Assembly: GCA_902727985.1 (NCBI GenBank)
Contig: CACVAY010000141.1
Coordinates: 1 to 64,000, forward strand
Direction: 5' to 3'
DNA from: an uncultured Thiotrichaceae bacterium
GTDB lineage: Bacteria > Pseudomonadota > Gammaproteobacteria > Thiotrichales > Thiotrichaceae
DNA: 64,000 nucleotides
The notes beneath the pieces are model-generated. The model searched no databases. It worked only from the letters and a program-made list of their open reading frames with translations, and had not been told where the DNA came from. Positions within the stretch are counted from its first letter, which is position 1. The number at the start of each line of letters is the position of its first letter. The position numbers and the translations under genes are program-made. Shown in pieces: positions 1 through 64,000 of the stretch.

Positions 1-39
1 TTGTCTACAATTGCCCGACTCTAAAAAAAGGCAGCCACT

Positions 40-2871
40 ATGCTCGACTTCGCCCCAGGACAACGATGGATCAACGACGCCCAACTTGAGAACGGTCTTG
101 GCACCGTTTTAAAATGTGATCAACGCTCGGTGACGATCTTGTTTATGGCAACGGGCGAGACTTTTATCTACTCCCGACAGAGCGCACCTTTAACCCGCGT
201 TCGCTTCTCTGAAGGCGACAAAATTCTAAGCCATGATGATGAAGCAATCACCGTCAGAGAGGTTCTTGAAGATGATGGCCTACTGATTTATCGAGGTGTT
301 AATGAGCAAGGTGAACCTACCGACCTTCTCGAAAGTTTGCTAAATAACTTCATTCAGCTAAACCGCCCTTCTGAGCGTCTGTTCAATAAGCAAATCGATT
401 CTCCAAAATGGTTTGATTTACGCCTGCAAACCTTACAGCACATGAACCGTTTGGCTCATTCTGAATTGCGCGGTTTGATTGGCGGCCGAACCAGCCTAAT
501 TCCTCATCAGTTATATATCGCCCATGAAGTCGCGAATCGCTATGCGCCACGGGTTTTATTAGCGGATGAAGTTGGCTTGGGTAAAACCATCGAAGCAGGC
601 ATGATCCTGCATCAACAATTACTCACTGAACGTGCGCGTCGTATCTTGATTGTTGTGCCAGAAAGCTTGGTGCATCAGTGGCTGGTTGAGATGTTGCGTC
701 GATTTAACTTACTGTTTCATGTCTTCGATGAACAACGCTGCATGGATATTCTGGAAAGTGGTGAAGCTGAAAATCCGTTTATGTCTGAGCAACTGGTTTT
801 ATGCTCACAAGAATTTTTAACGAATTCCGCATTGAATTTTGCACTTTGCGTGGAAAGCGAGTGGGATTTACTGGTTGTGGATGAGGCGCATCATTTGCAA
901 TGGTCTGAAGATAACATCAGCCCTGAGTATGCGGTGATCGAAGAGCTGGCTTTGCAAACGAAAGGAGTCTTGCTACTCACCGCCACGCCAGAACAGCTTG
1001 GCAAGCAAGGCCACTTTGCCCGTTTACGTTTACTCGACCCTGATCGTTTCCCCAACTTCCAACAATTTGTGGAAGAAGAACAGCACTATCAACCTATCGC
1101 TAAAGCGATAAATCTATTGATGGATGAAGCCGACTTTGATAACGAAGCATTAGATACCCTGGCTGCCTTTATCACTGAAGATGATAATCTCGCCTTGCTG
1201 GAAGTGTTACAAGACGCTTCTGCTGACGAAGAAACTCAATATGATGCGCGTGTACAACTGGTCGAGCACTTACTTGATCGCCATGGCACAGGCCGAGTAC
1301 TCCTGAGAAATACCAGAAGTGCTGTAGAAGGCTTCCCCGAACGTCATGTTACTGGCTATCCATTACCACTACCTGTCGAATACGAAGGTGTCGAGGAGCC
1401 ACACTTACTCACTCCTGAATTATCGAACACGCAATGGACAAGCTTTGATCCTCGTTTGGAATGGCTGTCTACTTTCTTGCTCAAGCAAACCAGTAAGACA
1501 CTCGTTATCACCGCAACCGCACAATCTGCCTTGGAAATTGCAGAATACATGCGCGTACAACACGCACTGCATGTAGCGGTATTCCATGAAGGGATGAGCT
1601 TGATTGAGCGCGACCGTGGCGCGGCTTTCTTTGCGGATATGGAAGATGGCGCACCGGCGTTGATTTGTTCTGAGATTGGTAGTGAGGGACGTAACTTCCA
1701 ATTTGCGCATCATTTAGTGATGTTTGATTTACCGGAAAACCCTGATCTATTGGAACAGCGAATTGGTCGCCTGGATCGTATTGGACAGACTGAAACTATT
1801 CAACTGCATGTTCCCTATTTGGAAAAATCTGCACAAGCCACCCTCTTCCGTTGGTACAACGAAGGCCTTGGAGCTTTCGTACAAACGTGTCCTGCTGGTC
1901 ATACCATCTATAAATCATTGGGTAATGAGCTTCATCACACCTTACAGACGGGTGAAAACCTCGAAGACTTGATTGTTGCGACACAAATGATGCTTGATGA
2001 GCAAAATGCTGCACTGCAAGCTGGACGTGATCGCTTATTGGAATACAACTCCTGCCGCCATGATATTGCGAACGAACTCGCTGATATGGCGTGGGATGAT
2101 GATCTCAATTCACCGATTGAAGATTATATGGAAAGCTTGTTTGATTGCTATGGTGTGCATAGTGAGGAGCATCGCTACGGTAGCTTCATCATTCGTCCGA
2201 CCGAACACATGCTCACACAAATTCCCGGCCTTGCCGACGATGGCATGACGATTACTTATCGTCGTGATTATGCGCTTTCCAATGAAGATGTACATTTCCT
2301 GAGCTGGGATCATCCACTCGTGCGCGATACGATGGATCTGGTTGCTACTTCCGAGATGGGCAATGCGGCACTAACGGCGATTAAGCATCCACAAATTCCA
2401 GCAGGCTCTTTGTTGCTCGAAACCAGTTTCATTTTGGACAGTAGCTCTGCACGTAACCTCAACAGTAACCGTTACCTACCAGCAACGAATTTGCATATTA
2501 TCGTCGATCAAAATGGCAATGATGTAACAGCCGTGTTGGAAGCGGTGGATTTGGCAACACTTGAAATTTCTGTTGATAAGAAGACGGCTGGCAAGATCAT
2601 TACTCTGAAAGAAAAAGATTGTCGCAAACTTCTAAAAACATCAGAGGAATTAGCTGAAGCCAAGCTACCTGCCATGATGAAGGAAGCACATCATCAAGCC
2701 AACCTGGCATTGGATAATGAGATTAATCGCTTGCTTGCGCTGCAACAGGTAAATCCCAATATTCGTAACGACGAAATTGATTACTACAAGGCTCAGAAAG
2801 ACGCGATTAATACAGCGCTAGATAATGCACAACTCCGTTTGGATTCGATTCGTATTATTGTTACCACATAA
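40..2871 (+). CDS. rapA: RNA polymerase-associated protein RapA (SNF2-family ATPase)
   Basis: 943 aa; N-terminal FAPGQRW..., Walker A DEVGLGKTIEAG, DEAH box, SNF2 C-terminal motif EQRIGRLDRIGQ. Confidence 0.96.
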   Translation: MLDFAPGQRWINDAQLENGLGTVLKCDQRSVTILFMATGETFIYSRQSAPLTRVRFSEGDKILSHDDEAITVREVLEDDGLLIYRGVNEQGEPTDLLESLLNNFIQLNRPSERLFNKQIDSPKWFDLRLQTLQHMNRLAHSELRGLIGGRTSLIPHQLYIAHEVANRYAPRVLLADEVGLGKTIEAGMILHQQLLTERARRILIVVPESLVHQWLVEMLRRFNLLFHVFDEQRCMDILESGEAENPFMSEQLVLCSQEFLTNSALNFALCVESEWDLLVVDEAHHLQWSEDNISPEYAVIEELALQTKGVLLLTATPEQLGKQGHFARLRLLDPDRFPNFQQFVEEEQHYQPIAKAINLLMDEADFDNEALDTLAAFITEDDNLALLEVLQDASADEETQYDARVQLVEHLLDRHGTGRVLLRNTRSAVEGFPERHVTGYPLPLPVEYEGVEEPHLLTPELSNTQWTSFDPRLEWLSTFLLKQTSKTLVITATAQSALEIAEYMRVQHALHVAVFHEGMSLIERDRGAAFFADMEDGAPALICSEIGSEGRNFQFAHHLVMFDLPENPDLLEQRIGRLDRIGQTETIQLHVPYLEKSAQATLFRWYNEGLGAFVQTCPAGHTIYKSLGNELHHTLQTGENLEDLIVATQMMLDEQNAALQAGRDRLLEYNSCRHDIANELADMAWDDDLNSPIEDYMESLFDCYGVHSEEHRYGSFIIRPTEHMLTQIPGLADDGMTITYRRDYALSNEDVHFLSWDHPLVRDTMDLVATSEMGNAALTAIKHPQIPAGSLLLETSFILDSSSARNLNSNRYLPATNLHIIVDQNGNDVTAVLEAVDLATLEISVDKKTAGKIITLKEKDCRKLLKTSEELAEAKLPAMMKEAHHQANLALDNEINRLLALQQVNPNIRNDEIDYYKAQKDAINTALDNAQLRLDSIRIIVTT

Positions 2872-3421
2872 GATCATCTGGTACTTGGTAATCCGCATAC
2901 GGATCATCTTCGTCGACTTGGTCGCTGGCTTGTGAATCATTGAGCAATACGATTGCTTCGGCATTACGTTCATTGATTTTGCTAGCGGCAATCGCAGGAA
3001 TCAGCGCATAGCCTTCACCATAAACGGCAATGGCAATTTTTCCGCGACTGATCAAATCATGGTTTACTGAAGAAACCAGCAGTGATTTCACTTTACCCGC
3101 ATGGCTAAAGTTGTAGGCAATCGCACTATCTTCTTTGCCTTTGCCAAACGCAAAGATCTTATTCATCTCAACGATCTGGCGTACTTGCGCGGCAATGGCT
3201 TTTTGCTCAGCTTCTTGTTTGCGCTGCTCGTTGAGCACCTGACTTTTTTCTTTCTCAGCCTGCATGGCTTTTTCAGCTAATTCAGCCGCTTCATTTCTTA
3301 GCTCAGTCTTATCTTTACGACTTTGTTTCTGCGCTTTTTGCTTTTGCGAATTGATCTTTTTTGCCTTTTTTTTATCGCTCAATCCCGCTTTTAATAATTG
3401 GTCTTGTAAAGAACCTGCCAT
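2861..3421 (-). CDS. DUF2058 family protein (YaiL-like nucleoprotein)
   Basis: 186 aa, MAGSLQDQLLKAGLSDKKKAKK start and charged coiled region typical of DUF2058; 3' end overlaps rapA by 11 bp. Confidence 0.85.
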   Translation of the reverse strand: MAGSLQDQLLKAGLSDKKKAKKINSQKQKAQKQSRKDKTELRNEAAELAEKAMQAEKEKSQVLNEQRKQEAEQKAIAAQVRQIVEMNKIFAFGKGKEDSAIAYNFSHAGKVKSLLVSSVNHDLISRGKIAIAVYGEGYALIPAIAASKINERNAEAIVLLNDSQASDQVDEDDPYADYQVPDDLMW

Positions 3422-3491
3422 AAGTGACTCCCATGCTTTTTTAAGATGGGCAAACTATATCACTGCCACCAATCACTGTGAAATTGAGCTG

Positions 3492-4322
3492 CTACAGATC
3501 ATGTAAACGTTTCACTAAAATATCGACGAGTAAAGGGTGCTCACTAATCAAAGGCGATATGGAAACCGATAACTCGGGATATTGGTTCATAACATTCTGG
3601 CAGATGTCCTCTACATCACCATCTGGTCCAGCATGTCTCCCAGGCAAGAAGAACATCATAATTACCGCCACTGATGTGACTCCTTGCTGAGCCTGCTGAG
3701 TTAAGTAATCCTCAAGCAAGTCACCATTAAAGTCATACTCCTTACCTTCTCTACGTTCCATCACTGCCTGATCAAGTTTGATATGAGCCGGTAAGAGTTG
3801 CCTGGTTGCCTCAGCAAGATGTTTTCTCACATTCGTTACCTTAGCGATGGGTGAACCATGATCAGTGAGCACTGCTCGTGCTGATACATCCTTTTCATCA
3901 ATGCTCTGTAAAATATGATCCTTGATCACTTCAGCCAATGATGCCTCACCATCAGGCATGGGGTACGTCACATCAGCCAGGCGCAGAGTAAAATCACCAA
4001 ACTCTTCTTTTAGGATAGATAGCTTGTCAGGTACAAACGAAGTGAGCGCACGACTCACTCCAAAGAAAAGTGGCAATGCCACAAACTCACGTTCACCCTT
4101 GTGTAATTGCTCACGTAAAAATACCTCAAAAGTATTGGCTGCCTGCCCACCAAGCTGGTCAATCGCAATACGATTGGCATGCATTAGCGATACGGGGTGA
4201 ATAGGTTTCCCTGTGCGCTCACTCACCATTTGCGCAACCTGACGTAATTGCAACGTCGCAGATGCTTGCACAGAACCATTATCAATTAACAAATACGTTG
4301 GCATTACTTTCACTCGTAGCAT
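3492..4322 (-). CDS. CbiX/SirB-like sirohydrochlorin chelatase family protein
   Basis: 276 aa with two chelatase-like halves (LLIDNGS... and VLTDHGSP...). Confidence 0.75.
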   Translation of the reverse strand: MLRVKVMPTYLLIDNGSVQASATLQLRQVAQMVSERTGKPIHPVSLMHANRIAIDQLGGQAANTFEVFLREQLHKGEREFVALPLFFGVSRALTSFVPDKLSILKEEFGDFTLRLADVTYPMPDGEASLAEVIKDHILQSIDEKDVSARAVLTDHGSPIAKVTNVRKHLAEATRQLLPAHIKLDQAVMERREGKEYDFNGDLLEDYLTQQAQQGVTSVAVIMMFFLPGRHAGPDGDVEDICQNVMNQYPELSVSISPLISEHPLLVDILVKRLHDL

Positions 4323-4452
4323 AGAAAGGAAAGCTTTGTACCTTATTATTTAGCTACAGGGCAAACGGCCCTATTTTTGCTGGTCTCTTATGATGAATAA
4401 ACAATAATAATTTGGTGCATGAAGTTTACCTTGCCCTCTTTTAAGGCAGCTC

Positions 4453-4467
4453 TGCATCCTTGATGCA
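4453..4467. promoter_or_regulatory. perfect dyad TGCATC-ctt-GATGCA, possible activator site for the sigma-54-like promoter
   Basis: Perfect 6-bp inverted repeat about 95 bp upstream of the -24/-12 element; a further GGTGCAT (4414-4420) mirrors ATGCACC (4463-4469). Confidence 0.35.
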
Positions 4468-4555
4468 CCTCATCGTTATTAATTTTTCAAAACTTACGCG
4501 CTGTAAAACCTTCTATTCGGGCTATTAGTTAACATCCTTAATAGCTCCTGAAGAC

Positions 4556-4573
4556 TTGGCACAAAATTTGCTT
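4556..4573 (+). promoter_or_regulatory. candidate sigma-54 (-24/-12) promoter upstream of zwf
   Basis: TTGGCACAAAATTTGCTT matches YTGGCACG-N4-TTGCW with exact GG/GC spacing; one mismatch (G to A after GGCAC). Confidence 0.55.
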
Positions 4574-4844
4574 CATAGCATTTAAGGAAAAGCAACAAAG
4601 CATACAGATCAAAACTAGAAACATCACAATTTCTATAGCTGTTGGTTAATCCCTATCAAGGAGAACTCCCTATCTTAATCGACAGGTTATGGGAGTGAGT
4701 TGTTTTGATCAGTTGCATCATGACGTTTATTTCGTTCATTCCAGTCTACCCGAATCAATGTCATTAAGACGTCATTTACATTCGATTAATTACACTCAGT
4801 CAGGTGGACAAGAAACTATCAAAACAACAACATCCGGAGTCAAC

Positions 4845-6311
4845 ATGGCACCTGCGTTACCCACCGTTGATATTGTGATTTTTGGAGGCCATGGTGATTT
4901 GGCCGTTCGAAAAATCATGCCTGCTTTATATCATCTCTTTTCTCAAAACCTGCTGAATCAGGAAAGCCGCATTATCTCTACATCGCACACCCCTCTGAGC
5001 CATGAGGAGCACCTTAGTATTATGCGTAAAAAACTAAAGGAGCATTTACAAAATGGTTTTTTTATTGAGTCCGAATGGACAACATTTGCGGCATGCTTGC
5101 ACTGTATTGTTTTAGACGTTACTCAAACAGAAGACTACACTCCTTTACAAGATCTACTCAACGAATATCCAAAGCGAGACAGGGTTAATTATTTATCAAC
5201 TTCTTCTTCACTTTTTGGTGACATTTGTTCCTCCCTACACCGGAGCAAACTCATTACTCAGCATAGTCGCGTAGTCCTCGAAAAACCGATTGGTCATGAC
5301 TTGCAATCCTTTCAGGAAATAGATGACCAGGTAACGGCTGTTTTTGAAGAATCCGCCATCTATCGTATCGACCATTACTTAGGCAAAGATACCGTGCAAA
5401 ACATTCTGGCTTTGCGCTTCTCCAACGTCTTGTTTATTCCCTTGTGGAATAGCCTTTACATCGATCATGTACAAATTACCGTGGCTGAAGAGGTTGGCTT
5501 GGAAGGTCGCTTGGGCTACTACGATAAATACGGTGCGATGCGCGATATGGTACAAAACCATCTGATGCAATTACTTTGCTTGATTGCCATGGAACCGCCG
5601 AGTAGTTTAAACGGAGATAGTGTGCGCAACGAAAAAGTTAAGGTGCTTAAATCACTGCGTAAAATGTCTCCCCCAGAAATCTCGCAAAAAACCGTACGTG
5701 GGCAATATCGCGCAGGTATGAATAAGGGAAGTTCAGTACCTGGCTATCTCGATGAAGGAGAAGAACCCTTAGTCAGTGATACTGAGACCTTTGTTGCACT
5801 ACGTGCCGATATCGACAACTGGACATGGAGAGGCGTGCCCTTTTATTTACGTACGGGAAAACGCATGCCAAAACGTTATTCCGAAATCATTATCCAGTTC
5901 AAGAATGTTCCTCATTCAGTCTTCCCTAAAGGCGGTAAGTGCATTCAGGAGAATAAGCTCATCATTCGTTTACAGCCAGAGGAAAGTATTACACTAAGTA
6001 TTATGAATAAGGTTCCGGGGCTCACTCAAGGTATACGTTTGCGCCCTGTTGAACTGGATCTCAATATTCCTGAAAACTCTCCACGTACCCCTACGGCTTA
6101 TGAACGCTTAATTCTTGATGTAATTAATAAGGATTCCACTTTATTTATGCGTCGTGATGAAGTCGAAGCTGCGTGGGTATGGGCCGATACCATCCTGCAG
6201 ACTTGGCAGGAAGACGCGCAGCCCGTCAAACACTATCAAGCAGGCACCTACGGCCCAACCTCATCCATCGCACTGATTGAACGTGATGGCAGGAGCTGGC
6301 ATGAAGAATAA
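4845..6311 (+). CDS. zwf: glucose-6-phosphate 1-dehydrogenase
   Basis: Conserved YRIDHYLGKDTVQN, EKPIGHD and FYLRTGKRM motifs; start chosen at ATG 4845 after CCGGAG rather than the track's 4689. Confidence 0.95.
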   Translation: MAPALPTVDIVIFGGHGDLAVRKIMPALYHLFSQNLLNQESRIISTSHTPLSHEEHLSIMRKKLKEHLQNGFFIESEWTTFAACLHCIVLDVTQTEDYTPLQDLLNEYPKRDRVNYLSTSSSLFGDICSSLHRSKLITQHSRVVLEKPIGHDLQSFQEIDDQVTAVFEESAIYRIDHYLGKDTVQNILALRFSNVLFIPLWNSLYIDHVQITVAEEVGLEGRLGYYDKYGAMRDMVQNHLMQLLCLIAMEPPSSLNGDSVRNEKVKVLKSLRKMSPPEISQKTVRGQYRAGMNKGSSVPGYLDEGEEPLVSDTETFVALRADIDNWTWRGVPFYLRTGKRMPKRYSEIIIQFKNVPHSVFPKGGKCIQENKLIIRLQPEESITLSIMNKVPGLTQGIRLRPVELDLNIPENSPRTPTAYERLILDVINKDSTLFMRRDEVEAAWVWADTILQTWQEDAQPVKHYQAGTYGPTSSIALIERDGRSWHEE

Positions 6312-6313
6312 AC

Positions 6314-8155
6314 ATGGAGAACGAGATCATGCATAAACAAATTCAGACGGTAACAGATGCAATCATTGAACGCAGTAAACCCTACCGCGAGATTTATCTG
6401 CAACGGATTGACGCTGCACAGCAAACAGGTGTCAATCGACAGGTCTTGGGTTGTAGTAATCTAGCACATGGCTTTGCTGCCTGCCCTGCTTCGGAAAAAG
6501 CCTTATTAGCCGATACCAAAGCAGCCAATATTGCTATTGTTTCAGCCTACAACGATATGCTCTCGGCACATCAACCTCTAGCCGTTTATCCTGCAATAAT
6601 CAAGGATGAATGCCAGCAACAAGGCGTTACTGCACAATTTGCCGGTGGTGTACCTGCCATGTGTGATGGCGTGACACAATCCCAACCGGGGATGGAGTTA
6701 AGCTTATTCAGCCGCGACGTTATTGCGCAAGCGACTGCTATCGCCTTATCGCACAATATGTTTGATGGCGCTTTGTACCTTGGTGTGTGTGACAAGATTG
6801 TGCCAGGTTTACTGATGGGAGCATTAAGTTTTGGGCATTTACCCGCCGCTTTTATTCCTGCTGGCCCCATGCGTTCCGGGGTGAGCAATTCTGAAAAAGC
6901 CCAAGTCCGTCAAGCATTCGCTCAGGGTAAGGTCGATGAAAAAGAATTATTACGGGTCGAAGCAGGTTCTTATCATAGCCCCGGTACTTGCACATTTTAT
7001 GGTACTGCCAATAGTAATCAGATGCTCATGGAAATCATGGGGCTACATTTACCCGGCTCTTCATTCGTCAACGCCAATACCCCTCTGCGAGATGCGCTCA
7101 CCCGTTATGCAACGCAGCAAGTCATTAAGCTAACTGACACCCAAGGTGAGTACCTCCCTATCGGAAAAATGCTGGATGAAAAGAGCTTTGTCAATGCCAT
7201 TATCGGCCTTTTGGCAACAGGCGGTTCTAGCAATCATACGTTGCATATTATTGCGATGGCACGAGTAGCCGGTATTGTGATTAACTGGAGCGATTTTCAT
7301 GCACTATCCCGTTGCATCCCACTGCTCACTCGTCTGTATCCAAATGGCAGTGCTGACGTTAATCATTTTCATCAACAGGGCGGTATGCCAGTTGTTATTA
7401 AAGCATTACTATCAGAAGGCTTATTGCATGAAAACGTGCAAACCATCATGGGTAAAGGGCTTAAAAAATACTGTCACTTACCTCAGCTAATCGATGACGA
7501 ATTAGTCTGGTATGAAGCAACTGATTTAGCAAAAGATAACGGCGTTATCAGTCCCGCCAGTAAGCCATTTGATACCCAGGGTGGCTTGAATATCTTAGAC
7601 GGTAATATTGGTCGCAGTGTCATCAAATCCTCTGCCCTCAAACCTGAGCACCGACGTATCGAAGCGGAAGCTCGTGTTTTCGATTCCCAAGAAGCCTTAC
7701 AACAGGCTTACCAAGAAGGTGAACTCAATCGTGATTTTGTTGCAGTGGTGCGTTTTCAAGGCCCGAAAGCAAATGGCATGCCGGAACTTCATGGGCTCTT
7801 ACCGGCGATGGGCTCGCTGCAAGATGCAGGATATCAAGTAGCCATTATCACTGATGGTCGTATGTCTGGCGCGTCAGGCAAGGTAGCCTCTGCCATTCAT
7901 ATGACGCCCGAGGCATTGGCAGAGGGTGTCATCGGCAAAATTCAGAATGGCGACATGATTCGCCTTGATGTCGATGAAGGTCGTGTAGAGCTATTAGTCG
8001 CCGATGAAATCATCGCACAGCGCGAAACCGCAGAAAGTCATTTATCAGCGAATGAGTTTGGCATGGGGCGAGAGTTATTTGCCCCCATGCGACGGAGCGT
8101 GTCTAGCGCTGAAGATGGCGCAACAATCTTTACGCTACCCGGAGCAGCCTTATGA
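6314..8155 (+). CDS. edd: 6-phosphogluconate dehydratase
   Basis: 613 aa IlvD/Edd family; GGSSNHTLH, ITDGRMSGASGKV; 2 nt after zwf stop. Confidence 0.96.
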   Translation: MENEIMHKQIQTVTDAIIERSKPYREIYLQRIDAAQQTGVNRQVLGCSNLAHGFAACPASEKALLADTKAANIAIVSAYNDMLSAHQPLAVYPAIIKDECQQQGVTAQFAGGVPAMCDGVTQSQPGMELSLFSRDVIAQATAIALSHNMFDGALYLGVCDKIVPGLLMGALSFGHLPAAFIPAGPMRSGVSNSEKAQVRQAFAQGKVDEKELLRVEAGSYHSPGTCTFYGTANSNQMLMEIMGLHLPGSSFVNANTPLRDALTRYATQQVIKLTDTQGEYLPIGKMLDEKSFVNAIIGLLATGGSSNHTLHIIAMARVAGIVINWSDFHALSRCIPLLTRLYPNGSADVNHFHQQGGMPVVIKALLSEGLLHENVQTIMGKGLKKYCHLPQLIDDELVWYEATDLAKDNGVISPASKPFDTQGGLNILDGNIGRSVIKSSALKPEHRRIEAEARVFDSQEALQQAYQEGELNRDFVAVVRFQGPKANGMPELHGLLPAMGSLQDAGYQVAIITDGRMSGASGKVASAIHMTPEALAEGVIGKIQNGDMIRLDVDEGRVELLVADEIIAQRETAESHLSANEFGMGRELFAPMRRSVSSAEDGATIFTLPGAAL

Positions 8156-8784
8156 ATACTTTAAGTCCCGCAGACATCATGAGCGTTTCACCAATTATTC
8201 CAGTGATTGCCATCGATGATGCAGACCATGCCGTCGATCTTGCTCATGCCTTGATGGATGGCGGCATCAAGGTGCTGGAAATTACCTTGCGAACCCCCGC
8301 AGCCCTTGCATCTATTAAAAAGATTAGTGCAGCAATACCCGATGCTGTTGTCGGTGCAGGAACGGTACTAACAACGGATGACTTATCGAACGTCATCGAC
8401 GCAGGTGCCAGTTTCGCGATCAGCCCAGGGAGTACACCCAAATTACTCAAAACCGCGCAAGCAGAGAAATTTCCCTTATTACCAGGCGTTGCTACTGCAT
8501 CAGAAATCATGCAAGGTATGGATTTAGGCTATAACCACTTCAAACTTTTTCCAGCTGTCACAGCAGGAGGTGTGGGTGCTTTGAAATCTTTTTCTGGCCC
8601 TTTCCCTCAAGCTCGCTTCTGCCCAACTGGTGGCATCAGTATGACCAATATGAACGAGTTTTTAACACTAGAAAACGTGATTTGTGTGGGGGGGTCTTGG
8701 ATAGCCCCGCAAGCCTTGGTACAAACAGGCAATTTTGCTGAAATAACTCACATAACGGCTAAATCACTAAAGGAGCTCAAATGA
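8152..8784 (+). CDS. eda: 2-dehydro-3-deoxy-phosphogluconate (KDPG) aldolase
   Basis: 210 aa; GGIKVLEITLRTP, FKLFPA, PTGGIS motifs; ATGA overlap with edd. Confidence 0.96.
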   Translation: MNTLSPADIMSVSPIIPVIAIDDADHAVDLAHALMDGGIKVLEITLRTPAALASIKKISAAIPDAVVGAGTVLTTDDLSNVIDAGASFAISPGSTPKLLKTAQAEKFPLLPGVATASEIMQGMDLGYNHFKLFPAVTAGGVGALKSFSGPFPQARFCPTGGISMTNMNEFLTLENVICVGGSWIAPQALVQTGNFAEITHITAKSLKELK

Positions 8785-9485
8785 ATAACGTATTGAGAAC
8801 CCCCATTTCAGAATCACAATGGATCAGCTACAAAAATGCTGGGGCGGTTGCCAAAGCAGTCTGTGATGCTATTCGCATTGCAGAAAAAGCCGCTATTGAA
8901 GAACATGGTGCATTCAAAATCGTACTTGCTGGAGGAACCACTCCTAAACACATCTATCAATTGCTAGCGAAGGAAAAGCACGACTGGGAGCACTGGCATG
9001 TTTATCTGGGGGATGAACGTTGCTTACCCGTTGATGACCCTGAACGCAATAGCCTGATGATTCAAGAAAACTTTCTAGATCATGTCGATATACCAAAAGA
9101 CCAGATTCATATGATCCCTGCCGAGCTGGGCGCGGAAAAAGCAGCACAAGTTTATGCCACAACCATCAAGGATGTTTTGCCCTTTGATCTGGTTTTATTG
9201 GGCATGGGTGAAGACGGTCATACCGCTAGTTTATTTCCTCAACATAAAAACCCATCAAATACTTTCGTTCATGCAGTCTACGACGCACCAAAACCTCCTG
9301 TGCACCGGGTAAGTATGAGTATTCAGTGTTTAAGCAATACAATTGTTGCATTTTTGATCATTACGGGTAAAAGTAAGCAACAAGCTATAGGCACATGGCG
9401 CACAGGGGAAGATTTACCCATTGCATATATCTCTGCAAAAGAAAGTTTGAAGGTCATGCTCGACCATGACGCCTTAGGCATATAA
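8781..9485 (+). CDS. pgl: 6-phosphogluconolactonase
   Basis: 234 aa; LAGGTTPKHIYQLL, YLGDERCLP, GMGEDGHTASLFP; ATGA overlap with eda. Confidence 0.95.
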   Translation: MNNVLRTPISESQWISYKNAGAVAKAVCDAIRIAEKAAIEEHGAFKIVLAGGTTPKHIYQLLAKEKHDWEHWHVYLGDERCLPVDDPERNSLMIQENFLDHVDIPKDQIHMIPAELGAEKAAQVYATTIKDVLPFDLVLLGMGEDGHTASLFPQHKNPSNTFVHAVYDAPKPPVHRVSMSIQCLSNTIVAFLIITGKSKQQAIGTWRTGEDLPIAYISAKESLKVMLDHDALGI

Positions 9486-9526
9486 CATGCTAGGATAATC
9501 TTACACGCCAGAAGAAACCTCTAAAA

Positions 9527-11197
9527 ATGACGACGCAGTCCAATAAACTCACCTTAACTGAATTTCCTTCGTATCGGCCGCTACTTGAACATTATGAACG
9601 AGTAAAAAATCTACATATGCGTCGTTTGTTTAGTGTTGACTCAAAACGCGTAGATAAATTCTCCATCGAGCACCAAGATCTGTTACTGGATTACTCCAAG
9701 AATCGCATCACCAAGGAAACAGTCGCACTCTTATGCCAACTTGCCAAGGAAGCTAAGCTTGAAGAGTGGCGAGAGCGTATGTTCAATGGAGAGGCAATCA
9801 ACAATACCGAAGGACGCTCGGTTCTACATACCGCATTACGCAACCGCAGTAATACGCCTGTTATGGTCAATGGCAAAGATGTTATGCCACAAATTAACAC
9901 CACCATCGATAAAGTAGAAAGTTTCTCCGATAAGGTTCGATCTGGCGAGTGGAAAGGCTATACAGGAAAAGTGATCACTGACATCGTTAATATCGGTATT
10001 GGCGGCTCAGATTTGGGGCCAAAAATGGTCTATCAGGCACTTGAACCCTTCCGTCATGAACGCCTAAAAGTCCATTTTGTCTCGAATGTTGATGGCGCAC
10101 ATATTGATGCCACCTTGAAACAACTCGATCCGGAAACCTCCCTTTTCATCGTCTCCTCTAAAACCTTCACAACCCAGGAAACACTCACCAATGCACATAA
10201 CGCTCGCAAGTGGTTTTTAAAGACAGCCTTAGATGAGATGCATATCAGCAAACATTTTGTAGCTGTTTCGACCAATAGCGAAGCAGTTGCGAATTTTGGC
10301 ATCGATACCAGGAATATGTTCGAATTTTGGAACTGGGTTGGAGGGCGTTATTCCTTATGGTCAGCGATTGGTTTATCGGTGGTGTTGGCAATTGGTATGG
10401 ATCATTTCAAAAGTATGCTCGAAGGTGCGCACTCTATGGATGAACACTTCCGAGAAACACCCTTGGAAGAAAATATGCCTGTTATCATGGGCATGCTTGG
10501 CATTTGGTATAACAATTTTTTTGATGCGGAATCACACGGTATTTTACCGTATGACGATTATTTACGAAGCTTACCTCTATATCTTGAGCAAGCGGATATG
10601 GAAAGTAATGGTAAATCAGTCGATAGAGATGGTCGTAAAGTTGATTACGCAACCGGCCCCATTATCTGGGGCACGTCGGGCATTAATGGGCAGCATGCCT
10701 TCTATCAAGCTTTACACCAAGGCACTAAACTGATTCCTGCTGATTTCATCATTTCCATGCTCACACATAGCGAACACCAAGAACAGCACAATATAATGTT
10801 CTCAAATGCTTTAGCACAAACTGAAGCGCTAATGCGTGGACGTAATCTGGATGAAACCTACGCTGACATTATGGCATCTGAGAAAGTCCCTCGTGATGTC
10901 GAACAACGCATACATCACATGGTATTCGATGGCAACCACCCGACTAATACCCTGTTAATCCGTAAGCTCACACCACACAGCCTGGGTATGTTGATAGCGC
11001 TGTACGAACACAAAATATTTGTCCAAGGCATTGTGTGGAATCTGAATTCTTTCGATCAATGGGGAGTCGAACTTGGCAAACAATTAGCAAAGAAAATTCT
11101 TGAGGATATTAACGCACCACAAGCAACCAACTCACACGATAGCTCTACCAACACATTGATTAATTATTATCGCGACATTATTCAACACAAAGAATAA
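9527..11197 (+). CDS. pgi: glucose-6-phosphate isomerase
   Basis: 556 aa; [37 protein letters not shown]. Confidence 0.97.
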
Positions 11198-11301
11198 TAT
11201 GAAGAAACTATAAAGCATGAAGCTAGTACTTCAAGCACTGGCCATATCATATCACAACTCAACCACCCAACCATAATCTAAGGCTAGATGAGGAAACAAG
11301 A

Positions 11302-12633
11302 ATGACAGTCGGCACACGGGAGCAATCCAAAAAATATAAATACTATGTCGAACCCAGCATGGTGACAGAATTAACCCGTAAAACACTGGTATTGATATTA
11401 GCCGGAGGCGAAGGTGCACGCCTAAAAGACCTCACTCGCTGGCGTGCGAAACCAGCCGTGCCGTTTGGTGGAAAATACCGAATTATCGATTTTGCTTTAT
11501 CCAATTGTGTGAATTCTGGTTTACGCAAAATTGGGGTGCTCACCCAATATAAATCACACTCTCTGCTTCGTCACTTGCAACGCGGTTGGAGCTTCATGCG
11601 TGACGAGATCGGTGAGTTTGTTGAGCTGCTACCTGCTCAACAACGTACGGATGAAAAAGCATGGTATAAAGGAACGGCGGATGCTTTATACCAAAATCTC
11701 GATATTATGCGTCGTCATGGTGCCGAATATGTTGTTGTGCTAGGTGGCGATCATATCTACACCATGGATTACACCAAGATGCTTATTCAGCATGTGCAAT
11801 CAGGTGCGGATTTTACGGTAGGTTGTGTCGAAGTTCCCCGTGAAGAAGCGACTGGCTTTGGCGTTATGTCAGTTGCGGATGATATGCGTATTATTGACTT
11901 TACTGAAAAACCGAAAGACCCACCCTCCATACCTGGAAAACCAGAGTCAGCGTTAGCGTCGATGGGGATTTATATTTTCTCAACGCGTTTTTTATATGAC
12001 ACCTTGATTGAGGATGCCGAAACCTCTCTTTCATCCCATGATTTTGGCAAAGACATCATCCCTCGCAAAATCAAAGACTCCATTGCCATGGCTTATGACT
12101 TCAGAAATGAAGAAACAGGAGAACCTGCTTACTGGCGTGATGTAGGTACATTGGATTCTTATTGGAAAGTTAATATGGAACTCTGTGATATCGAGCCTGA
12201 ACTTAATCTATACAACCGTGACTGGCCTATCTGGACCTACCAGACCCAGCATCCACCTGCAAAATTCATTTTTGATGATGATGGCCGACGTGGTTCAGCC
12301 ATTGATTCCTTGATATCAGGAGGCTGTATTATTTCAGGCTCAAAAGTAAAGCGTTCCGTTATCTCGTTTGCCACGACTATCGAAAGTCATTCCGTCGTAA
12401 AAGATAGCGTCATTCTGCCAAAAGTCAATATTGGTAAGAATTGCCGCATCACCAAGGCAATTATTGATAAGGGCTGTGTGATCCCGGACGGCACCATTAT
12501 CGGTGAAGATATAGAAAAAGATAAAAAGTGTTTTCATGTATCTCCTGAAGGAACAGTATTAGTGACACCTCGTATGCTAGACCAACATTTATATTCAACG
12601 GATGGAGAAAACCCATGGCGCCACAGTTATTAA
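11302..12633 (+). CDS. glgC: glucose-1-phosphate adenylyltransferase
   Basis: 443 aa; LAGGEGARLKDLT, KPAVPFGGKYRIIDF, WYKGTADALYQN. Confidence 0.96.
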   Translation: MTVGTREQSKKYKYYVEPSMVTELTRKTLVLILAGGEGARLKDLTRWRAKPAVPFGGKYRIIDFALSNCVNSGLRKIGVLTQYKSHSLLRHLQRGWSFMRDEIGEFVELLPAQQRTDEKAWYKGTADALYQNLDIMRRHGAEYVVVLGGDHIYTMDYTKMLIQHVQSGADFTVGCVEVPREEATGFGVMSVADDMRIIDFTEKPKDPPSIPGKPESALASMGIYIFSTRFLYDTLIEDAETSLSSHDFGKDIIPRKIKDSIAMAYDFRNEETGEPAYWRDVGTLDSYWKVNMELCDIEPELNLYNRDWPIWTYQTQHPPAKFIFDDDGRRGSAIDSLISGGCIISGSKVKRSVISFATTIESHSVVKDSVILPKVNIGKNCRITKAIIDKGCVIPDGTIIGEDIEKDKKCFHVSPEGTVLVTPRMLDQHLYSTDGENPWRHSY

Positions 12634-14354
12634 ATGTCGTCTTATGTTGGCATATGCATCAACCCTATTACCGAGAAGGTAAAAATGGTGACTTCCATTT
12701 ACCATGGGTGTATCTGCACGGCATCAAAGACTATACCGACATGGCGGTGCATCTACAGAACCATCCCACCATGGAGGCGGTAGTAAACTTTTCACCTGTC
12801 TTACTTGAGCAATTAGATGACTACGTTCAAGAACTTGATGCTTTTTTCAATAAATCAGTCGAGAAAAGCAAGACACTTTCAGACCCCTTATTAGCCACCT
12901 TAGCGGGAGAACGCCCAATTCCTCAAGAGGCAGCAGCTCGCTATCAACTCTATGAAGACTGCAAGCGTTGCTATGCGCCCCGCATGATCGAACCATACTC
13001 GGTTTACGATCGCCTAATGCAATGTTTAAATGGCTTACTTGACGAAACCGCATCCGCAAACCTGGAAGAGCATTTCTTACTCCGCTACCTCGACGAACAA
13101 TATTTCATCGATATTCTGGTCTGGTATCACTTGGCTTGGCTCGGTCACTCATTGCGCGACACACACATTGCGCAAGACCTAATGCAAAAAGGCCAAAACT
13201 TTACTCTGGAAGACCGTCGTGCATTAACAGGTCTAATCCATCAAGCTTTAGCGGAGATTATCCCCAGCTATAAAGCACTTGCCGATAGCGGTCAAATCGA
13301 ACTGTCATTCACTCCTTATGCCCACCCAATCATTCCACTGCTCAACAGTTTTCAAAATATGGAATGTTCCCTACCTGATTCGCCTGGACCTGAGTGTGAA
13401 GATTACCCGAATGGTGAAGCCCGATCACGTTGGCATATGGAAAAAGGCATTCGCGTCTTTGAGCACTACTTCGAGCGCAAGCCGAATGGCGTATGGTTAT
13501 CAGAAGGAGGGGTAAGTGCTGATGCATTGGATCAATTGCACGACCTTGGACTTAACTGGACCGCAAGTGGAGAGCAAGTCTGGAGGAATACCTGCCAGTT
13601 AGCGGAATGTCCTACTGAAGATATGGATAACAAGCGCGCCCTATTCCGTCCTTATCAATATCAAGATAACAGCACACGCATGTTTTTTCGTGATGACGGT
13701 TTATCGGATTTCATCGGCTTCGAATACAGCCATTGGAATGCCATTGATGCTGCCCGTCACTTTGTCAAGAATCTAACAAACATAGCAGAATTCCTTGGTG
13801 AAGATGCGCATAACCATGTTGTGCCTGTAATACTGGATGGAGAAAATGCCTGGGAATATTATCTCGATAATGGTTATCACTTTCTGGATGACCTCTATCG
13901 CGAAATGACAGACTGCGAAGCCATTAATATTACAACCTTCAATCAATCAGCTGCACAGGTAGCAGCGGCACATGTTGATAAATTATGTGCGGGTAGCTGG
14001 GTATATGGCAGCTTCTCGACCTGGATTGGCGAAGCAGATAAAAATCGCGCTTGGGAGTATCTGGTCGCAGCTAAAAAAACCTGTGATGACGCCCAGCTTA
14101 GACAGGATTATTCTGTAGAGAAACTCGCCGAACTTGATGAGCAACTCGCCATCTGTGAAGGTTCAGACTGGTTTTGGTGGTTCGGTGATTATAACGCCTC
14201 AAATAGCGTACATGACTTTGATGCGCTATTTCGCACACAATTAAAAAAACTCTACTATCTTATTGATAACCCTTCACCGGAATATTTAGAGCACCCTATC
14301 TCCCATGGCGGCGGTAATGCTGAAAACTCGGGAACCATGAGGCGTAACGTATAA
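12615..14354 (+). CDS. glycoside hydrolase family 57 protein (amylase/pullulanase-like)
   Basis: 579 aa; CWHMHQPYY N-terminus, WLSEGGVS and ILDGENAWEYY catalytic-type motifs; overlaps glgC by 19 nt. Confidence 0.88.
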   Translation: MAPQLLNVVLCWHMHQPYYREGKNGDFHLPWVYLHGIKDYTDMAVHLQNHPTMEAVVNFSPVLLEQLDDYVQELDAFFNKSVEKSKTLSDPLLATLAGERPIPQEAAARYQLYEDCKRCYAPRMIEPYSVYDRLMQCLNGLLDETASANLEEHFLLRYLDEQYFIDILVWYHLAWLGHSLRDTHIAQDLMQKGQNFTLEDRRALTGLIHQALAEIIPSYKALADSGQIELSFTPYAHPIIPLLNSFQNMECSLPDSPGPECEDYPNGEARSRWHMEKGIRVFEHYFERKPNGVWLSEGGVSADALDQLHDLGLNWTASGEQVWRNTCQLAECPTEDMDNKRALFRPYQYQDNSTRMFFRDDGLSDFIGFEYSHWNAIDAARHFVKNLTNIAEFLGEDAHNHVVPVILDGENAWEYYLDNGYHFLDDLYREMTDCEAINITTFNQSAAQVAAAHVDKLCAGSWVYGSFSTWIGEADKNRAWEYLVAAKKTCDDAQLRQDYSVEKLAELDEQLAICEGSDWFWWFGDYNASNSVHDFDALFRTQLKKLYYLIDNPSPEYLEHPISHGGGNAENSGTMRRNV

Positions 14355-15763
14355 TGGCTAATTATATAGACTTACTCAAAAGGCAACCGCGACTAGCAGG
14401 AGTATTACTGCATCCAACATCCCTGCCCTCAAATAAATTAGACCGCGATGCCTACCAATGGCTAGATTTTATGGCTGATGCAGGCTTATCCGTTTGGCAA
14501 CTTTTACCGTTGGGCGTACCGCAAGAAAATTTCTCGCCCTACCAGTGCTACTCGGCTTTTGCACTCAACCCTGCTTTAATCTCAAGCTCAGAGTGGGCTG
14601 AGCCTGATTGTGACAATCCTGACTTCTTAACGTGGTTTGCGTCACAACAATTCTGGCTCGAAGATTACGCCCTTTTTATGTTGCTCAAAAAGCACTTTGA
14701 TAATCAGGCATGGAACACATGGCCAGCGGATTTTCGTGACCGTAGCCCAGATGTATTACAGGTATTCCAAGAACAACATCAGGGCCAAATCAACAGTCTT
14801 TATTGGCAACAGTATCGTTTGTATCAATGCTGGCAAGATATCCACGACTACGCACAATCCAAAGATATTATGTTATTTGGCGACATGCCTATTTTTGTCG
14901 CCCATGACAGTGCTGATGTGTGGGTACACCGAGAGTCATTCCTACTTGATGAAAAGGGAGAACCTACCGTTGTAGCAGGCGTACCGCCTGATTATTTCTC
15001 CGAAACCGGACAACGCTGGGGAAACCCTCACTACAACTGGGATTTCATGTTAGAAAATGATTTCCAGTGGTGGCTACAACGTATGCAAAACCACTTGGCA
15101 TTATTTGATTTAGTCCGCATTGATCATTTCCGTGGACTAGAAGCCGTATGGGTTATTGATAGCGAATGTGAGACGGCTATTGATGGAGAATGGATAAAAG
15201 TACCTGGACGAGCATTACTGACGCATCTACAAAAAGACATGGGTAATATTCCTGTCGTTGCAGAAGATCTTGGCATTATTACTCCCGAGGTTGAAGCACT
15301 AAGAACTGATTTTAATCTTCCCGGCATGTCAGTCTTGCAGTTCTCCTTCGATGAATTCGAAGATAACCCGCATAAACCGCAAAATATTGAAGCTGACCGT
15401 ATTGTCTATACAGGTACACATGATAACGACACAACAACAGGGTGGTTTGCTACATTGGACGACGATACGCAAGCCTATGTCATGGATATTCTACAAGCTC
15501 CCTCTCCAGATCGTATTACCGACACCATGATAGATACAGCCTTGAGTACACAAAGCCAACTAGCCATTGCACCTCTTCAAGACTTCTTGGGAATGGGCTC
15601 TGAAGCACGCATGAATACGCCGGGCATTTCAGATGATAATTGGCGTTGGTCTTTCCAATGGCAAGATCTCCCGAAAGACCTAGCCCTCATTACTCGACAA
15701 CGCCTTGAACAGGCTGACCGCTTGCTGCCCCAACACCAGGAGACAGAGACTTGTCCAGTATAA
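14354..15763 (+). CDS. malQ: 4-alpha-glucanotransferase
   Basis: 469 aa GH77; RLAGVLLHPTSLPS, RIDHFRGLEA, AEDLG, YTGTHDNDTT. Confidence 0.95.
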   Translation: MANYIDLLKRQPRLAGVLLHPTSLPSNKLDRDAYQWLDFMADAGLSVWQLLPLGVPQENFSPYQCYSAFALNPALISSSEWAEPDCDNPDFLTWFASQQFWLEDYALFMLLKKHFDNQAWNTWPADFRDRSPDVLQVFQEQHQGQINSLYWQQYRLYQCWQDIHDYAQSKDIMLFGDMPIFVAHDSADVWVHRESFLLDEKGEPTVVAGVPPDYFSETGQRWGNPHYNWDFMLENDFQWWLQRMQNHLALFDLVRIDHFRGLEAVWVIDSECETAIDGEWIKVPGRALLTHLQKDMGNIPVVAEDLGIITPEVEALRTDFNLPGMSVLQFSFDEFEDNPHKPQNIEADRIVYTGTHDNDTTTGWFATLDDDTQAYVMDILQAPSPDRITDTMIDTALSTQSQLAIAPLQDFLGMGSEARMNTPGISDDNWRWSFQWQDLPKDLALITRQRLEQADRLLPQHQETETCPV

Positions 15764-17976
15764 ACAAACCAGATATGCCCTCTTCCAAGCCTCCCGTATT
15801 AGACGACAATTTAGTACGACTACATGCTGGGCAGTATCACGATCCTTTTGAATATCTAGGTATTCATCAAAATACTCACGAGCAAACCCTGATTCGTCTC
15901 ATGCTACCTGCTGCAGAACAGGTTGAAATCAGTAATCTGGGTAGCATGAAGCGTGTCTCTGGAACAGATTATTTTGTCTATGTATTAAATAATACCGAAA
16001 CCGTTGCCCCCCATTTCACCTATCGATGGTTAGAAAAAGGTCGCGATGTCTGGCATCAAAGCATTTCTCCCTATACCTTTTCGCCACAAATTGCCGAATA
16101 CGATATACAACTATTCTCCGCCGGCAACCATCACCATGCCTATCGTTTTCTCGGGGCTCATCTTAAAAATATTGAGGGTGTGAATGGCTGTCTATTTTCC
16201 CTTTGGGCACCTAATGTTCAACGTATCAGTGTTATCGGTGATTTTAATGGTTGGGATGGGCGACATCATCCTATGCGTAGCTTGGGTAGTTCTGGTGTAT
16301 GGGAACTCTTTATCCCCGATTTACAGGCTGATGAGCAATACAAATTTGAAATCCTCTCAGAGGACGGAAGCCTTCTGGTAAAAACAGATCCCTATGCACA
16401 AGCCATGGCCTTGCGCCCTGACACCACATCACGCATCGTTCCTGATAAGAATTATGAGTGGCAAGATAAAAGCTGGATAGAACAACGTCGTACGTTTGAT
16501 TGGCAGCACCAAGCCATTAGCATTTATGAACTTCATATTGGCTCATGGAAACGTAATAACAGAGAACACGGTTTCTTGAATTGGCGAAACATTGCCGAAG
16601 AAATGATTCCCTATATACACGAACTCGGATACACACACATCGAGTTACTCCCCATTGCAGAACACCCTCTTGATCAGTCCTGGGGCTACCAGGTTACAGG
16701 CTTTTTTGCCCCTACAGCACGTTTTGGCAATCCCGATGACTTCAGATACTTTATCGACCAATGTCATCAACACAATATCGGGGTATTCCTCGATTGGGTT
16801 CCCGCACATTTCCCTAAAGATGCCTTTGCTCTAGCCCGTTTTAATGGAGGAACCCTGTATGAACATGCTGATCCTCGGCGGGGTGAGCATCAGGATTGGG
16901 GAACCTTAATTTTTGATTACGGACGTAACGAGGTTCGCAATTTCCTCATTACCAATGCCGTGTACTGGATTGAAGAATTTCACATTGACGGCTTACGCGT
17001 CGATGCGGTTGCTTCCATGCTCTATTTGGATTATTCCCGAGAAGCCGGAGAATGGGTGCCTAATGCCTACGGTGGCAGAGAAAACCTGGAAGCGATCGAT
17101 TTTCTACGCAAGATGAATGCAACGGTACATACTCTACATTCAGGTGTATTGACCATGGCAGAAGAGTCAACAGCGTGGCCAATGGTTTCGCGGCCACTAG
17201 AATTGGGTGGACTTGGCTTTTCCATGAAATGGAATATGGGGTGGATGAATGACAATCTGAGCTATATCGAAAATGATCCAATCTATCGTCAATATCATCA
17301 TGACAAATTAACGTTTAGTCAGATGTATAGCTACTCAGAAAACTTTGTCCTCCCCCTATCGCATGACGAGGTCGTTCATGAAAAGCAAAGCTTATTGAAT
17401 AAAATGCCTGGAGATTTATTCCAAAAATTTGCCAATCTCCGTCTATTTTACGCATGGCACTATGCTCACCCAGGTAAGAAGCTCCTGTTCATGGGAGGCG
17501 AGATCGCCCAATGGCTTGAGTGGAATGATAATGAGCAGTTGGACTGGACATTGCTCAATGAAGAGAATCATCAAGGCATTAAACATCTGATCACCGATCT
17601 TAATGCACTTTATCGTAATGAATCAGCGATGCATCACTGGGACTTTTCGCAAAAAGGCTTTGAATGGATTGATTGTCACGACTCTAGCCAATCCGTATTG
17701 AGCTTGATCCGAAAATCTTCCAAGCCCGAAGAATCGATTATTTGCGTGATGAACTTCACGCCAGTGGTTCGTAACAACTATCGAATTGGCGTACCTTCTG
17801 CGGATAGCTATCAAGAAATTCTCAATACAGACTCACAATATTATGCGGGATCAAACTGTGGTAATGCCGGAGAAATAATTGTAGATAAAGTGCCATGGGG
17901 AGAGTTTGAACAATCACTGCAATTAAGTTTACCCCCCCTAGCAGGCTTATTTTTAAAAGGTTTCACGCATGACTAA
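15751..17976 (+). CDS. glgB: 1,4-alpha-glucan branching enzyme
   Basis: 741 aa GH13; ELHIGSWKR, DGLRVDAVASMLYLDY, LPLSHDEVVH; TTG start at 15751 (ATG alternative at 15775). Confidence 0.96.
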   Translation: MSSINKPDMPSSKPPVLDDNLVRLHAGQYHDPFEYLGIHQNTHEQTLIRLMLPAAEQVEISNLGSMKRVSGTDYFVYVLNNTETVAPHFTYRWLEKGRDVWHQSISPYTFSPQIAEYDIQLFSAGNHHHAYRFLGAHLKNIEGVNGCLFSLWAPNVQRISVIGDFNGWDGRHHPMRSLGSSGVWELFIPDLQADEQYKFEILSEDGSLLVKTDPYAQAMALRPDTTSRIVPDKNYEWQDKSWIEQRRTFDWQHQAISIYELHIGSWKRNNREHGFLNWRNIAEEMIPYIHELGYTHIELLPIAEHPLDQSWGYQVTGFFAPTARFGNPDDFRYFIDQCHQHNIGVFLDWVPAHFPKDAFALARFNGGTLYEHADPRRGEHQDWGTLIFDYGRNEVRNFLITNAVYWIEEFHIDGLRVDAVASMLYLDYSREAGEWVPNAYGGRENLEAIDFLRKMNATVHTLHSGVLTMAEESTAWPMVSRPLELGGLGFSMKWNMGWMNDNLSYIENDPIYRQYHHDKLTFSQMYSYSENFVLPLSHDEVVHEKQSLLNKMPGDLFQKFANLRLFYAWHYAHPGKKLLFMGGEIAQWLEWNDNEQLDWTLLNEENHQGIKHLITDLNALYRNESAMHHWDFSQKGFEWIDCHDSSQSVLSLIRKSSKPEESIICVMNFTPVVRNNYRIGVPSADSYQEILNTDSQYYAGSNCGNAGEIIVDKVPWGEFEQSLQLSLPPLAGLFLKGFTHD

Positions 17977-17994
17977 CACAGGAAAAAAACAGGG

Positions 17995-19473
17995 ATGAAA
18001 GTACTTTTTGCGAGTAGTGAAGTTTGGCCTCTTTTAAAAACGGGAGGCTTGGCCGATGTTAGCTATAGCCTACCGCATGCTCTCTATGAAGAAGGCACAG
18101 ATATTCGTTTGGTGATGCCTGCTTATCGAAAAGTACTTGAAAGCATTGAGTCATTCTCGATTGCAGGTTGGTTAACGATCGAACTCGCTGGAAAATCGCA
18201 TAATATCCGCGTGCTCTCCATCACGCATCCTGAATTCTCGATACCCGTCTGGCTCATTGATGATCAGCATCTATTCGACCGCGAAGGCAACCCTTATTCC
18301 CATCCGGATGGTTATGAATGGCCTGACAGCGCTGAGCGTTTTACAATCTTTGCAAAAGCAGTATCTCAACTTGCCATGGATGCTTTAAACATTGGCTGGA
18401 AAGCCGAGGTTGTGCATAGTAATGATTGGCAAACAGGGTTGGTCTCTGCATTTTTAGAGGAAGAAACTGAACGTCCTCGCCGCGTATTTACCATTCACAA
18501 TATGGCATACGGCGGCTATTTCTCACATGATGAATTCAGGCATTTACAACTCCCCGCACAATGGTGGTCTGCAAATGGTGTTGAGTTCTATGGAAACTTT
18601 TCCATGCTCAAAGCGGGGATCGTCTATTCTGACGCAGTAACCACCGTCAGCCCCACCTATGCAAAAGAAATCTGCACCCCCGAATTTGGATGTGGATTGG
18701 AAGCGGTACTACGCCACCGACAATATAAATTATCAGGTATTCTCAATGGCATTGATACCAATGCCTGGAATCCTTCCTCAGACTCACTTATCCCCTATCA
18801 TTTCTCAGAAAAAAGACGTAACCCGGGGAAACGCAAGAACAAAAAAGCATTACTTGAAGCTTTCGGTGCGCATGTCGATGAGAAAAAACTCAACGCCCCA
18901 CTTTTGGGATTGGTAAGCCGCCTTGTTGAACAAAAAGGTGTCGATATGGTGCTGGAAGTTATTCCACAAATACTTGCCAACACCGATGCCACATTTGTTC
19001 TTAAAGGTAGTGGTCACGGATTTTTTGAAAACCGTTTACGACAATTAGCTGCTGCCTACCCTGAACATGTCTTTATTAGCATTGGCTACGATGAAGCAGA
19101 AGCTCATCTTGTTGAAGCAGGTAGTGATATATTCCTTATGCCCTCACGATTTGAGCCATGCGGTTTAAATCAACTGTATAGCCTTGCTTATGGCACACTC
19201 CCGATAGTACATCGCACTGGAGGACTAGCTGATACGGTTATGGATGCTTATATGGAAGATGGGGAAACTCTCAACCCAGAAGCAAACGGTTTTGTATTCA
19301 CTCCACCAACCACAGAAGCCTTATACCAAAGCATTGAGAAAGCCCTGGACTTATATGCTCAAAAAACGCATTGGAACCACTTACAGCGAAACGCCATGAA
19401 TGGTGATTATGGCTGGACTGTCAGCGCCCAAGCCTATCTTGATATCTACAAAAATTCGCCAAACCACTATTGA
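17995..19473 (+). CDS. glgA: glycogen synthase
   Basis: 492 aa GT5; VLFASSEVWPLLKTGGLADV, PSRFEPCGLNQLYSLAYGT. Confidence 0.96.
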   Translation: MKVLFASSEVWPLLKTGGLADVSYSLPHALYEEGTDIRLVMPAYRKVLESIESFSIAGWLTIELAGKSHNIRVLSITHPEFSIPVWLIDDQHLFDREGNPYSHPDGYEWPDSAERFTIFAKAVSQLAMDALNIGWKAEVVHSNDWQTGLVSAFLEEETERPRRVFTIHNMAYGGYFSHDEFRHLQLPAQWWSANGVEFYGNFSMLKAGIVYSDAVTTVSPTYAKEICTPEFGCGLEAVLRHRQYKLSGILNGIDTNAWNPSSDSLIPYHFSEKRRNPGKRKNKKALLEAFGAHVDEKKLNAPLLGLVSRLVEQKGVDMVLEVIPQILANTDATFVLKGSGHGFFENRLRQLAAAYPEHVFISIGYDEAEAHLVEAGSDIFLMPSRFEPCGLNQLYSLAYGTLPIVHRTGGLADTVMDAYMEDGETLNPEANGFVFTPPTTEALYQSIEKALDLYAQKTHWNHLQRNAMNGDYGWTVSAQAYLDIYKNSPNHY

Positions 19474-21974
19474 TAGAGAACCCCAAAGTGACAAAAAAAC
19501 AAAACTTCGAGATGTGTCTCTCAGAACAACTTGAACCACTACCTACTTCCCCCCAAGCGCTAGGAAAAAGTTTTGAACGTTATTTAACGTACCACCTTGG
19601 CCGCTTCAACGGCTGTAATTCTATTTACGTCTATGAAGCACTTTGCCTATCCTTACGCGACCGTCTCGTTGTTGATTGGCGTAAAACCTGGCAAAAATAT
19701 CAAACACCTGGTGTTCGCCATGCCTATTATATGTCTCTCGAGTTCCTCATGGGACGGGCCCTAGGAAACCATCTGCTGAACATGGATATTCGTGGGAATA
19801 CAGGCAAAGCCTTAGAAACCTTTTGTCTAAATTTAGAAGCCATTGAAGAAGTCGAACAAGATGCTGGTCTTGGAAATGGAGGCCTCGGACGTCTAGCCGC
19901 CTGTTTCCTTGATAGCTGTGCAACTCTAAACCTTCCCGTACTTGGCTATGGTTTACGCTATGAATACGGCATGTTCCGACAGTTAATCGCCAATGGTCAG
20001 CAGCAGGAAGAACCAGATCATTGGCTTCGTGATGGTAACCCATGGGAACTGGAGCGCCCTGAGTTCAAACAACGCATTAAATTTGGTGGGCATACTGAGT
20101 ATTACCACGATGAAACTCATGCACTGCGCGCACGTTGGGTAAACACACAGGATGTTTTAGCCATCCCCTACGACGTGCCTATTTCAGGCTATAAGAACGA
20201 AACGGTGAATACCCTGCGGCTATGGAAATCCAGTGCGACGGATGAATTCAACTTACAAGAATTTAACGAAGGCAGTTATACCGAATCCGTTGCTGAAAAA
20301 AATGATGCCGAACACATCACCATGGTGCTCTACCCTAATGATGAAAGCGAAAATGGCAAAGCTTTACGCCTAAAGCAGCAATACTTTCTAGCTTCAGCAT
20401 CCCTACAAGATGTTTTCCGCCGTTGGGAATCAACTGAAGGTAATAACTACGAAAACTTCGTTGCTCAAAATGTCTTTCAAATGAATGACACACATCCAAC
20501 CATCGCGGTTGCTGAGATGATGCGCATTTTGCTTGATGAGAAAAAGATGGGCTGGGATGAGGCTTGGGACATAACCACGCAGATCATGGCCTATACCAAT
20601 CATACGCTTTTGCCAGAAGCACTAGAGCGATGGTCTGTCCCCTTATTTGAATTTCTCTTACCGCGTTTGCTGGATATTATTTATGAAATCAATGCCCGAT
20701 TTATGCGTTTGGTTCAACAAAAATGGCCGGGAGATCAAAAACGCCATCAGCGCATGTCTATTATTGAAGAAGGTGATTATAAACATGTGCGTATGGCACA
20801 TCTCGCCATAGTGGGCAGCTTCTCCGTCAACGGTGTTGCAGCACTGCATTCAGAACTACTCTGTGATGGCCTATTTGCTGATTTCTACGAACTATGGCCA
20901 GAAAAATTCAATAATAAAACCAATGGTGTGACACCGAGACGCTGGATCGCTCATGCTAATCCGGCAATGACTGAATTGCTAAGTAAGACTATCGGTTGTG
21001 AATGGATCAAAGACCTCTCACAACTTCAACGGCTAAAAGCCTATGCTGATCCTACTGAAACAGAATTCCAGCAAGCATTTCGAAAAGTAAAACAAGATAA
21101 CAAACAACATCTTGCGGCTTTAGTTAAAAAGGAATGTGGCGTTAAGTTCAATACTAATTCCCTGTTTGATATTCAAGTAAAACGTATTCATGAATACAAA
21201 CGCCAGTTACTCAATGTCCTACATGTCATTCACTTGTACCGACAAATCAAACAAGGTAATACCGAGAACTGGGTTAATCGTTGTGTCTTGATTGGCGGCA
21301 AAGCAGCCCCCGGTTATATGATGGCAAAATCGATTATCAAACTTATCAACAATGTTGCTGAAGTGATTAACAATGACCCTGATATTGGTGACAAGCTAAA
21401 ACTCGTCTTCTTCCCGAACTATGGTGTATCTGCCATGGAAATCATTGCACCAGCAGCCGATCTTTCTGAGCAGATATCAACAGCGGGAAAAGAAGCATCT
21501 GGTACGGGTAATATGAAGTTCATGATGAACGGCGCATTGACTATCGGTACCTACGATGGCGCTAATATTGAAATTCTTGAGGAAGTCGGTGAAGAGAATT
21601 TCTTCTTATTCGGCTTGAAGGCAAGCAATGTAAAAAGCCTAAGCTCAAGCTACAACCCCGGCATGATTGTTGAAGCTGATGAAGATTTAAGAGCCGTCAT
21701 GGACTTACTTGAATGCGGCCACTTCAATGCCTACGAGCCTGGAATCTTCGATTCTATTATCGCAAGCCTATACAACTCACATGATGCCTGGATGACACTC
21801 GCTGACTTTCGTAGTTTCATTGATACCCAAAAACAGGTTTCAGAAGCATGGCGTGATCAGGAGCGTTGGATTCGTATGAGCATTATGAATACCGCATGCA
21901 GTGGCTTCTTTTCAACCGATAGAACCATGCAAGATTACAATCGTGATATCTGGCAACTGGAACCTCTCGCCTAG
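19470..21974 (+). CDS. glgP: glycogen/starch phosphorylase
   Basis: 834 aa GT35; YYMSLEFLMGRALGNHL, QLNDTHP-like QMNDTHPTIAVAE, EASGTGNMKFMMNGALTIGTYDGAN PLP region. Confidence 0.96.
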   Translation: MIENPKVTKKQNFEMCLSEQLEPLPTSPQALGKSFERYLTYHLGRFNGCNSIYVYEALCLSLRDRLVVDWRKTWQKYQTPGVRHAYYMSLEFLMGRALGNHLLNMDIRGNTGKALETFCLNLEAIEEVEQDAGLGNGGLGRLAACFLDSCATLNLPVLGYGLRYEYGMFRQLIANGQQQEEPDHWLRDGNPWELERPEFKQRIKFGGHTEYYHDETHALRARWVNTQDVLAIPYDVPISGYKNETVNTLRLWKSSATDEFNLQEFNEGSYTESVAEKNDAEHITMVLYPNDESENGKALRLKQQYFLASASLQDVFRRWESTEGNNYENFVAQNVFQMNDTHPTIAVAEMMRILLDEKKMGWDEAWDITTQIMAYTNHTLLPEALERWSVPLFEFLLPRLLDIIYEINARFMRLVQQKWPGDQKRHQRMSIIEEGDYKHVRMAHLAIVGSFSVNGVAALHSELLCDGLFADFYELWPEKFNNKTNGVTPRRWIAHANPAMTELLSKTIGCEWIKDLSQLQRLKAYADPTETEFQQAFRKVKQDNKQHLAALVKKECGVKFNTNSLFDIQVKRIHEYKRQLLNVLHVIHLYRQIKQGNTENWVNRCVLIGGKAAPGYMMAKSIIKLINNVAEVINNDPDIGDKLKLVFFPNYGVSAMEIIAPAADLSEQISTAGKEASGTGNMKFMMNGALTIGTYDGANIEILEEVGEENFFLFGLKASNVKSLSSSYNPGMIVEADEDLRAVMDLLECGHFNAYEPGIFDSIIASLYNSHDAWMTLADFRSFIDTQKQVSEAWRDQERWIRMSIMNTACSGFFSTDRTMQDYNRDIWQLEPLA

Positions 21975-21995
21975 TTACAGCTGTGCAACCTCCCG

Positions 21996-22026
21996 TATAA
22001 GCCTCTGATGCACTCAGAGGCTTATA
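21996..22026 (+). terminator. terminator-like hairpin after glgP
   Basis: Perfect 13-bp stem TATAAGCCTCTGA/TCAGAGGCTTATA, 5-nt loop; no clear U-tract. Confidence 0.5.
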
Positions 22027-22442
22027 ATCCCTCAATCATCGCTAGACTCCCGCTTTATCATATCAATACTGAAATGGTGACAATTATCGTGTCATTGCTC
22101 AGTGGTGGCAAGGTGGTACTTAAATTCCTCTCTACCAGCAGAAGAGCCTCTTTATTTAAAAAACAATACCTTGCTCACCTGTAAGATCTTTTTTATTTCT
22201 CGAAGAGCAATCACTCATTCATTTTTTATCAAAAAAACCATTGAGTATATTGTATACAACTCTATAAACATTATAATAAACCTTATACCACAACAATTCG
22301 GGCTTATATGTACTGATCTCCCAAGTCATTGCATTTTTCTATCTGTCCCCTATTTCTTTGGCTTTCTAAAAACAACACGACATATACTAGAAGGTTTTAC
22401 CTTCATTATTAGACAGTTAATCTTTCTATATTGGAACACCAA

Positions 22443-23498
22443 ATGATACGATTTCTTGGCTTTATTCTATTCTTTTTAGCAGTACATACATTTGCAGATG
22501 AATCAACTTGCCACACCCAACAATGCATTCAAGACAAACTGCAAGCACAAGAAGATCCTCTTGCCAGAGGCATGCGGGCATACTCAGGTAAAGATGAAAC
22601 CAAAGACTATACAAAAGCCCTTCAGCTTTTCTTGCAAGCAGCCGCAGCAGGTAAAACCCACGCTTATGAACGACTAGCAGGAATGTATGCAAAGGGACAA
22701 GGAACTCAGCAGGACTTTACTGAAAGCGCCAAATGGCATCGAAAGGCTGCAAACAATGGTAAACATAATTCGCAATTTGCCCTTGGCAATTTTTACCTGA
22801 TAGGTAAAGGGGTTGAAAGAGACGAAAAGCAAGCTTTTACATGGTTTGAAAAAGCCGCAAAAGGCAAGAATAAAAGAGCCTATCTAGTTCTGGGTTTAAT
22901 GTATGAAAAAGGCAAAGGTACAGAGAAAAACCCCAGAAAAGCCTTCAACTGGTTCAAAAAATCAGCACAGGTAGGTAATGCATCAGGACAGTATTATACG
23001 GGTCTTGCTTACACAAAAAGCAAAGGAACAACACAGGATATTGATAAAGGCATCTATTGGCTAAAAAAATCACAGAAGAATGGTTATAAAAAAGCGGATC
23101 ACCTATTATCCATCGCTCGGAAAATGCAAAAACTGGAAGTATCAAAAGCGTCAACAAAAAAAGAGCAAGAACAACAAGCTACTAATAAAAAAGTTACAAA
23201 AATAGTTGAAGCTAAGACCGAGGTAAAAACGGTTAAGAAGGAAATACCTAAAACACCGACTCTCCAAAAAGTTTCTCAACAATCAGAAACCAAGAAAACA
23301 TCTCAGCAATACCCTAGAAGGGCTAAAGTTTTTGCACCTTCATCAAATGTGAGAAGAACACCGGGAAGACGAATTATTTGCTCAATCGATACAGTCAGAA
23401 CAATCAATATTGGTCGTTCTGAGAATGGCTGGTACGCAACTGATGCATGTGGAAAAAGAGGCTATATACACAAAAGCCAAATCAGAATATTGCGTTAG
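22443..23498 (+). CDS. secreted Sel1-repeat (SLR) protein with C-terminal SH3-like domain
   Basis: Signal peptide, tandem Sel1 motifs (GMYAKGQGTQQDF..A..WHRKAA), Lys/Thr-rich linker, C-terminal FAPSSNVRRTPG... SH3-like segment. Confidence 0.8.
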   Translation: MIRFLGFILFFLAVHTFADESTCHTQQCIQDKLQAQEDPLARGMRAYSGKDETKDYTKALQLFLQAAAAGKTHAYERLAGMYAKGQGTQQDFTESAKWHRKAANNGKHNSQFALGNFYLIGKGVERDEKQAFTWFEKAAKGKNKRAYLVLGLMYEKGKGTEKNPRKAFNWFKKSAQVGNASGQYYTGLAYTKSKGTTQDIDKGIYWLKKSQKNGYKKADHLLSIARKMQKLEVSKASTKKEQEQQATNKKVTKIVEAKTEVKTVKKEIPKTPTLQKVSQQSETKKTSQQYPRRAKVFAPSSNVRRTPGRRIICSIDTVRTINIGRSENGWYATDACGKRGYIHKSQIRILR

Positions 23499-23507
23499 AG
23501 ATCCAAA

Positions 23508-23787
23508 CTAGCAATTGTGAGCCTGGGCTTTAGGTATTTCGTTAAAAGAGTGAGTCATTTCTATAAGCTTATCCACTGCAAGGTATTCCTCGAGCATGTT
23601 GGCTAAACGTTCCAATTGCTGTTCGCGTTGTTTGTTGATATCTACCGAAACAGACGTGGATAAACCCGCCCATTTAAACATCTCACGCAATACATCAGGT
23701 GTGTCGAATAGGCCATGTAGATATGCCTGCGACCAAAATACTTTTTCCGGCATCTGAGCTTGTGCCTTGTACCATCAATGCCGTCAT
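23508..23787 (-). pseudogene. cobQ: cobyric acid synthase remnant with large internal deletion
   Basis: N-terminus MTALMVQGTSSDAGKSILVAG and C-terminus AYLHGLFDTPDVLREMFKWAGL... lie back to back in different frames; junction near 23720-23734. Confidence 0.82.
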
Positions 23788-23936
23788 AACATTTAATTTC
23801 GATTTAGATGACGTTGATATACCCGAATGAGTACATAAATGGGGAAAGGTGTAACGATCTTTGCGTATGAAACACAAAAGTCTGAACTCCTGTGCTTCAT
23901 ATCATCTTATCTATAATTTATTGAAAAACCGCTAAA

Positions 23937-24503
23937 TCAAGAATGACTTGAGTGACCTGTAAGTTTGCGTGTTTGGCCTACCGCTACGTGTAACAACGCT
24001 GCGGCACCAACATATAACAAGGTAGTTTGCATATACATCGGCATATACTGGTCAACATGAGAAACATACTCAAGCATACTCATTTCGCCAAAACGTCCTG
24101 AGAATGCGTAGAAACCCGCATTTGAAATCAAGAAACACGCTGCTGTACCGATGATTGCTGCGCCCGCAAGGTTCAATAAGCCTCTCGCATCTTCACGATA
24201 ATTCGTCGATAGCCAACGTCCAGCAAACCACATAGAGAAATAGGCTGGTACTAACATGGCATAAGATGGAGTGAAACAATAATTATCACCACCTTGCACC
24301 TTGATTACCACAAGATCGACCGCCAGTGCAGCTAAAAAGAACACAGGAAATGCGATATATTTACGCAGATAAAATCCCGCAATAAAGAACACTGCCCATG
24401 ACATATCCTGAATATGGTTAACCAAACCACCACGCGTTAAAATCATCGCCAGTAGTAAAAAACCACCGATAAGCAACTGTTGATTGCGGGTTAATGTAGA
24501 CAT
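23937..24503 (-). CDS. BtuM-like solitary cobalamin ECF S-component-type membrane protein
   Basis: ~188 aa hydrophobic protein behind riboswitch-linked btuB; Cys in GGDNYCFTPSYAMLVPAY resembles the BtuM loop; assignment from memory. Confidence 0.6.
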   Translation of the reverse strand: MSTLTRNQQLLIGGFLLLAMILTRGGLVNHIQDMSWAVFFIAGFYLRKYIAFPVFFLAALAVDLVVIKVQGGDNYCFTPSYAMLVPAYFSMWFAGRWLSTNYREDARGLLNLAGAAIIGTAACFLISNAGFYAFSGRFGEMSMLEYVSHVDQYMPMYMQTTLLYVGAAALLHVAVGQTRKLTGHSSHS

Positions 24504-24635
24504 AAAAACTCCGATGTTTCCCTCACGGGAATAAAAACAATGTTTCAAGAAACCTGACAAGCCACATCACCTTAGCTCCTTGAAAGAAAAATATAGGCGG
24601 CTAGTATAACGAAACTCGTTACTGATAACAGCAGA

Positions 24636-26462
24636 TCAATGGTAACTAAAAGTCACATAAGCAGCGCGACCTGCCATGTTATAACCAGATGCTAACTCAT
24701 AATCTTCATCTGTAGCATTCTCAAGGCGCAAACCAAGACTCATGTTTTTATTTAGCTTCTGCTTTGCGGATAGGTTTAGCAAAGTATAATCATCAAGCTT
24801 CACACCTCCAAAATCATCACGTGAACTAGCATGCACGACATCCATGCCCAAGTGAGACTTATTCGTCATGTCATAGCCCAGCGTGAAATTCAGTTTGGTA
24901 TTAGGTCGACGCAATAACCGATCCCCCGTTTCCTCATTTTCGGTATCTTGGGCAGTAGCATTCACCCCCCAATTCCATTTTTCCGCAAAACCTGAATAAT
25001 CAAGCTCAAAACCTTTCAAACTAGCTTCATTTATATTGTTTTGTTGTAACGAAGGCCCGGTAAAGCTAATGAGATTCTCAACTTCCGTCTTATAAAGGCT
25101 CAGTTGCAGACTTTGATTACTTGAGAAGCGTGATTTTAAGCCGATCTCCCACGTTTTTGAGGTCTCTGGTTTTAGATCCGGGTTACCCGTATATAAGAAG
25201 TTTCCACCCCCAACATCAAACCCAGGTGAAAATAACTCATTGGTAGATGGCGCTTTGAACGCGGTACCGTAACTCACAAAAGCATTGGTTTTCGGTGAAA
25301 AATCGAAGCCTGCGGCAAGTTGCCCCGTCGTTTTATTGCCTGCAAGATTATGATCGTCGTAACGAAGCGATACATCATAATTCATTGTATTGCGGCGATA
25401 GTTCATATTGCCAAATAGGGCTTTATTACTAATATCACGATCATAATCAGGCGTTTTCGCATCTTCTTTGCGATAATTCGCGCCAAAGATAGCGGCTGTA
25501 TTATCAGAAACCTCGACATCATGTTGCCAATCGAACTCCTGACGTTTCGTAACAAATTCGTCAAAAGTGCTTTTGAGATCATTCTTAGTGTTAGAAAACT
25601 GCATTTTCTGTGACCATTTATCCGACATGTCAGAAACCACATAGACAGATTGCGTATTTATTTTTGTATCCTGTTCCCCAAGATCTGGACCGAAAGCAGA
25701 TCCTGAATCAAAGTGTGAATCATTACTACTATGTAAAATATCTGCACCAATTTTCAAAGAAGCACTATAGGCGTGAGACAAAGCCAAAGTCAGGCTACGC
25801 CTCTTATAGCCATCATCATCTTGGTTAACTAATCCGCCGCCCGCTAATGATTGCGAAGAAAAGCCATCTGAATTTTCAGCAGAAGCATTCACCGAGAATG
25901 TCGTTTGATCACCCACTGACATTCCCACAGTACCTTTCTTAGTACCATACTTACCCAGTGTTACTGAAGCGTAGGGCGTCCCGTTACGGCGAGTGAATAC
26001 TTGAATCACGCCACCCATTGCATCAGAACCATAGAGCGCCGCTCGTGGGCCACGCACAATTTCTATACGTTCAATTTGCTCAACAGGGACGTTACTCCAA
26101 TCAAATGCACCTGTTGTCGATGAAGAGACTCGAACACCATCAATTAAGACCAAAGCGTGATCTGATTCTGAGCCTCGTAAAAAAACACTGGTTTGGTTAC
26201 CTGCATTCCCCGTTCTCGAAAGGTTTACACCGGGCTGTAATCGCAACACATCGATAATATCAATAGCTTGAATTGCCTCAATATCATCACGCGTAATCAT
26301 TGAGACTGACGCCAACGTATCATCTACAGAACGTGCAGTTCGGTCAGCCGTGACCACAACCTCACCAAGATCGGTAACAATTTCTTCAGCTAAAATAACA
26401 GGGGAAACCAATAAGACAGGAAGTGATAAGCCTACCACTAATGGAAAACGAGAAAACTTCAT
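24636..26462 (-). CDS. btuB: vitamin B12 TonB-dependent receptor
   Basis: TonB box-like EVVVTADRT, plug motif RIEIVRGPRAALYGSDAMGGVI, C-terminal aromatic VTFSYH; preceded by cobalamin riboswitch. Confidence 0.92.
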   Translation of the reverse strand: MKFSRFPLVVGLSLPVLLVSPVILAEEIVTDLGEVVVTADRTARSVDDTLASVSMITRDDIEAIQAIDIIDVLRLQPGVNLSRTGNAGNQTSVFLRGSESDHALVLIDGVRVSSSTTGAFDWSNVPVEQIERIEIVRGPRAALYGSDAMGGVIQVFTRRNGTPYASVTLGKYGTKKGTVGMSVGDQTTFSVNASAENSDGFSSQSLAGGGLVNQDDDGYKRRSLTLALSHAYSASLKIGADILHSSNDSHFDSGSAFGPDLGEQDTKINTQSVYVVSDMSDKWSQKMQFSNTKNDLKSTFDEFVTKRQEFDWQHDVEVSDNTAAIFGANYRKEDAKTPDYDRDISNKALFGNMNYRRNTMNYDVSLRYDDHNLAGNKTTGQLAAGFDFSPKTNAFVSYGTAFKAPSTNELFSPGFDVGGGNFLYTGNPDLKPETSKTWEIGLKSRFSSNQSLQLSLYKTEVENLISFTGPSLQQNNINEASLKGFELDYSGFAEKWNWGVNATAQDTENEETGDRLLRRPNTKLNFTLGYDMTNKSHLGMDVVHASSRDDFGGVKLDDYTLLNLSAKQKLNKNMSLGLRLENATDEDYELASGYNMAGRAAYVTFSYH

Positions 26463-26535
26463 TGCAAATACTCCAAAAACCACGCCCACCGCGTAGCTGA
26501 ATTAGTCGATCCTTTTAAATAAAAGCATCTTGAAC

Positions 26536-26720
26536 GTTTCAGGCAGGTCTCCGGGCTTGTGAATGATCTAGAAAACTAACCGGCCTTCCCAAACATGATG
26601 TTCAGTGGACAATGGATAGCGCTATTCACCTACCGTTGCGGGGGCAGCATCGGACTAGAGATAATACGAAGTAATATCTCGAACCGACTTCCCTATTCAT
26701 ACCTTGCGGTAACCTGAAAC
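26536..26720 (-). ncRNA. cobalamin riboswitch upstream of btuB
   Basis: Minus strand contains GGTATGAATAGGGAAG, GATGCTGCCCCCGCAACGGTA (B12 box type) and CCCGGAGACCTGCC; closing stem GTTTCAGG/CCTGAAAC at the ends. Confidence 0.94.
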
Positions 26721-26910
26721 AGGAAAGCGCGGGATAATAGAAATTAATCTACGGGAAAGCAAGCTCTCAACACATTTTGCGTACTAAAAGATCCGGCTTT
26801 ACAGCCGATACAACGAACTGTTCCTATTTGAGCAGGGTGTAGATGATAGACTTTAGCTATGATAGGGTCGCCCCGTAAGCCCAAACTCATGATAATATAG
26901 ATACTTAATA

Positions 26911-27168
26911 ATGACTGATAAACAACCCAATAACCCCTTACATGGCATTACTCTTGAACATGCAGTAAATGAACTGGTTGAACATTATGGCTGGGATAGC
27001 CTAGCAGAAAAAATCCGGCTGAACTGCTTTAAGAAAGACCCATCCGTAAAATCAAGTTTAAAGTTTTTACGCAAAACGCCATGGGCACGAGATAAAGTGG
27101 AAAAATTATATATTTCAACCTTCAGTAAGGTCAGCACGAGTCCGAACCCTTGGGGTAAGGCCAAATAG
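26911..27168 (+). CDS. VF530/DUF2132 family DNA-binding protein
   Basis: 85 aa; [34 protein letters not shown]...[12 protein letters not shown]. Confidence 0.88.
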
Positions 27169-27191
27169 GCACAAAACCCAATGTATCAGAC

Positions 27192-27527
27192 CTATATATC
27201 AATCTGATACTTCGCACAGATCTGCTGTAATGAGTACTTTGTTTGTTGTATTAGATACATTTTAAAGGCGCTCGTTTCGATCAGCGTCTTATCCTGCTTC
27301 CTGATATTATCCAGGCTATCATTAAAACCCCGGGTCGAAAATATAAGCGCTGAGGCCTGCATTTTATGTGCGATATCAGCCGCTTCCTCCCATTGTTGCT
27401 GCTCTAATGCCTTAAGCAATTCTGCCAAGTTGTTTCTGAATAGAGGAATAGAGCTTTCAAGAAACCGACTTAAACCATCTGTACCAAGCGACTGCTCCAA
27501 TTCTTCAATGGCAGACATGTTAGTCAT
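27192..27527 (-). CDS. stand-alone Hpt (histidine phosphotransfer) domain protein
   Basis: 111 aa helical protein with DIAHKMQASALIF phosphoacceptor-type motif; overlaps the adjacent response regulator. Confidence 0.75.
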   Translation of the reverse strand: MTNMSAIEELEQSLGTDGLSRFLESSIPLFRNNLAELLKALEQQQWEEAADIAHKMQASALIFSTRGFNDSLDNIRKQDKTLIETSAFKMYLIQQTKYSLQQICAKYQIDI

Positions 27528-28213
27528 GCATTAAAAAACCGATAGCCTTTGCCCCACACTGTTTTTAAATACCTCGGCTCCTTAGGGTCGTCTTCAATCT
27601 TTTTCCGTAAACGGTTAATATGCGCATCAAGGCTTCTATCCAAAGGATTATGCTCGTTACCATAAAGAGCGATAGATAAATCATCTCGTGAAAAAGAAGT
27701 ATTAGGGTTATTAATGAATAATTCCAAGAGCTTAGTCTCGGTATTGGTCAGTTTGACCTTGAGCCCATCCCTGGTAACACACTCATGTTCCGCGTTCAAA
27801 ACCCAATGCTGTCTCACATCACTAACAGAATGTCTTTTAGCATAGAAAGCGCCCAATAATTTTTTTATACGTAACTCAAGCTCCCTAACACTAAACGGCT
27901 TACTCAAGTAATCATCTGCACCAATTTCTAAACCGAGAATGCGATCACCAACACTACCTTGTGAAGACAGCATCAACACTGGCAAATCCTCATATTTAGC
28001 TTTCAAGGTTTCCACCAGCTGTAAGCCACTTTTTCCAGGTAAAACAACATCTAAAATAATGATGTCGATACGTTGCTCCTGTAGGTATTTATCAGCATCT
28101 TCGCAACGAAAAGCAGAAAATACAGTGTAATTACGGGTAGAAAAATAACTGGAAAGGAGATTGTGGATAATTTCGTCATCATCAATGACGAGAATATTGT
28201 AGCTAGCATCCAT
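27524..28213 (-). CDS. OmpR/TorR-type winged-helix response regulator
   Basis: 229 aa; ILVIDDDE, ILDVVLPGKSG, KPF receiver motifs; C-terminal SLDAHINRLRKKIEDDPKEPRYLKTVWGKGYRF. Confidence 0.93.
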   Translation of the reverse strand: MDASYNILVIDDDEIIHNLLSSYFSTRNYTVFSAFRCEDADKYLQEQRIDIIILDVVLPGKSGLQLVETLKAKYEDLPVLMLSSQGSVGDRILGLEIGADDYLSKPFSVRELELRIKKLLGAFYAKRHSVSDVRQHWVLNAEHECVTRDGLKVKLTNTETKLLELFINNPNTSFSRDDLSIALYGNEHNPLDRSLDAHINRLRKKIEDDPKEPRYLKTVWGKGYRFFNA

Positions 28214-28544
28214 ACTTTACTAAATATCTTGTTGATTATTGACATTTATGACTCTCTCGCAGTAACTAGCCATAAGCTCTTCTTAATTCTATCTATACAA
28301 GCGCTGATGCTGGATTATAACGCAAAAAAGCTTTCACCTAGCGACTTACAGACTATTTGATCAATTTACACTCATTACAAATTGTAACAATTTTTTTGTT
28401 TTTATCTGTATGAAGACCCCCTAACATGGGCTCGATTATGAATGGCACCCTAATACAAACAAGCATTTAAAAGCCTGCTATTAGCTATCACAACAATTTT
28501 ATTAAGCTAAGAATGCATTACTGGTCATCAAGGGAGATGTCTCT

Positions 28545-28922
28545 ATGAAAAAACTATCTATTTACACCGCCACATCAATCTTGTTTTTAAGCTTTTTATT
28601 CTTTTCAGAAGTCATATTTGCCAAGAATACAGTAAAAATCTACAAAGTATGCAAGGTAAAAAGTGGACAGCATGTAACTCTATACAAAGACCCCACTAAA
28701 CACTCCGCTGTTGTCGCAAAATTGCCCCACGACTGCAAATGGATTAAAAAACAGAAAGGTAAGAAGAAGTTTAGTCATTCTCGCTGGCAAAAAATCACAT
28801 GGGATAACAAATCAGGTTGGTTAAGAAACAGCTGTCTCGAGTTAGATAAAAAACACACTAAAATCGTGATGGAAAAGCCCTACTGCCTCGAAAAGGAAAC
28901 ACGCACCGAAGATTGCCAATAA
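28545..28922 (+). CDS. small basic secreted protein with SH3-like fold (hypothetical)
   Basis: Signal peptide plus SGQHVTLYKDPTKHSAVVAKL...SGWLRNSCLEL; good RBS AAGGGAG. Confidence 0.6.
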   Translation: MKKLSIYTATSILFLSFLFFSEVIFAKNTVKIYKVCKVKSGQHVTLYKDPTKHSAVVAKLPHDCKWIKKQKGKKKFSHSRWQKITWDNKSGWLRNSCLELDKKHTKIVMEKPYCLEKETRTEDCQ

Positions 28923-28952
28923 ATAGCAACGAATGAAATACTCCTCCTTAAC

Positions 28953-28998
28953 GCCTACTCAATGGCATAGGCAGCTACATCTATACCATTGAGTAGGC
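28953..28998. terminator. long hairpin after the SH3-like gene
   Basis: Perfect 13-bp inverted repeat GCCTACTCAATGG / CCATTGAGTAGGC with partially pairing interior. Confidence 0.5.
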
Positions 28999-29216
28999 AT
29001 CCTTATTAAGGATAACGCTCACACATGAGTGCCTCAATTCAATAAATTCTTACCTGGAAATCTCAATTTTCCACAGCAGCTTCACGCTCAGTGTCTATAC
29101 TTGAGCGGGTGGTGAATAATTTTGTAAAAATTCTCCTCCCCACACCCCAGTCAATCCATTATTTTTTCGGTTACTTTTGATCGAAAGATTTGTGAATTGC
29201 GCATAAAAAGAGTGTT

Positions 29217-29732
29217 ATGAATAAAACTAACTCAAACAACCGCATATTGGGATGGCGAGAATGGGGAGTTCTACCAGATTTGGCTATCCCAGCTATTAAG
29301 ATGAAAGTAGATACAGGTGCAAAGACTTCTGCCCTCCATGCATTTCACATTGACCGGATACGAAAAAACCGTCAGGACTGGGTTCGTTTTGCCTTACGCC
29401 CATTACAACGAAATCATAAGAAAGTCATAACCTGCGAAACACAGATCTTAGATGAGCGCGTGGTTACTGATTCAGGGGGACACAAAGAATCACGTTATGT
29501 CATATGCTCCAGCTTACAACTAAGTACTGGTTTGCAGTGGGATATCGAACTCACATTAACGGATCGAGACAATATGCGCTTCCGCATGCTTCTCGGTAGA
29601 CAAGCATTACAGGCACAGGATTTTCTGGTGAACCCAACTCTATCCTACTGCTTGGGAAAACCTAATATTAAAACCTTGTATGCCACGGCAGGCGTACATT
29701 CACAGACCCCAGATGACAAGGATCGTTCATGA
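29217..29732 (+). CDS. RimK-associated retropepsin-like ATP-dependent zinc protease family protein (PF05618 type)
   Basis: 171 aa; [40 protein letters not shown]. Confidence 0.88.
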
Positions 29733-30619
29733 AAATAGCTCTACTCTCCCGCAATAAAGAACTCTACTCAAGCAAACGTCTGATTGAGGCCGCAAAGGAA
29801 AGAGAGCATGACATTATCGTACTGGATGCATTACGTTGTTATATGAATATCGCCACCGATAAGCCCACCATGCATTATCGAGGAGAAGAGGTGCAAGGTG
29901 TCGATGCTATCATTCCGCGTATCGGCGCCTCTGTCAGCTTTTACGGTACAGCCGTCGTTCGACAATTTGAGATGATGAACACCTACTCACTTAATAAGTC
30001 ACTTGGCATTACCCGCTCTCGCGACAAACTACATTGCATGCAACTACTTTCCAGTCGCGGCATTGGGCTACCAGAAACAGGAATTGCTAATCGTCCAGGA
30101 GATGTAAAGGATTTACTGAAAATTGCTGGCGGAACACCTTTGGTGATTAAGCTTTTGGAAGGCACACAAGGTATCGGTGTGGTACTCGCTGAAACCCGCA
30201 AAGCCGCAGAAAGTGTTATTGAGGCATTCATGGGCATTCGTGCCAATTTGCTGGTTCAGGAATATATAAAAGAAGCTGAGGGCTGTGATATTCGCTGTTT
30301 AGTGTTGGGTGGTAAAGTTATTGCTGCCATGGAGCGCAAAGCACCCAAAGGTGAATTTCGTTCAAACCTGCATCGCGGTGGCGCATCAAACTCGGTACGA
30401 CTCTCCGTTCAAGAACGTAATATGGCAATTCGCGCCGCCAAAATTGTTGGCCTCAATTTCGCAGGTGTGGATATTCTACGCTCAGACAATGGCCCAGTCG
30501 TCATAGAAATTAACTCATCTCCAGGCTTAGAAGGTATTGAAAAACAAACCAAGAAAGACATCGCCGGAGAAGTCATCAGCTATATAGAGGAGAATGTTAT
30601 TCCTCGTAAAATAGGATAG
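29729..30619 (+). CDS. rimK: ribosomal protein S6--L-glutamate ligase-like ATP-grasp enzyme
   Basis: 296 aa; [75 protein letters not shown]. Confidence 0.92.
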
Positions 30620-30649
30620 ACTTAGTCAATATTACAAAGAAAAGCAGGG

Positions 30650-31702
30650 TTGGGAATGACGATAGAAATTAACGGTATCGCAATAGCTCCTGGTGAAGAG
30701 GTATTCATCGACCTTCCCCTCCCCCCCCTATATACCCATGAAGCTCTCTCCATGCCAGTGCATGTCATCAATGGCAAACGCGATGGGCCACGTTTATTTG
30801 TCAGCGCTGCTATGCATGGAGATGAAATCAACGGTGTCGATATCATTCGCCGCCTACTGAAGCATGAAGAGCTTAATGCCAACGATATACGCGGCACACT
30901 GATAGCTATCCCCGTCGTAAATGTTTATGGCTTTATTACAAAGTCACGCTATTTGCCTGACCGCCGTGATTTAAATCGATCATTCCCCGGCTCCAGTGCT
31001 GGCTCCATGGCATCACGCCTTGCTCACTTATTCGTCACCGAAATTGCTACACAATGTACCCACGGTATCGATCTACATACTGCTGCAGAAGGTCGTGAAA
31101 ACCTGCCACAAATCCGCGCAGCACTAACCAACAACGAAATAAAAAAAATGGCATGCGCTTTCGGCGCTCCCGTAGTTAAACACAACGCGAGCTTTTTAGA
31201 AGGGTCGATGCGTGAAACCGCTGACAAACTCGGCATTCCGGTTCTACTTTATGAGGCAGGAGAAGCGCTACGTTTTAATGAGCTCTCTATTCGAGCGGGC
31301 GTAGAAGGCGTAATCAATGTTATGCGCGCCATCAACATGCTACCCGATCATGAAACGTGCCTACTCAGCAAACAACCCAGACTCACACACTCCAGCAAAT
31401 GGGAACGCGCCACTCACAGTGGCATCCTGCGTACCATCACACCGCTGGGAGAACGTGTAAGAGAAGGCGATCTGCTAGGTATCATCTCAGACCCATTTGG
31501 CGAAAAAGAAGAACACATACTGTCCAGCACAGAAGGCATCGTTATCGGCAAAAGTACCTTACCCTTAGTCTACGAAGGCGAAGCGCTATATCACATTGCA
31601 CACTTCGACGCGCCCCAAAGCATCGCACAGTCTGTTGAAGACTTTCAGCAACAGCACGACCCTGAACTCTACGAAATTCCCGATGAACCTCCCGTCAAAT
31701 GA
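30650..31702 (+). CDS. succinylglutamate desuccinylase/aspartoacylase family protein
   Basis: 350 aa; AAMHGDEINGVDIIRRL zinc motif, DLNRSFPG, GIDLHTA. Confidence 0.88.
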   Translation: MGMTIEINGIAIAPGEEVFIDLPLPPLYTHEALSMPVHVINGKRDGPRLFVSAAMHGDEINGVDIIRRLLKHEELNANDIRGTLIAIPVVNVYGFITKSRYLPDRRDLNRSFPGSSAGSMASRLAHLFVTEIATQCTHGIDLHTAAEGRENLPQIRAALTNNEIKKMACAFGAPVVKHNASFLEGSMRETADKLGIPVLLYEAGEALRFNELSIRAGVEGVINVMRAINMLPDHETCLLSKQPRLTHSSKWERATHSGILRTITPLGERVREGDLLGIISDPFGEKEEHILSSTEGIVIGKSTLPLVYEGEALYHIAHFDAPQSIAQSVEDFQQQHDPELYEIPDEPPVK

Positions 31703-31792
31703 CTTGTCATTAATACCGCCACTTCTACTACAGTAGAAACCCGCACAGCTCAACAACACGACAAATAAGCAAACCTAGCGACCCTTTTCTGT

Positions 31793-32530
31793 ATGAGCAT
31801 TGAACAATACACCATTGCCGCCATCATTATTTTTGCAGCCTATTTCATTCGTGGTATTGCAGGTTTTGGCTCCGGCCTGGTTGCGATACCCTTTCTAGTA
31901 CTTTTTGCTCCGCTAACATTTGCTGTGTCACTGATTTTGCTTTTAGACTTTGCCGCATCTTTAATCATCGGGGGATTCGACCGTAAAAGAGTTCAGTGGC
32001 AAGAAGTGGCTTGGCTGATTCCCTTTACTATTATTGGTGTTTACACGGGTACAAAATTACTGGTGACAATTCCTCTTGTTCCTTTACTCATCACCCTCGC
32101 AGTATTTATCTTTTTCTTCGCCATTCGAAGCTTGTTCAATATTCATGGAGAGAAAACGATATCCAAATGGTGGTCTATACCTGCTTCATTCATTGGAGGT
32201 ATTGTCGGAGCATTGTTTGGCACAAATGCACCACCCTATGTCATTTATCTTAATCACCGTATTCATGACAAAACACTACTGAGAGCGACATTTTCAGCCC
32301 TCTTTGTAATGGATGGAATTATCCGGATTGGGATTTTTTTCTTGGCGGGGTTGTTACTTTCTCAAACCATTTGGTGGAGTGCGCTGGGCGCAATACCGGT
32401 GATGCTAGCCGCCTTGTATGTGGGTGGTAATTTCCACACAGGATTAACTCAGGTACAAATAACGCGGATCATTGGGGTCTTACTTTTACTATCCAGCATA
32501 TCGCTGTTGATTAAGGCGATAAATACCTAA
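31793..32530 (+). CDS. TauE/SafE-family anion permease
   Basis: 245 aa multi-TM protein; GIAGFGSGLVAIPFLVLFAPL, GGIVGALFGTNAPPYVIYL. Confidence 0.85.
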   Translation: MSIEQYTIAAIIIFAAYFIRGIAGFGSGLVAIPFLVLFAPLTFAVSLILLLDFAASLIIGGFDRKRVQWQEVAWLIPFTIIGVYTGTKLLVTIPLVPLLITLAVFIFFFAIRSLFNIHGEKTISKWWSIPASFIGGIVGALFGTNAPPYVIYLNHRIHDKTLLRATFSALFVMDGIIRIGIFFLAGLLLSQTIWWSALGAIPVMLAALYVGGNFHTGLTQVQITRIIGVLLLLSSISLLIKAINT

Positions 32531-32631
32531 AAATCACCTCCAAAAAGTCTAGAAGTGATCTTTAGAAAACAGATTAAAAACGATAATCAGCTTTCCGACA
32601 AGCTTGTAAGGGCTTTTTCCAGCCCCCACAG

Positions 32632-34248
32632 CTATGAATCTGCTTGCGGATTTCTTGCTCGGCGTCTACGACGCGGCGGCTTATTACCGCCGACGGCAGG
32701 TTTTGCTCCACCTTGGTTTGCCGGTTTCTTTTTCTTGAAATGCTTTTTCTTTGGAATCGCGTCTCCTTCAACTTTATCTTTTGTCCAAGGATTAGTCCCA
32801 GCTGTTTGTGTTGATTGCAAGTTCCCACTTGCGACAGCCGGTTCACGTCTGCGCTGATGAGGGCTTTGCGATGAACTCTGCTGCGGCTTTTTACGAGGAG
32901 CTTTAGAAGAGTGTTGTTCGTTTCCACGATGCTCTGTATCTGCTTTTCGTCGACGTGAACGGGCTGGCTTATTCTCTCCACCACCATGATCAACATCTGA
33001 CTTTCTACGTCGAGAACGCGTTGTTTGTTCGGCATTATCCCGGTTTCTACCTTTATCCTTCTTCTTCGGACGCTTTGCCTTAACAGGACGCAATTCTTTT
33101 GAAGGTCGCACCTTAGTCTTTGGTTCAAAACCTTCTATTTCACGACGTTCCAAATGTTTCTGAATCAAACGTTCAATATCGAACAAAAGCTTATCTTCTT
33201 CTGCACTGACCAAAGATACGGCATGCCCTGCTTTCCCAGCACGACCTGTGCGCCCAATACGATGCACATAATCCTCAGGAACATTCGGTAAATCGAAATT
33301 CACTACCTGTGGTAATTCATTGATATCGATACCACGCGCGGCAATATCAGTGGCGACAAGAATCCGTGTCTGACCCGCTTTGAAATTAGCTAAAGCTTTA
33401 GTACGCGCGCCCTGACTTTTATTACCATGAATAGCTGCCGCACTAATATCGTTCTTTTCAAGCTGAGCTGTTAAACGGTTCGCACCATGTTTGGTACGAC
33501 AGAAAACCAACACCTGCTTCCACTCATTCTCATTGATCAACTCAATAAGCAAGCCTGTTTTACGCGACTTATCGACGGTGTATACCAACTGTTCAACGCG
33601 TTTCGCTGTTGAATTCTTTGGGGTTACAGAAATTTCTACCGGGTCGTTCACCAAACCTTTGGCTAAACGACGAATCTCATCAGAAAAAGTTGCCGAGAAT
33701 AATAGATTCTGACGATTCTTCGGCAATGCCGCGAGAACCTTTTTGATGTCATGAATAAAGCCCATGTCCAACATACGATCGGCTTCATCCAGCACTAAAA
33801 TTTCTAGCTGGTCGAAACGCACAGCATTTTGCTGGTAGAGGTCTAACAAACGCCCGGGTGTTGCCACCAGAATATCCATGCCACGACGTAAACGCATCAT
33901 CTGCGGATTGATTTTCACACCACCAAAAACGACAGTCGAAGAAAGACGAAGACCTTTGCCATAGGCTTTTACATTATCATCAATCTGCGCGGCAAGTTCG
34001 CGCGTTGGTGTCAGGATTAAAGTACGAACCTGATTATTTTTAGGCTTAGACCCTTTGGAAAGTAGCTCCAAAATAGGCAATGTGAAACCTGCTGTTTTCC
34101 CCGTTCCAGTTTGTGCCGCAGCCATCATGTCTCTGCCAGAGAGTACAATCGGAATCGCTTTTTCTTGAATCGGGGAAGGTGCTGTATAACCTTTTTCCGT
34201 CACTGCTTTTAAAATAGGAGCAGATAGGCCTAGTTCATCAAAATTCAT
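32632..34248 (-). CDS. rhlE: DEAD-box RNA helicase, RhlE type
   Basis: 538 aa; [53 protein letters not shown]; basic C-terminal tail. Confidence 0.92.
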
Positions 34249-34676
34249 TTATTTATCTCAATAGATACTGCAGCGCCATGAGATATTTTCAATAAAATAC
34301 TCGATGGAACAACATATATTCTTTAGATGTAACCAGCAGATTGCTTAGAGGTGATTCAAACAGCAAAATGAAGACCCACGCGCTTTAAGCACTTTGGTCT
34401 TTTCATATCACTTTTGAGTCAATTCGAGAACCAGCTGAATGGTTACAAAGGGGATGTCAAAACTAGCGCCGAGTTTCAACATCATATTTTTCCGCGAAAA
34501 GTGGAGGCTTCGATGAAAGCAAGTTCGCGGGGCGCAGATGCGTAGAACGCATCGTCTTATTTAATTCTTAACTTCGTTATCTTTTACCAGGGACGTGTTA
34601 CGTTATTTATAGAACACAATCACAAAGCCTTGTTTGCATTGTTTCTGCTGTAGTACGACTGAAGTAGCGATTCCGC

Positions 34677-36179
34677 TTATTCTGTTGGCCTCATATGTGG
34701 AAATAAAATCACGTCACGTATGGATGGCTTATCGGTTAGCAACATGACTAAACGATCAATACCGATACCTTGTCCCGCAGTTGGTGGCAAACCATATTCC
34801 AATGCACGAACATAATCATGATCATAGTGCATAGCTTCATCATCGCCTGCATCTTTCTCATCAACCTGCTTTTGGAAACGCTCTGCTTGGTCTTCTGCAT
34901 CATTAAGCTCTGAGAAACCGTTACCGATTTCACGACCACCAATGAATAGCTCAAAACGATCTGTCACAAAAGGATTTTCATCATTACGGCGAGCAAGCGG
35001 AGAGACTTCAGCAGGATAGGCTGTAATGAATGTGGGGTTCATTAAGCGATGTTCAACTGTTTTCTCAAAAATTTCGATCTGAACCTTACCTAAGCCCCAA
35101 TAATTTTCAGTAGGAATACCTAAGCGTTTCGCAATTGCCAGCGCCTGATCCATATCATCCAATTCAGCATCGGTAATATCATCATTAAAGTGTAAAATAG
35201 ACTCTTTCACTGTCATGCGCTGGAAGGGAGCTGCAAAATCAAACTCTTCACCCTGATACGGAATCGTTGTGCTACCTACAACATCACGCGCCAAGCCTTT
35301 GAACATTTCTTCGGTCATATCCATTAAATCATGATACGTCGCATACGCCTGGTACCATTCAATCATGGTGAATTCAGGGTTATGGCGAGTTGATAGACCT
35401 TCGTTGCGGAAATTACGGTTAATCTCAAAGACACGATCAAAGCCACCGACAACTAAACGCTTCAAATACAACTCAGGAGCGATACGCATGTACATTTCCA
35501 TGTCGAGCGCATTGTGATGTGTCACAAATGGACGTGCCGTTGCTCCACCAGGAATGGTTTGCAGCATCGGCGTTTCTACTTCGAGGTAGTCACGTTGTAA
35601 AAAGAAGTTACGAATGTACGTCACGATCATCGAACGCATCATAAATACCTGACGGGTATCATCGTTCATGATCAAATCAAGATAACGCTGACGATAGCGC
35701 TGCTCGTGATCCGTCAAACCGTGGAATTTTTCAGGAAGCGGACGTAAAGATTTCGTTAACAGCTTAATGCTATCAACACGAATCGACAACTCACCGGTTT
35801 TGGTTTTGAACAATTCCCCTTCTGCACCGATGATATCGCCAGTATCCCAGGTTTTGAAATCAGCGTAAACGCCCTCTTCCAAACGTTGACCTTGAACAAA
35901 TAACTGAATACGTCCTGTCGTATCAGAAATCGTCACAAAACTCGCTTTACCCATGATGCGCTTAAGCATGATTCGACCACCGATAGTGACGCGAACGACA
36001 TTCTCATCAAACCAAGGTTTATCATATTCATCGTATTCAAAATGCAACGGCGCGGCATAATTATCGCGTTTAAAATCGTTAGGAAAAGCAATACCTTTGC
36101 TACGAATATCAGCCAATTTCTCACGACGTTGTGTGATAAGTTGATTCTCGTCCTGCTGGCTTGTTTCTTGTTCGCTCAT
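34677..36179 (-). CDS. lysS: lysyl-tRNA synthetase, class II
   Basis: 500 aa; [53 protein letters not shown]. Confidence 0.97.
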
Positions 36180-36188
36180 TCTAATATC

Positions 36189-37284
36189 CTATAGCCCGCT
36201 CTTGAGGCTGGCTTCAATAAATTGATCTAAAGCACCATCAAGTACTGCTTGTGTATTACCAGTTTCGACACCGGTGCGTAGATCTTTAATACGTGATTGA
36301 TCCAAAACATAAGATCGAATTTGACTACCCCAGCCAATATCAGACTTCGTATCTTCGAGTGCCTGTTGCTGTTCATTTTTCTTAGACATTTCCAGCTCAT
36401 ACAACTTAGCTTTGAGCTGTTTCATCGCGGTATCTTTATTCGCATGTTGCGAACGACCATTCTGACATTGAACAACTGTATTAGTGGGGAGATGCGTAAT
36501 ACGCACCGCAGATTCCGTTTTATTAACATGCTGACCACCGGCACCCGAAGCGCGATACACATCAATACGTAAATCTGCAGGATTGATATCAATTTCGATA
36601 TCATCATCAATTTCAGGCGCTGCAAACACCGCAGAAAAGGATGTATGACGACGATTACTCGAATCAAAAGGAGACTTTCTTACTAAACGATGCACGCCCG
36701 TTTCTGTACGCAACCAGCCAAAAGCATATTCGCCTTGAAAACTAATTGTAGCACTCTTGATACCTGCTACATCACCGGCTGAGGCTTCGATAAGCTCAGT
36801 TTTAAAGCCCTTCTGCTCACCCCAGCGTAAGTACATACGCAAGATCATTTCTGACCAATCTTGTGCTTCCGTACCACCAGACCCTGATTGAATATCAAGG
36901 AAGGCATTGTTCGCATCCATTTCACCTGAGAACATGCGCTGAAATTCGAGTTTCTCTACATCTTTTGTGGCGCTGTCCAGATCATCAACCACGGCATCAA
37001 CAGTATCTTGATCATCTTCCATTTCCGCCATTTCCAAGAGCTCTCTAGCATCTACTAATGCATCATCAAGCTTCTCGATAGTATAAACGACGTTCTCTAA
37101 TTGCGACTTCTGTTTACCCAGCTTTTGGGCATTTTCAGGATTATCCCAAATTTTAGGGTCTTCCAACTCACGATTGACTTCTTCTAGCTGTTCTTTCTTG
37201 TCAGCAAAGTCAAAGATACCCCCTAAGCGCATCAATACGCGAGGTCAGGTCATCAATAGTCGTGTAAATTGGATTAAGTTCCAT
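36189..37284 (-). CDS. prfB: peptide chain release factor 2 with programmed +1 frameshift
   Basis: Main ORF 36189-37235 ([16 protein letters not shown]); zero frame begins ATG 37284, 24 codons then AGG GGG TAT CTT TGA C. Confidence 0.95.
37209..37224 (-). promoter_or_regulatory. RF2 recoding site (AGGGGG SD-like + CUU UGA C)
   Basis: Minus strand AGGGGGTATCTTTGAC read directly. Confidence 0.95.
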
Positions 37285-37582
37285 AGGAATCAAGGCGTTC
37301 TGTGCGTGGATTGCGTGAAGAAAATACGTATTAAATTCACAAAAAAAAGAGTTGGCGGATAGTACCTAGTTTAGTCACATACTGCAACCTCTATAGAGCT
37401 TGCTCCAACGGCGTATTCACATTATCAGATGATCCGTCAAAAATGTAGACCCCTTTTCCATCAAATAGGCATGTCAAACCTTATGCCAAAGTTGTTGGCT
37501 GCCTCTTTTTGAGTGTATTCTCTCTCAGCAGCAATGCTGAAAGTAGCTTCTTTGAACTTAATAACGACACAAAATCATAAGA

Positions 37583-38704
37583 ATGAAACACTTGATTATC
37601 GATATCTCTTCACATGGGCTTGGTCATCTAGCCCAAACAGCACTGGTCATTAATTCTCTAGACACAAACAAGATAAGACTGACCGTCCGCACCAAGATAT
37701 CCGAAGAGATTTTAAAAGAACGTATTCAGCATCCTTTTGATCTTATTCCTTATCAACAAGATATAGGAATGATCATGCATGATGCTTTGCAGGTTGATGC
37801 TAAAGCTACCATGAAATGGTATCAAGATTTCCATGCGACTTATACCTTACGTAAAAAACAAGCTGCTAGAGATTTAGAGACCTTAAAACCCGACTTGGTA
37901 TTTGCGGACATTCCCTACTTGAGCCTTGATGCTTGCTCATTGATTGATGTCCCATCCATTGCACTGTGTTCTTTAAACTGGGCTGATATTTTTCAAGCAT
38001 ACTGTGGACATTTCAATGGAGCGGCGATAATCCATGACGATATAGTCAATGCTTATTCCAAAGCTCAGTACTTCTTGCAGGCCACGCCTTCAATGCCGAT
38101 GGATAATTTATCTAATCTCCACGCTATTTCCCCGATTGCACAGAAAGGGGAAAAGCAAACGACTAAACTACGAAACTGTGTCCAAAAGCCGGATACAACA
38201 CGTTTTATACTGGTCGCTCTGGGAGGCATCGGCATGCAGTACCCATTAGAAAGCTGGCCACAAATCGATGATGTCAGCTGGATCTTTGATGATGCGGCTT
38301 TATATCTGCAACGAGAGGACTTTATCGCTAAATCTCTTATTGATTTATCCTATACTGACCTGCTTGCATCTTGTGATGTGATTCTGACAAAGACGGGCTA
38401 TGGCACTCAGACCGAAGCGGTTGTTAACCGAATTCCAACATTATGCGTGGCTCGCGGGGATTGGCCTGAAGAGCCTTATTTATTTGAATGGCATCAACGA
38501 CATGGCATTGTTGATTTTCTTCATTGGCAAAACATCGGAACCCAAAACTTCCGTACTCAGATCGAATGCATGCTTGAACAGGACTGGAATCAGAAAACGC
38601 TCAACCCAACAGGCGCAGGAGAAGCTGCTGCCATTATCCATGACTTACTCTACCCATTACATCCATCGCGTCAATCGCTTCCAAATCAAGAATTAGCACC
38701 TTGA
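37583..38704 (+). CDS. glycosyltransferase-like protein (GT-B fold, MurG-like)
   Basis: 373 aa; DISSHGLGHLAQTALVINSL N-terminus, LTKTGYGTQTEAVVNRIPTLCV acceptor/nucleotide-sugar type motif. Confidence 0.6.
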   Translation: MKHLIIDISSHGLGHLAQTALVINSLDTNKIRLTVRTKISEEILKERIQHPFDLIPYQQDIGMIMHDALQVDAKATMKWYQDFHATYTLRKKQAARDLETLKPDLVFADIPYLSLDACSLIDVPSIALCSLNWADIFQAYCGHFNGAAIIHDDIVNAYSKAQYFLQATPSMPMDNLSNLHAISPIAQKGEKQTTKLRNCVQKPDTTRFILVALGGIGMQYPLESWPQIDDVSWIFDDAALYLQREDFIAKSLIDLSYTDLLASCDVILTKTGYGTQTEAVVNRIPTLCVARGDWPEEPYLFEWHQRHGIVDFLHWQNIGTQNFRTQIECMLEQDWNQKTLNPTGAGEAAAIIHDLLYPLHPSRQSLPNQELAP

Positions 38705-38815
38705 ACTGAGGCTTTGCAGCACCCGCATTCGAGAAATACAGATCACCATCATAAAGAAATAGCGCCTCAGATTTATCAGCGCTAAATGCTCACGACAAAA
38801 TGGAAAAAACCAGGT

Positions 38816-39895
38816 TTACAGCTTTCCCTTCAAGGCTTTAATATCATTATCATCAAGCACATCATATTTCGCTTTTAGAATCGCCTTGAGTTCTGTCTGC
38901 CACGTTTCTTTTGGCATACGAAACGTTACTTCTTTCGCTGTAATATCCCGCACTAGACGATTTTTAATATCCTTAAGCTGATCATCAAATAATTCGGTAC
39001 GTGAAGCCAAGGCATCAAGTTTGTCAAACACTTTCGAATGATGCCCCTGCCCTAACAAACTTTCACCACCATAATCCCAAGTCTGTTCAATCCACACTGG
39101 AAAAAATCGCTCTTTTCCATCAGGAAACAAGGTAAAACTCAAATCCATGAATACATCATCTTCATCACCTTTGGTCTGCATCGCTTTTTGTTTGAAGGCA
39201 TTAAAGTCTGCAAATAAATAGTAACGCGTCCCTTCTGCGACAACGGCGTGCCAATAGCCAGGCATGAGCCTGTCTAGCCAGCTCATATCGGCAGGTGGCT
39301 GCACATCTGCTTTCGCTTTTTCTTCAAGGAGTTGCACCACTTTTTGACGAAGTTGTTGCCCAAATGCGAAAACCTTAGCTAATTCTTCACTAGTGCCTGC
39401 ATTCACATAGCTCTTCTGATAATTCCGAATTTCACTCGCTAGCGATGCACCAAAAAAGGAATCCCTACGGATATTGAGAAGCTGTTGATTGAGCGCTTTA
39501 TCTTGAGGGGATTCACCAAAGGTTGCCACTGTAGCCGCATATACCCAACCTTTCACACCATCTTTGGTATTTACATAGAGCCAAGGGTCGTTATAACGAA
39601 CACCACGCAATTTTACCGGAGAGGTTGTTTCACTGATTTGCTCAAGCCAAGTGATGTTTTCATCCTTAGCGAGCTTGGAGATTACCTCACTATTCATACT
39701 TGGCTCAGCACGCATATTTACAGTATTGAGAATAACTTTTATATCAATCGAACCACTTTGTACTGCTTCAACAGGTTTCGCAACCGTTATTCTTGGTGCC
39801 TCTTCTTCATCTTTGCTACAACTCGATGTGAATACCAGCAATAGCATTAAAAGAGGTACAAATATCCATTTTGTATCGAAATTATGACCAGTCAT
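38816..39895 (-). CDS. lipoprotein with SH3-like domain, function unknown
   Basis: Lipobox VFTSSC; SH3 segment ILNTVNMRAEPSMNSEVISKL...GWVYAATV. Confidence 0.7.
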   Translation of the reverse strand: MTGHNFDTKWIFVPLLMLLLVFTSSCSKDEEEAPRITVAKPVEAVQSGSIDIKVILNTVNMRAEPSMNSEVISKLAKDENITWLEQISETTSPVKLRGVRYNDPWLYVNTKDGVKGWVYAATVATFGESPQDKALNQQLLNIRRDSFFGASLASEIRNYQKSYVNAGTSEELAKVFAFGQQLRQKVVQLLEEKAKADVQPPADMSWLDRLMPGYWHAVVAEGTRYYLFADFNAFKQKAMQTKGDEDDVFMDLSFTLFPDGKERFFPVWIEQTWDYGGESLLGQGHHSKVFDKLDALASRTELFDDQLKDIKNRLVRDITAKEVTFRMPKETWQTELKAILKAKYDVLDDNDIKALKGKL

Positions 39896-39998
39896 TCGTA
39901 ATCCTTGTGTACGACAGAGAGAAACTAGTCCGAATTATAGAACGTAAAATTTATTATGCGGAGTAAATAAACTAATTAATGAAGTTGTTTATCTATTT

Positions 39999-40868
39999 TT
40001 ATCTTGCCAAAAGCCAATCTGGCGAATTTTTAACCGCAAAAATCAGTAATTCATCAACAGAACCCCATGATTCATCCTTCCCTATATCAAAAGCTAAAAA
40101 CCGTAGCACTTGTTCTAAATTGGCTATTTCTTTACCTTTCTCTAATCCCGGTGCATGGGTTTGTTTACTGAGTTTTTGCCCTTGATCATTCATCATCAAA
40201 GGAAGGTGAAAATACTCAGGGGTTTCATAACCAAGCAGTTGCTGCAAATGGATTTGTCGCGGGGTGTTACCGAGCAAATCTGCACCACGTACCACCTCCG
40301 TAATCCCTTGCCCGTGATCATCTACAACCACCGCCAATTGGTAAGCAATATAACCATCAGAACGTTTGACAATAAAATCACCCAGTGCTGATTCCAGCCG
40401 CTGACATAATTCCCCACAAGTAAGATCATTAAAACAAAGGGGATCATTATGGGTACGCACTCGTATGGAGGGAGCCTTTGTCGCCTCAGCACCATTTCGA
40501 CAATGCCCAGGATAGATCATCCCAAACTCACCGCGTTCGGCAGTCGCTATCAAAAACTTGCGACTGCAATAACACGGGTAAACCAAATCTTGATCTTTTA
40601 ATGCATCCAATGCCGCCTCATAGTAGCTTTGGCGCTGGCTTTGGAACTCAACGTCACCATCCCAGTGCAAACCATGCCGTTCTAAATCCTGTAAAATAGA
40701 CACTTTCGCCTCAGATTCTTCACGTAATGGATCAAGATCCTCCATACGCACCAGCCATTGCCCATTGCGATTTTTCGCACGTACATAGCTACCTACAGCA
40801 GCAACCAGCGACCCCAAATGCAAATGCCCTGTGGGAGAAGGAGCGAAACGGCCAATGTAATCAACCAT
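39999..40868 (-). CDS. gluQ: glutamyl-Q tRNA(Asp) synthetase
   Basis: 289 aa; GRFAPSPTGHLHLGSLVAAVGSY, CYCSRKFL, QKLSKQTHAPGL; truncated GluRS-like architecture. Confidence 0.93.
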   Translation of the reverse strand: MVDYIGRFAPSPTGHLHLGSLVAAVGSYVRAKNRNGQWLVRMEDLDPLREESEAKVSILQDLERHGLHWDGDVEFQSQRQSYYEAALDALKDQDLVYPCYCSRKFLIATAERGEFGMIYPGHCRNGAEATKAPSIRVRTHNDPLCFNDLTCGELCQRLESALGDFIVKRSDGYIAYQLAVVVDDHGQGITEVVRGADLLGNTPRQIHLQQLLGYETPEYFHLPLMMNDQGQKLSKQTHAPGLEKGKEIANLEQVLRFLAFDIGKDESWGSVDELLIFAVKNSPDWLLAR

Positions 40869-40877
40869 ACGCTTATA

Positions 40878-41420
40878 CTATTCCGGGCGAAAAGCAGCCT
40901 GTAAATATTGCACCATCGAGACAATCGTTAATACTGTCGCGATAGCAAGTGCAATCAAGCCCATTTCACGAATAGGCAATACGCCAAACAAGGGCTGATT
41001 ATAAAGCAGAAACATAAGCGCAATAATTTGCGCCGTCGTCTTTACCTTACCGATAAATGCTACTGCAACTTTACCGCGTTTACCCACTTCAGCCATCCAC
41101 TCACGAAGCGCAGAAATAACAATTTCACGGCCTATAATCGCGATTGCCGCCAACGTAATCCAGAATTCAGCTTCACGTTCTACAATTAATAGCATGGCTA
41201 CCGCCACAATCAATTTGTCTGCAACAGGGTCGAGAAAAGCTCCCAAGCGTGATTCTTGGTTCCACTTACGTGCAAGGTAGCCATCCGCCCAATCTGTCAA
41301 ACCGGCAATACCAAAAATGAAGGCTGCCATGAAAGGATAATCTAAGTAAAAAAACAGCACCATGACGGGTATCAAAGCGATACGTAACAGTGTCAGAGAT
41401 GTTGGGATATTGATATGCAT
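40878..41420 (-). CDS. pgsA: CDP-diacylglycerol--glycerol-3-phosphate 3-phosphatidyltransferase
   Basis: Starts MHINIPTSLTLLRIALIP; CDP-alcohol motif DWADGYLARKWNQESRLGAFLDPVADK. Confidence 0.94.
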   Translation of the reverse strand: MHINIPTSLTLLRIALIPVMVLFFYLDYPFMAAFIFGIAGLTDWADGYLARKWNQESRLGAFLDPVADKLIVAVAMLLIVEREAEFWITLAAIAIIGREIVISALREWMAEVGKRGKVAVAFIGKVKTTAQIIALMFLLYNQPLFGVLPIREMGLIALAIATVLTIVSMVQYLQAAFRPE

Positions 41421-41762
41421 GATAAATTCATTGTAAACCGCGATATTGCAGGGGATTGTAACCTGAAACACAACAGAAATACTGCTATTAGAGACGAAAG
41501 ATTGAACAGCTACTATTTTGCAGTCTTAATTTCGAAAAAATTCGACGGTTAAAAGAGTAGCCATCGCTCCTCTATACATATTCTCACTGGATTATAGATG
41601 GGTTCTGTAGTGCGTTAGCGTCATTTAAAATGCGACATACCCTTCTGCATCAGAGGCCTGTGTTAACATCCGAAACACAGGGATACATACCACAAATTCC
41701 CGCTTGCAAAATCACCATTTTCACAGCACTATCCTGCCCTCAATCACGAACAAAAATAGACT

Positions 41763-44087
41763 ATGAAATCTCTTTCTCAGCGTATCGCTTCTGATCTTGC
41801 CGTTTCCGAAAAACAGGTTATTGCCGCCATTGGCTTACTGGATGAAGGTTCAACCGTTCCTTTCATTTCTCGTTACCGTAAAGAAGTGACAGGTGGGCTG
41901 GACGATGGTCAATTACGCCTGCTTGAGGAACGTCTTGCCTACTTACGTGAGCTGGATTCTCGCCGCGAGACCATTCTTAAAAATATTGAAGAACAAGACA
42001 AACTTACTCCCGCATTAAAACAAGCTCTGTTAGATGCTGACACGAAAACGCGTCTGGAAGATCTCTATCTACCCTTCAAGCAAAAACGTCGTACCAAAGG
42101 CCAAATTGCCATTGAAGCAGGCATAGCACCACTTGCTGATGCTCTACTGGCTAATCCAGCATTAGACCCTGAGCAAGAAGCCACTAAATACATAAATACG
42201 CATGAAGATTTCAAAGAGGCTTTCGTAGATACCAAAGGCGTACTGAATGGCGCGAAATTCATCCTAATGGAGCGTTATGCAGAAGACGCAACCTTGATTG
42301 CCAATTTGCGTGACACCTTAAATTCACAAGGCGTTGTGTTCTCAAAAGTTAGTAAAGGCAAGGAACAAGAAGGACAGAAGTTTGCGGATTATTTTGAGTA
42401 TGAAGAATTATTCAAGAAGATTCCCTCACATCGCGCCCTCGCCCTATTCCGCGGACGTAATGAAAGTGTCTTACAAATCAAACTCGACATGCCACATGAT
42501 GGAGAAGGCTTACACCCTTGCGAATATATTATTGCCAAACATACAGGCATTCTGAACTTACACGGTGCAGCTGAAAGCTGGTTAAAAGAAGTCGTAAGCT
42601 GGACATGGAAAATCAAACTCCAGCTGAAAATGGAAACCGAATTATTGACAGATTTGCGCCAACGCGCTGAGACCGAAGCCATCAAAGTATTCGGTCAAAA
42701 CCTGAAAGACCTCTTACTGTCTGCACCTGCTGGACAAAAGGCCACCTTGGGACTCGACCCAGGTTTACGTACAGGGGTAAAACTGGCTGTTATCGACAAT
42801 ACCGGCAAATACATAGATTCCGCTGCGATCTTCCCACATGCACCGCGTAATGATTGGGATGCCTCAATTGCCACGCTAGCAAAACTCTGTAAACAATACT
42901 CCATTAAGTTGCTTGCTATCGGTAATGGCACAGCTTCACGCGAAACCGATAAACTTTGTGGCGAACTGATGCAAAAGCACCCTGAACTGGGTTTACAAAA
43001 AATCATGGTAAGCGAAGCGGGTGCATCGGTGTATTCTGCTTCGGAAACGGCGGCTAAAGAATTCCCTAATTTAGATGTTACCGTGCGTGGTGCCATTTCC
43101 ATTGCACGTCGTTTGCAAGATCCGCTGGCAGAGTTGGTGAAGATCGAACCAAAGTCAATCGGGGTTGGCCAATATCAACACGATGTTAGCCAAGTACAAC
43201 TCGCAAAAAATCTGGATAGCATGGTTGAGGATTGTGTAAACCGCGTTGGTGTAGAGGTGAATACGGCTTCTGCCGCCTTACTGCGTCGCGTTGCAGGCTT
43301 GAATCAAACCATTGCTGACAATATCGTGGCATTCCGCGATGCCGAAGGCATGTTTAAGAGCCGCAAAGATCTTAAGAAAGTGCCTCGTTTGGGCGATAAA
43401 ACCTTTGAACAAGCCGCCGGTTTCTTACGTATTCAACAGGCTGAGAATCCTTTAGATGCATCATCAGTGCACCCTGAGTCTTATTCAGTGGTTAAGAAGA
43501 TGGCTGGATCGCTGCATACCAATATCAGCGAATTGGTTAGTAATGCGCAATTAGTGAAGCAATTGCAACCACAAGACTTTACCGATGAAAAAATTGGTTT
43601 GCCCACCATAATCGACATCATGGCGGAGCTAGAAAAACCGGGACGTGATCCGCGCCCTGCTTTCAAAACGGCAGCCTTCAAAGAAGGCGTTGAAAAGATC
43701 TCCGATCTTAAAGAGGCGATGATTTTGGAAGGCACGGTAACCAATGTCACCAACTTTGGTGCTTTTGTAGATATTGGCGTACACCAAGACGGTTTGGTGC
43801 ATATTTCTGCCTTATCGAATACCTTCGTGAAAGATCCTCATGATGTCGTAAAGGCTGGGGATATCGTAAAAGTCAAAGTGATGGAAGTTGATGTGCAACG
43901 CAAGCGTATCGCTTTAAGTATGCGCTTGGATGATGCAGCGAATGGTTCAACTAAAGGGCCTGCTAAACATACGCAGAAAGCCCCTCAGCAAAAACGCCCT
44001 GCTCGTCATAATCAGCAGAAAGTAAAGTCATCAGGCATGGCAAACTCAGCATTTGCAGATGCGTTCGCGAAAGCTAAAAAAGGCTAA
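41763..44087 (+). CDS. tex: Tex family S1 RNA-binding transcription accessory protein
   Basis: 774 aa; [43 protein letters not shown]-terminal S1 domain. Confidence 0.96.
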
Positions 44088-44159
44088 CTGGAAAAGCAAC
44101 CTCAACACCGCATGAGAAGTCTTTTCTCATGTTGCGGGTTTTGCGCTAGACTCACCGCC

Positions 44160-45083
44160 ATGCAACCAATAATTTCTATCAAAAATCTATCGAAGACATA
44201 CGATACAGGGCACCACGCACTAAAAGATGTGAATCTCGATATTCAAAAAGGCGAGATTCTGGCACTCCTTGGGCCAAATGGTGCGGGTAAAACCACCCTG
44301 ATTTCAATTATCTGCGGTCTTGTAGCCCCTACTGGCGGCTCAGTAACCGTTGATGGCTACGACATTATCAGCGATTATCGCGAGACTCGTAAGCGTATTG
44401 GCCTGGTTCCTCAGGAGCTTGCCATTGCAGCATTTGATAAGGTTTTCGAGACGGTTCAATACAGCCGCGGGCTATTTGGGAAAAAGCCCGACAATGCTTA
44501 CCTGGAGCAGCTGCTCTCTGATTTATCACTTTCAGATAAATTGACCAGTGAACTACGGGCGTTGTCTGGTGGTATGAAACGACGTGTTTTAATCGCCAAA
44601 GCACTCTCGCACGAACCGCGAGTCCTCTTTCTTGATGAACCCACCGCAGGTGTGGATGTTGAGTTGCGTAAGGACATGTGGAAGATTGTCAATCGTTTGC
44701 GTGAAGCTGGTGTCACCATCATTCTGACCACGCATTATATTGAAGAAGCGGAAGCGATTGCTGATCGTGTCGGTGTCATTAGCGGTGGTGAATTATTGCT
44801 CGTCGACGATAAAAACAATCTGATGCAGAAGCTAGGTAAAAAGCAGCTGCTGATAGAACTTAAAGAACCTGCTCAAGCGATTCCTGAAAGTCTTGCAGGC
44901 TATGCATTAGCACTATCCAAAAAAGGTTCTGAGATTATTTACACCTATGACATTACTAGTGATGGCACGGGTATAACGGCTTTATTGCAAGCGATGGCTG
45001 AAGCAGGTTTAACTATGAAAGACCTGAAAACATCACAAAGCTCTCTGGAAGATATTTTCGTCAATTTGGTGAACCCACAATGA
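44160..45083 (+). CDS. ABC transporter ATP-binding protein
   Basis: Walker [10 protein letters not shown], signature LSGGMKRR, Walker B VLFLDEP; probable start ATG 44160. Confidence 0.93.
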
Positions 45084-45844
45084 TAAATTTTCAAGCCATC
45101 AAAGTCATTTATCATCACGAAATGATGCGTGCCTGGAACACCCTTTTCCAAACCATCGCTTCACCCGTGCTTTCCACTTCTTTGTATTTCGTCGTTTTCG
45201 GTTCTGCCATTGGTTCGCGTATTGAGGATATTGGTGGCGTCTCTTATGGTGCGTTTATTGTGCCTGGCCTGATGATGCTCTCACTATTAACACAAAGTGT
45301 GGCAAATGCCTCCTTTGGCATCTTCTTTCCAAAGTTTAGCGGTACCGTCTATGAGATTATGTCTGCGCCCATCTCCTCGCTAGAAATTCTGATTGGTTTT
45401 GTCGGTGCAGCGGCCTCAAAATCTCTCATTATCGGCATTATTATTTTGATCACCGCCAACTTCTTTGTTGATATTCACATCATGCATCCCTTCTGGATGG
45501 CGACGTTCTTAATCCTGACCTGTATATCATTTAGCTTACTGGGGTTCATTATCGGCTTGTGGGCAACGAATTTTGAGAAGCTACAAGTCGTACCACTGCT
45601 AGTGATCACCCCATTAGTCTTCTTGGGTGGTACTTTCTATTCTATTGATATGCTTCCACCCTTCTGGCAAAACGTGAGCTTATTTAACCCTGTTCTTTAC
45701 CTTGTGAGTGGTTTTAGATGGAGTTTCTTTGAAGTCTCTGACGTCAATGTCTATGTAAGCCTGGCGATGATATTAGTCTTCTTATCGGTGTGCTTAGGCA
45801 TTGTATGGTGGATGTTTAAGACGGGTTATCGTCTAAAGCAATAA
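45080..45844 (+). CDS. ABC-2 type permease
   Basis: 254 aa, six TM-like segments, ATGA overlap with the ATPase gene. Confidence 0.9.
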
Positions 45845-45855
45845 TTGCCAATGGG

Positions 45856-45890
45856 ATCGTTGCATTAAGTTCTCATGCAACGATTTTTAT
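45856..45890 (+). terminator. Rho-independent terminator after the ABC permease
   Basis: Perfect 10-bp stem ATCGTTGCAT/ATGCAACGAT followed by TTTTAT. Confidence 0.8.
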
Positions 45891-45896
45891 CCCATA

Positions 45897-46919
45897 TTAC
45901 TTTTCTGAAGAGTTCGCTTCTCGCTTTGCATATTCAGCGCGCATTTTCTCTGTTCCCCAATAGAAAATTAACAAACAAAAGAAAAACAGGGGCAAGGTAT
46001 TTTCTTGGCTATATTGTGGGGCGACGAATACACCAAAGATTGTAAAACATAGCTGTATAGAAGCCAGCAGAATAACGCTTTGTCTTACACTTCCGCCCAG
46101 ATAGCGTTGCACAATATGATGCACATGATTCCTGTCAGCCGTCAAAATAGATACTCCCTCTAGCTTACGCCTTACCATTACTGTCACCGTGTCCAAAATC
46201 GGAATCGCTGTGATAAATAAGATACTTACCGGGTCAACATATTTAGTCACCTCTATACTGAGAACCGCAATCACAAAACCCAATGTTAATGAGCCACTGT
46301 CACCCATAAATATCTTTGCAGGATTCCAGTTAAACAATAAAAATGTTCCTAAGGCGGCGATCAATACACCACTAAGCTTATATACCAAAGGATTGTCATA
46401 TTGATAACCAACCATACCGAGTCCTGCCAGAATGATAATACTTGTCAGAGCGGCTAAACCATCAATGCCATCCAGCAAATTTAGCGCATTGGTGAAACCG
46501 ACTACAGCAAAAACAGTAAGCGGTAAGGCCAAGTAACTAACTTCAATTGGATTCCCGTAATAGCTGCCGACACTGGTTATTTTTAAGCCATTTAGAAAAA
46601 TAAGGATAGATGCCAGCAAGATGACAAAAAATTTCGTACGCGAAGAACTATGGTTGTAATCATCATAGACACCGAGGAAGAAAACCAAGGTAATCGCCAC
46701 CAATGACAAAATGTATTCTCCATAGAAGGAATGTCCGATTGATAAAATCCCGATGAGGAAAGCAAAAACAAAACCAATACCTGCGCCACAAGGTGTCACT
46801 TTTAAATGCGAACTTCGATGATTGGGAACTGCAATTAAACCAATACTGGACGCTTTATTGATGATGAAGAGCACTGAAATACTCGTCAGTAGAACCGTTA
46901 TAGTGAGTGTTAACAACAT
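45897..46919 (-). CDS. WecA/MraY-family glycosyl-1-phosphate transferase
   Basis: 340 aa polytopic; FLGVYDDYNHSSSRTKF, NALNLLDGIDGLA, IFMGDSGSLTLGF, HHIVQRYLG. Confidence 0.9.
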   Translation of the reverse strand: MLLTLTITVLLTSISVLFIINKASSIGLIAVPNHRSSHLKVTPCGAGIGFVFAFLIGILSIGHSFYGEYILSLVAITLVFFLGVYDDYNHSSSRTKFFVILLASILIFLNGLKITSVGSYYGNPIEVSYLALPLTVFAVVGFTNALNLLDGIDGLAALTSIIILAGLGMVGYQYDNPLVYKLSGVLIAALGTFLLFNWNPAKIFMGDSGSLTLGFVIAVLSIEVTKYVDPVSILFITAIPILDTVTVMVRRKLEGVSILTADRNHVHHIVQRYLGGSVRQSVILLASIQLCFTIFGVFVAPQYSQENTLPLFFFCLLIFYWGTEKMRAEYAKREANSSEK

Positions 46920-47158
46920 AATGAAAAGCTATCTCTAAACTTGTGATTGCTAAATTATTTTTATTAGGTCACAAGAAATTAGCACTCAGCTTCTGAAAAA
47001 ATGAGGACAACAATGATGAACAACCGTTAATTTTTCATAAACGGTCGAGACTGGGAGAAATAAACGTAATCTATAAAGATTATTGAATTATAAGAAAAAA
47101 ATCTGGGGAATATGTGTCAGAAAACGGCACATAGAAAATACAACAATGAGGGTGTAAG

Positions 47159-47839
47159 CTAAACCATCAACCCGTCCTGAATATTATAGATCGTGTCCAT
47201 ACGTTCTGCTAGCGATAGGTCGTGAGTAACAATGACAAAGGCTGTCCCCGTTTCTGCATTGAGTTCTTGCATGAGCGAAAAAATTTTCTCTGCCGTTTGA
47301 TGATCCAGGTTTCCTGTTGGCTCATCCGCAAGAACTGCTTTGGGTCGTGTAACCAAGGCACGCGCGATTGCCGCACGCTGACGCTCACCACCAGATAACT
47401 GCCCTGGCTTATGTTCAAGTCGATGTCCAAGCCCAACCCGTTTGAGCATATCAGCCGCTTTATCTTGTGCATCGGACACACTGGTCTTACCAATGAGCAA
47501 AGGCATCGCGACATTCTCAAGCGCCGTAAATTCTGGAAGCAAATGATGAAATTGGTAGATGAAACCCAAGGTCTGGTTACGTAATTTTCCCCGTTTAGTT
47601 TCAGAGAGATTCGCAATATCGTGACCCTGGATTAACACCTCACCGTTGCTAGGCAGGTCCAAACCCCCCATGATGTGCAACAAAGTACTTTTCCCACTAC
47701 CTGAGCTTCCAAGGATCGCAACTTTCTCGCCCTCAGCAACCTGCATATCAATGCCGCGTAGAACATCGACATTCAAATCGCCTTCCTGGAACTGTCGCGT
47801 CACTCCACGACATTCAATAACCGTATTCTCAAGATTCAT
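47159..47839 (-). CDS. lolD: lipoprotein-releasing ABC transporter ATPase LolD
   Basis: [54 protein letters not shown]; start taken as ATG 47839. Confidence 0.93.
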
Positions 47840-49079
47840 AGCGTAGCGCCTCCGCGGGCTGAACTTTCGACGCTCTCCATGCAGGGTATACCGTCGCAAA
47901 TAATGATAACAATAGGGTACTAACGACAATCAAAACGATATCAGCTGTTTGCACGGCACCCTTAATTTTACTAATAAAGTAAGCATCTTCAGACACCAAA
48001 GGCACACCAATAATTGCTTCGATGAGAGGTACGATCACTTCAATATTCGAGGAGATCAATACACCCAGCGTTACACCGATCAATACACCAAAAATAGCGG
48101 TTAATAGGCCTTGAATCAAAAACGTTTTGGTCACACCCAAAGGCGATAACCCAAGTGTACGTAAAATAGCAATATCGGTTTTCTTATCAATGACCACCAT
48201 CGTCATCGTGGAAATAAGATTAAAGGCCGCCACCGCAATAATCATCAGCAAGATGAAGAAAAACATGGCCTTTTGCATACCCAGCGCTTTGAAAAAATTC
48301 TTAAACTGCTGCGTCCAATCCACTACCCATATATCAGGAGAGGAGTTTTCATAAATCACTTCTGATAAAACAGGTGCTTTATACATATCTTCAAGCTGCA
48401 AACGTACACCCGAGACCCGCTCTTTCATATCCAACATTTCAGCAGCATCTTTGATATGAATAAACCCCATGGTGCTATCATAGACTTTCATATCGAGCTT
48501 GAATGTCCCCAACACCGTAAACTCTTTCAGAATGGGTAACTCGCCAGATGACAGGGAAGCGGTTTTTAGGCTAATTGCGGTAATCGAATCCCCTGCTTTA
48601 ACCTTTAAATCTCTTGCCAGCGAAGCACCAAGAATTATCCCGAATTCACCTTCCTTGAGCTTCGCAAAACTCACATTCTGCATGTGCTGATCTAGATCAC
48701 TAATAGTGGTTTGTAATTCAGGGAGTACACCTTGCAACGTCACACCGCGAACTTCACCATCGACATTCAGCATAACTTGCTTATCAATAAACGGTGCGAC
48801 ACCCTCAACATAGGGGAATTGCAACATATTATCGCGAGTGGTTTGCCAATCTTCTAGCTCGCCCACATTGGTCGATACGGTCACATGAGAAAGCATGCCC
48901 AGAATCCTTTCCCGTAATGCCTGTTCGAAACCATTCATGATCGATAGCACTACGATAAGTACCATCACGCCAATGGCAATTCCAATCATCGACGCCAAGG
49001 CGATGAAAGACACATAAGCGCCTTTACGTTTAGCACGCGTGTAGCGCATACCGATGAAAGCTTCAGTTGGTTTAAACAC
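47829..49079 (-). CDS. lipoprotein-releasing permease, LolC/LolE family
   Basis: 416 aa FtsX-like; [54 protein letters not shown]. Confidence 0.9.
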
Positions 49080-49101
49080 TTAAGCAGAGGCTCCTTTAGG
49101 C

Positions 49102-50358
49102 TTACTCATAACGTAGCGACTGTGCTGGCTGAATATTCGCGGCACGTCGGGCTGGATAAATGGTTGCAATAATAGAAGCTAGTAATGCACTCAACGCAAT
49201 AACGACGACTTCTTTCACCTGCATATCAGACGGGATTTCGCTGATGTAAAAAACTTCAGGAGGGAAAATCTTTTTGCCCATTAGGTTCTCAATAAAGGGG
49301 GCCACATTTTCAACGTTAAGTGCCAATAATACGCCTAATATCACACCAATAATCGTACCTAAGATACCGACAATACTGCCCTGAATCATAAATACACGGG
49401 CTACTTGACGCGGAGACATACCCAAAGTGCGAAGGATTGCGATATCAGCTTGTTTGTTTTTCACCATCATGACGAGTGAAGCCACCAGATTGAATAAGGC
49501 GACCAAGACAATAAGTCCCAGCACGATATACATCATGATCTTTTCCATCTTGAATGCATGGAACAGACTGGCATTATCTTCTGACCAGCTTTCGACTTTA
49601 AAATCATCACCTAACTGTTGCTGTAATTCCAGCGCCATCGTATCGGCTTTAAACAAATCTTTGAGCTGTAAACGTACGCCGCTTACTTGCCCCTTCATGC
49701 TAAACAAACGACCAGCATCTTCATGATGGATAAATGCTGTTGAGCTGTCGTATTCCTGTAGACGCATTTGGTAGATAGCAACGACCGTAAAGCGTTTCAT
49801 ACGCGGAATCACTCCTGCTGGCGTCACGCGAGCTTTAGGAGAAATAACGGTGATTTTATCGCCAAGATTAACATTCAAATGATTCGCTAACTCAATGCCA
49901 ATCGCGATACCGTATTTACGCGACGCTAAGGCTTGAAAGTTTCCTTCCAGCATATGTTTAGGGAGATTGACTGTCGAAACCTCATCCTGATGATCAGGAG
50001 AAATACCCTGTAACAATACGCCCTGCGGCGTACCAAATTCGCTCGTCATCATGACTTGTTTTTCGGTAAAGGGGGCAGCGCCTTCAACATCAGGCCTGGC
50101 TGACAATGTTTCACGCAGTGGCTGCCATTCAGTTAATGAACCATTTGTCTCAGTCACGGTGACATGCGACACCATTCCCAGTATTCTAGTGCGTAATTCT
50201 TTTTGAAAACCGTTCATTACCGACAAAACGGTAATTAAAACAAGAACCCCGAGTGTTATGCCAAGCAATGAAGCCAAGGTGATAAAGGAAATCGAATTAT
50301 TTTCACGCTTTGACCGCGTGTATCGTAATCCTATAAATAAATCCAATGGTTTAAACAT
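49102..50358 (-). CDS. lipoprotein-releasing permease, LolC/LolE family (paralogue)
   Basis: 418 aa, collinear with the preceding gene; FIGLRYTRSKRENNSISFITLASLLGITLGVLVLITVLSVMNGFQKELRTRILG. Confidence 0.9.
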   Translation of the reverse strand: MFKPLDLFIGLRYTRSKRENNSISFITLASLLGITLGVLVLITVLSVMNGFQKELRTRILGMVSHVTVTETNGSLTEWQPLRETLSARPDVEGAAPFTEKQVMMTSEFGTPQGVLLQGISPDHQDEVSTVNLPKHMLEGNFQALASRKYGIAIGIELANHLNVNLGDKITVISPKARVTPAGVIPRMKRFTVVAIYQMRLQEYDSSTAFIHHEDAGRLFSMKGQVSGVRLQLKDLFKADTMALELQQQLGDDFKVESWSEDNASLFHAFKMEKIMMYIVLGLIVLVALFNLVASLVMMVKNKQADIAILRTLGMSPRQVARVFMIQGSIVGILGTIIGVILGVLLALNVENVAPFIENLMGKKIFPPEVFYISEIPSDMQVKEVVVIALSALLASIIATIYPARRAANIQPAQSLRYE

Positions 50359-50390
50359 GGTTGGCGATTATAATTGAAAGGTACATACAA

Positions 50391-50681
50391 ATGAACTTGA
50401 AAACGTTGCTACTGCCATTGATGCTAATTCTCCCCATTAGTTCCAACGCTGATGTTGTTATCATTGATGATATGGCCAGTGTGATACAAGTAAGTCACAC
50501 ACCTAAAGCCGGTATGAGCAAGAAATCAGTAAAGAAACAATTTGGCAAACCGCAGCGACTTTACACTGCTCCTGGTAAAGTTACCAAGAAAAACCCAAGA
50601 ATCTCAGTATGGACCTATGCGGGCTACAAGGTTTTCTTTGAAAACAACCATGTTGTACACACGGTTGTAAGACAAAACTAG
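50391..50681 (+). CDS. small secreted hypothetical protein
   Basis: Signal peptide and VIQVSHTPKAGMSKKSVKKQFGKPQRLY...WTYAGYKVFFENNHVVHTV; resembles a conserved gammaproteobacterial family. Confidence 0.65.
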   Translation: MNLKTLLLPLMLILPISSNADVVIIDDMASVIQVSHTPKAGMSKKSVKKQFGKPQRLYTAPGKVTKKNPRISVWTYAGYKVFFENNHVVHTVVRQN

Positions 50682-51361
50682 GCAAGAGCACTCACGAGCA
50701 TCCATACCCCAAAGAGGCCAACCAATAGTCCTGCTACGCCTCTTACCCATGGGTTCTGCCTGAATCGACCCAATTTGTTAGCGGCTATCCCCATAGCTAG
50801 CAGATTGGGCAAAGTACCAAGACCAAACGCCAACATCAGCATAGCACCCTGTTGCCAGCTTCCTACGAAAACTGCCCATGTTAAAACGGTATAAACCATG
50901 CCACAGGGTATCCAACCCCATACCAAACCTAGAGGAAATGCTTGTCCAAAAGTTTTTGTTGGGATAAACCGACGTCCTAAGGGCTCTATTTTTCTCCATA
51001 AATAAGTGCCCCCCTTTTCGATCCTTTGCAAACCATTCCAGATTCCTGATAGATAGAATCCCAAAACAATCATAAATACTGCGGCAATAGCCCCAAGAAT
51101 ATCTTGGGTTTCTTTCAAATCGACGAGAGTAAAAATGCCTTGGCCTAATCCCCCCATCAGTGCACCAGCAATGACATAGCTACTTATTCGCCCAAGGTTA
51201 TAGCCAAATAACACCGGAAGTTGAGAGCTTGGTTTAGATAATTGAGTAGGCTGTGAGGAGACTGCGGCAACAATACCGCCACACATTCCCAAGCAGTGGA
51301 CACCGCCCAGAAAACCGACCAAAAACGCACCCAGAACATTCATCTGGGTAAGCATTTCCAT
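50678..51361 (-). CDS. sulfite exporter TauE/SafE family (UreH-like) membrane protein
   Basis: 227 aa; FLVGFLGGVHCLGMCGGIVAAVS, LPVLFGYNLGRISSYVIAGALMG, PLGLVWGWIPCGMVY. Confidence 0.88.
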   Translation of the reverse strand: MEMLTQMNVLGAFLVGFLGGVHCLGMCGGIVAAVSSQPTQLSKPSSQLPVLFGYNLGRISSYVIAGALMGGLGQGIFTLVDLKETQDILGAIAAVFMIVLGFYLSGIWNGLQRIEKGGTYLWRKIEPLGRRFIPTKTFGQAFPLGLVWGWIPCGMVYTVLTWAVFVGSWQQGAMLMLAFGLGTLPNLLAMGIAANKLGRFRQNPWVRGVAGLLVGLFGVWMLVSALA

Positions 51362-51363
51362 GG

Positions 51364-51681
51364 TTAATTAATGGTTACACGATGACTGTATTGTCCTTTC
51401 TCGAAGCTCTCAAATAATTCTTCTATCAGTGGGTTCTCGACAGGTAAAGCATCATTTTCCACTTTAAGGTTTGCTTCAGCAACATAGGTCATCACGTCGT
51501 CGTCGTCGACTAACACATGATACCACGGGGACTCTTTCGATGGATTCGTGGTGGCATTCTTTTCATACCACTCTTCTGAACCTTGAAAATTAGGATCAAC
51601 ATCTACAATCACACCGCGATAATTGAAATTACGATGATGAATAACTTGGCCAATATTGTAGTTGGCGGATTGTTTGAGCAT
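51364..51681 (-). CDS. hspQ: heat shock protein HspQ
   Basis: 105 aa; YNIGQVIHHRNFNYRGVIVDVDPNF, PWYHVLVDDDDVMTYVAEANL. Confidence 0.9.
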   Translation of the reverse strand: MLKQSANYNIGQVIHHRNFNYRGVIVDVDPNFQGSEEWYEKNATTNPSKESPWYHVLVDDDDVMTYVAEANLKVENDALPVENPLIEELFESFEKGQYSHRVTIN

Positions 51682-52009
51682 GATTTCTCCTCATATCAGG
51701 CTGAACGTCTATTAAGGAATTAATAAGGAACACCAGCTATTCCTACCCCTTTCTACCATCATTAGATGGCTTTAGCATCAATAAGTTTCTTAATGGTGTT
51801 GCAAATCAACAAATTCAAGTAGGAAGAAAGAGAATCTTCATCGCTATTTTAGAAACTTCCCCTAAAACACTATTTTCTAATAAAATTTTTAAATCTACTA
51901 AAAAAACAATAAACATCACACTGCAAGTTATCGGTTTTTTTTGTTTAACCATCAGACGCAACGTAAACTCTGAAAGTGTCTAAGAATAATAATAAAAAAG
52001 GCAAAACCC

Positions 52010-52990
52010 GTGAACAAAGCGATCTATACCACACTTTCGATGCTGGCTATTTCAGGCTTAACTGCTTGCAGTCAGCAAACAATAATCCCTGAAGCAACTG
52101 AAGCCCCCCCCAAAAAAGCAACTAATTATGCTCACACTCAAAGTGTTCAACATAATAATGTGACCCAAGAGATACCGAAGGCACTACCACTGCTACAGCC
52201 TAAAGCCGTTTACATGCCTCAACAACAGGCCTATCAGGCTCGTCCTTCTTACATGCCAAACCAATCTCGTCATGAGTTAAGACAGATCGGTCAAAAAATC
52301 TTTGTTAATGAGGCTGGGGGGGATCGTAGCAAGCTTGTGCATTGGAACTATGGTGAAAACTTTGGAGCAATGGGAATTGGGCACTGGACATGGTATCCAG
52401 CGGGAAAAACACGTTATCGATACGGTAATACATTTCCTGGCCTTTTAAGTTTCATGGAAACTAAAGGTGTGCAACTGCCACAGTGGCTAAAAGTGGCTAA
52501 AGTACGAGGTGCCCCATGGGCAAACCGTTCCCAATTAATGCGCGCGAAAAACACACATCAGGTGCGTGAACTAGAACAATTACTACACAATACGAAAGAT
52601 ATTCAAGCAGAGTACATTATTCAACGTGCGAAACGTGCCATGCCACGTCTTGTAAAAACAAGCCCTGGCCCCTTACGTTCACGTGTTTCACAAAACTTAC
52701 ATGCGGTTTCTAACTCACCTGGTGGCTGGTATGCATTAGTTGATTATGTAAACTTCAAAGGTGAGGGGTTAAATCGCCGCGGTGGTTATCGTGGTCAAAA
52801 TTGGGGACTACTTCAGGTACTTGAGAACATGCAACCAGCCCCTGCTGGTCAACCAGCATTAAACAATTTCGCAACATCAGCCATGCAAGTATTACAACGC
52901 CGTGTTCGTAACTCGCCACCATCGCGCGGGGAGTCACGATGGCTAACAGGATGGTCTAATCGTATTAATACGTACCGCTATCCCATATAA
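52010..52990 (+). CDS. lipoprotein of an uncharacterised, conserved family
   Basis: Lipobox LTAC; IGQKIFVNEAGGDRSKLVHWNYGENFGAMGIGHWTWYPAG and RGQNWGLLQVLENM; GTG start at 52010. Confidence 0.65.
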   Translation: MNKAIYTTLSMLAISGLTACSQQTIIPEATEAPPKKATNYAHTQSVQHNNVTQEIPKALPLLQPKAVYMPQQQAYQARPSYMPNQSRHELRQIGQKIFVNEAGGDRSKLVHWNYGENFGAMGIGHWTWYPAGKTRYRYGNTFPGLLSFMETKGVQLPQWLKVAKVRGAPWANRSQLMRAKNTHQVRELEQLLHNTKDIQAEYIIQRAKRAMPRLVKTSPGPLRSRVSQNLHAVSNSPGGWYALVDYVNFKGEGLNRRGGYRGQNWGLLQVLENMQPAPAGQPALNNFATSAMQVLQRRVRNSPPSRGESRWLTGWSNRINTYRYPI

Positions 52991-53022
52991 CAGCAGTTAA
53001 ATCAAACATGTAGTGAGGGTTT

Positions 53023-53055
53023 CCATCGGGCTGATTATCAGTCCGATGGTTTTTT
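53023..53055 (+). terminator. Rho-independent terminator
   Basis: CCATCGGGCTGA-tta-TCAGTCCGATGG (12-bp stem with one G-T) followed by T6. Confidence 0.88.
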
Positions 53056-53251
53056 ACTTAGCATACTTCATTAACGAGCTTTTCCAATCAGCTACGTCTG
53101 TTTCTCCTAGACGCACCGTATCGCCAACTTCATTCTCGTACCAGCCTTTATCAAAGCGCAACGGTTCTACACTGTAGCCCCACCATACACCGCTAGCATC
53201 TTGTGCAATCCAACGCACCCATTCTGGAACATCTACTGCTTCAATATTCAT
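53054..53251 (-). CDS. small Trp-rich hypothetical protein
   Basis: 65 aa; PEWVRWIAQDASGVWWGYSVEPLRFDKGWYENEVGD...DWKSSL; opposite strand to the preceding lipoprotein gene. Confidence 0.55.
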   Translation of the reverse strand: MNIEAVDVPEWVRWIAQDASGVWWGYSVEPLRFDKGWYENEVGDTVRLGETDVADWKSSLMKYAK

Positions 53252-53259
53252 CTAACTAG

Positions 53260-53562
53260 TTACGTTTTCTTCCTAACCAACTGAGTGAGCAGCATTTCCT
53301 GCATATCAGAATGACTCTTCTCAACTTCCGTAAAATACCAACTGACTGCTGACTTGAGCATGGGACGTTGACGCGCACTAATGTCTACCATCTCAGATGT
53401 AAGTAACTTATCAGCAACATCAAGTAATGCCTGCCTTGTTGCCGCCGCACAATCTGAGCCCCCCACTGGATAAGCAGCATGCGCATACGTTGTAATAACT
53501 TTTTTTAAAGCTTCCCCTTGCCCATTTGTGGTATCAATTCCAAGAGTACGTTTTTTAGCCAA
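53260..53562 (-). CDS. hypothetical protein
   Basis: 100 aa ORF directly upstream of 53054-53251; helical, no recognised motif. Confidence 0.55.
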   Translation of the reverse strand: MAKKRTLGIDTTNGQGEALKKVITTYAHAAYPVGGSDCAAATRQALLDVADKLLTSEMVDISARQRPMLKSAVSWYFTEVEKSHSDMQEMLLTQLVRKKT

Positions 53563-53734
53563 TGGTTTTACCTCGTCATCATTTCAATGAATATTTTTTA
53601 CACAGCTCGTATCAACAAAAAATAAACTGCTCTATGATTGTCTTATAAAGCGCGGATAGTTCAACATAATAATTTCTTATCCACCATAAAAAGAAATCCC
53701 GAATCCCTATATTGTTGCATTTTGAGGTTATCGT

Positions 53735-55030
53735 ATGGCTTACTCTAAAAAAATTCCTTTATCCATTCTTAGCACATTGCTTTGTGTCAGCTTGATGAGC
53801 TGTAGCTCTGAAAAAACAACTGAACCCAATTCTTCAAACAAAACTGCCAGCGAGATATCTGCACCTGTGGCTACAGAAGCTGAAATTCCTGAACCAGCAA
53901 CTTTTGAAACGCCTTCATCTGTCGTGACCTCTGAATCCATGGATATAACAGGACCTGCCCCTTCATCCATAGCGCCCTCAATGGACATCAGCATTCCTGT
54001 ACTAGTCCCTGCTCCAGCGTCCAAAGCCGCTAGCCCTGATAAAAAGTTCCATACGGTCAAAGTGTTTTACGGCACAGATCGCAATAAAACTAATGAAAAA
54101 TCGTTGAATGATTACTTTGGCGAAGTGCGTTCAACCGTTAGTTACGGACAGATTGATATCAGTATTCCTTTCAACCACAAAGTCGGCAAAATTGAGGCTC
54201 CATCCATTTGGCGTCTAGAGTTTCGCGAAAATCCTGAAAAGCATATTTCAATGCTGGCTTTGGTTGAAATGGACAAAGCAACCTTGTTTGAGACTGTAAA
54301 CAAGCGACTTAAGGATAGCGGAACGAATAGCGCCTTTATCTTCTTCCATGGCTATAACGTTACCTTCTCCGCTGCTGCAAAGCGAACAGCACAGATGGCA
54401 TATGATCTGCAATTTCCCGGCATTCCCTTTTTCTATAGCTGGCCTTCTGCCGGTAGAGTTTCTGCTTATACCAAAGATGAAGGCAATATTCAGTGGTCAG
54501 AGCCTCACATCAAAGCTTTCTTAAACGACATTGCCAAAAAAAGCGACATTGAAAATATTTACTTGATTGCACACAGCATGGGGAACCGTGGATTGACTAG
54601 AGCTTTAGGTACACTCATCACCGAACAACCTGCGCTAAAAAGTAAATTCAAAGAAGTCATTCTGGCGGCACCTGATATTGATGCGGATGTCTTCAAGCGT
54701 GACATCTTACCTAAACTTACTGCACAAAAACTCCCCATTACACTCTATGCATCAGCTGATGATAAAGCGCTCATCGCCTCCAAGAAAGTGCATGGTTATT
54801 CTCGCGCAGGCGATACGGGCGATTCCATTATTATTGCTCATGGCGTTGAAACCATCGATGCGACTGGCTTAGACACAGGTTTTCTTAGACATTCTTATTT
54901 CTCAGAAACACAGCCCATGCTTAAAGATATCCATGCACTGGCTTTGGAGGAACTCCGAGCACATCAACGTACACTCTTGGAGAAAGTGGGCGACAATGGA
55001 TACTGGAAATTTCGCGAAACTTTACAGTAA
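53735..55030 (+). CDS. lipoprotein alpha/beta hydrolase (DUF900-type)
   Basis: Lipobox LMSC; FFHGYNVTFSAAAKRTAQMAYDL, LIAHSMGNRGLTRAL nucleophile elbow. Confidence 0.85.
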   Translation: MAYSKKIPLSILSTLLCVSLMSCSSEKTTEPNSSNKTASEISAPVATEAEIPEPATFETPSSVVTSESMDITGPAPSSIAPSMDISIPVLVPAPASKAASPDKKFHTVKVFYGTDRNKTNEKSLNDYFGEVRSTVSYGQIDISIPFNHKVGKIEAPSIWRLEFRENPEKHISMLALVEMDKATLFETVNKRLKDSGTNSAFIFFHGYNVTFSAAAKRTAQMAYDLQFPGIPFFYSWPSAGRVSAYTKDEGNIQWSEPHIKAFLNDIAKKSDIENIYLIAHSMGNRGLTRALGTLITEQPALKSKFKEVILAAPDIDADVFKRDILPKLTAQKLPITLYASADDKALIASKKVHGYSRAGDTGDSIIIAHGVETIDATGLDTGFLRHSYFSETQPMLKDIHALALEELRAHQRTLLEKVGDNGYWKFRETLQ

Positions 55031-55115
55031 GAATCACTGGCAGCTATCGTAAGAAATTTAACAATGACTCTGCTATTGTCCAATCCTGTTATTCCTATTG
55101 AGATTGAAAGTTCGC

Positions 55116-57203
55116 ATGTCTAGATTCAAGGCTACTGCACCACCTAAAGCACCCATTGCTAAAAAGCAGCCCTATTCACAAACACATCATGGTATTACCA
55201 CGCATGATGACTATCACTGGTTGCGCGCTGATAACTGGCAAGAAGCGCTACGTGATCCTCAACTGCTTCCAACCGATATCAAAAACTATCTGGAAGCGGA
55301 AAATACATATTACGACGCTGCAATGGCTGACACCTGTGATTTGCAAGCAACACTGATCGAAGAAATGCGCGGGCGTATGCAGGATGATGTCAGCTACGTT
55401 CCTGAAAAATGGGGAGACTATGCCTACAATATCCGTTACGAAGCGGGTCAAGAACACGCCATCTTTTTCCGTACTCCGCGTGATGGTGGTGATGAAGAGA
55501 CATTGTTAAACTTCAATGAAGAGGCAGAAGGTTTTGAATACTTCGAATCCGGTGATACCGAAATCAGCCCTGAGCAAAAACAAATTGCCTGGTCAGTCGA
55601 TACATCCGGCTCGGAATGTTTCGCCTTAAACATTCGCCAAATCAGTACAGGGCAAGATAGAGACTACGAAATCGCCGATGTCAGTTCTGTGGCATGGTGC
55701 AATGAAGACATATTTTTTTACACGCGACTTGATGAAAACCATCGTTCCAGCACCGTGTACCGTCATCAGCTGGGTTCCGATCCGCAAACAGACAGCTTGA
55801 TCATGACGGAGGAAGACCCGCGCTTCGACTTGCACACAGAACGCTCCCTTTCAGGCGAGTATATTTTTCTCCATGCCAATACCTATGATCAAGATGAAGT
55901 CTGGTTTATCCCGACGAATACCCCGCTTGCACAACCACAACTCGTTCAAACTCGTGAAGAAGGGATTGAATACAATATCGATCACCAAGGCGAAAAATTC
56001 ATTATCTCAACCAATGCAGAGGGTGCCGAAGACTTCAAAATAGTGACTGCCCCCATTTCTGCACCGCAACGTGAGAACTGGGAAACGCTGATCGAACATA
56101 ATCCTGGAACCATCATTCTTGGCTTTATCGCGTATCAAGACTGGTTGATCTGGAGTGAGCGAAGTAATGCGCTACCGCGCATTAATATTCGTGCAAAAGA
56201 TGGGGAAACACATCAAATCGATTTCGCTGAAGAAGCCTACTCATTAGACATGGATTCGGCGATGGAATTTGATGAGCATGAACTGAGGTTTATCTATTCA
56301 TCTCCAACAACTCCTGCACAGACCTACGATTACGATTTAAATACACGCCAACGGGTCTTGAAAAAAGAACAAATTATTCCCTCAGGACACGAACCAAGTC
56401 ATTACATGACACGTCGAATCAGCGTTATCAGTCATGATGGTGCAGAAGTTCCTGTCACCCTGCTCTATCATAAAGACACAAAACTGGATGGCACAGCGCC
56501 ATGTTTTCTCTATGGCTATGGCTCTTATGGTCATTCCATTTCTGCCAGTTTTAGCTCCCATCGATTATCACTCATTGATCGAGGATTTATTCATGCCGTT
56601 GCGCATATCCGCGGTGGTGAAGAGAAAGGCCGCGCTTGGTACGAAGATGCCAAACTAGAGAAGAAACCCAATACTTTTCATGATTTCATCGCCGTAGCAG
56701 AACACCTGATCGCAAAGAAATTTACCGCAAAAGGTAATATCGTATGCTCAGGCGCCTCGGCAGGTGGCTTATTGATTGGCGCTGTAGTCAATATGGCACC
56801 TGAATTATTCGCCGGAGCAGAGGCCAATGTACCATTTGTTGATGTACTCAATACCATCCTCGATGATACGCTTCCTCTGACGCCAAGCGAGTGGACACAA
56901 TGGGGAAATCCCATTGAAAGCGCCGCAGCCTACCAATGGATTACCGCTTACTCACCGTATGACAATGTAGCGGCACAAGATTATCCAGCTATGTTAGTGA
57001 CTGCTGGCGTGTCAGATCCTCGCGTCACCTACTGGGAACCTGCGAAATGGGTGGCGAAATTACGCACGATCAAAACAGATGATAATGTTTTGCTATTACG
57101 CACCAATATGTCGTCAGGTCACTTCGGTAAATCCGGGCGCTACGCAGGCTTGGAAGATCTTGCCAGAGCCTATGCCTTTACCCTTAAATGTACAAAATCA
57201 TGA
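55116..57203 (+). CDS. ptrB: oligopeptidase B (S9 prolyl oligopeptidase family)
   Basis: HGITTHDDYHWLRADNW, GAHIRGGEEKGRAWYEDAKL-type AHIRGGEEKGR, GASAGGLLIGAVVNMAPELF. Confidence 0.92.
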   Translation: MSRFKATAPPKAPIAKKQPYSQTHHGITTHDDYHWLRADNWQEALRDPQLLPTDIKNYLEAENTYYDAAMADTCDLQATLIEEMRGRMQDDVSYVPEKWGDYAYNIRYEAGQEHAIFFRTPRDGGDEETLLNFNEEAEGFEYFESGDTEISPEQKQIAWSVDTSGSECFALNIRQISTGQDRDYEIADVSSVAWCNEDIFFYTRLDENHRSSTVYRHQLGSDPQTDSLIMTEEDPRFDLHTERSLSGEYIFLHANTYDQDEVWFIPTNTPLAQPQLVQTREEGIEYNIDHQGEKFIISTNAEGAEDFKIVTAPISAPQRENWETLIEHNPGTIILGFIAYQDWLIWSERSNALPRINIRAKDGETHQIDFAEEAYSLDMDSAMEFDEHELRFIYSSPTTPAQTYDYDLNTRQRVLKKEQIIPSGHEPSHYMTRRISVISHDGAEVPVTLLYHKDTKLDGTAPCFLYGYGSYGHSISASFSSHRLSLIDRGFIHAVAHIRGGEEKGRAWYEDAKLEKKPNTFHDFIAVAEHLIAKKFTAKGNIVCSGASAGGLLIGAVVNMAPELFAGAEANVPFVDVLNTILDDTLPLTPSEWTQWGNPIESAAAYQWITAYSPYDNVAAQDYPAMLVTAGVSDPRVTYWEPAKWVAKLRTIKTDDNVLLLRTNMSSGHFGKSGRYAGLEDLARAYAFTLKCTKS

Positions 57204-57229
57204 CCTATATCATATATAAGACTGTTAAC

Positions 57230-57245
57230 TTAGGGTTAACCCTAA
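57230..57245. promoter_or_regulatory. perfect 16-bp palindrome, putative operator
   Basis: TTAGGGTTAACCCTAA between ptrB and the 27-aa ORF. Confidence 0.35.
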
Positions 57246-57330
57246 ATTCATTTGAACCAAATAGACCGTTTCATATACTTACCTGCTCAATATAAAAATA
57301 TTATTATTTTCTAATAAAAAGGTATAGGTA

Positions 57331-57414
57331 ATGAGTGTTATGTGTTGTAACCATTCTATAGTCACAAGTCTTATCCTAAGCACATTGTTAGTGTTAGTGA
57401 TCGGCTTACTCTAA
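57331..57414 (+). CDS. putative 27-aa single-TM small membrane peptide
   Basis: ORF ATG 57331-TAA 57414: MSVMCCNHSIVTSLILSTLLVLVIGLL; AAAAAGG 8 nt upstream; not in the supplied track (too short). Confidence 0.4.
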   Translation: MSVMCCNHSIVTSLILSTLLVLVIGLL

Positions 57415-57427
57415 AGCACAAAATAGC

Positions 57428-57458
57428 GGACGCTTTGAACGCTTTATTCAAAGCGTCC
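57428..57458. terminator. perfect hairpin downstream of the small ORF
   Basis: GGACGCTTTGAA-cgcttta-TTCAAAGCGTCC, 12-bp perfect stem, 7-nt loop, no U-tract. Confidence 0.5.
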
Positions 57459-57641
57459 AACCTCAATCCCCACCCTCGTAGCAAACTTCTTCTCTGGAAC
57501 AGCTACACCTCCCAACGAATTCATCACTAGCGATTATCCTGGCCCTTTGATATGTGCCCAAAGGTATTATTTTTAGTGAATACCCGTTAAGCTCCTATCC
57601 CATATACTACCTCCCTACTACTGCCATCTGGATAAAGCATC

Positions 57642-58484
57642 ATGAGCACTGAGATCGTCGAAATCGGTAAAATTTACGAACTGGAAGTCCTTAAAGAAGT
57701 CGACTTCGGCGTCTATCTTGATGCCAAAGGTCTAGGTGAGATTTTACTTCCGAAACGCTATGTCCCTAAAGGTACTGCAGTCGGTGACAATGTAGAGGTC
57801 TTTATTTACACCGATTCAGAAGATCGTCCTATTGCCACCACGCAAGAACCCTATGTGATTGTTGACGAATGTGCCTGTTTGAAAGCTGTTGATGTGAATC
57901 ATGCAGGGGCATTTCTGGATTGGGGCTTGCAAAAAGATTTGTTTGTGCCTTTTAGTGAACAAAATGGGCGTATGGAAGTCGGTAAGCATTACGTCATTAC
58001 TGCTTATGTCGACACACTCACCAACCGTGTTGCAGGTTCTGCCAAACTCGATGATATCCTCTGCGAAACCTCGGTGTATTTTAAACCTAAGCAGGAAGTC
58101 GATTTACTCATCTATGATTTTACGGATCTTGGCTATAAGGCCGTTATCAACGATACGCACATGGGACTGGTCTACAAAAACGAGGTTTTCCAGACCTTGA
58201 AATATGGACAACGTGTAAAAGGCTACATCAAAGGGATTCGTGATGATAAAAAAATCGACCTGATGCTTCAGCTTCCTTCAGCCGATACACGTGATGACTT
58301 AATGACGAAAATCGTCGAACATCTCAAAGCTAACGGTGGCACTTCGCCTCTCAACGACAAAGCAAAGCCAGATGATATCTACCAGACTTTCAAGGTGAGT
58401 AAGGCCAATTACAAACGTGCTCTTGGTAGACTCTATAAACAGAAAACCATTAATATCGATAAAACAGCGATTACCTTGCTCTAG
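57642..58484 (+). CDS. CvfB/YitL-type S1 RNA-binding protein
   Basis: 280 aa; GKIYELEVLKEVDFGVYLDAKGLGEILLPKRYVP, GAFLDWGLQKDLFVPF, C-terminal winged-helix-like YQTFKVSKANYKRALGRLYKQ. Confidence 0.85.
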   Translation: MSTEIVEIGKIYELEVLKEVDFGVYLDAKGLGEILLPKRYVPKGTAVGDNVEVFIYTDSEDRPIATTQEPYVIVDECACLKAVDVNHAGAFLDWGLQKDLFVPFSEQNGRMEVGKHYVITAYVDTLTNRVAGSAKLDDILCETSVYFKPKQEVDLLIYDFTDLGYKAVINDTHMGLVYKNEVFQTLKYGQRVKGYIKGIRDDKKIDLMLQLPSADTRDDLMTKIVEHLKANGGTSPLNDKAKPDDIYQTFKVSKANYKRALGRLYKQKTINIDKTAITLL

Positions 58485-58543
58485 AGGAAAGGCGGTTTCA
58501 GCCGCGCTTCCACTTACTCAATCTCCTTATTTTGTGAACTTTT

Positions 58544-59095
58544 ATGCAATTTATCTATATTCACGGCTTTAACTCCTCTTCCTTATCACACAAAGCACAA
58601 GTCTTTATGCAATGGTGTGATGCTAATGGCCACAACTGTATATGCCATGATTTACCGCATCGCCCTGCTAACGCCATTAGTTTACTGTCTGAATCCATCA
58701 TGGCTTGTGAAGAGCAACCAAAACTAGTGGGGAGTTCTTTAGGTGGGTTTTACACGACAGTATTGGCAGAAAAATTTTCGTTGAAAGGTGTGGCTATCAA
58801 TCCAGCCGTACATCCAGGACTGCGACTGAGAGCTGCACTCGGGCCACAAACCAGCTGGCACGGCGATTATGAATACGAGTTTACTCAAGAACATCTTGAT
58901 GAACTTATTGCGATGGATATGCATAGCATCACTCAGCCAGACAATATTTTAATGATGCAAGAACGTGAAGATGAAACACTAGATTGGACTGAGGCTGTTG
59001 CGTTTTATCGGGAATGTCATCAATTGGTTTTCCGTGGTGGGCATCATGGTTTTAGTCGTTTTGACGATGTATTGGAACTCATCGAACGATTTTAA
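58544..59095 (+). CDS. yqiA: YqiA-type esterase
   Basis: 183 aa; FIYIHGFNSSSLSHKA, LVGSSLGGFYTTVLAEKF, GGHHGFSRFDD. Confidence 0.85.
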   Translation: MQFIYIHGFNSSSLSHKAQVFMQWCDANGHNCICHDLPHRPANAISLLSESIMACEEQPKLVGSSLGGFYTTVLAEKFSLKGVAINPAVHPGLRLRAALGPQTSWHGDYEYEFTQEHLDELIAMDMHSITQPDNILMMQEREDETLDWTEAVAFYRECHQLVFRGGHHGFSRFDDVLELIERF

Positions 59096-59182
59096 TCCTC
59101 CATTTAGTGCAAGACCAAATTGAGCATTTCCACACCGGTCACTTGAACGGCATGGAATGGATGGCTCACTATTGAAGGATTC

Positions 59183-62100
59183 TCATGCTAAGCATTTTGA
59201 ATCTGCTGTCGTAACAGCTAAGCTGACTGGCTTTGCGGGATTACCTCGCCAAATCGAGTTGGTCGTTGGCATTTCCCCCTTCATCAAAAAACTATCCGTC
59301 TCAACCACCACATTATCGGCCATTTTCACACCGTAGTGTACTAATGCGCCACAGCTAATCGTGCAGCCTTTTCCTACCTCAATATAATCGGACTTAAACG
59401 CACCTTCTTCAAGCGAATGTCCCTGAATGGAAGCGCCCTGATTGAGTGAGGCATAGTCACCGATACTTATCAGAGCTTTTTCAACAATCATACTACCATC
59501 ATCGAATACCTTCTTGCCGACTTTGACACCAAGCAAGCGGTTTACAATCGTCTTCATTGGGGTTCCCCTATACATATAATCCAAAGGGTGCGCCGTAAAC
59601 TTCCAATACCGTTCATGTGTCCAGAAGTAATAATCATAGATAGATACATGCCGTGGCTTTAGCCCTTTGAAGCCAAGTGATCCCCGTTCAAGTAACACAT
59701 AATAAGCGGTTACGAGTGCAGGAAAAAGCAAGGCATAGACAGCAACTGAAAGAATTCCATACTCTGCTAAGAATGAAAAATTCAGGTAAGTAGCCAATAG
59801 GATAATGTAGAGCCCACCCCATGCTCCTGTTAAAAATGCTAACGCGGTTACTGTATTATGCAGGTTTTTCTGCTTTAGCTTCCGCAAACGAGTTTGCTCA
59901 TCGATTTGCGTAATGAGATCTTTATCTTGATCAACCGCGCGAGGGATTTCAAAACTGGGAGATCCCAGTAGCCCTACATTTTCACGCACCGTGCCATCGA
60001 CGGGTAACATTACCTTCGATCCTAACAAACAATTGTCACCTACCTTGTTATTCCATGGCACATTGATGAAATTACCCAAGTAATTATGACTGCCAATTTT
60101 GGTGGTATGTAGCACAAATGAGGTACTTGACATCTCCTCATTAATCATCGTCAGACCATCAGCGGCCATTGTGCTACTGCCAATATTGCAAAAGAATGGA
60201 TTATCATGTTTCTGATTGACACCAAAGTTTGACCCCGTCTGAAAGACTTTATTCAGATTGTAACCAACCCAACGCATGTAGTAGACAATCGCAGAACTGT
60301 CTCCGAACAACAAATTATATATTTTGAAATTACTGGTACGCTCAATAATTAGCTGTAACTGATAATGAACACCGTACAACACATAAGTCTTACCTTCTTT
60401 AAGAAAGAGATGACAGATTCTTGGAACCACAAAAACTACAAGCAAGCCAATCAGCAAGCTACCAAAAAACAGTATTGTTGTTATCGGCAACAACTCTCTG
60501 GCCACATCCAACCACTTGTTATCAAAAAATCCAGCCGTCACCTTCCCATCTTCTATACCTTGAACGCTAAGCACAGGCAACAAGCTATAGAGAACCATAA
60601 TCACTACTGGTGTCAAGATCAGCAAAGGCAGCGCAAGCTGATATAAAGTATAAAGTACTTTCCTGAGATTGCTCACCTCCATACTCTCCAAGTCAGAGAA
60701 ATGGGTAGAGGTTTCTTGTGCAGGAGAACCATGATAGCGCTTACCACTAATCAGTCGCTGGCTCCGATGTAATGATGATGTATGAGCAAGCTGAGTATCA
60801 TCTTCCATCTCACTGTCAATATCGACCACTGAGGCTACACCCACATAGCACTGGCTACCTATCGTCACCGCCCCCAGTGTGATGTAACCTGATTCTGCTC
60901 GATAGCCTGGTGCCATAACCCCCTTACGCAAGATAGTCTTTTCACCAAGGGTCAAAAGATCTGTTGTCAGTGGAAAAATGCGCGATTGAATGACCACATC
61001 TTTACCGATTTTTGCTCCTAGAAGACGCAGATAGATATTGTAAAGCGGACTTCCAACAAACAGCATCATTGGTGATAACTGTAACAGCGTTTTAACTACC
61101 CAAAAACGAAAATACCGCAAACTCCAGACAGGGAAGCTCTGTGCTTTCCACTTACCGATCAACAGCCATTTTGCCAAAATGGGGATCACAGAAAAGACCA
61201 CAAATGTCAGGCTAGCAAAAACGACAATATGGACATATAAATCAGTCCAGTTCCCAACATTCTTATACGTCCATTTAACACCTTCAATCATAAACCAAAA
61301 GAGAAAAAGGCTATATGTAAACGAAAATAGAAACTGTAGTGTCCCACACCCAAAATAACTAAAATTAGAGGGAATATGTAATGGTCTACGAGCTGTTTCC
61401 ACAATATTGCCATTATCCGTATTTTCACCGCTACGCTCGTCCAACAATGCGGCAAGTTGCCTAATCGAGGGGTTTTGATAGATATCAGACATCGATAATG
61501 AAACAAGATCAGGGATTTGCCTCACTTTCGCTGCAAATTGTGCCATCAGTAAGGAATGTGCTCCAAGTTCCTTGAAAAAATCTTGAGTAATAGAAATACG
61601 GGGTAAATCCATGACGCTGGCAAGTGTCGTCGCCAACACCTCTTCAGTCGCACTTTCTGGTGCGACATAAGCCGACTCAATAAAGAAACGCGCCCCGCTA
61701 GGTGATGGAAGAGCATTGCGATCTACCTTATTACTTGGCGTCATAGGGATGACAGGTAATTCCATCAAATAGGCAGGTCTCATATACGCGGGAAGCTCGG
61801 CACTCATAAGTTCAGAGATTTGCGTACTTCGTGGTGCGGATTGACCCGGTTTCAAACTGTAATAAGCCGCTAATTCCGTGACATCTTGTGCATTTTCCCA
61901 TGTATTGACAACGACGTGGGCAACCTCTGGCAGTTTCATAAGCACTGACTCAATTTCACCCAGCTCAATACGGTAGCCACGTATTTTAACTTGCGTATCT
62001 ATACGTCCAAGATACTCGATTTCACCTTGAGAATTAATCCGACCCAAATCGCCTGTACGATAAATGCGCTGTGTCGGGTTATTCGGAACACCCAGAAAAT

Positions 62101-63250
62101 CGGGAATAAATTTCTGGCGTGTCAATTGCGGACGATTCAAGTAATCTCTCGCAAGTCCGACCCCTGCGACTGCGATTTCTCCTGTATCGCCATCCATGAG
62201 TTCACGATCACTGTTCTCATCAAGAATCAGCATGGTATAAGTTGGCAACGGCTGACCAATGGTAACGGGCTTGTTCGGATAGAGTTCGGTCAAGGTGCAG
62301 GTAACCGTGGCTTCTGTTGGCCCATAAGCATTAAGAATGATACGCCCAGATTGATGCCAACGATTAACAAGATTGGGAGGACAAGCTTCGCCCGATACCA
62401 ACAGGGTTTTTAGCGCAGGCAACTCTTTGTTTATCGTAGCTAATAAAGTCGGTACGATGGCAAGATAGGTAATGTTATATTGCAACAAATAGTCTGCCAA
62501 TTCATCGCCTACCAGAGAAACACCGGGTTTCCCAGGAACCAATGTTGCCCCTGCCATCAATGGCACCCAAAGTTCTTCAACAGAGAAATCAAACGCAATC
62601 GTCATTCCCTGATAGGAACGGTCGTTTTCGGTAACGCCATAAATTTCTGCAGCAACACTCACGAAGTTACAAATAGCGGCATGTTCGATAGTTACGCCCT
62701 TAGGCTTTCCTGTCGTACCTGAGGTGTAAATAATGTAACTAAGTTGATCCTCAATTTCTTCGCACTCTGTTGCATCCAGCCTTTCCGGTCGCATAGATGT
62801 AATACGTTTTTCGGCCGTATCAATGAACAAGACAGGGAGAGAAAAACCTTCCAGTTTCTCGGCAAAGCACGACAATGAGACAATCGCCTTAACCTCTGCA
62901 TCCTCAAAAATAAAGGCAATGCGATCATTGGGAAAACTGGCATCAACCGGTACAAAGGCGACATTCAGCTTCATAATCGCTAGTAGCGCCGCATAGGTCT
63001 CAGGGACTTTATCGAACATCACGCCAACCCTGTCACCGGCTCTTATCCCTTGTGCGAACAGATACCGGGCACATTGATTGGCCCAGACATCAAGCTGTGT
63101 AAACGTCAGCTCCCGGTCATGAGAATAAACCGCCAAGTGGTCAGCCTTGCCCTCTGCTACGAGTTGATCGCAACGACGCTCAAACAAATGGTTTAGGCGC
63201 TCTCCCCTATTCCAGCGAATTTCATTGCTGGCATTATGATTGATTAGCAT
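59183..63250 (-). CDS. Pls/PosA-type non-ribosomal peptide synthetase (A-T-TM-LbH architecture)
   Basis: 1355 aa; adenylation YIIYTSGTTGKPKGV, NAYGPTEATV; T-domain ELGAHSLL; several TM helices and left-handed beta-helix repeats; no thioesterase. Confidence 0.9.
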   Translation of the reverse strand: MLINHNASNEIRWNRGERLNHLFERRCDQLVAEGKADHLAVYSHDRELTFTQLDVWANQCARYLFAQGIRAGDRVGVMFDKVPETYAALLAIMKLNVAFVPVDASFPNDRIAFIFEDAEVKAIVSLSCFAEKLEGFSLPVLFIDTAEKRITSMRPERLDATECEEIEDQLSYIIYTSGTTGKPKGVTIEHAAICNFVSVAAEIYGVTENDRSYQGMTIAFDFSVEELWVPLMAGATLVPGKPGVSLVGDELADYLLQYNITYLAIVPTLLATINKELPALKTLLVSGEACPPNLVNRWHQSGRIILNAYGPTEATVTCTLTELYPNKPVTIGQPLPTYTMLILDENSDRELMDGDTGEIAVAGVGLARDYLNRPQLTRQKFIPDFLGVPNNPTQRIYRTGDLGRINSQGEIEYLGRIDTQVKIRGYRIELGEIESVLMKLPEVAHVVVNTWENAQDVTELAAYYSLKPGQSAPRSTQISELMSAELPAYMRPAYLMELPVIPMTPSNKVDRNALPSPSGARFFIESAYVAPESATEEVLATTLASVMDLPRISITQDFFKELGAHSLLMAQFAAKVRQIPDLVSLSMSDIYQNPSIRQLAALLDERSGENTDNGNIVETARRPLHIPSNFSYFGCGTLQFLFSFTYSLFLFWFMIEGVKWTYKNVGNWTDLYVHIVVFASLTFVVFSVIPILAKWLLIGKWKAQSFPVWSLRYFRFWVVKTLLQLSPMMLFVGSPLYNIYLRLLGAKIGKDVVIQSRIFPLTTDLLTLGEKTILRKGVMAPGYRAESGYITLGAVTIGSQCYVGVASVVDIDSEMEDDTQLAHTSSLHRSQRLISGKRYHGSPAQETSTHFSDLESMEVSNLRKVLYTLYQLALPLLILTPVVIMVLYSLLPVLSVQGIEDGKVTAGFFDNKWLDVARELLPITTILFFGSLLIGLLVVFVVPRICHLFLKEGKTYVLYGVHYQLQLIIERTSNFKIYNLLFGDSSAIVYYMRWVGYNLNKVFQTGSNFGVNQKHDNPFFCNIGSSTMAADGLTMINEEMSSTSFVLHTTKIGSHNYLGNFINVPWNNKVGDNCLLGSKVMLPVDGTVRENVGLLGSPSFEIPRAVDQDKDLITQIDEQTRLRKLKQKNLHNTVTALAFLTGAWGGLYIILLATYLNFSFLAEYGILSVAVYALLFPALVTAYYVLLERGSLGFKGLKPRHVSIYDYYFWTHERYWKFTAHPLDYMYRGTPMKTIVNRLLGVKVGKKVFDDGSMIVEKALISIGDYASLNQGASIQGHSLEEGAFKSDYIEVGKGCTISCGALVHYGVKMADNVVVETDSFLMKGEMPTTNSIWRGNPAKPVSLAVTTADSKCLA

Positions 63251-63280
63251 ATTGTCTCGCTCCTTGAGACTGGTGATCTA

Positions 63281-64000
63281 TTAGATATCGAGTGAAAACT
63301 CGACAATTAGGAGATTTCCTTTATCCCCTTCACTATTTTCGTACCGCGATAACTCAACGGCACCCGATAGTTGTTTGTATATGGCCTGGCTATAGTTGAT
63401 GCTTACCGAGGATTTATCTAATTCCAAAGGCTTGGCATCATCTGCCTGATTCCAGGCGAGGGCCAAGACTTTTTTTTCTGCAATGTCGTACACCAACTCT
63501 ATTTGGCTTGCTGAAGGTTTAATGAAAGACTTCACCTCATCATTCAGGTCACCTGGTGAAAGACTTCGGGTTGCTGCGAGGTGTTCAGCCTTCAGGGTAA
63601 TATTGCCGAGTTTCTTTAATGCATAGAATACCAATGCCGGGATTTTGCGTTTCACATCTTTATCATCGAAGGCATTCGACTCAACCAGGTTTGACAAATA
63701 ATCAAGACCTAGAGTGATATTATCAGCATCGTATCTGGTCGCAAAAACGTAACCTGCATCATATTCATCCGCTGTATCCCTGTCGCTTGATGATCCTTTG
63801 AACAGATACAGATGATAGGCTAAGCTGTTTTGCTGGTACCTCGCTTCTATAGCCCCCTCTGGATTGGTTTCTCCAAGTTTTCCTGGAGATGTATAGCTGA
63901 TCATTTCCGAGTTAAAGTTACCGAATGGTGCATATTTCTTACCCGCTGACAACTGCAGTTCCAAATCAGTTGGCACGTCCCATTTGAGATAGCCTTCAGC
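63281..64000 (-). CDS. LbtU-like siderophore-type porin (5' end beyond window)
   Basis: LQLSAGKKYAPFGNFNSEMISYTSPGKLGETNPEGAIEARYQ..., C-terminal beta-strand LLIVEFSLDI; 30 nt upstream of the NRPS. Confidence 0.75.
   Translation of the reverse strand, partial: AEGYLKWDVPTDLELQLSAGKKYAPFGNFNSEMISYTSPGKLGETNPEGAIEARYQQNSLAYHLYLFKGSSSDRDTADEYDAGYVFATRYDADNITLGLDYLSNLVESNAFDDKDVKRKIPALVFYALKKLGNITLKAEHLAATRSLSPGDLNDEVKSFIKPSASQIELVYDIAEKKVLALAWNQADDAKPLELDKSSVSINYSQAIYKQLSGAVELSRYENSEGDKGNLLIVEFSLDI

Follow-up and report, generated by a model that had tools for sequence, protein, structure and literature searches.

In the window analysed here, a stretch of 64,000 nucleotides from an uncultured Thiotrichaceae bacterium, positions 23787-23508 on the minus strand are a cobQ pseudogene, as the first-pass annotation had observed. 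On the reading that we consider very probable as a whole, this gene was disabled by one deletion of ~1.2 kb, and the damaged gene lies in a B12-uptake operon of a bacterium that salvages cobinamide. The half-deleted gene is the last of the uptake operon and is unneeded for salvage.

Structure and origin of the cobQ remnant

The remnant (23787..23508, minus strand) opens with ATGACGGCATTGATGGTACAAGGCACAAGCTCAGATGCCGGAAAAAGTATTTTGGTCGCAGGC and then runs directly into ATATCTACATGGCCTATTCGAC. Its frame 1 translates to MTALMVQGTSSDAGKSILVAG, while frame 2 gives (A)YLHGLFDTPDVLREMFKWAGL...ERLANMLEEYLAVDKL... and continues to a stop at 23508. It is therefore made up of CobQ codons 1-21, including the motif QGTSSDAGK (23725..23787, minus strand), a frameshift, and, in the other frame, the last ~55 conserved CobQ codons from YLHGLFD onward plus a short tail up to the stop (23508..23724, minus strand). 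The deletion junction lies between GTCGCAGGC and ATATCTACATGG at 23724..23725 (minus strand), a placement that is accurate to one or two bases and was obtained with the cobQ genes of ten relatives.

Both pieces match NF001989, the model for cobyric acid synthase, independently, in the right order and on one strand, the 5' piece at profile positions 2-23 (E = 4.8e-6) and the 3' piece at 418-478 (E = 5.8e-8). The same two pieces were found by tblastn with four intact CobQ sequences of relatives, with identities reaching 86-90% for the 5' piece (the first 20-22 residues) and 51-56% for the 3' piece (the last 54-61 residues; E to 3e-15), and chance is not a tenable explanation for the likeness of either alignment to CobQ. 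Neither fragment scores as a functional CobQ (25.5 and 31.8 bits against a curated cut-off of 273), and the catalytic cysteine of the glutaminase domain (GICGG), which is present in 11 of the 11 intact relatives compared, belongs to the deleted middle. Thus, two CobQ-homologous ends stand in order on the same strand with the frame broken between them, and the initial description, which had a CobQ N-terminus followed by the C-terminus in a shifted frame that stays open to its stop, was accurate on each of these points, the frame reading through to 23508.

Between the two retained parts, relatives carry 1203-1245 nt (n = 10), from which we infer that cobQ was lost through one internal deletion of ~1.20-1.25 kb in a single event. 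The first-pass annotation had proposed a single event of 1.1-1.2 kb; the single internal deletion stands, and its size is at or slightly above that estimate. Because the retained 3' part starts at the third codon base, the deletion has a net length of 2 mod 3 and results in a frameshift, and since the ends are joined out of frame, cobyric acid synthase cannot be made. In the proposed course of events, the ancestral operon would have consisted of a cobalamin riboswitch, btuB, btuM and cobQ, and one deletion of ~1.2 kb would have struck cobQ. This would have removed the greater part of the ATP-binding domain and almost the whole glutamine-amidotransferase domain with its catalytic cysteine, while the uptake part of the operon was left intact. 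No mobile element or repeat was found at the junction. In one relative (G009) the 3' side reads CGCAAGC, where the present genome has CGCAGGC at the 5' side, a microhomology that is only suggestive, and exact microhomology at the breakpoint is unprovable because the genome's own ancestral sequence is lost.

The C-terminal piece has a mean identity of 53% to intact copies, vs. 61% among intact copies, and a pN of 0.30 against them, vs. 0.27 among them (both over ~53 codons). Since these values are close to those of intact genes, little extra decay is measurable over ~53 codons. Further, a fragment is visible here and at none of the other cobQ-less btuM loci examined, which suggests a comparatively late loss. 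The proposal that the deletion was recent is compatible with both observations, which neither prove nor date the event.

The uptake operon and its counterparts in relatives

The remnant closes a minus-strand locus that runs from a cobalamin riboswitch through btuB and btuM to the truncated cobQ. On the side of the remnant away from btuM, positions 22431-23498 hold a Sel1-repeat gene. The riboswitch (RF00174; 26525..26732, minus strand; cmscan 96.7 bits, E = 7.1e-23, full-length model) lies upstream of btuB, and the genome search turned up no second one. The intact btuB (24636..26489, minus strand; start codon not fixed) encodes a TonB-dependent vitamin B12 receptor that matches TIGR01779 with E = 6.5e-125, at a score under the curated cut-off of that model, and has both the Plug and the beta-barrel domains. 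The following gene (23937..24503, minus strand) is intact and encodes a protein of 188 amino acids that has no significant match in Pfam or NCBIfam. In a phmmer search it matched PDB 8c7p (E = 3.5e-33), and its Cys76 aligns with position 80 of the 8c7p chain, which is Cys80 of T. denitrificans BtuM. By this match and the conserved cysteine, the gene is btuM, and its product is a predicted solitary inner-membrane cobalamin transporter. The invariant cysteine, Cys80 in T. denitrificans BtuM, is required for function, and btuM is known to co-localise with btuB (PMC6072759). When a collection of genome contigs was searched with BtuM, only two distant loci were returned. The B12 uptake module that had been reported beside cobQ is thus present, with intact genes, as a riboswitch-controlled btuB together with btuM.

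BtuB (24636-26489, minus strand) is nearer to the BtuB of a different genus in the family (52% for G014 and 46% for G025) than to that of its own genus (~36% for G004 and G005), and the uptake operon may have been replaced or acquired by horizontal transfer. Elsewhere in the window, as read from translations only, 4-alpha-glucanotransferase, branching enzyme, glycogen synthase and phosphorylase stand in a row in a glycogen cluster (14354-21974, plus strand), and a RimK-type cluster (29217-31702, plus strand) comprises aspartyl-protease-like, RimK-like ligase and succinylglutamate-desuccinylase-like genes.

An intact cobQ follows btuM, in the order btuB-btuM-cobQ, in five genomes of the same family (G013, G030, G008, G025 and G035), with a gap between btuM and cobQ of 1 bp in G013 and ~0.9 kb in G035, and the remnant therefore occupies the place of the intact gene. 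Five members of the family have kept the nucleotide-loop genes and are without cobQ (G005, G006, G018, G019 and G029), and four of these (G005, G006, G018 and G029) have kept cobU/cobT/cobS along with btuB-btuM; in four further relatives (G007, G014, G020 and G034) cobQ and the nucleotide-loop genes are both lost. Searching with tblastn, we found no cobQ remnants at the cobQ-less btuM loci of G004, G005, G006, G014, G018, G019, G024, G029 and G034, and a match in G019 (E = 0.15) was rejected as it falls in an aminotransferase-like gene. Among the relatives examined, no genome other than the present one has a visible cobQ remnant.

In G008 (L041), two btuM copies (1345-1959 and 9500-10111) flank a late cobamide cluster of btuR, cobU, cobT, cobC, cobS, cbiB, an aminotransferase-like cobD/cobC gene and cobQ. 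Solitary CbiC-like proteins (precorrin-8X methylmutase, ~218 amino acids) are encoded in relatives at L095:5695-6351 and L097:6101-6757, with no corrin ring genes adjoining. CbiC matches of ~145-185 bits were not accepted as ring synthesis, as those examined (G013, G008 and G009) are without neighbouring corrin genes.

Cobamide genes elsewhere in the genome and alternative readings

The genome (3.54 Mb, 99.4% complete, a draft of 152 contigs) was searched for GATase_3 proteins and with the CobQ model, and no second cobQ was found in it. The one GATase_3 protein over the cut-off (477 amino acids; L001:739-2172, G000:C146) was rejected as a second cobQ, as it belongs to the CobB family and is encoded between an NrfD-like gene upstream and an IscA-like gene downstream. 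This is the position of dsrN in the dsr operons of sulfur oxidisers, and the CobB-family amidase in this dsr-type context is probably DsrN. The same context, along with general gene content, points to a sulfur-oxidising gammaproteobacterium. A further weak match was discarded as CobQ, being a HisH-like glutamine amidotransferase of the his operon.

Other cobamide genes are present and open: cobU and cobT are adjacent on contig C6, cobC and cobS are on contig C32, and btuR is on contig C151, with metH likewise open on contig C75. With one Pfam model for each, neither CbiB nor CbiC was found in the 152-contig draft, and no CobB beyond the DsrN-like protein was found in the genome. Having cobU, cobS, cobT (cobC) and an adenosyltransferase, and, on the corrin ring genes searched, no CbiC and only a DsrN-like CobB, with CbiB also absent, the organism is predicted by gene content to be a cobinamide salvager, and to take its corrinoid from neighbours. 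In such a cell, cobamides and cobinamide would be imported via BtuB and BtuM, BtuR would adenosylate the imported corrinoids, and CobU, CobT, CobC and CobS would complete cobinamide for MetH, with no step for CobQ. B12 import has probably been kept, and B12-like molecules are probably still finished from a scavenged precursor.

The product of CobQ is cobyric acid, the substrate of CbiB. Since CbiB is absent, the CobQ reaction would lead nowhere in this organism, and since CbiB and CbiC are both absent and cobinamide salvage does without CobQ, its loss would break no working route. CobQ therefore appears to be dispensable here, although relatives without CbiB have an intact orphan CobQ, so that some use in the family is possible and the word dispensable is uncertain. 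The first-pass annotation had expected an interruption of cobyric acid formation; as an effect on a functioning pathway, this is the claim that we do not uphold, given the absence of CbiB and CbiC, a CobB that is only DsrN-like, and a salvage route without CobQ. The idea that CobQ loss disrupts a late corrinoid pathway that would otherwise work may draw on the intact nucleotide-loop genes; however, cobyric acid could not be converted to cobinamide anyway with CbiB missing, CbiC is missing as well, and the CobB family is represented only by the protein in the dsr-type context, which makes this idea highly improbable.

Two other explanations concern the remnant itself. If cobQ were intact in the living cell and ~1.2 kb had been omitted in assembly, the deletion would be an artefact, and the assembly is indeed a draft of 152 contigs; however, the junction is well within a 65.7-kb contig, the region is present once in the genome, no strong repeat spans the junction, and no other contig carries the missing middle with its GATase_3 domain, so an artefact is very unlikely. 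Alternatively, the 81-amino-acid frame at 23753-23508 (minus strand) might encode a small protein that originated from the CobQ C-terminus, is functional and is maintained by selection, given that the frame is open over the CobQ C-terminal part and the short tail, and that its pN against intact copies exceeds the value among those copies only slightly. However, a recent pseudogene would look identical over ~70 codons, and such a protein would be without the nucleotide-binding and catalytic parts and would start at an out-of-frame internal ATG, with the short version found in no relative; we regard its existence as extremely improbable. We therefore retain the reading of a cobQ pseudogene formed by deletion.

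Orphan CobQ in the family and comparison with known systems

Intact cobQ occurs in five relatives in which CbiB was not found, namely G004 (L034), G009 (L093), G013 (L037), G026 (L042) and G035 (L073; this genome is only 92% complete). These orphan CobQ proteins retain the GICGG nucleophile and the YLHGLFD motif, and full-length comparisons within this CobQ group give pN of ~0.09-0.17 vs. pS of ~0.7-0.9, values by which cobQ in these genomes is under strong purifying selection. Since CbiB was not found there, cobyric acid is without a known consumer in these genomes, which raises the question of CobQ's role in them: either CbiB was missed or has been replaced, or CobQ is used otherwise. One conceivable, if rather unlikely, answer is that the uptake-linked CobQ of the family has a role beyond de novo synthesis, such as re-amidating damaged or deamidated scavenged corrinoids, in which case the deletion here would be the loss of an accessory repair or salvage function.

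The cobQ remnant is a case of ordinary pathway erosion, in which the loss of a gene can still be seen. It offers a snapshot of the stepwise erosion of the B12 pathway, in which synthesis is lost and uptake and nucleotide-loop completion are retained. Compared with CobQ/CbiP (NF001989, TIGR00313), the remnant has the N-terminal QG(T/C)TSDAGK and the C-terminal YLHGLFD...LERLA on one strand and in the right order, but ~400 internal codons are missing and its two ends stand in different frames, as in a pseudogene and not in an enzyme.

Cobinamide salvagers are a recognised class that accounts for ~15% of bacterial genomes (PMC6461909). Like the organism studied here, they (e.g., Escherichia coli) combine uptake and nucleotide-loop genes with little or no corrin ring synthesis (PMC6461909); the present genome differs in having BtuM in the locus and a recognisable cobQ fragment. 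A parallel to the decay itself is found in the cobQ and cobU pseudogenes of Mycobacterium leprae, where cobQ has likewise decayed in a lineage whose cobamide synthesis is eroded, although lineage and operon are unrelated and the likeness concerns the decay as such (PMC12713380).
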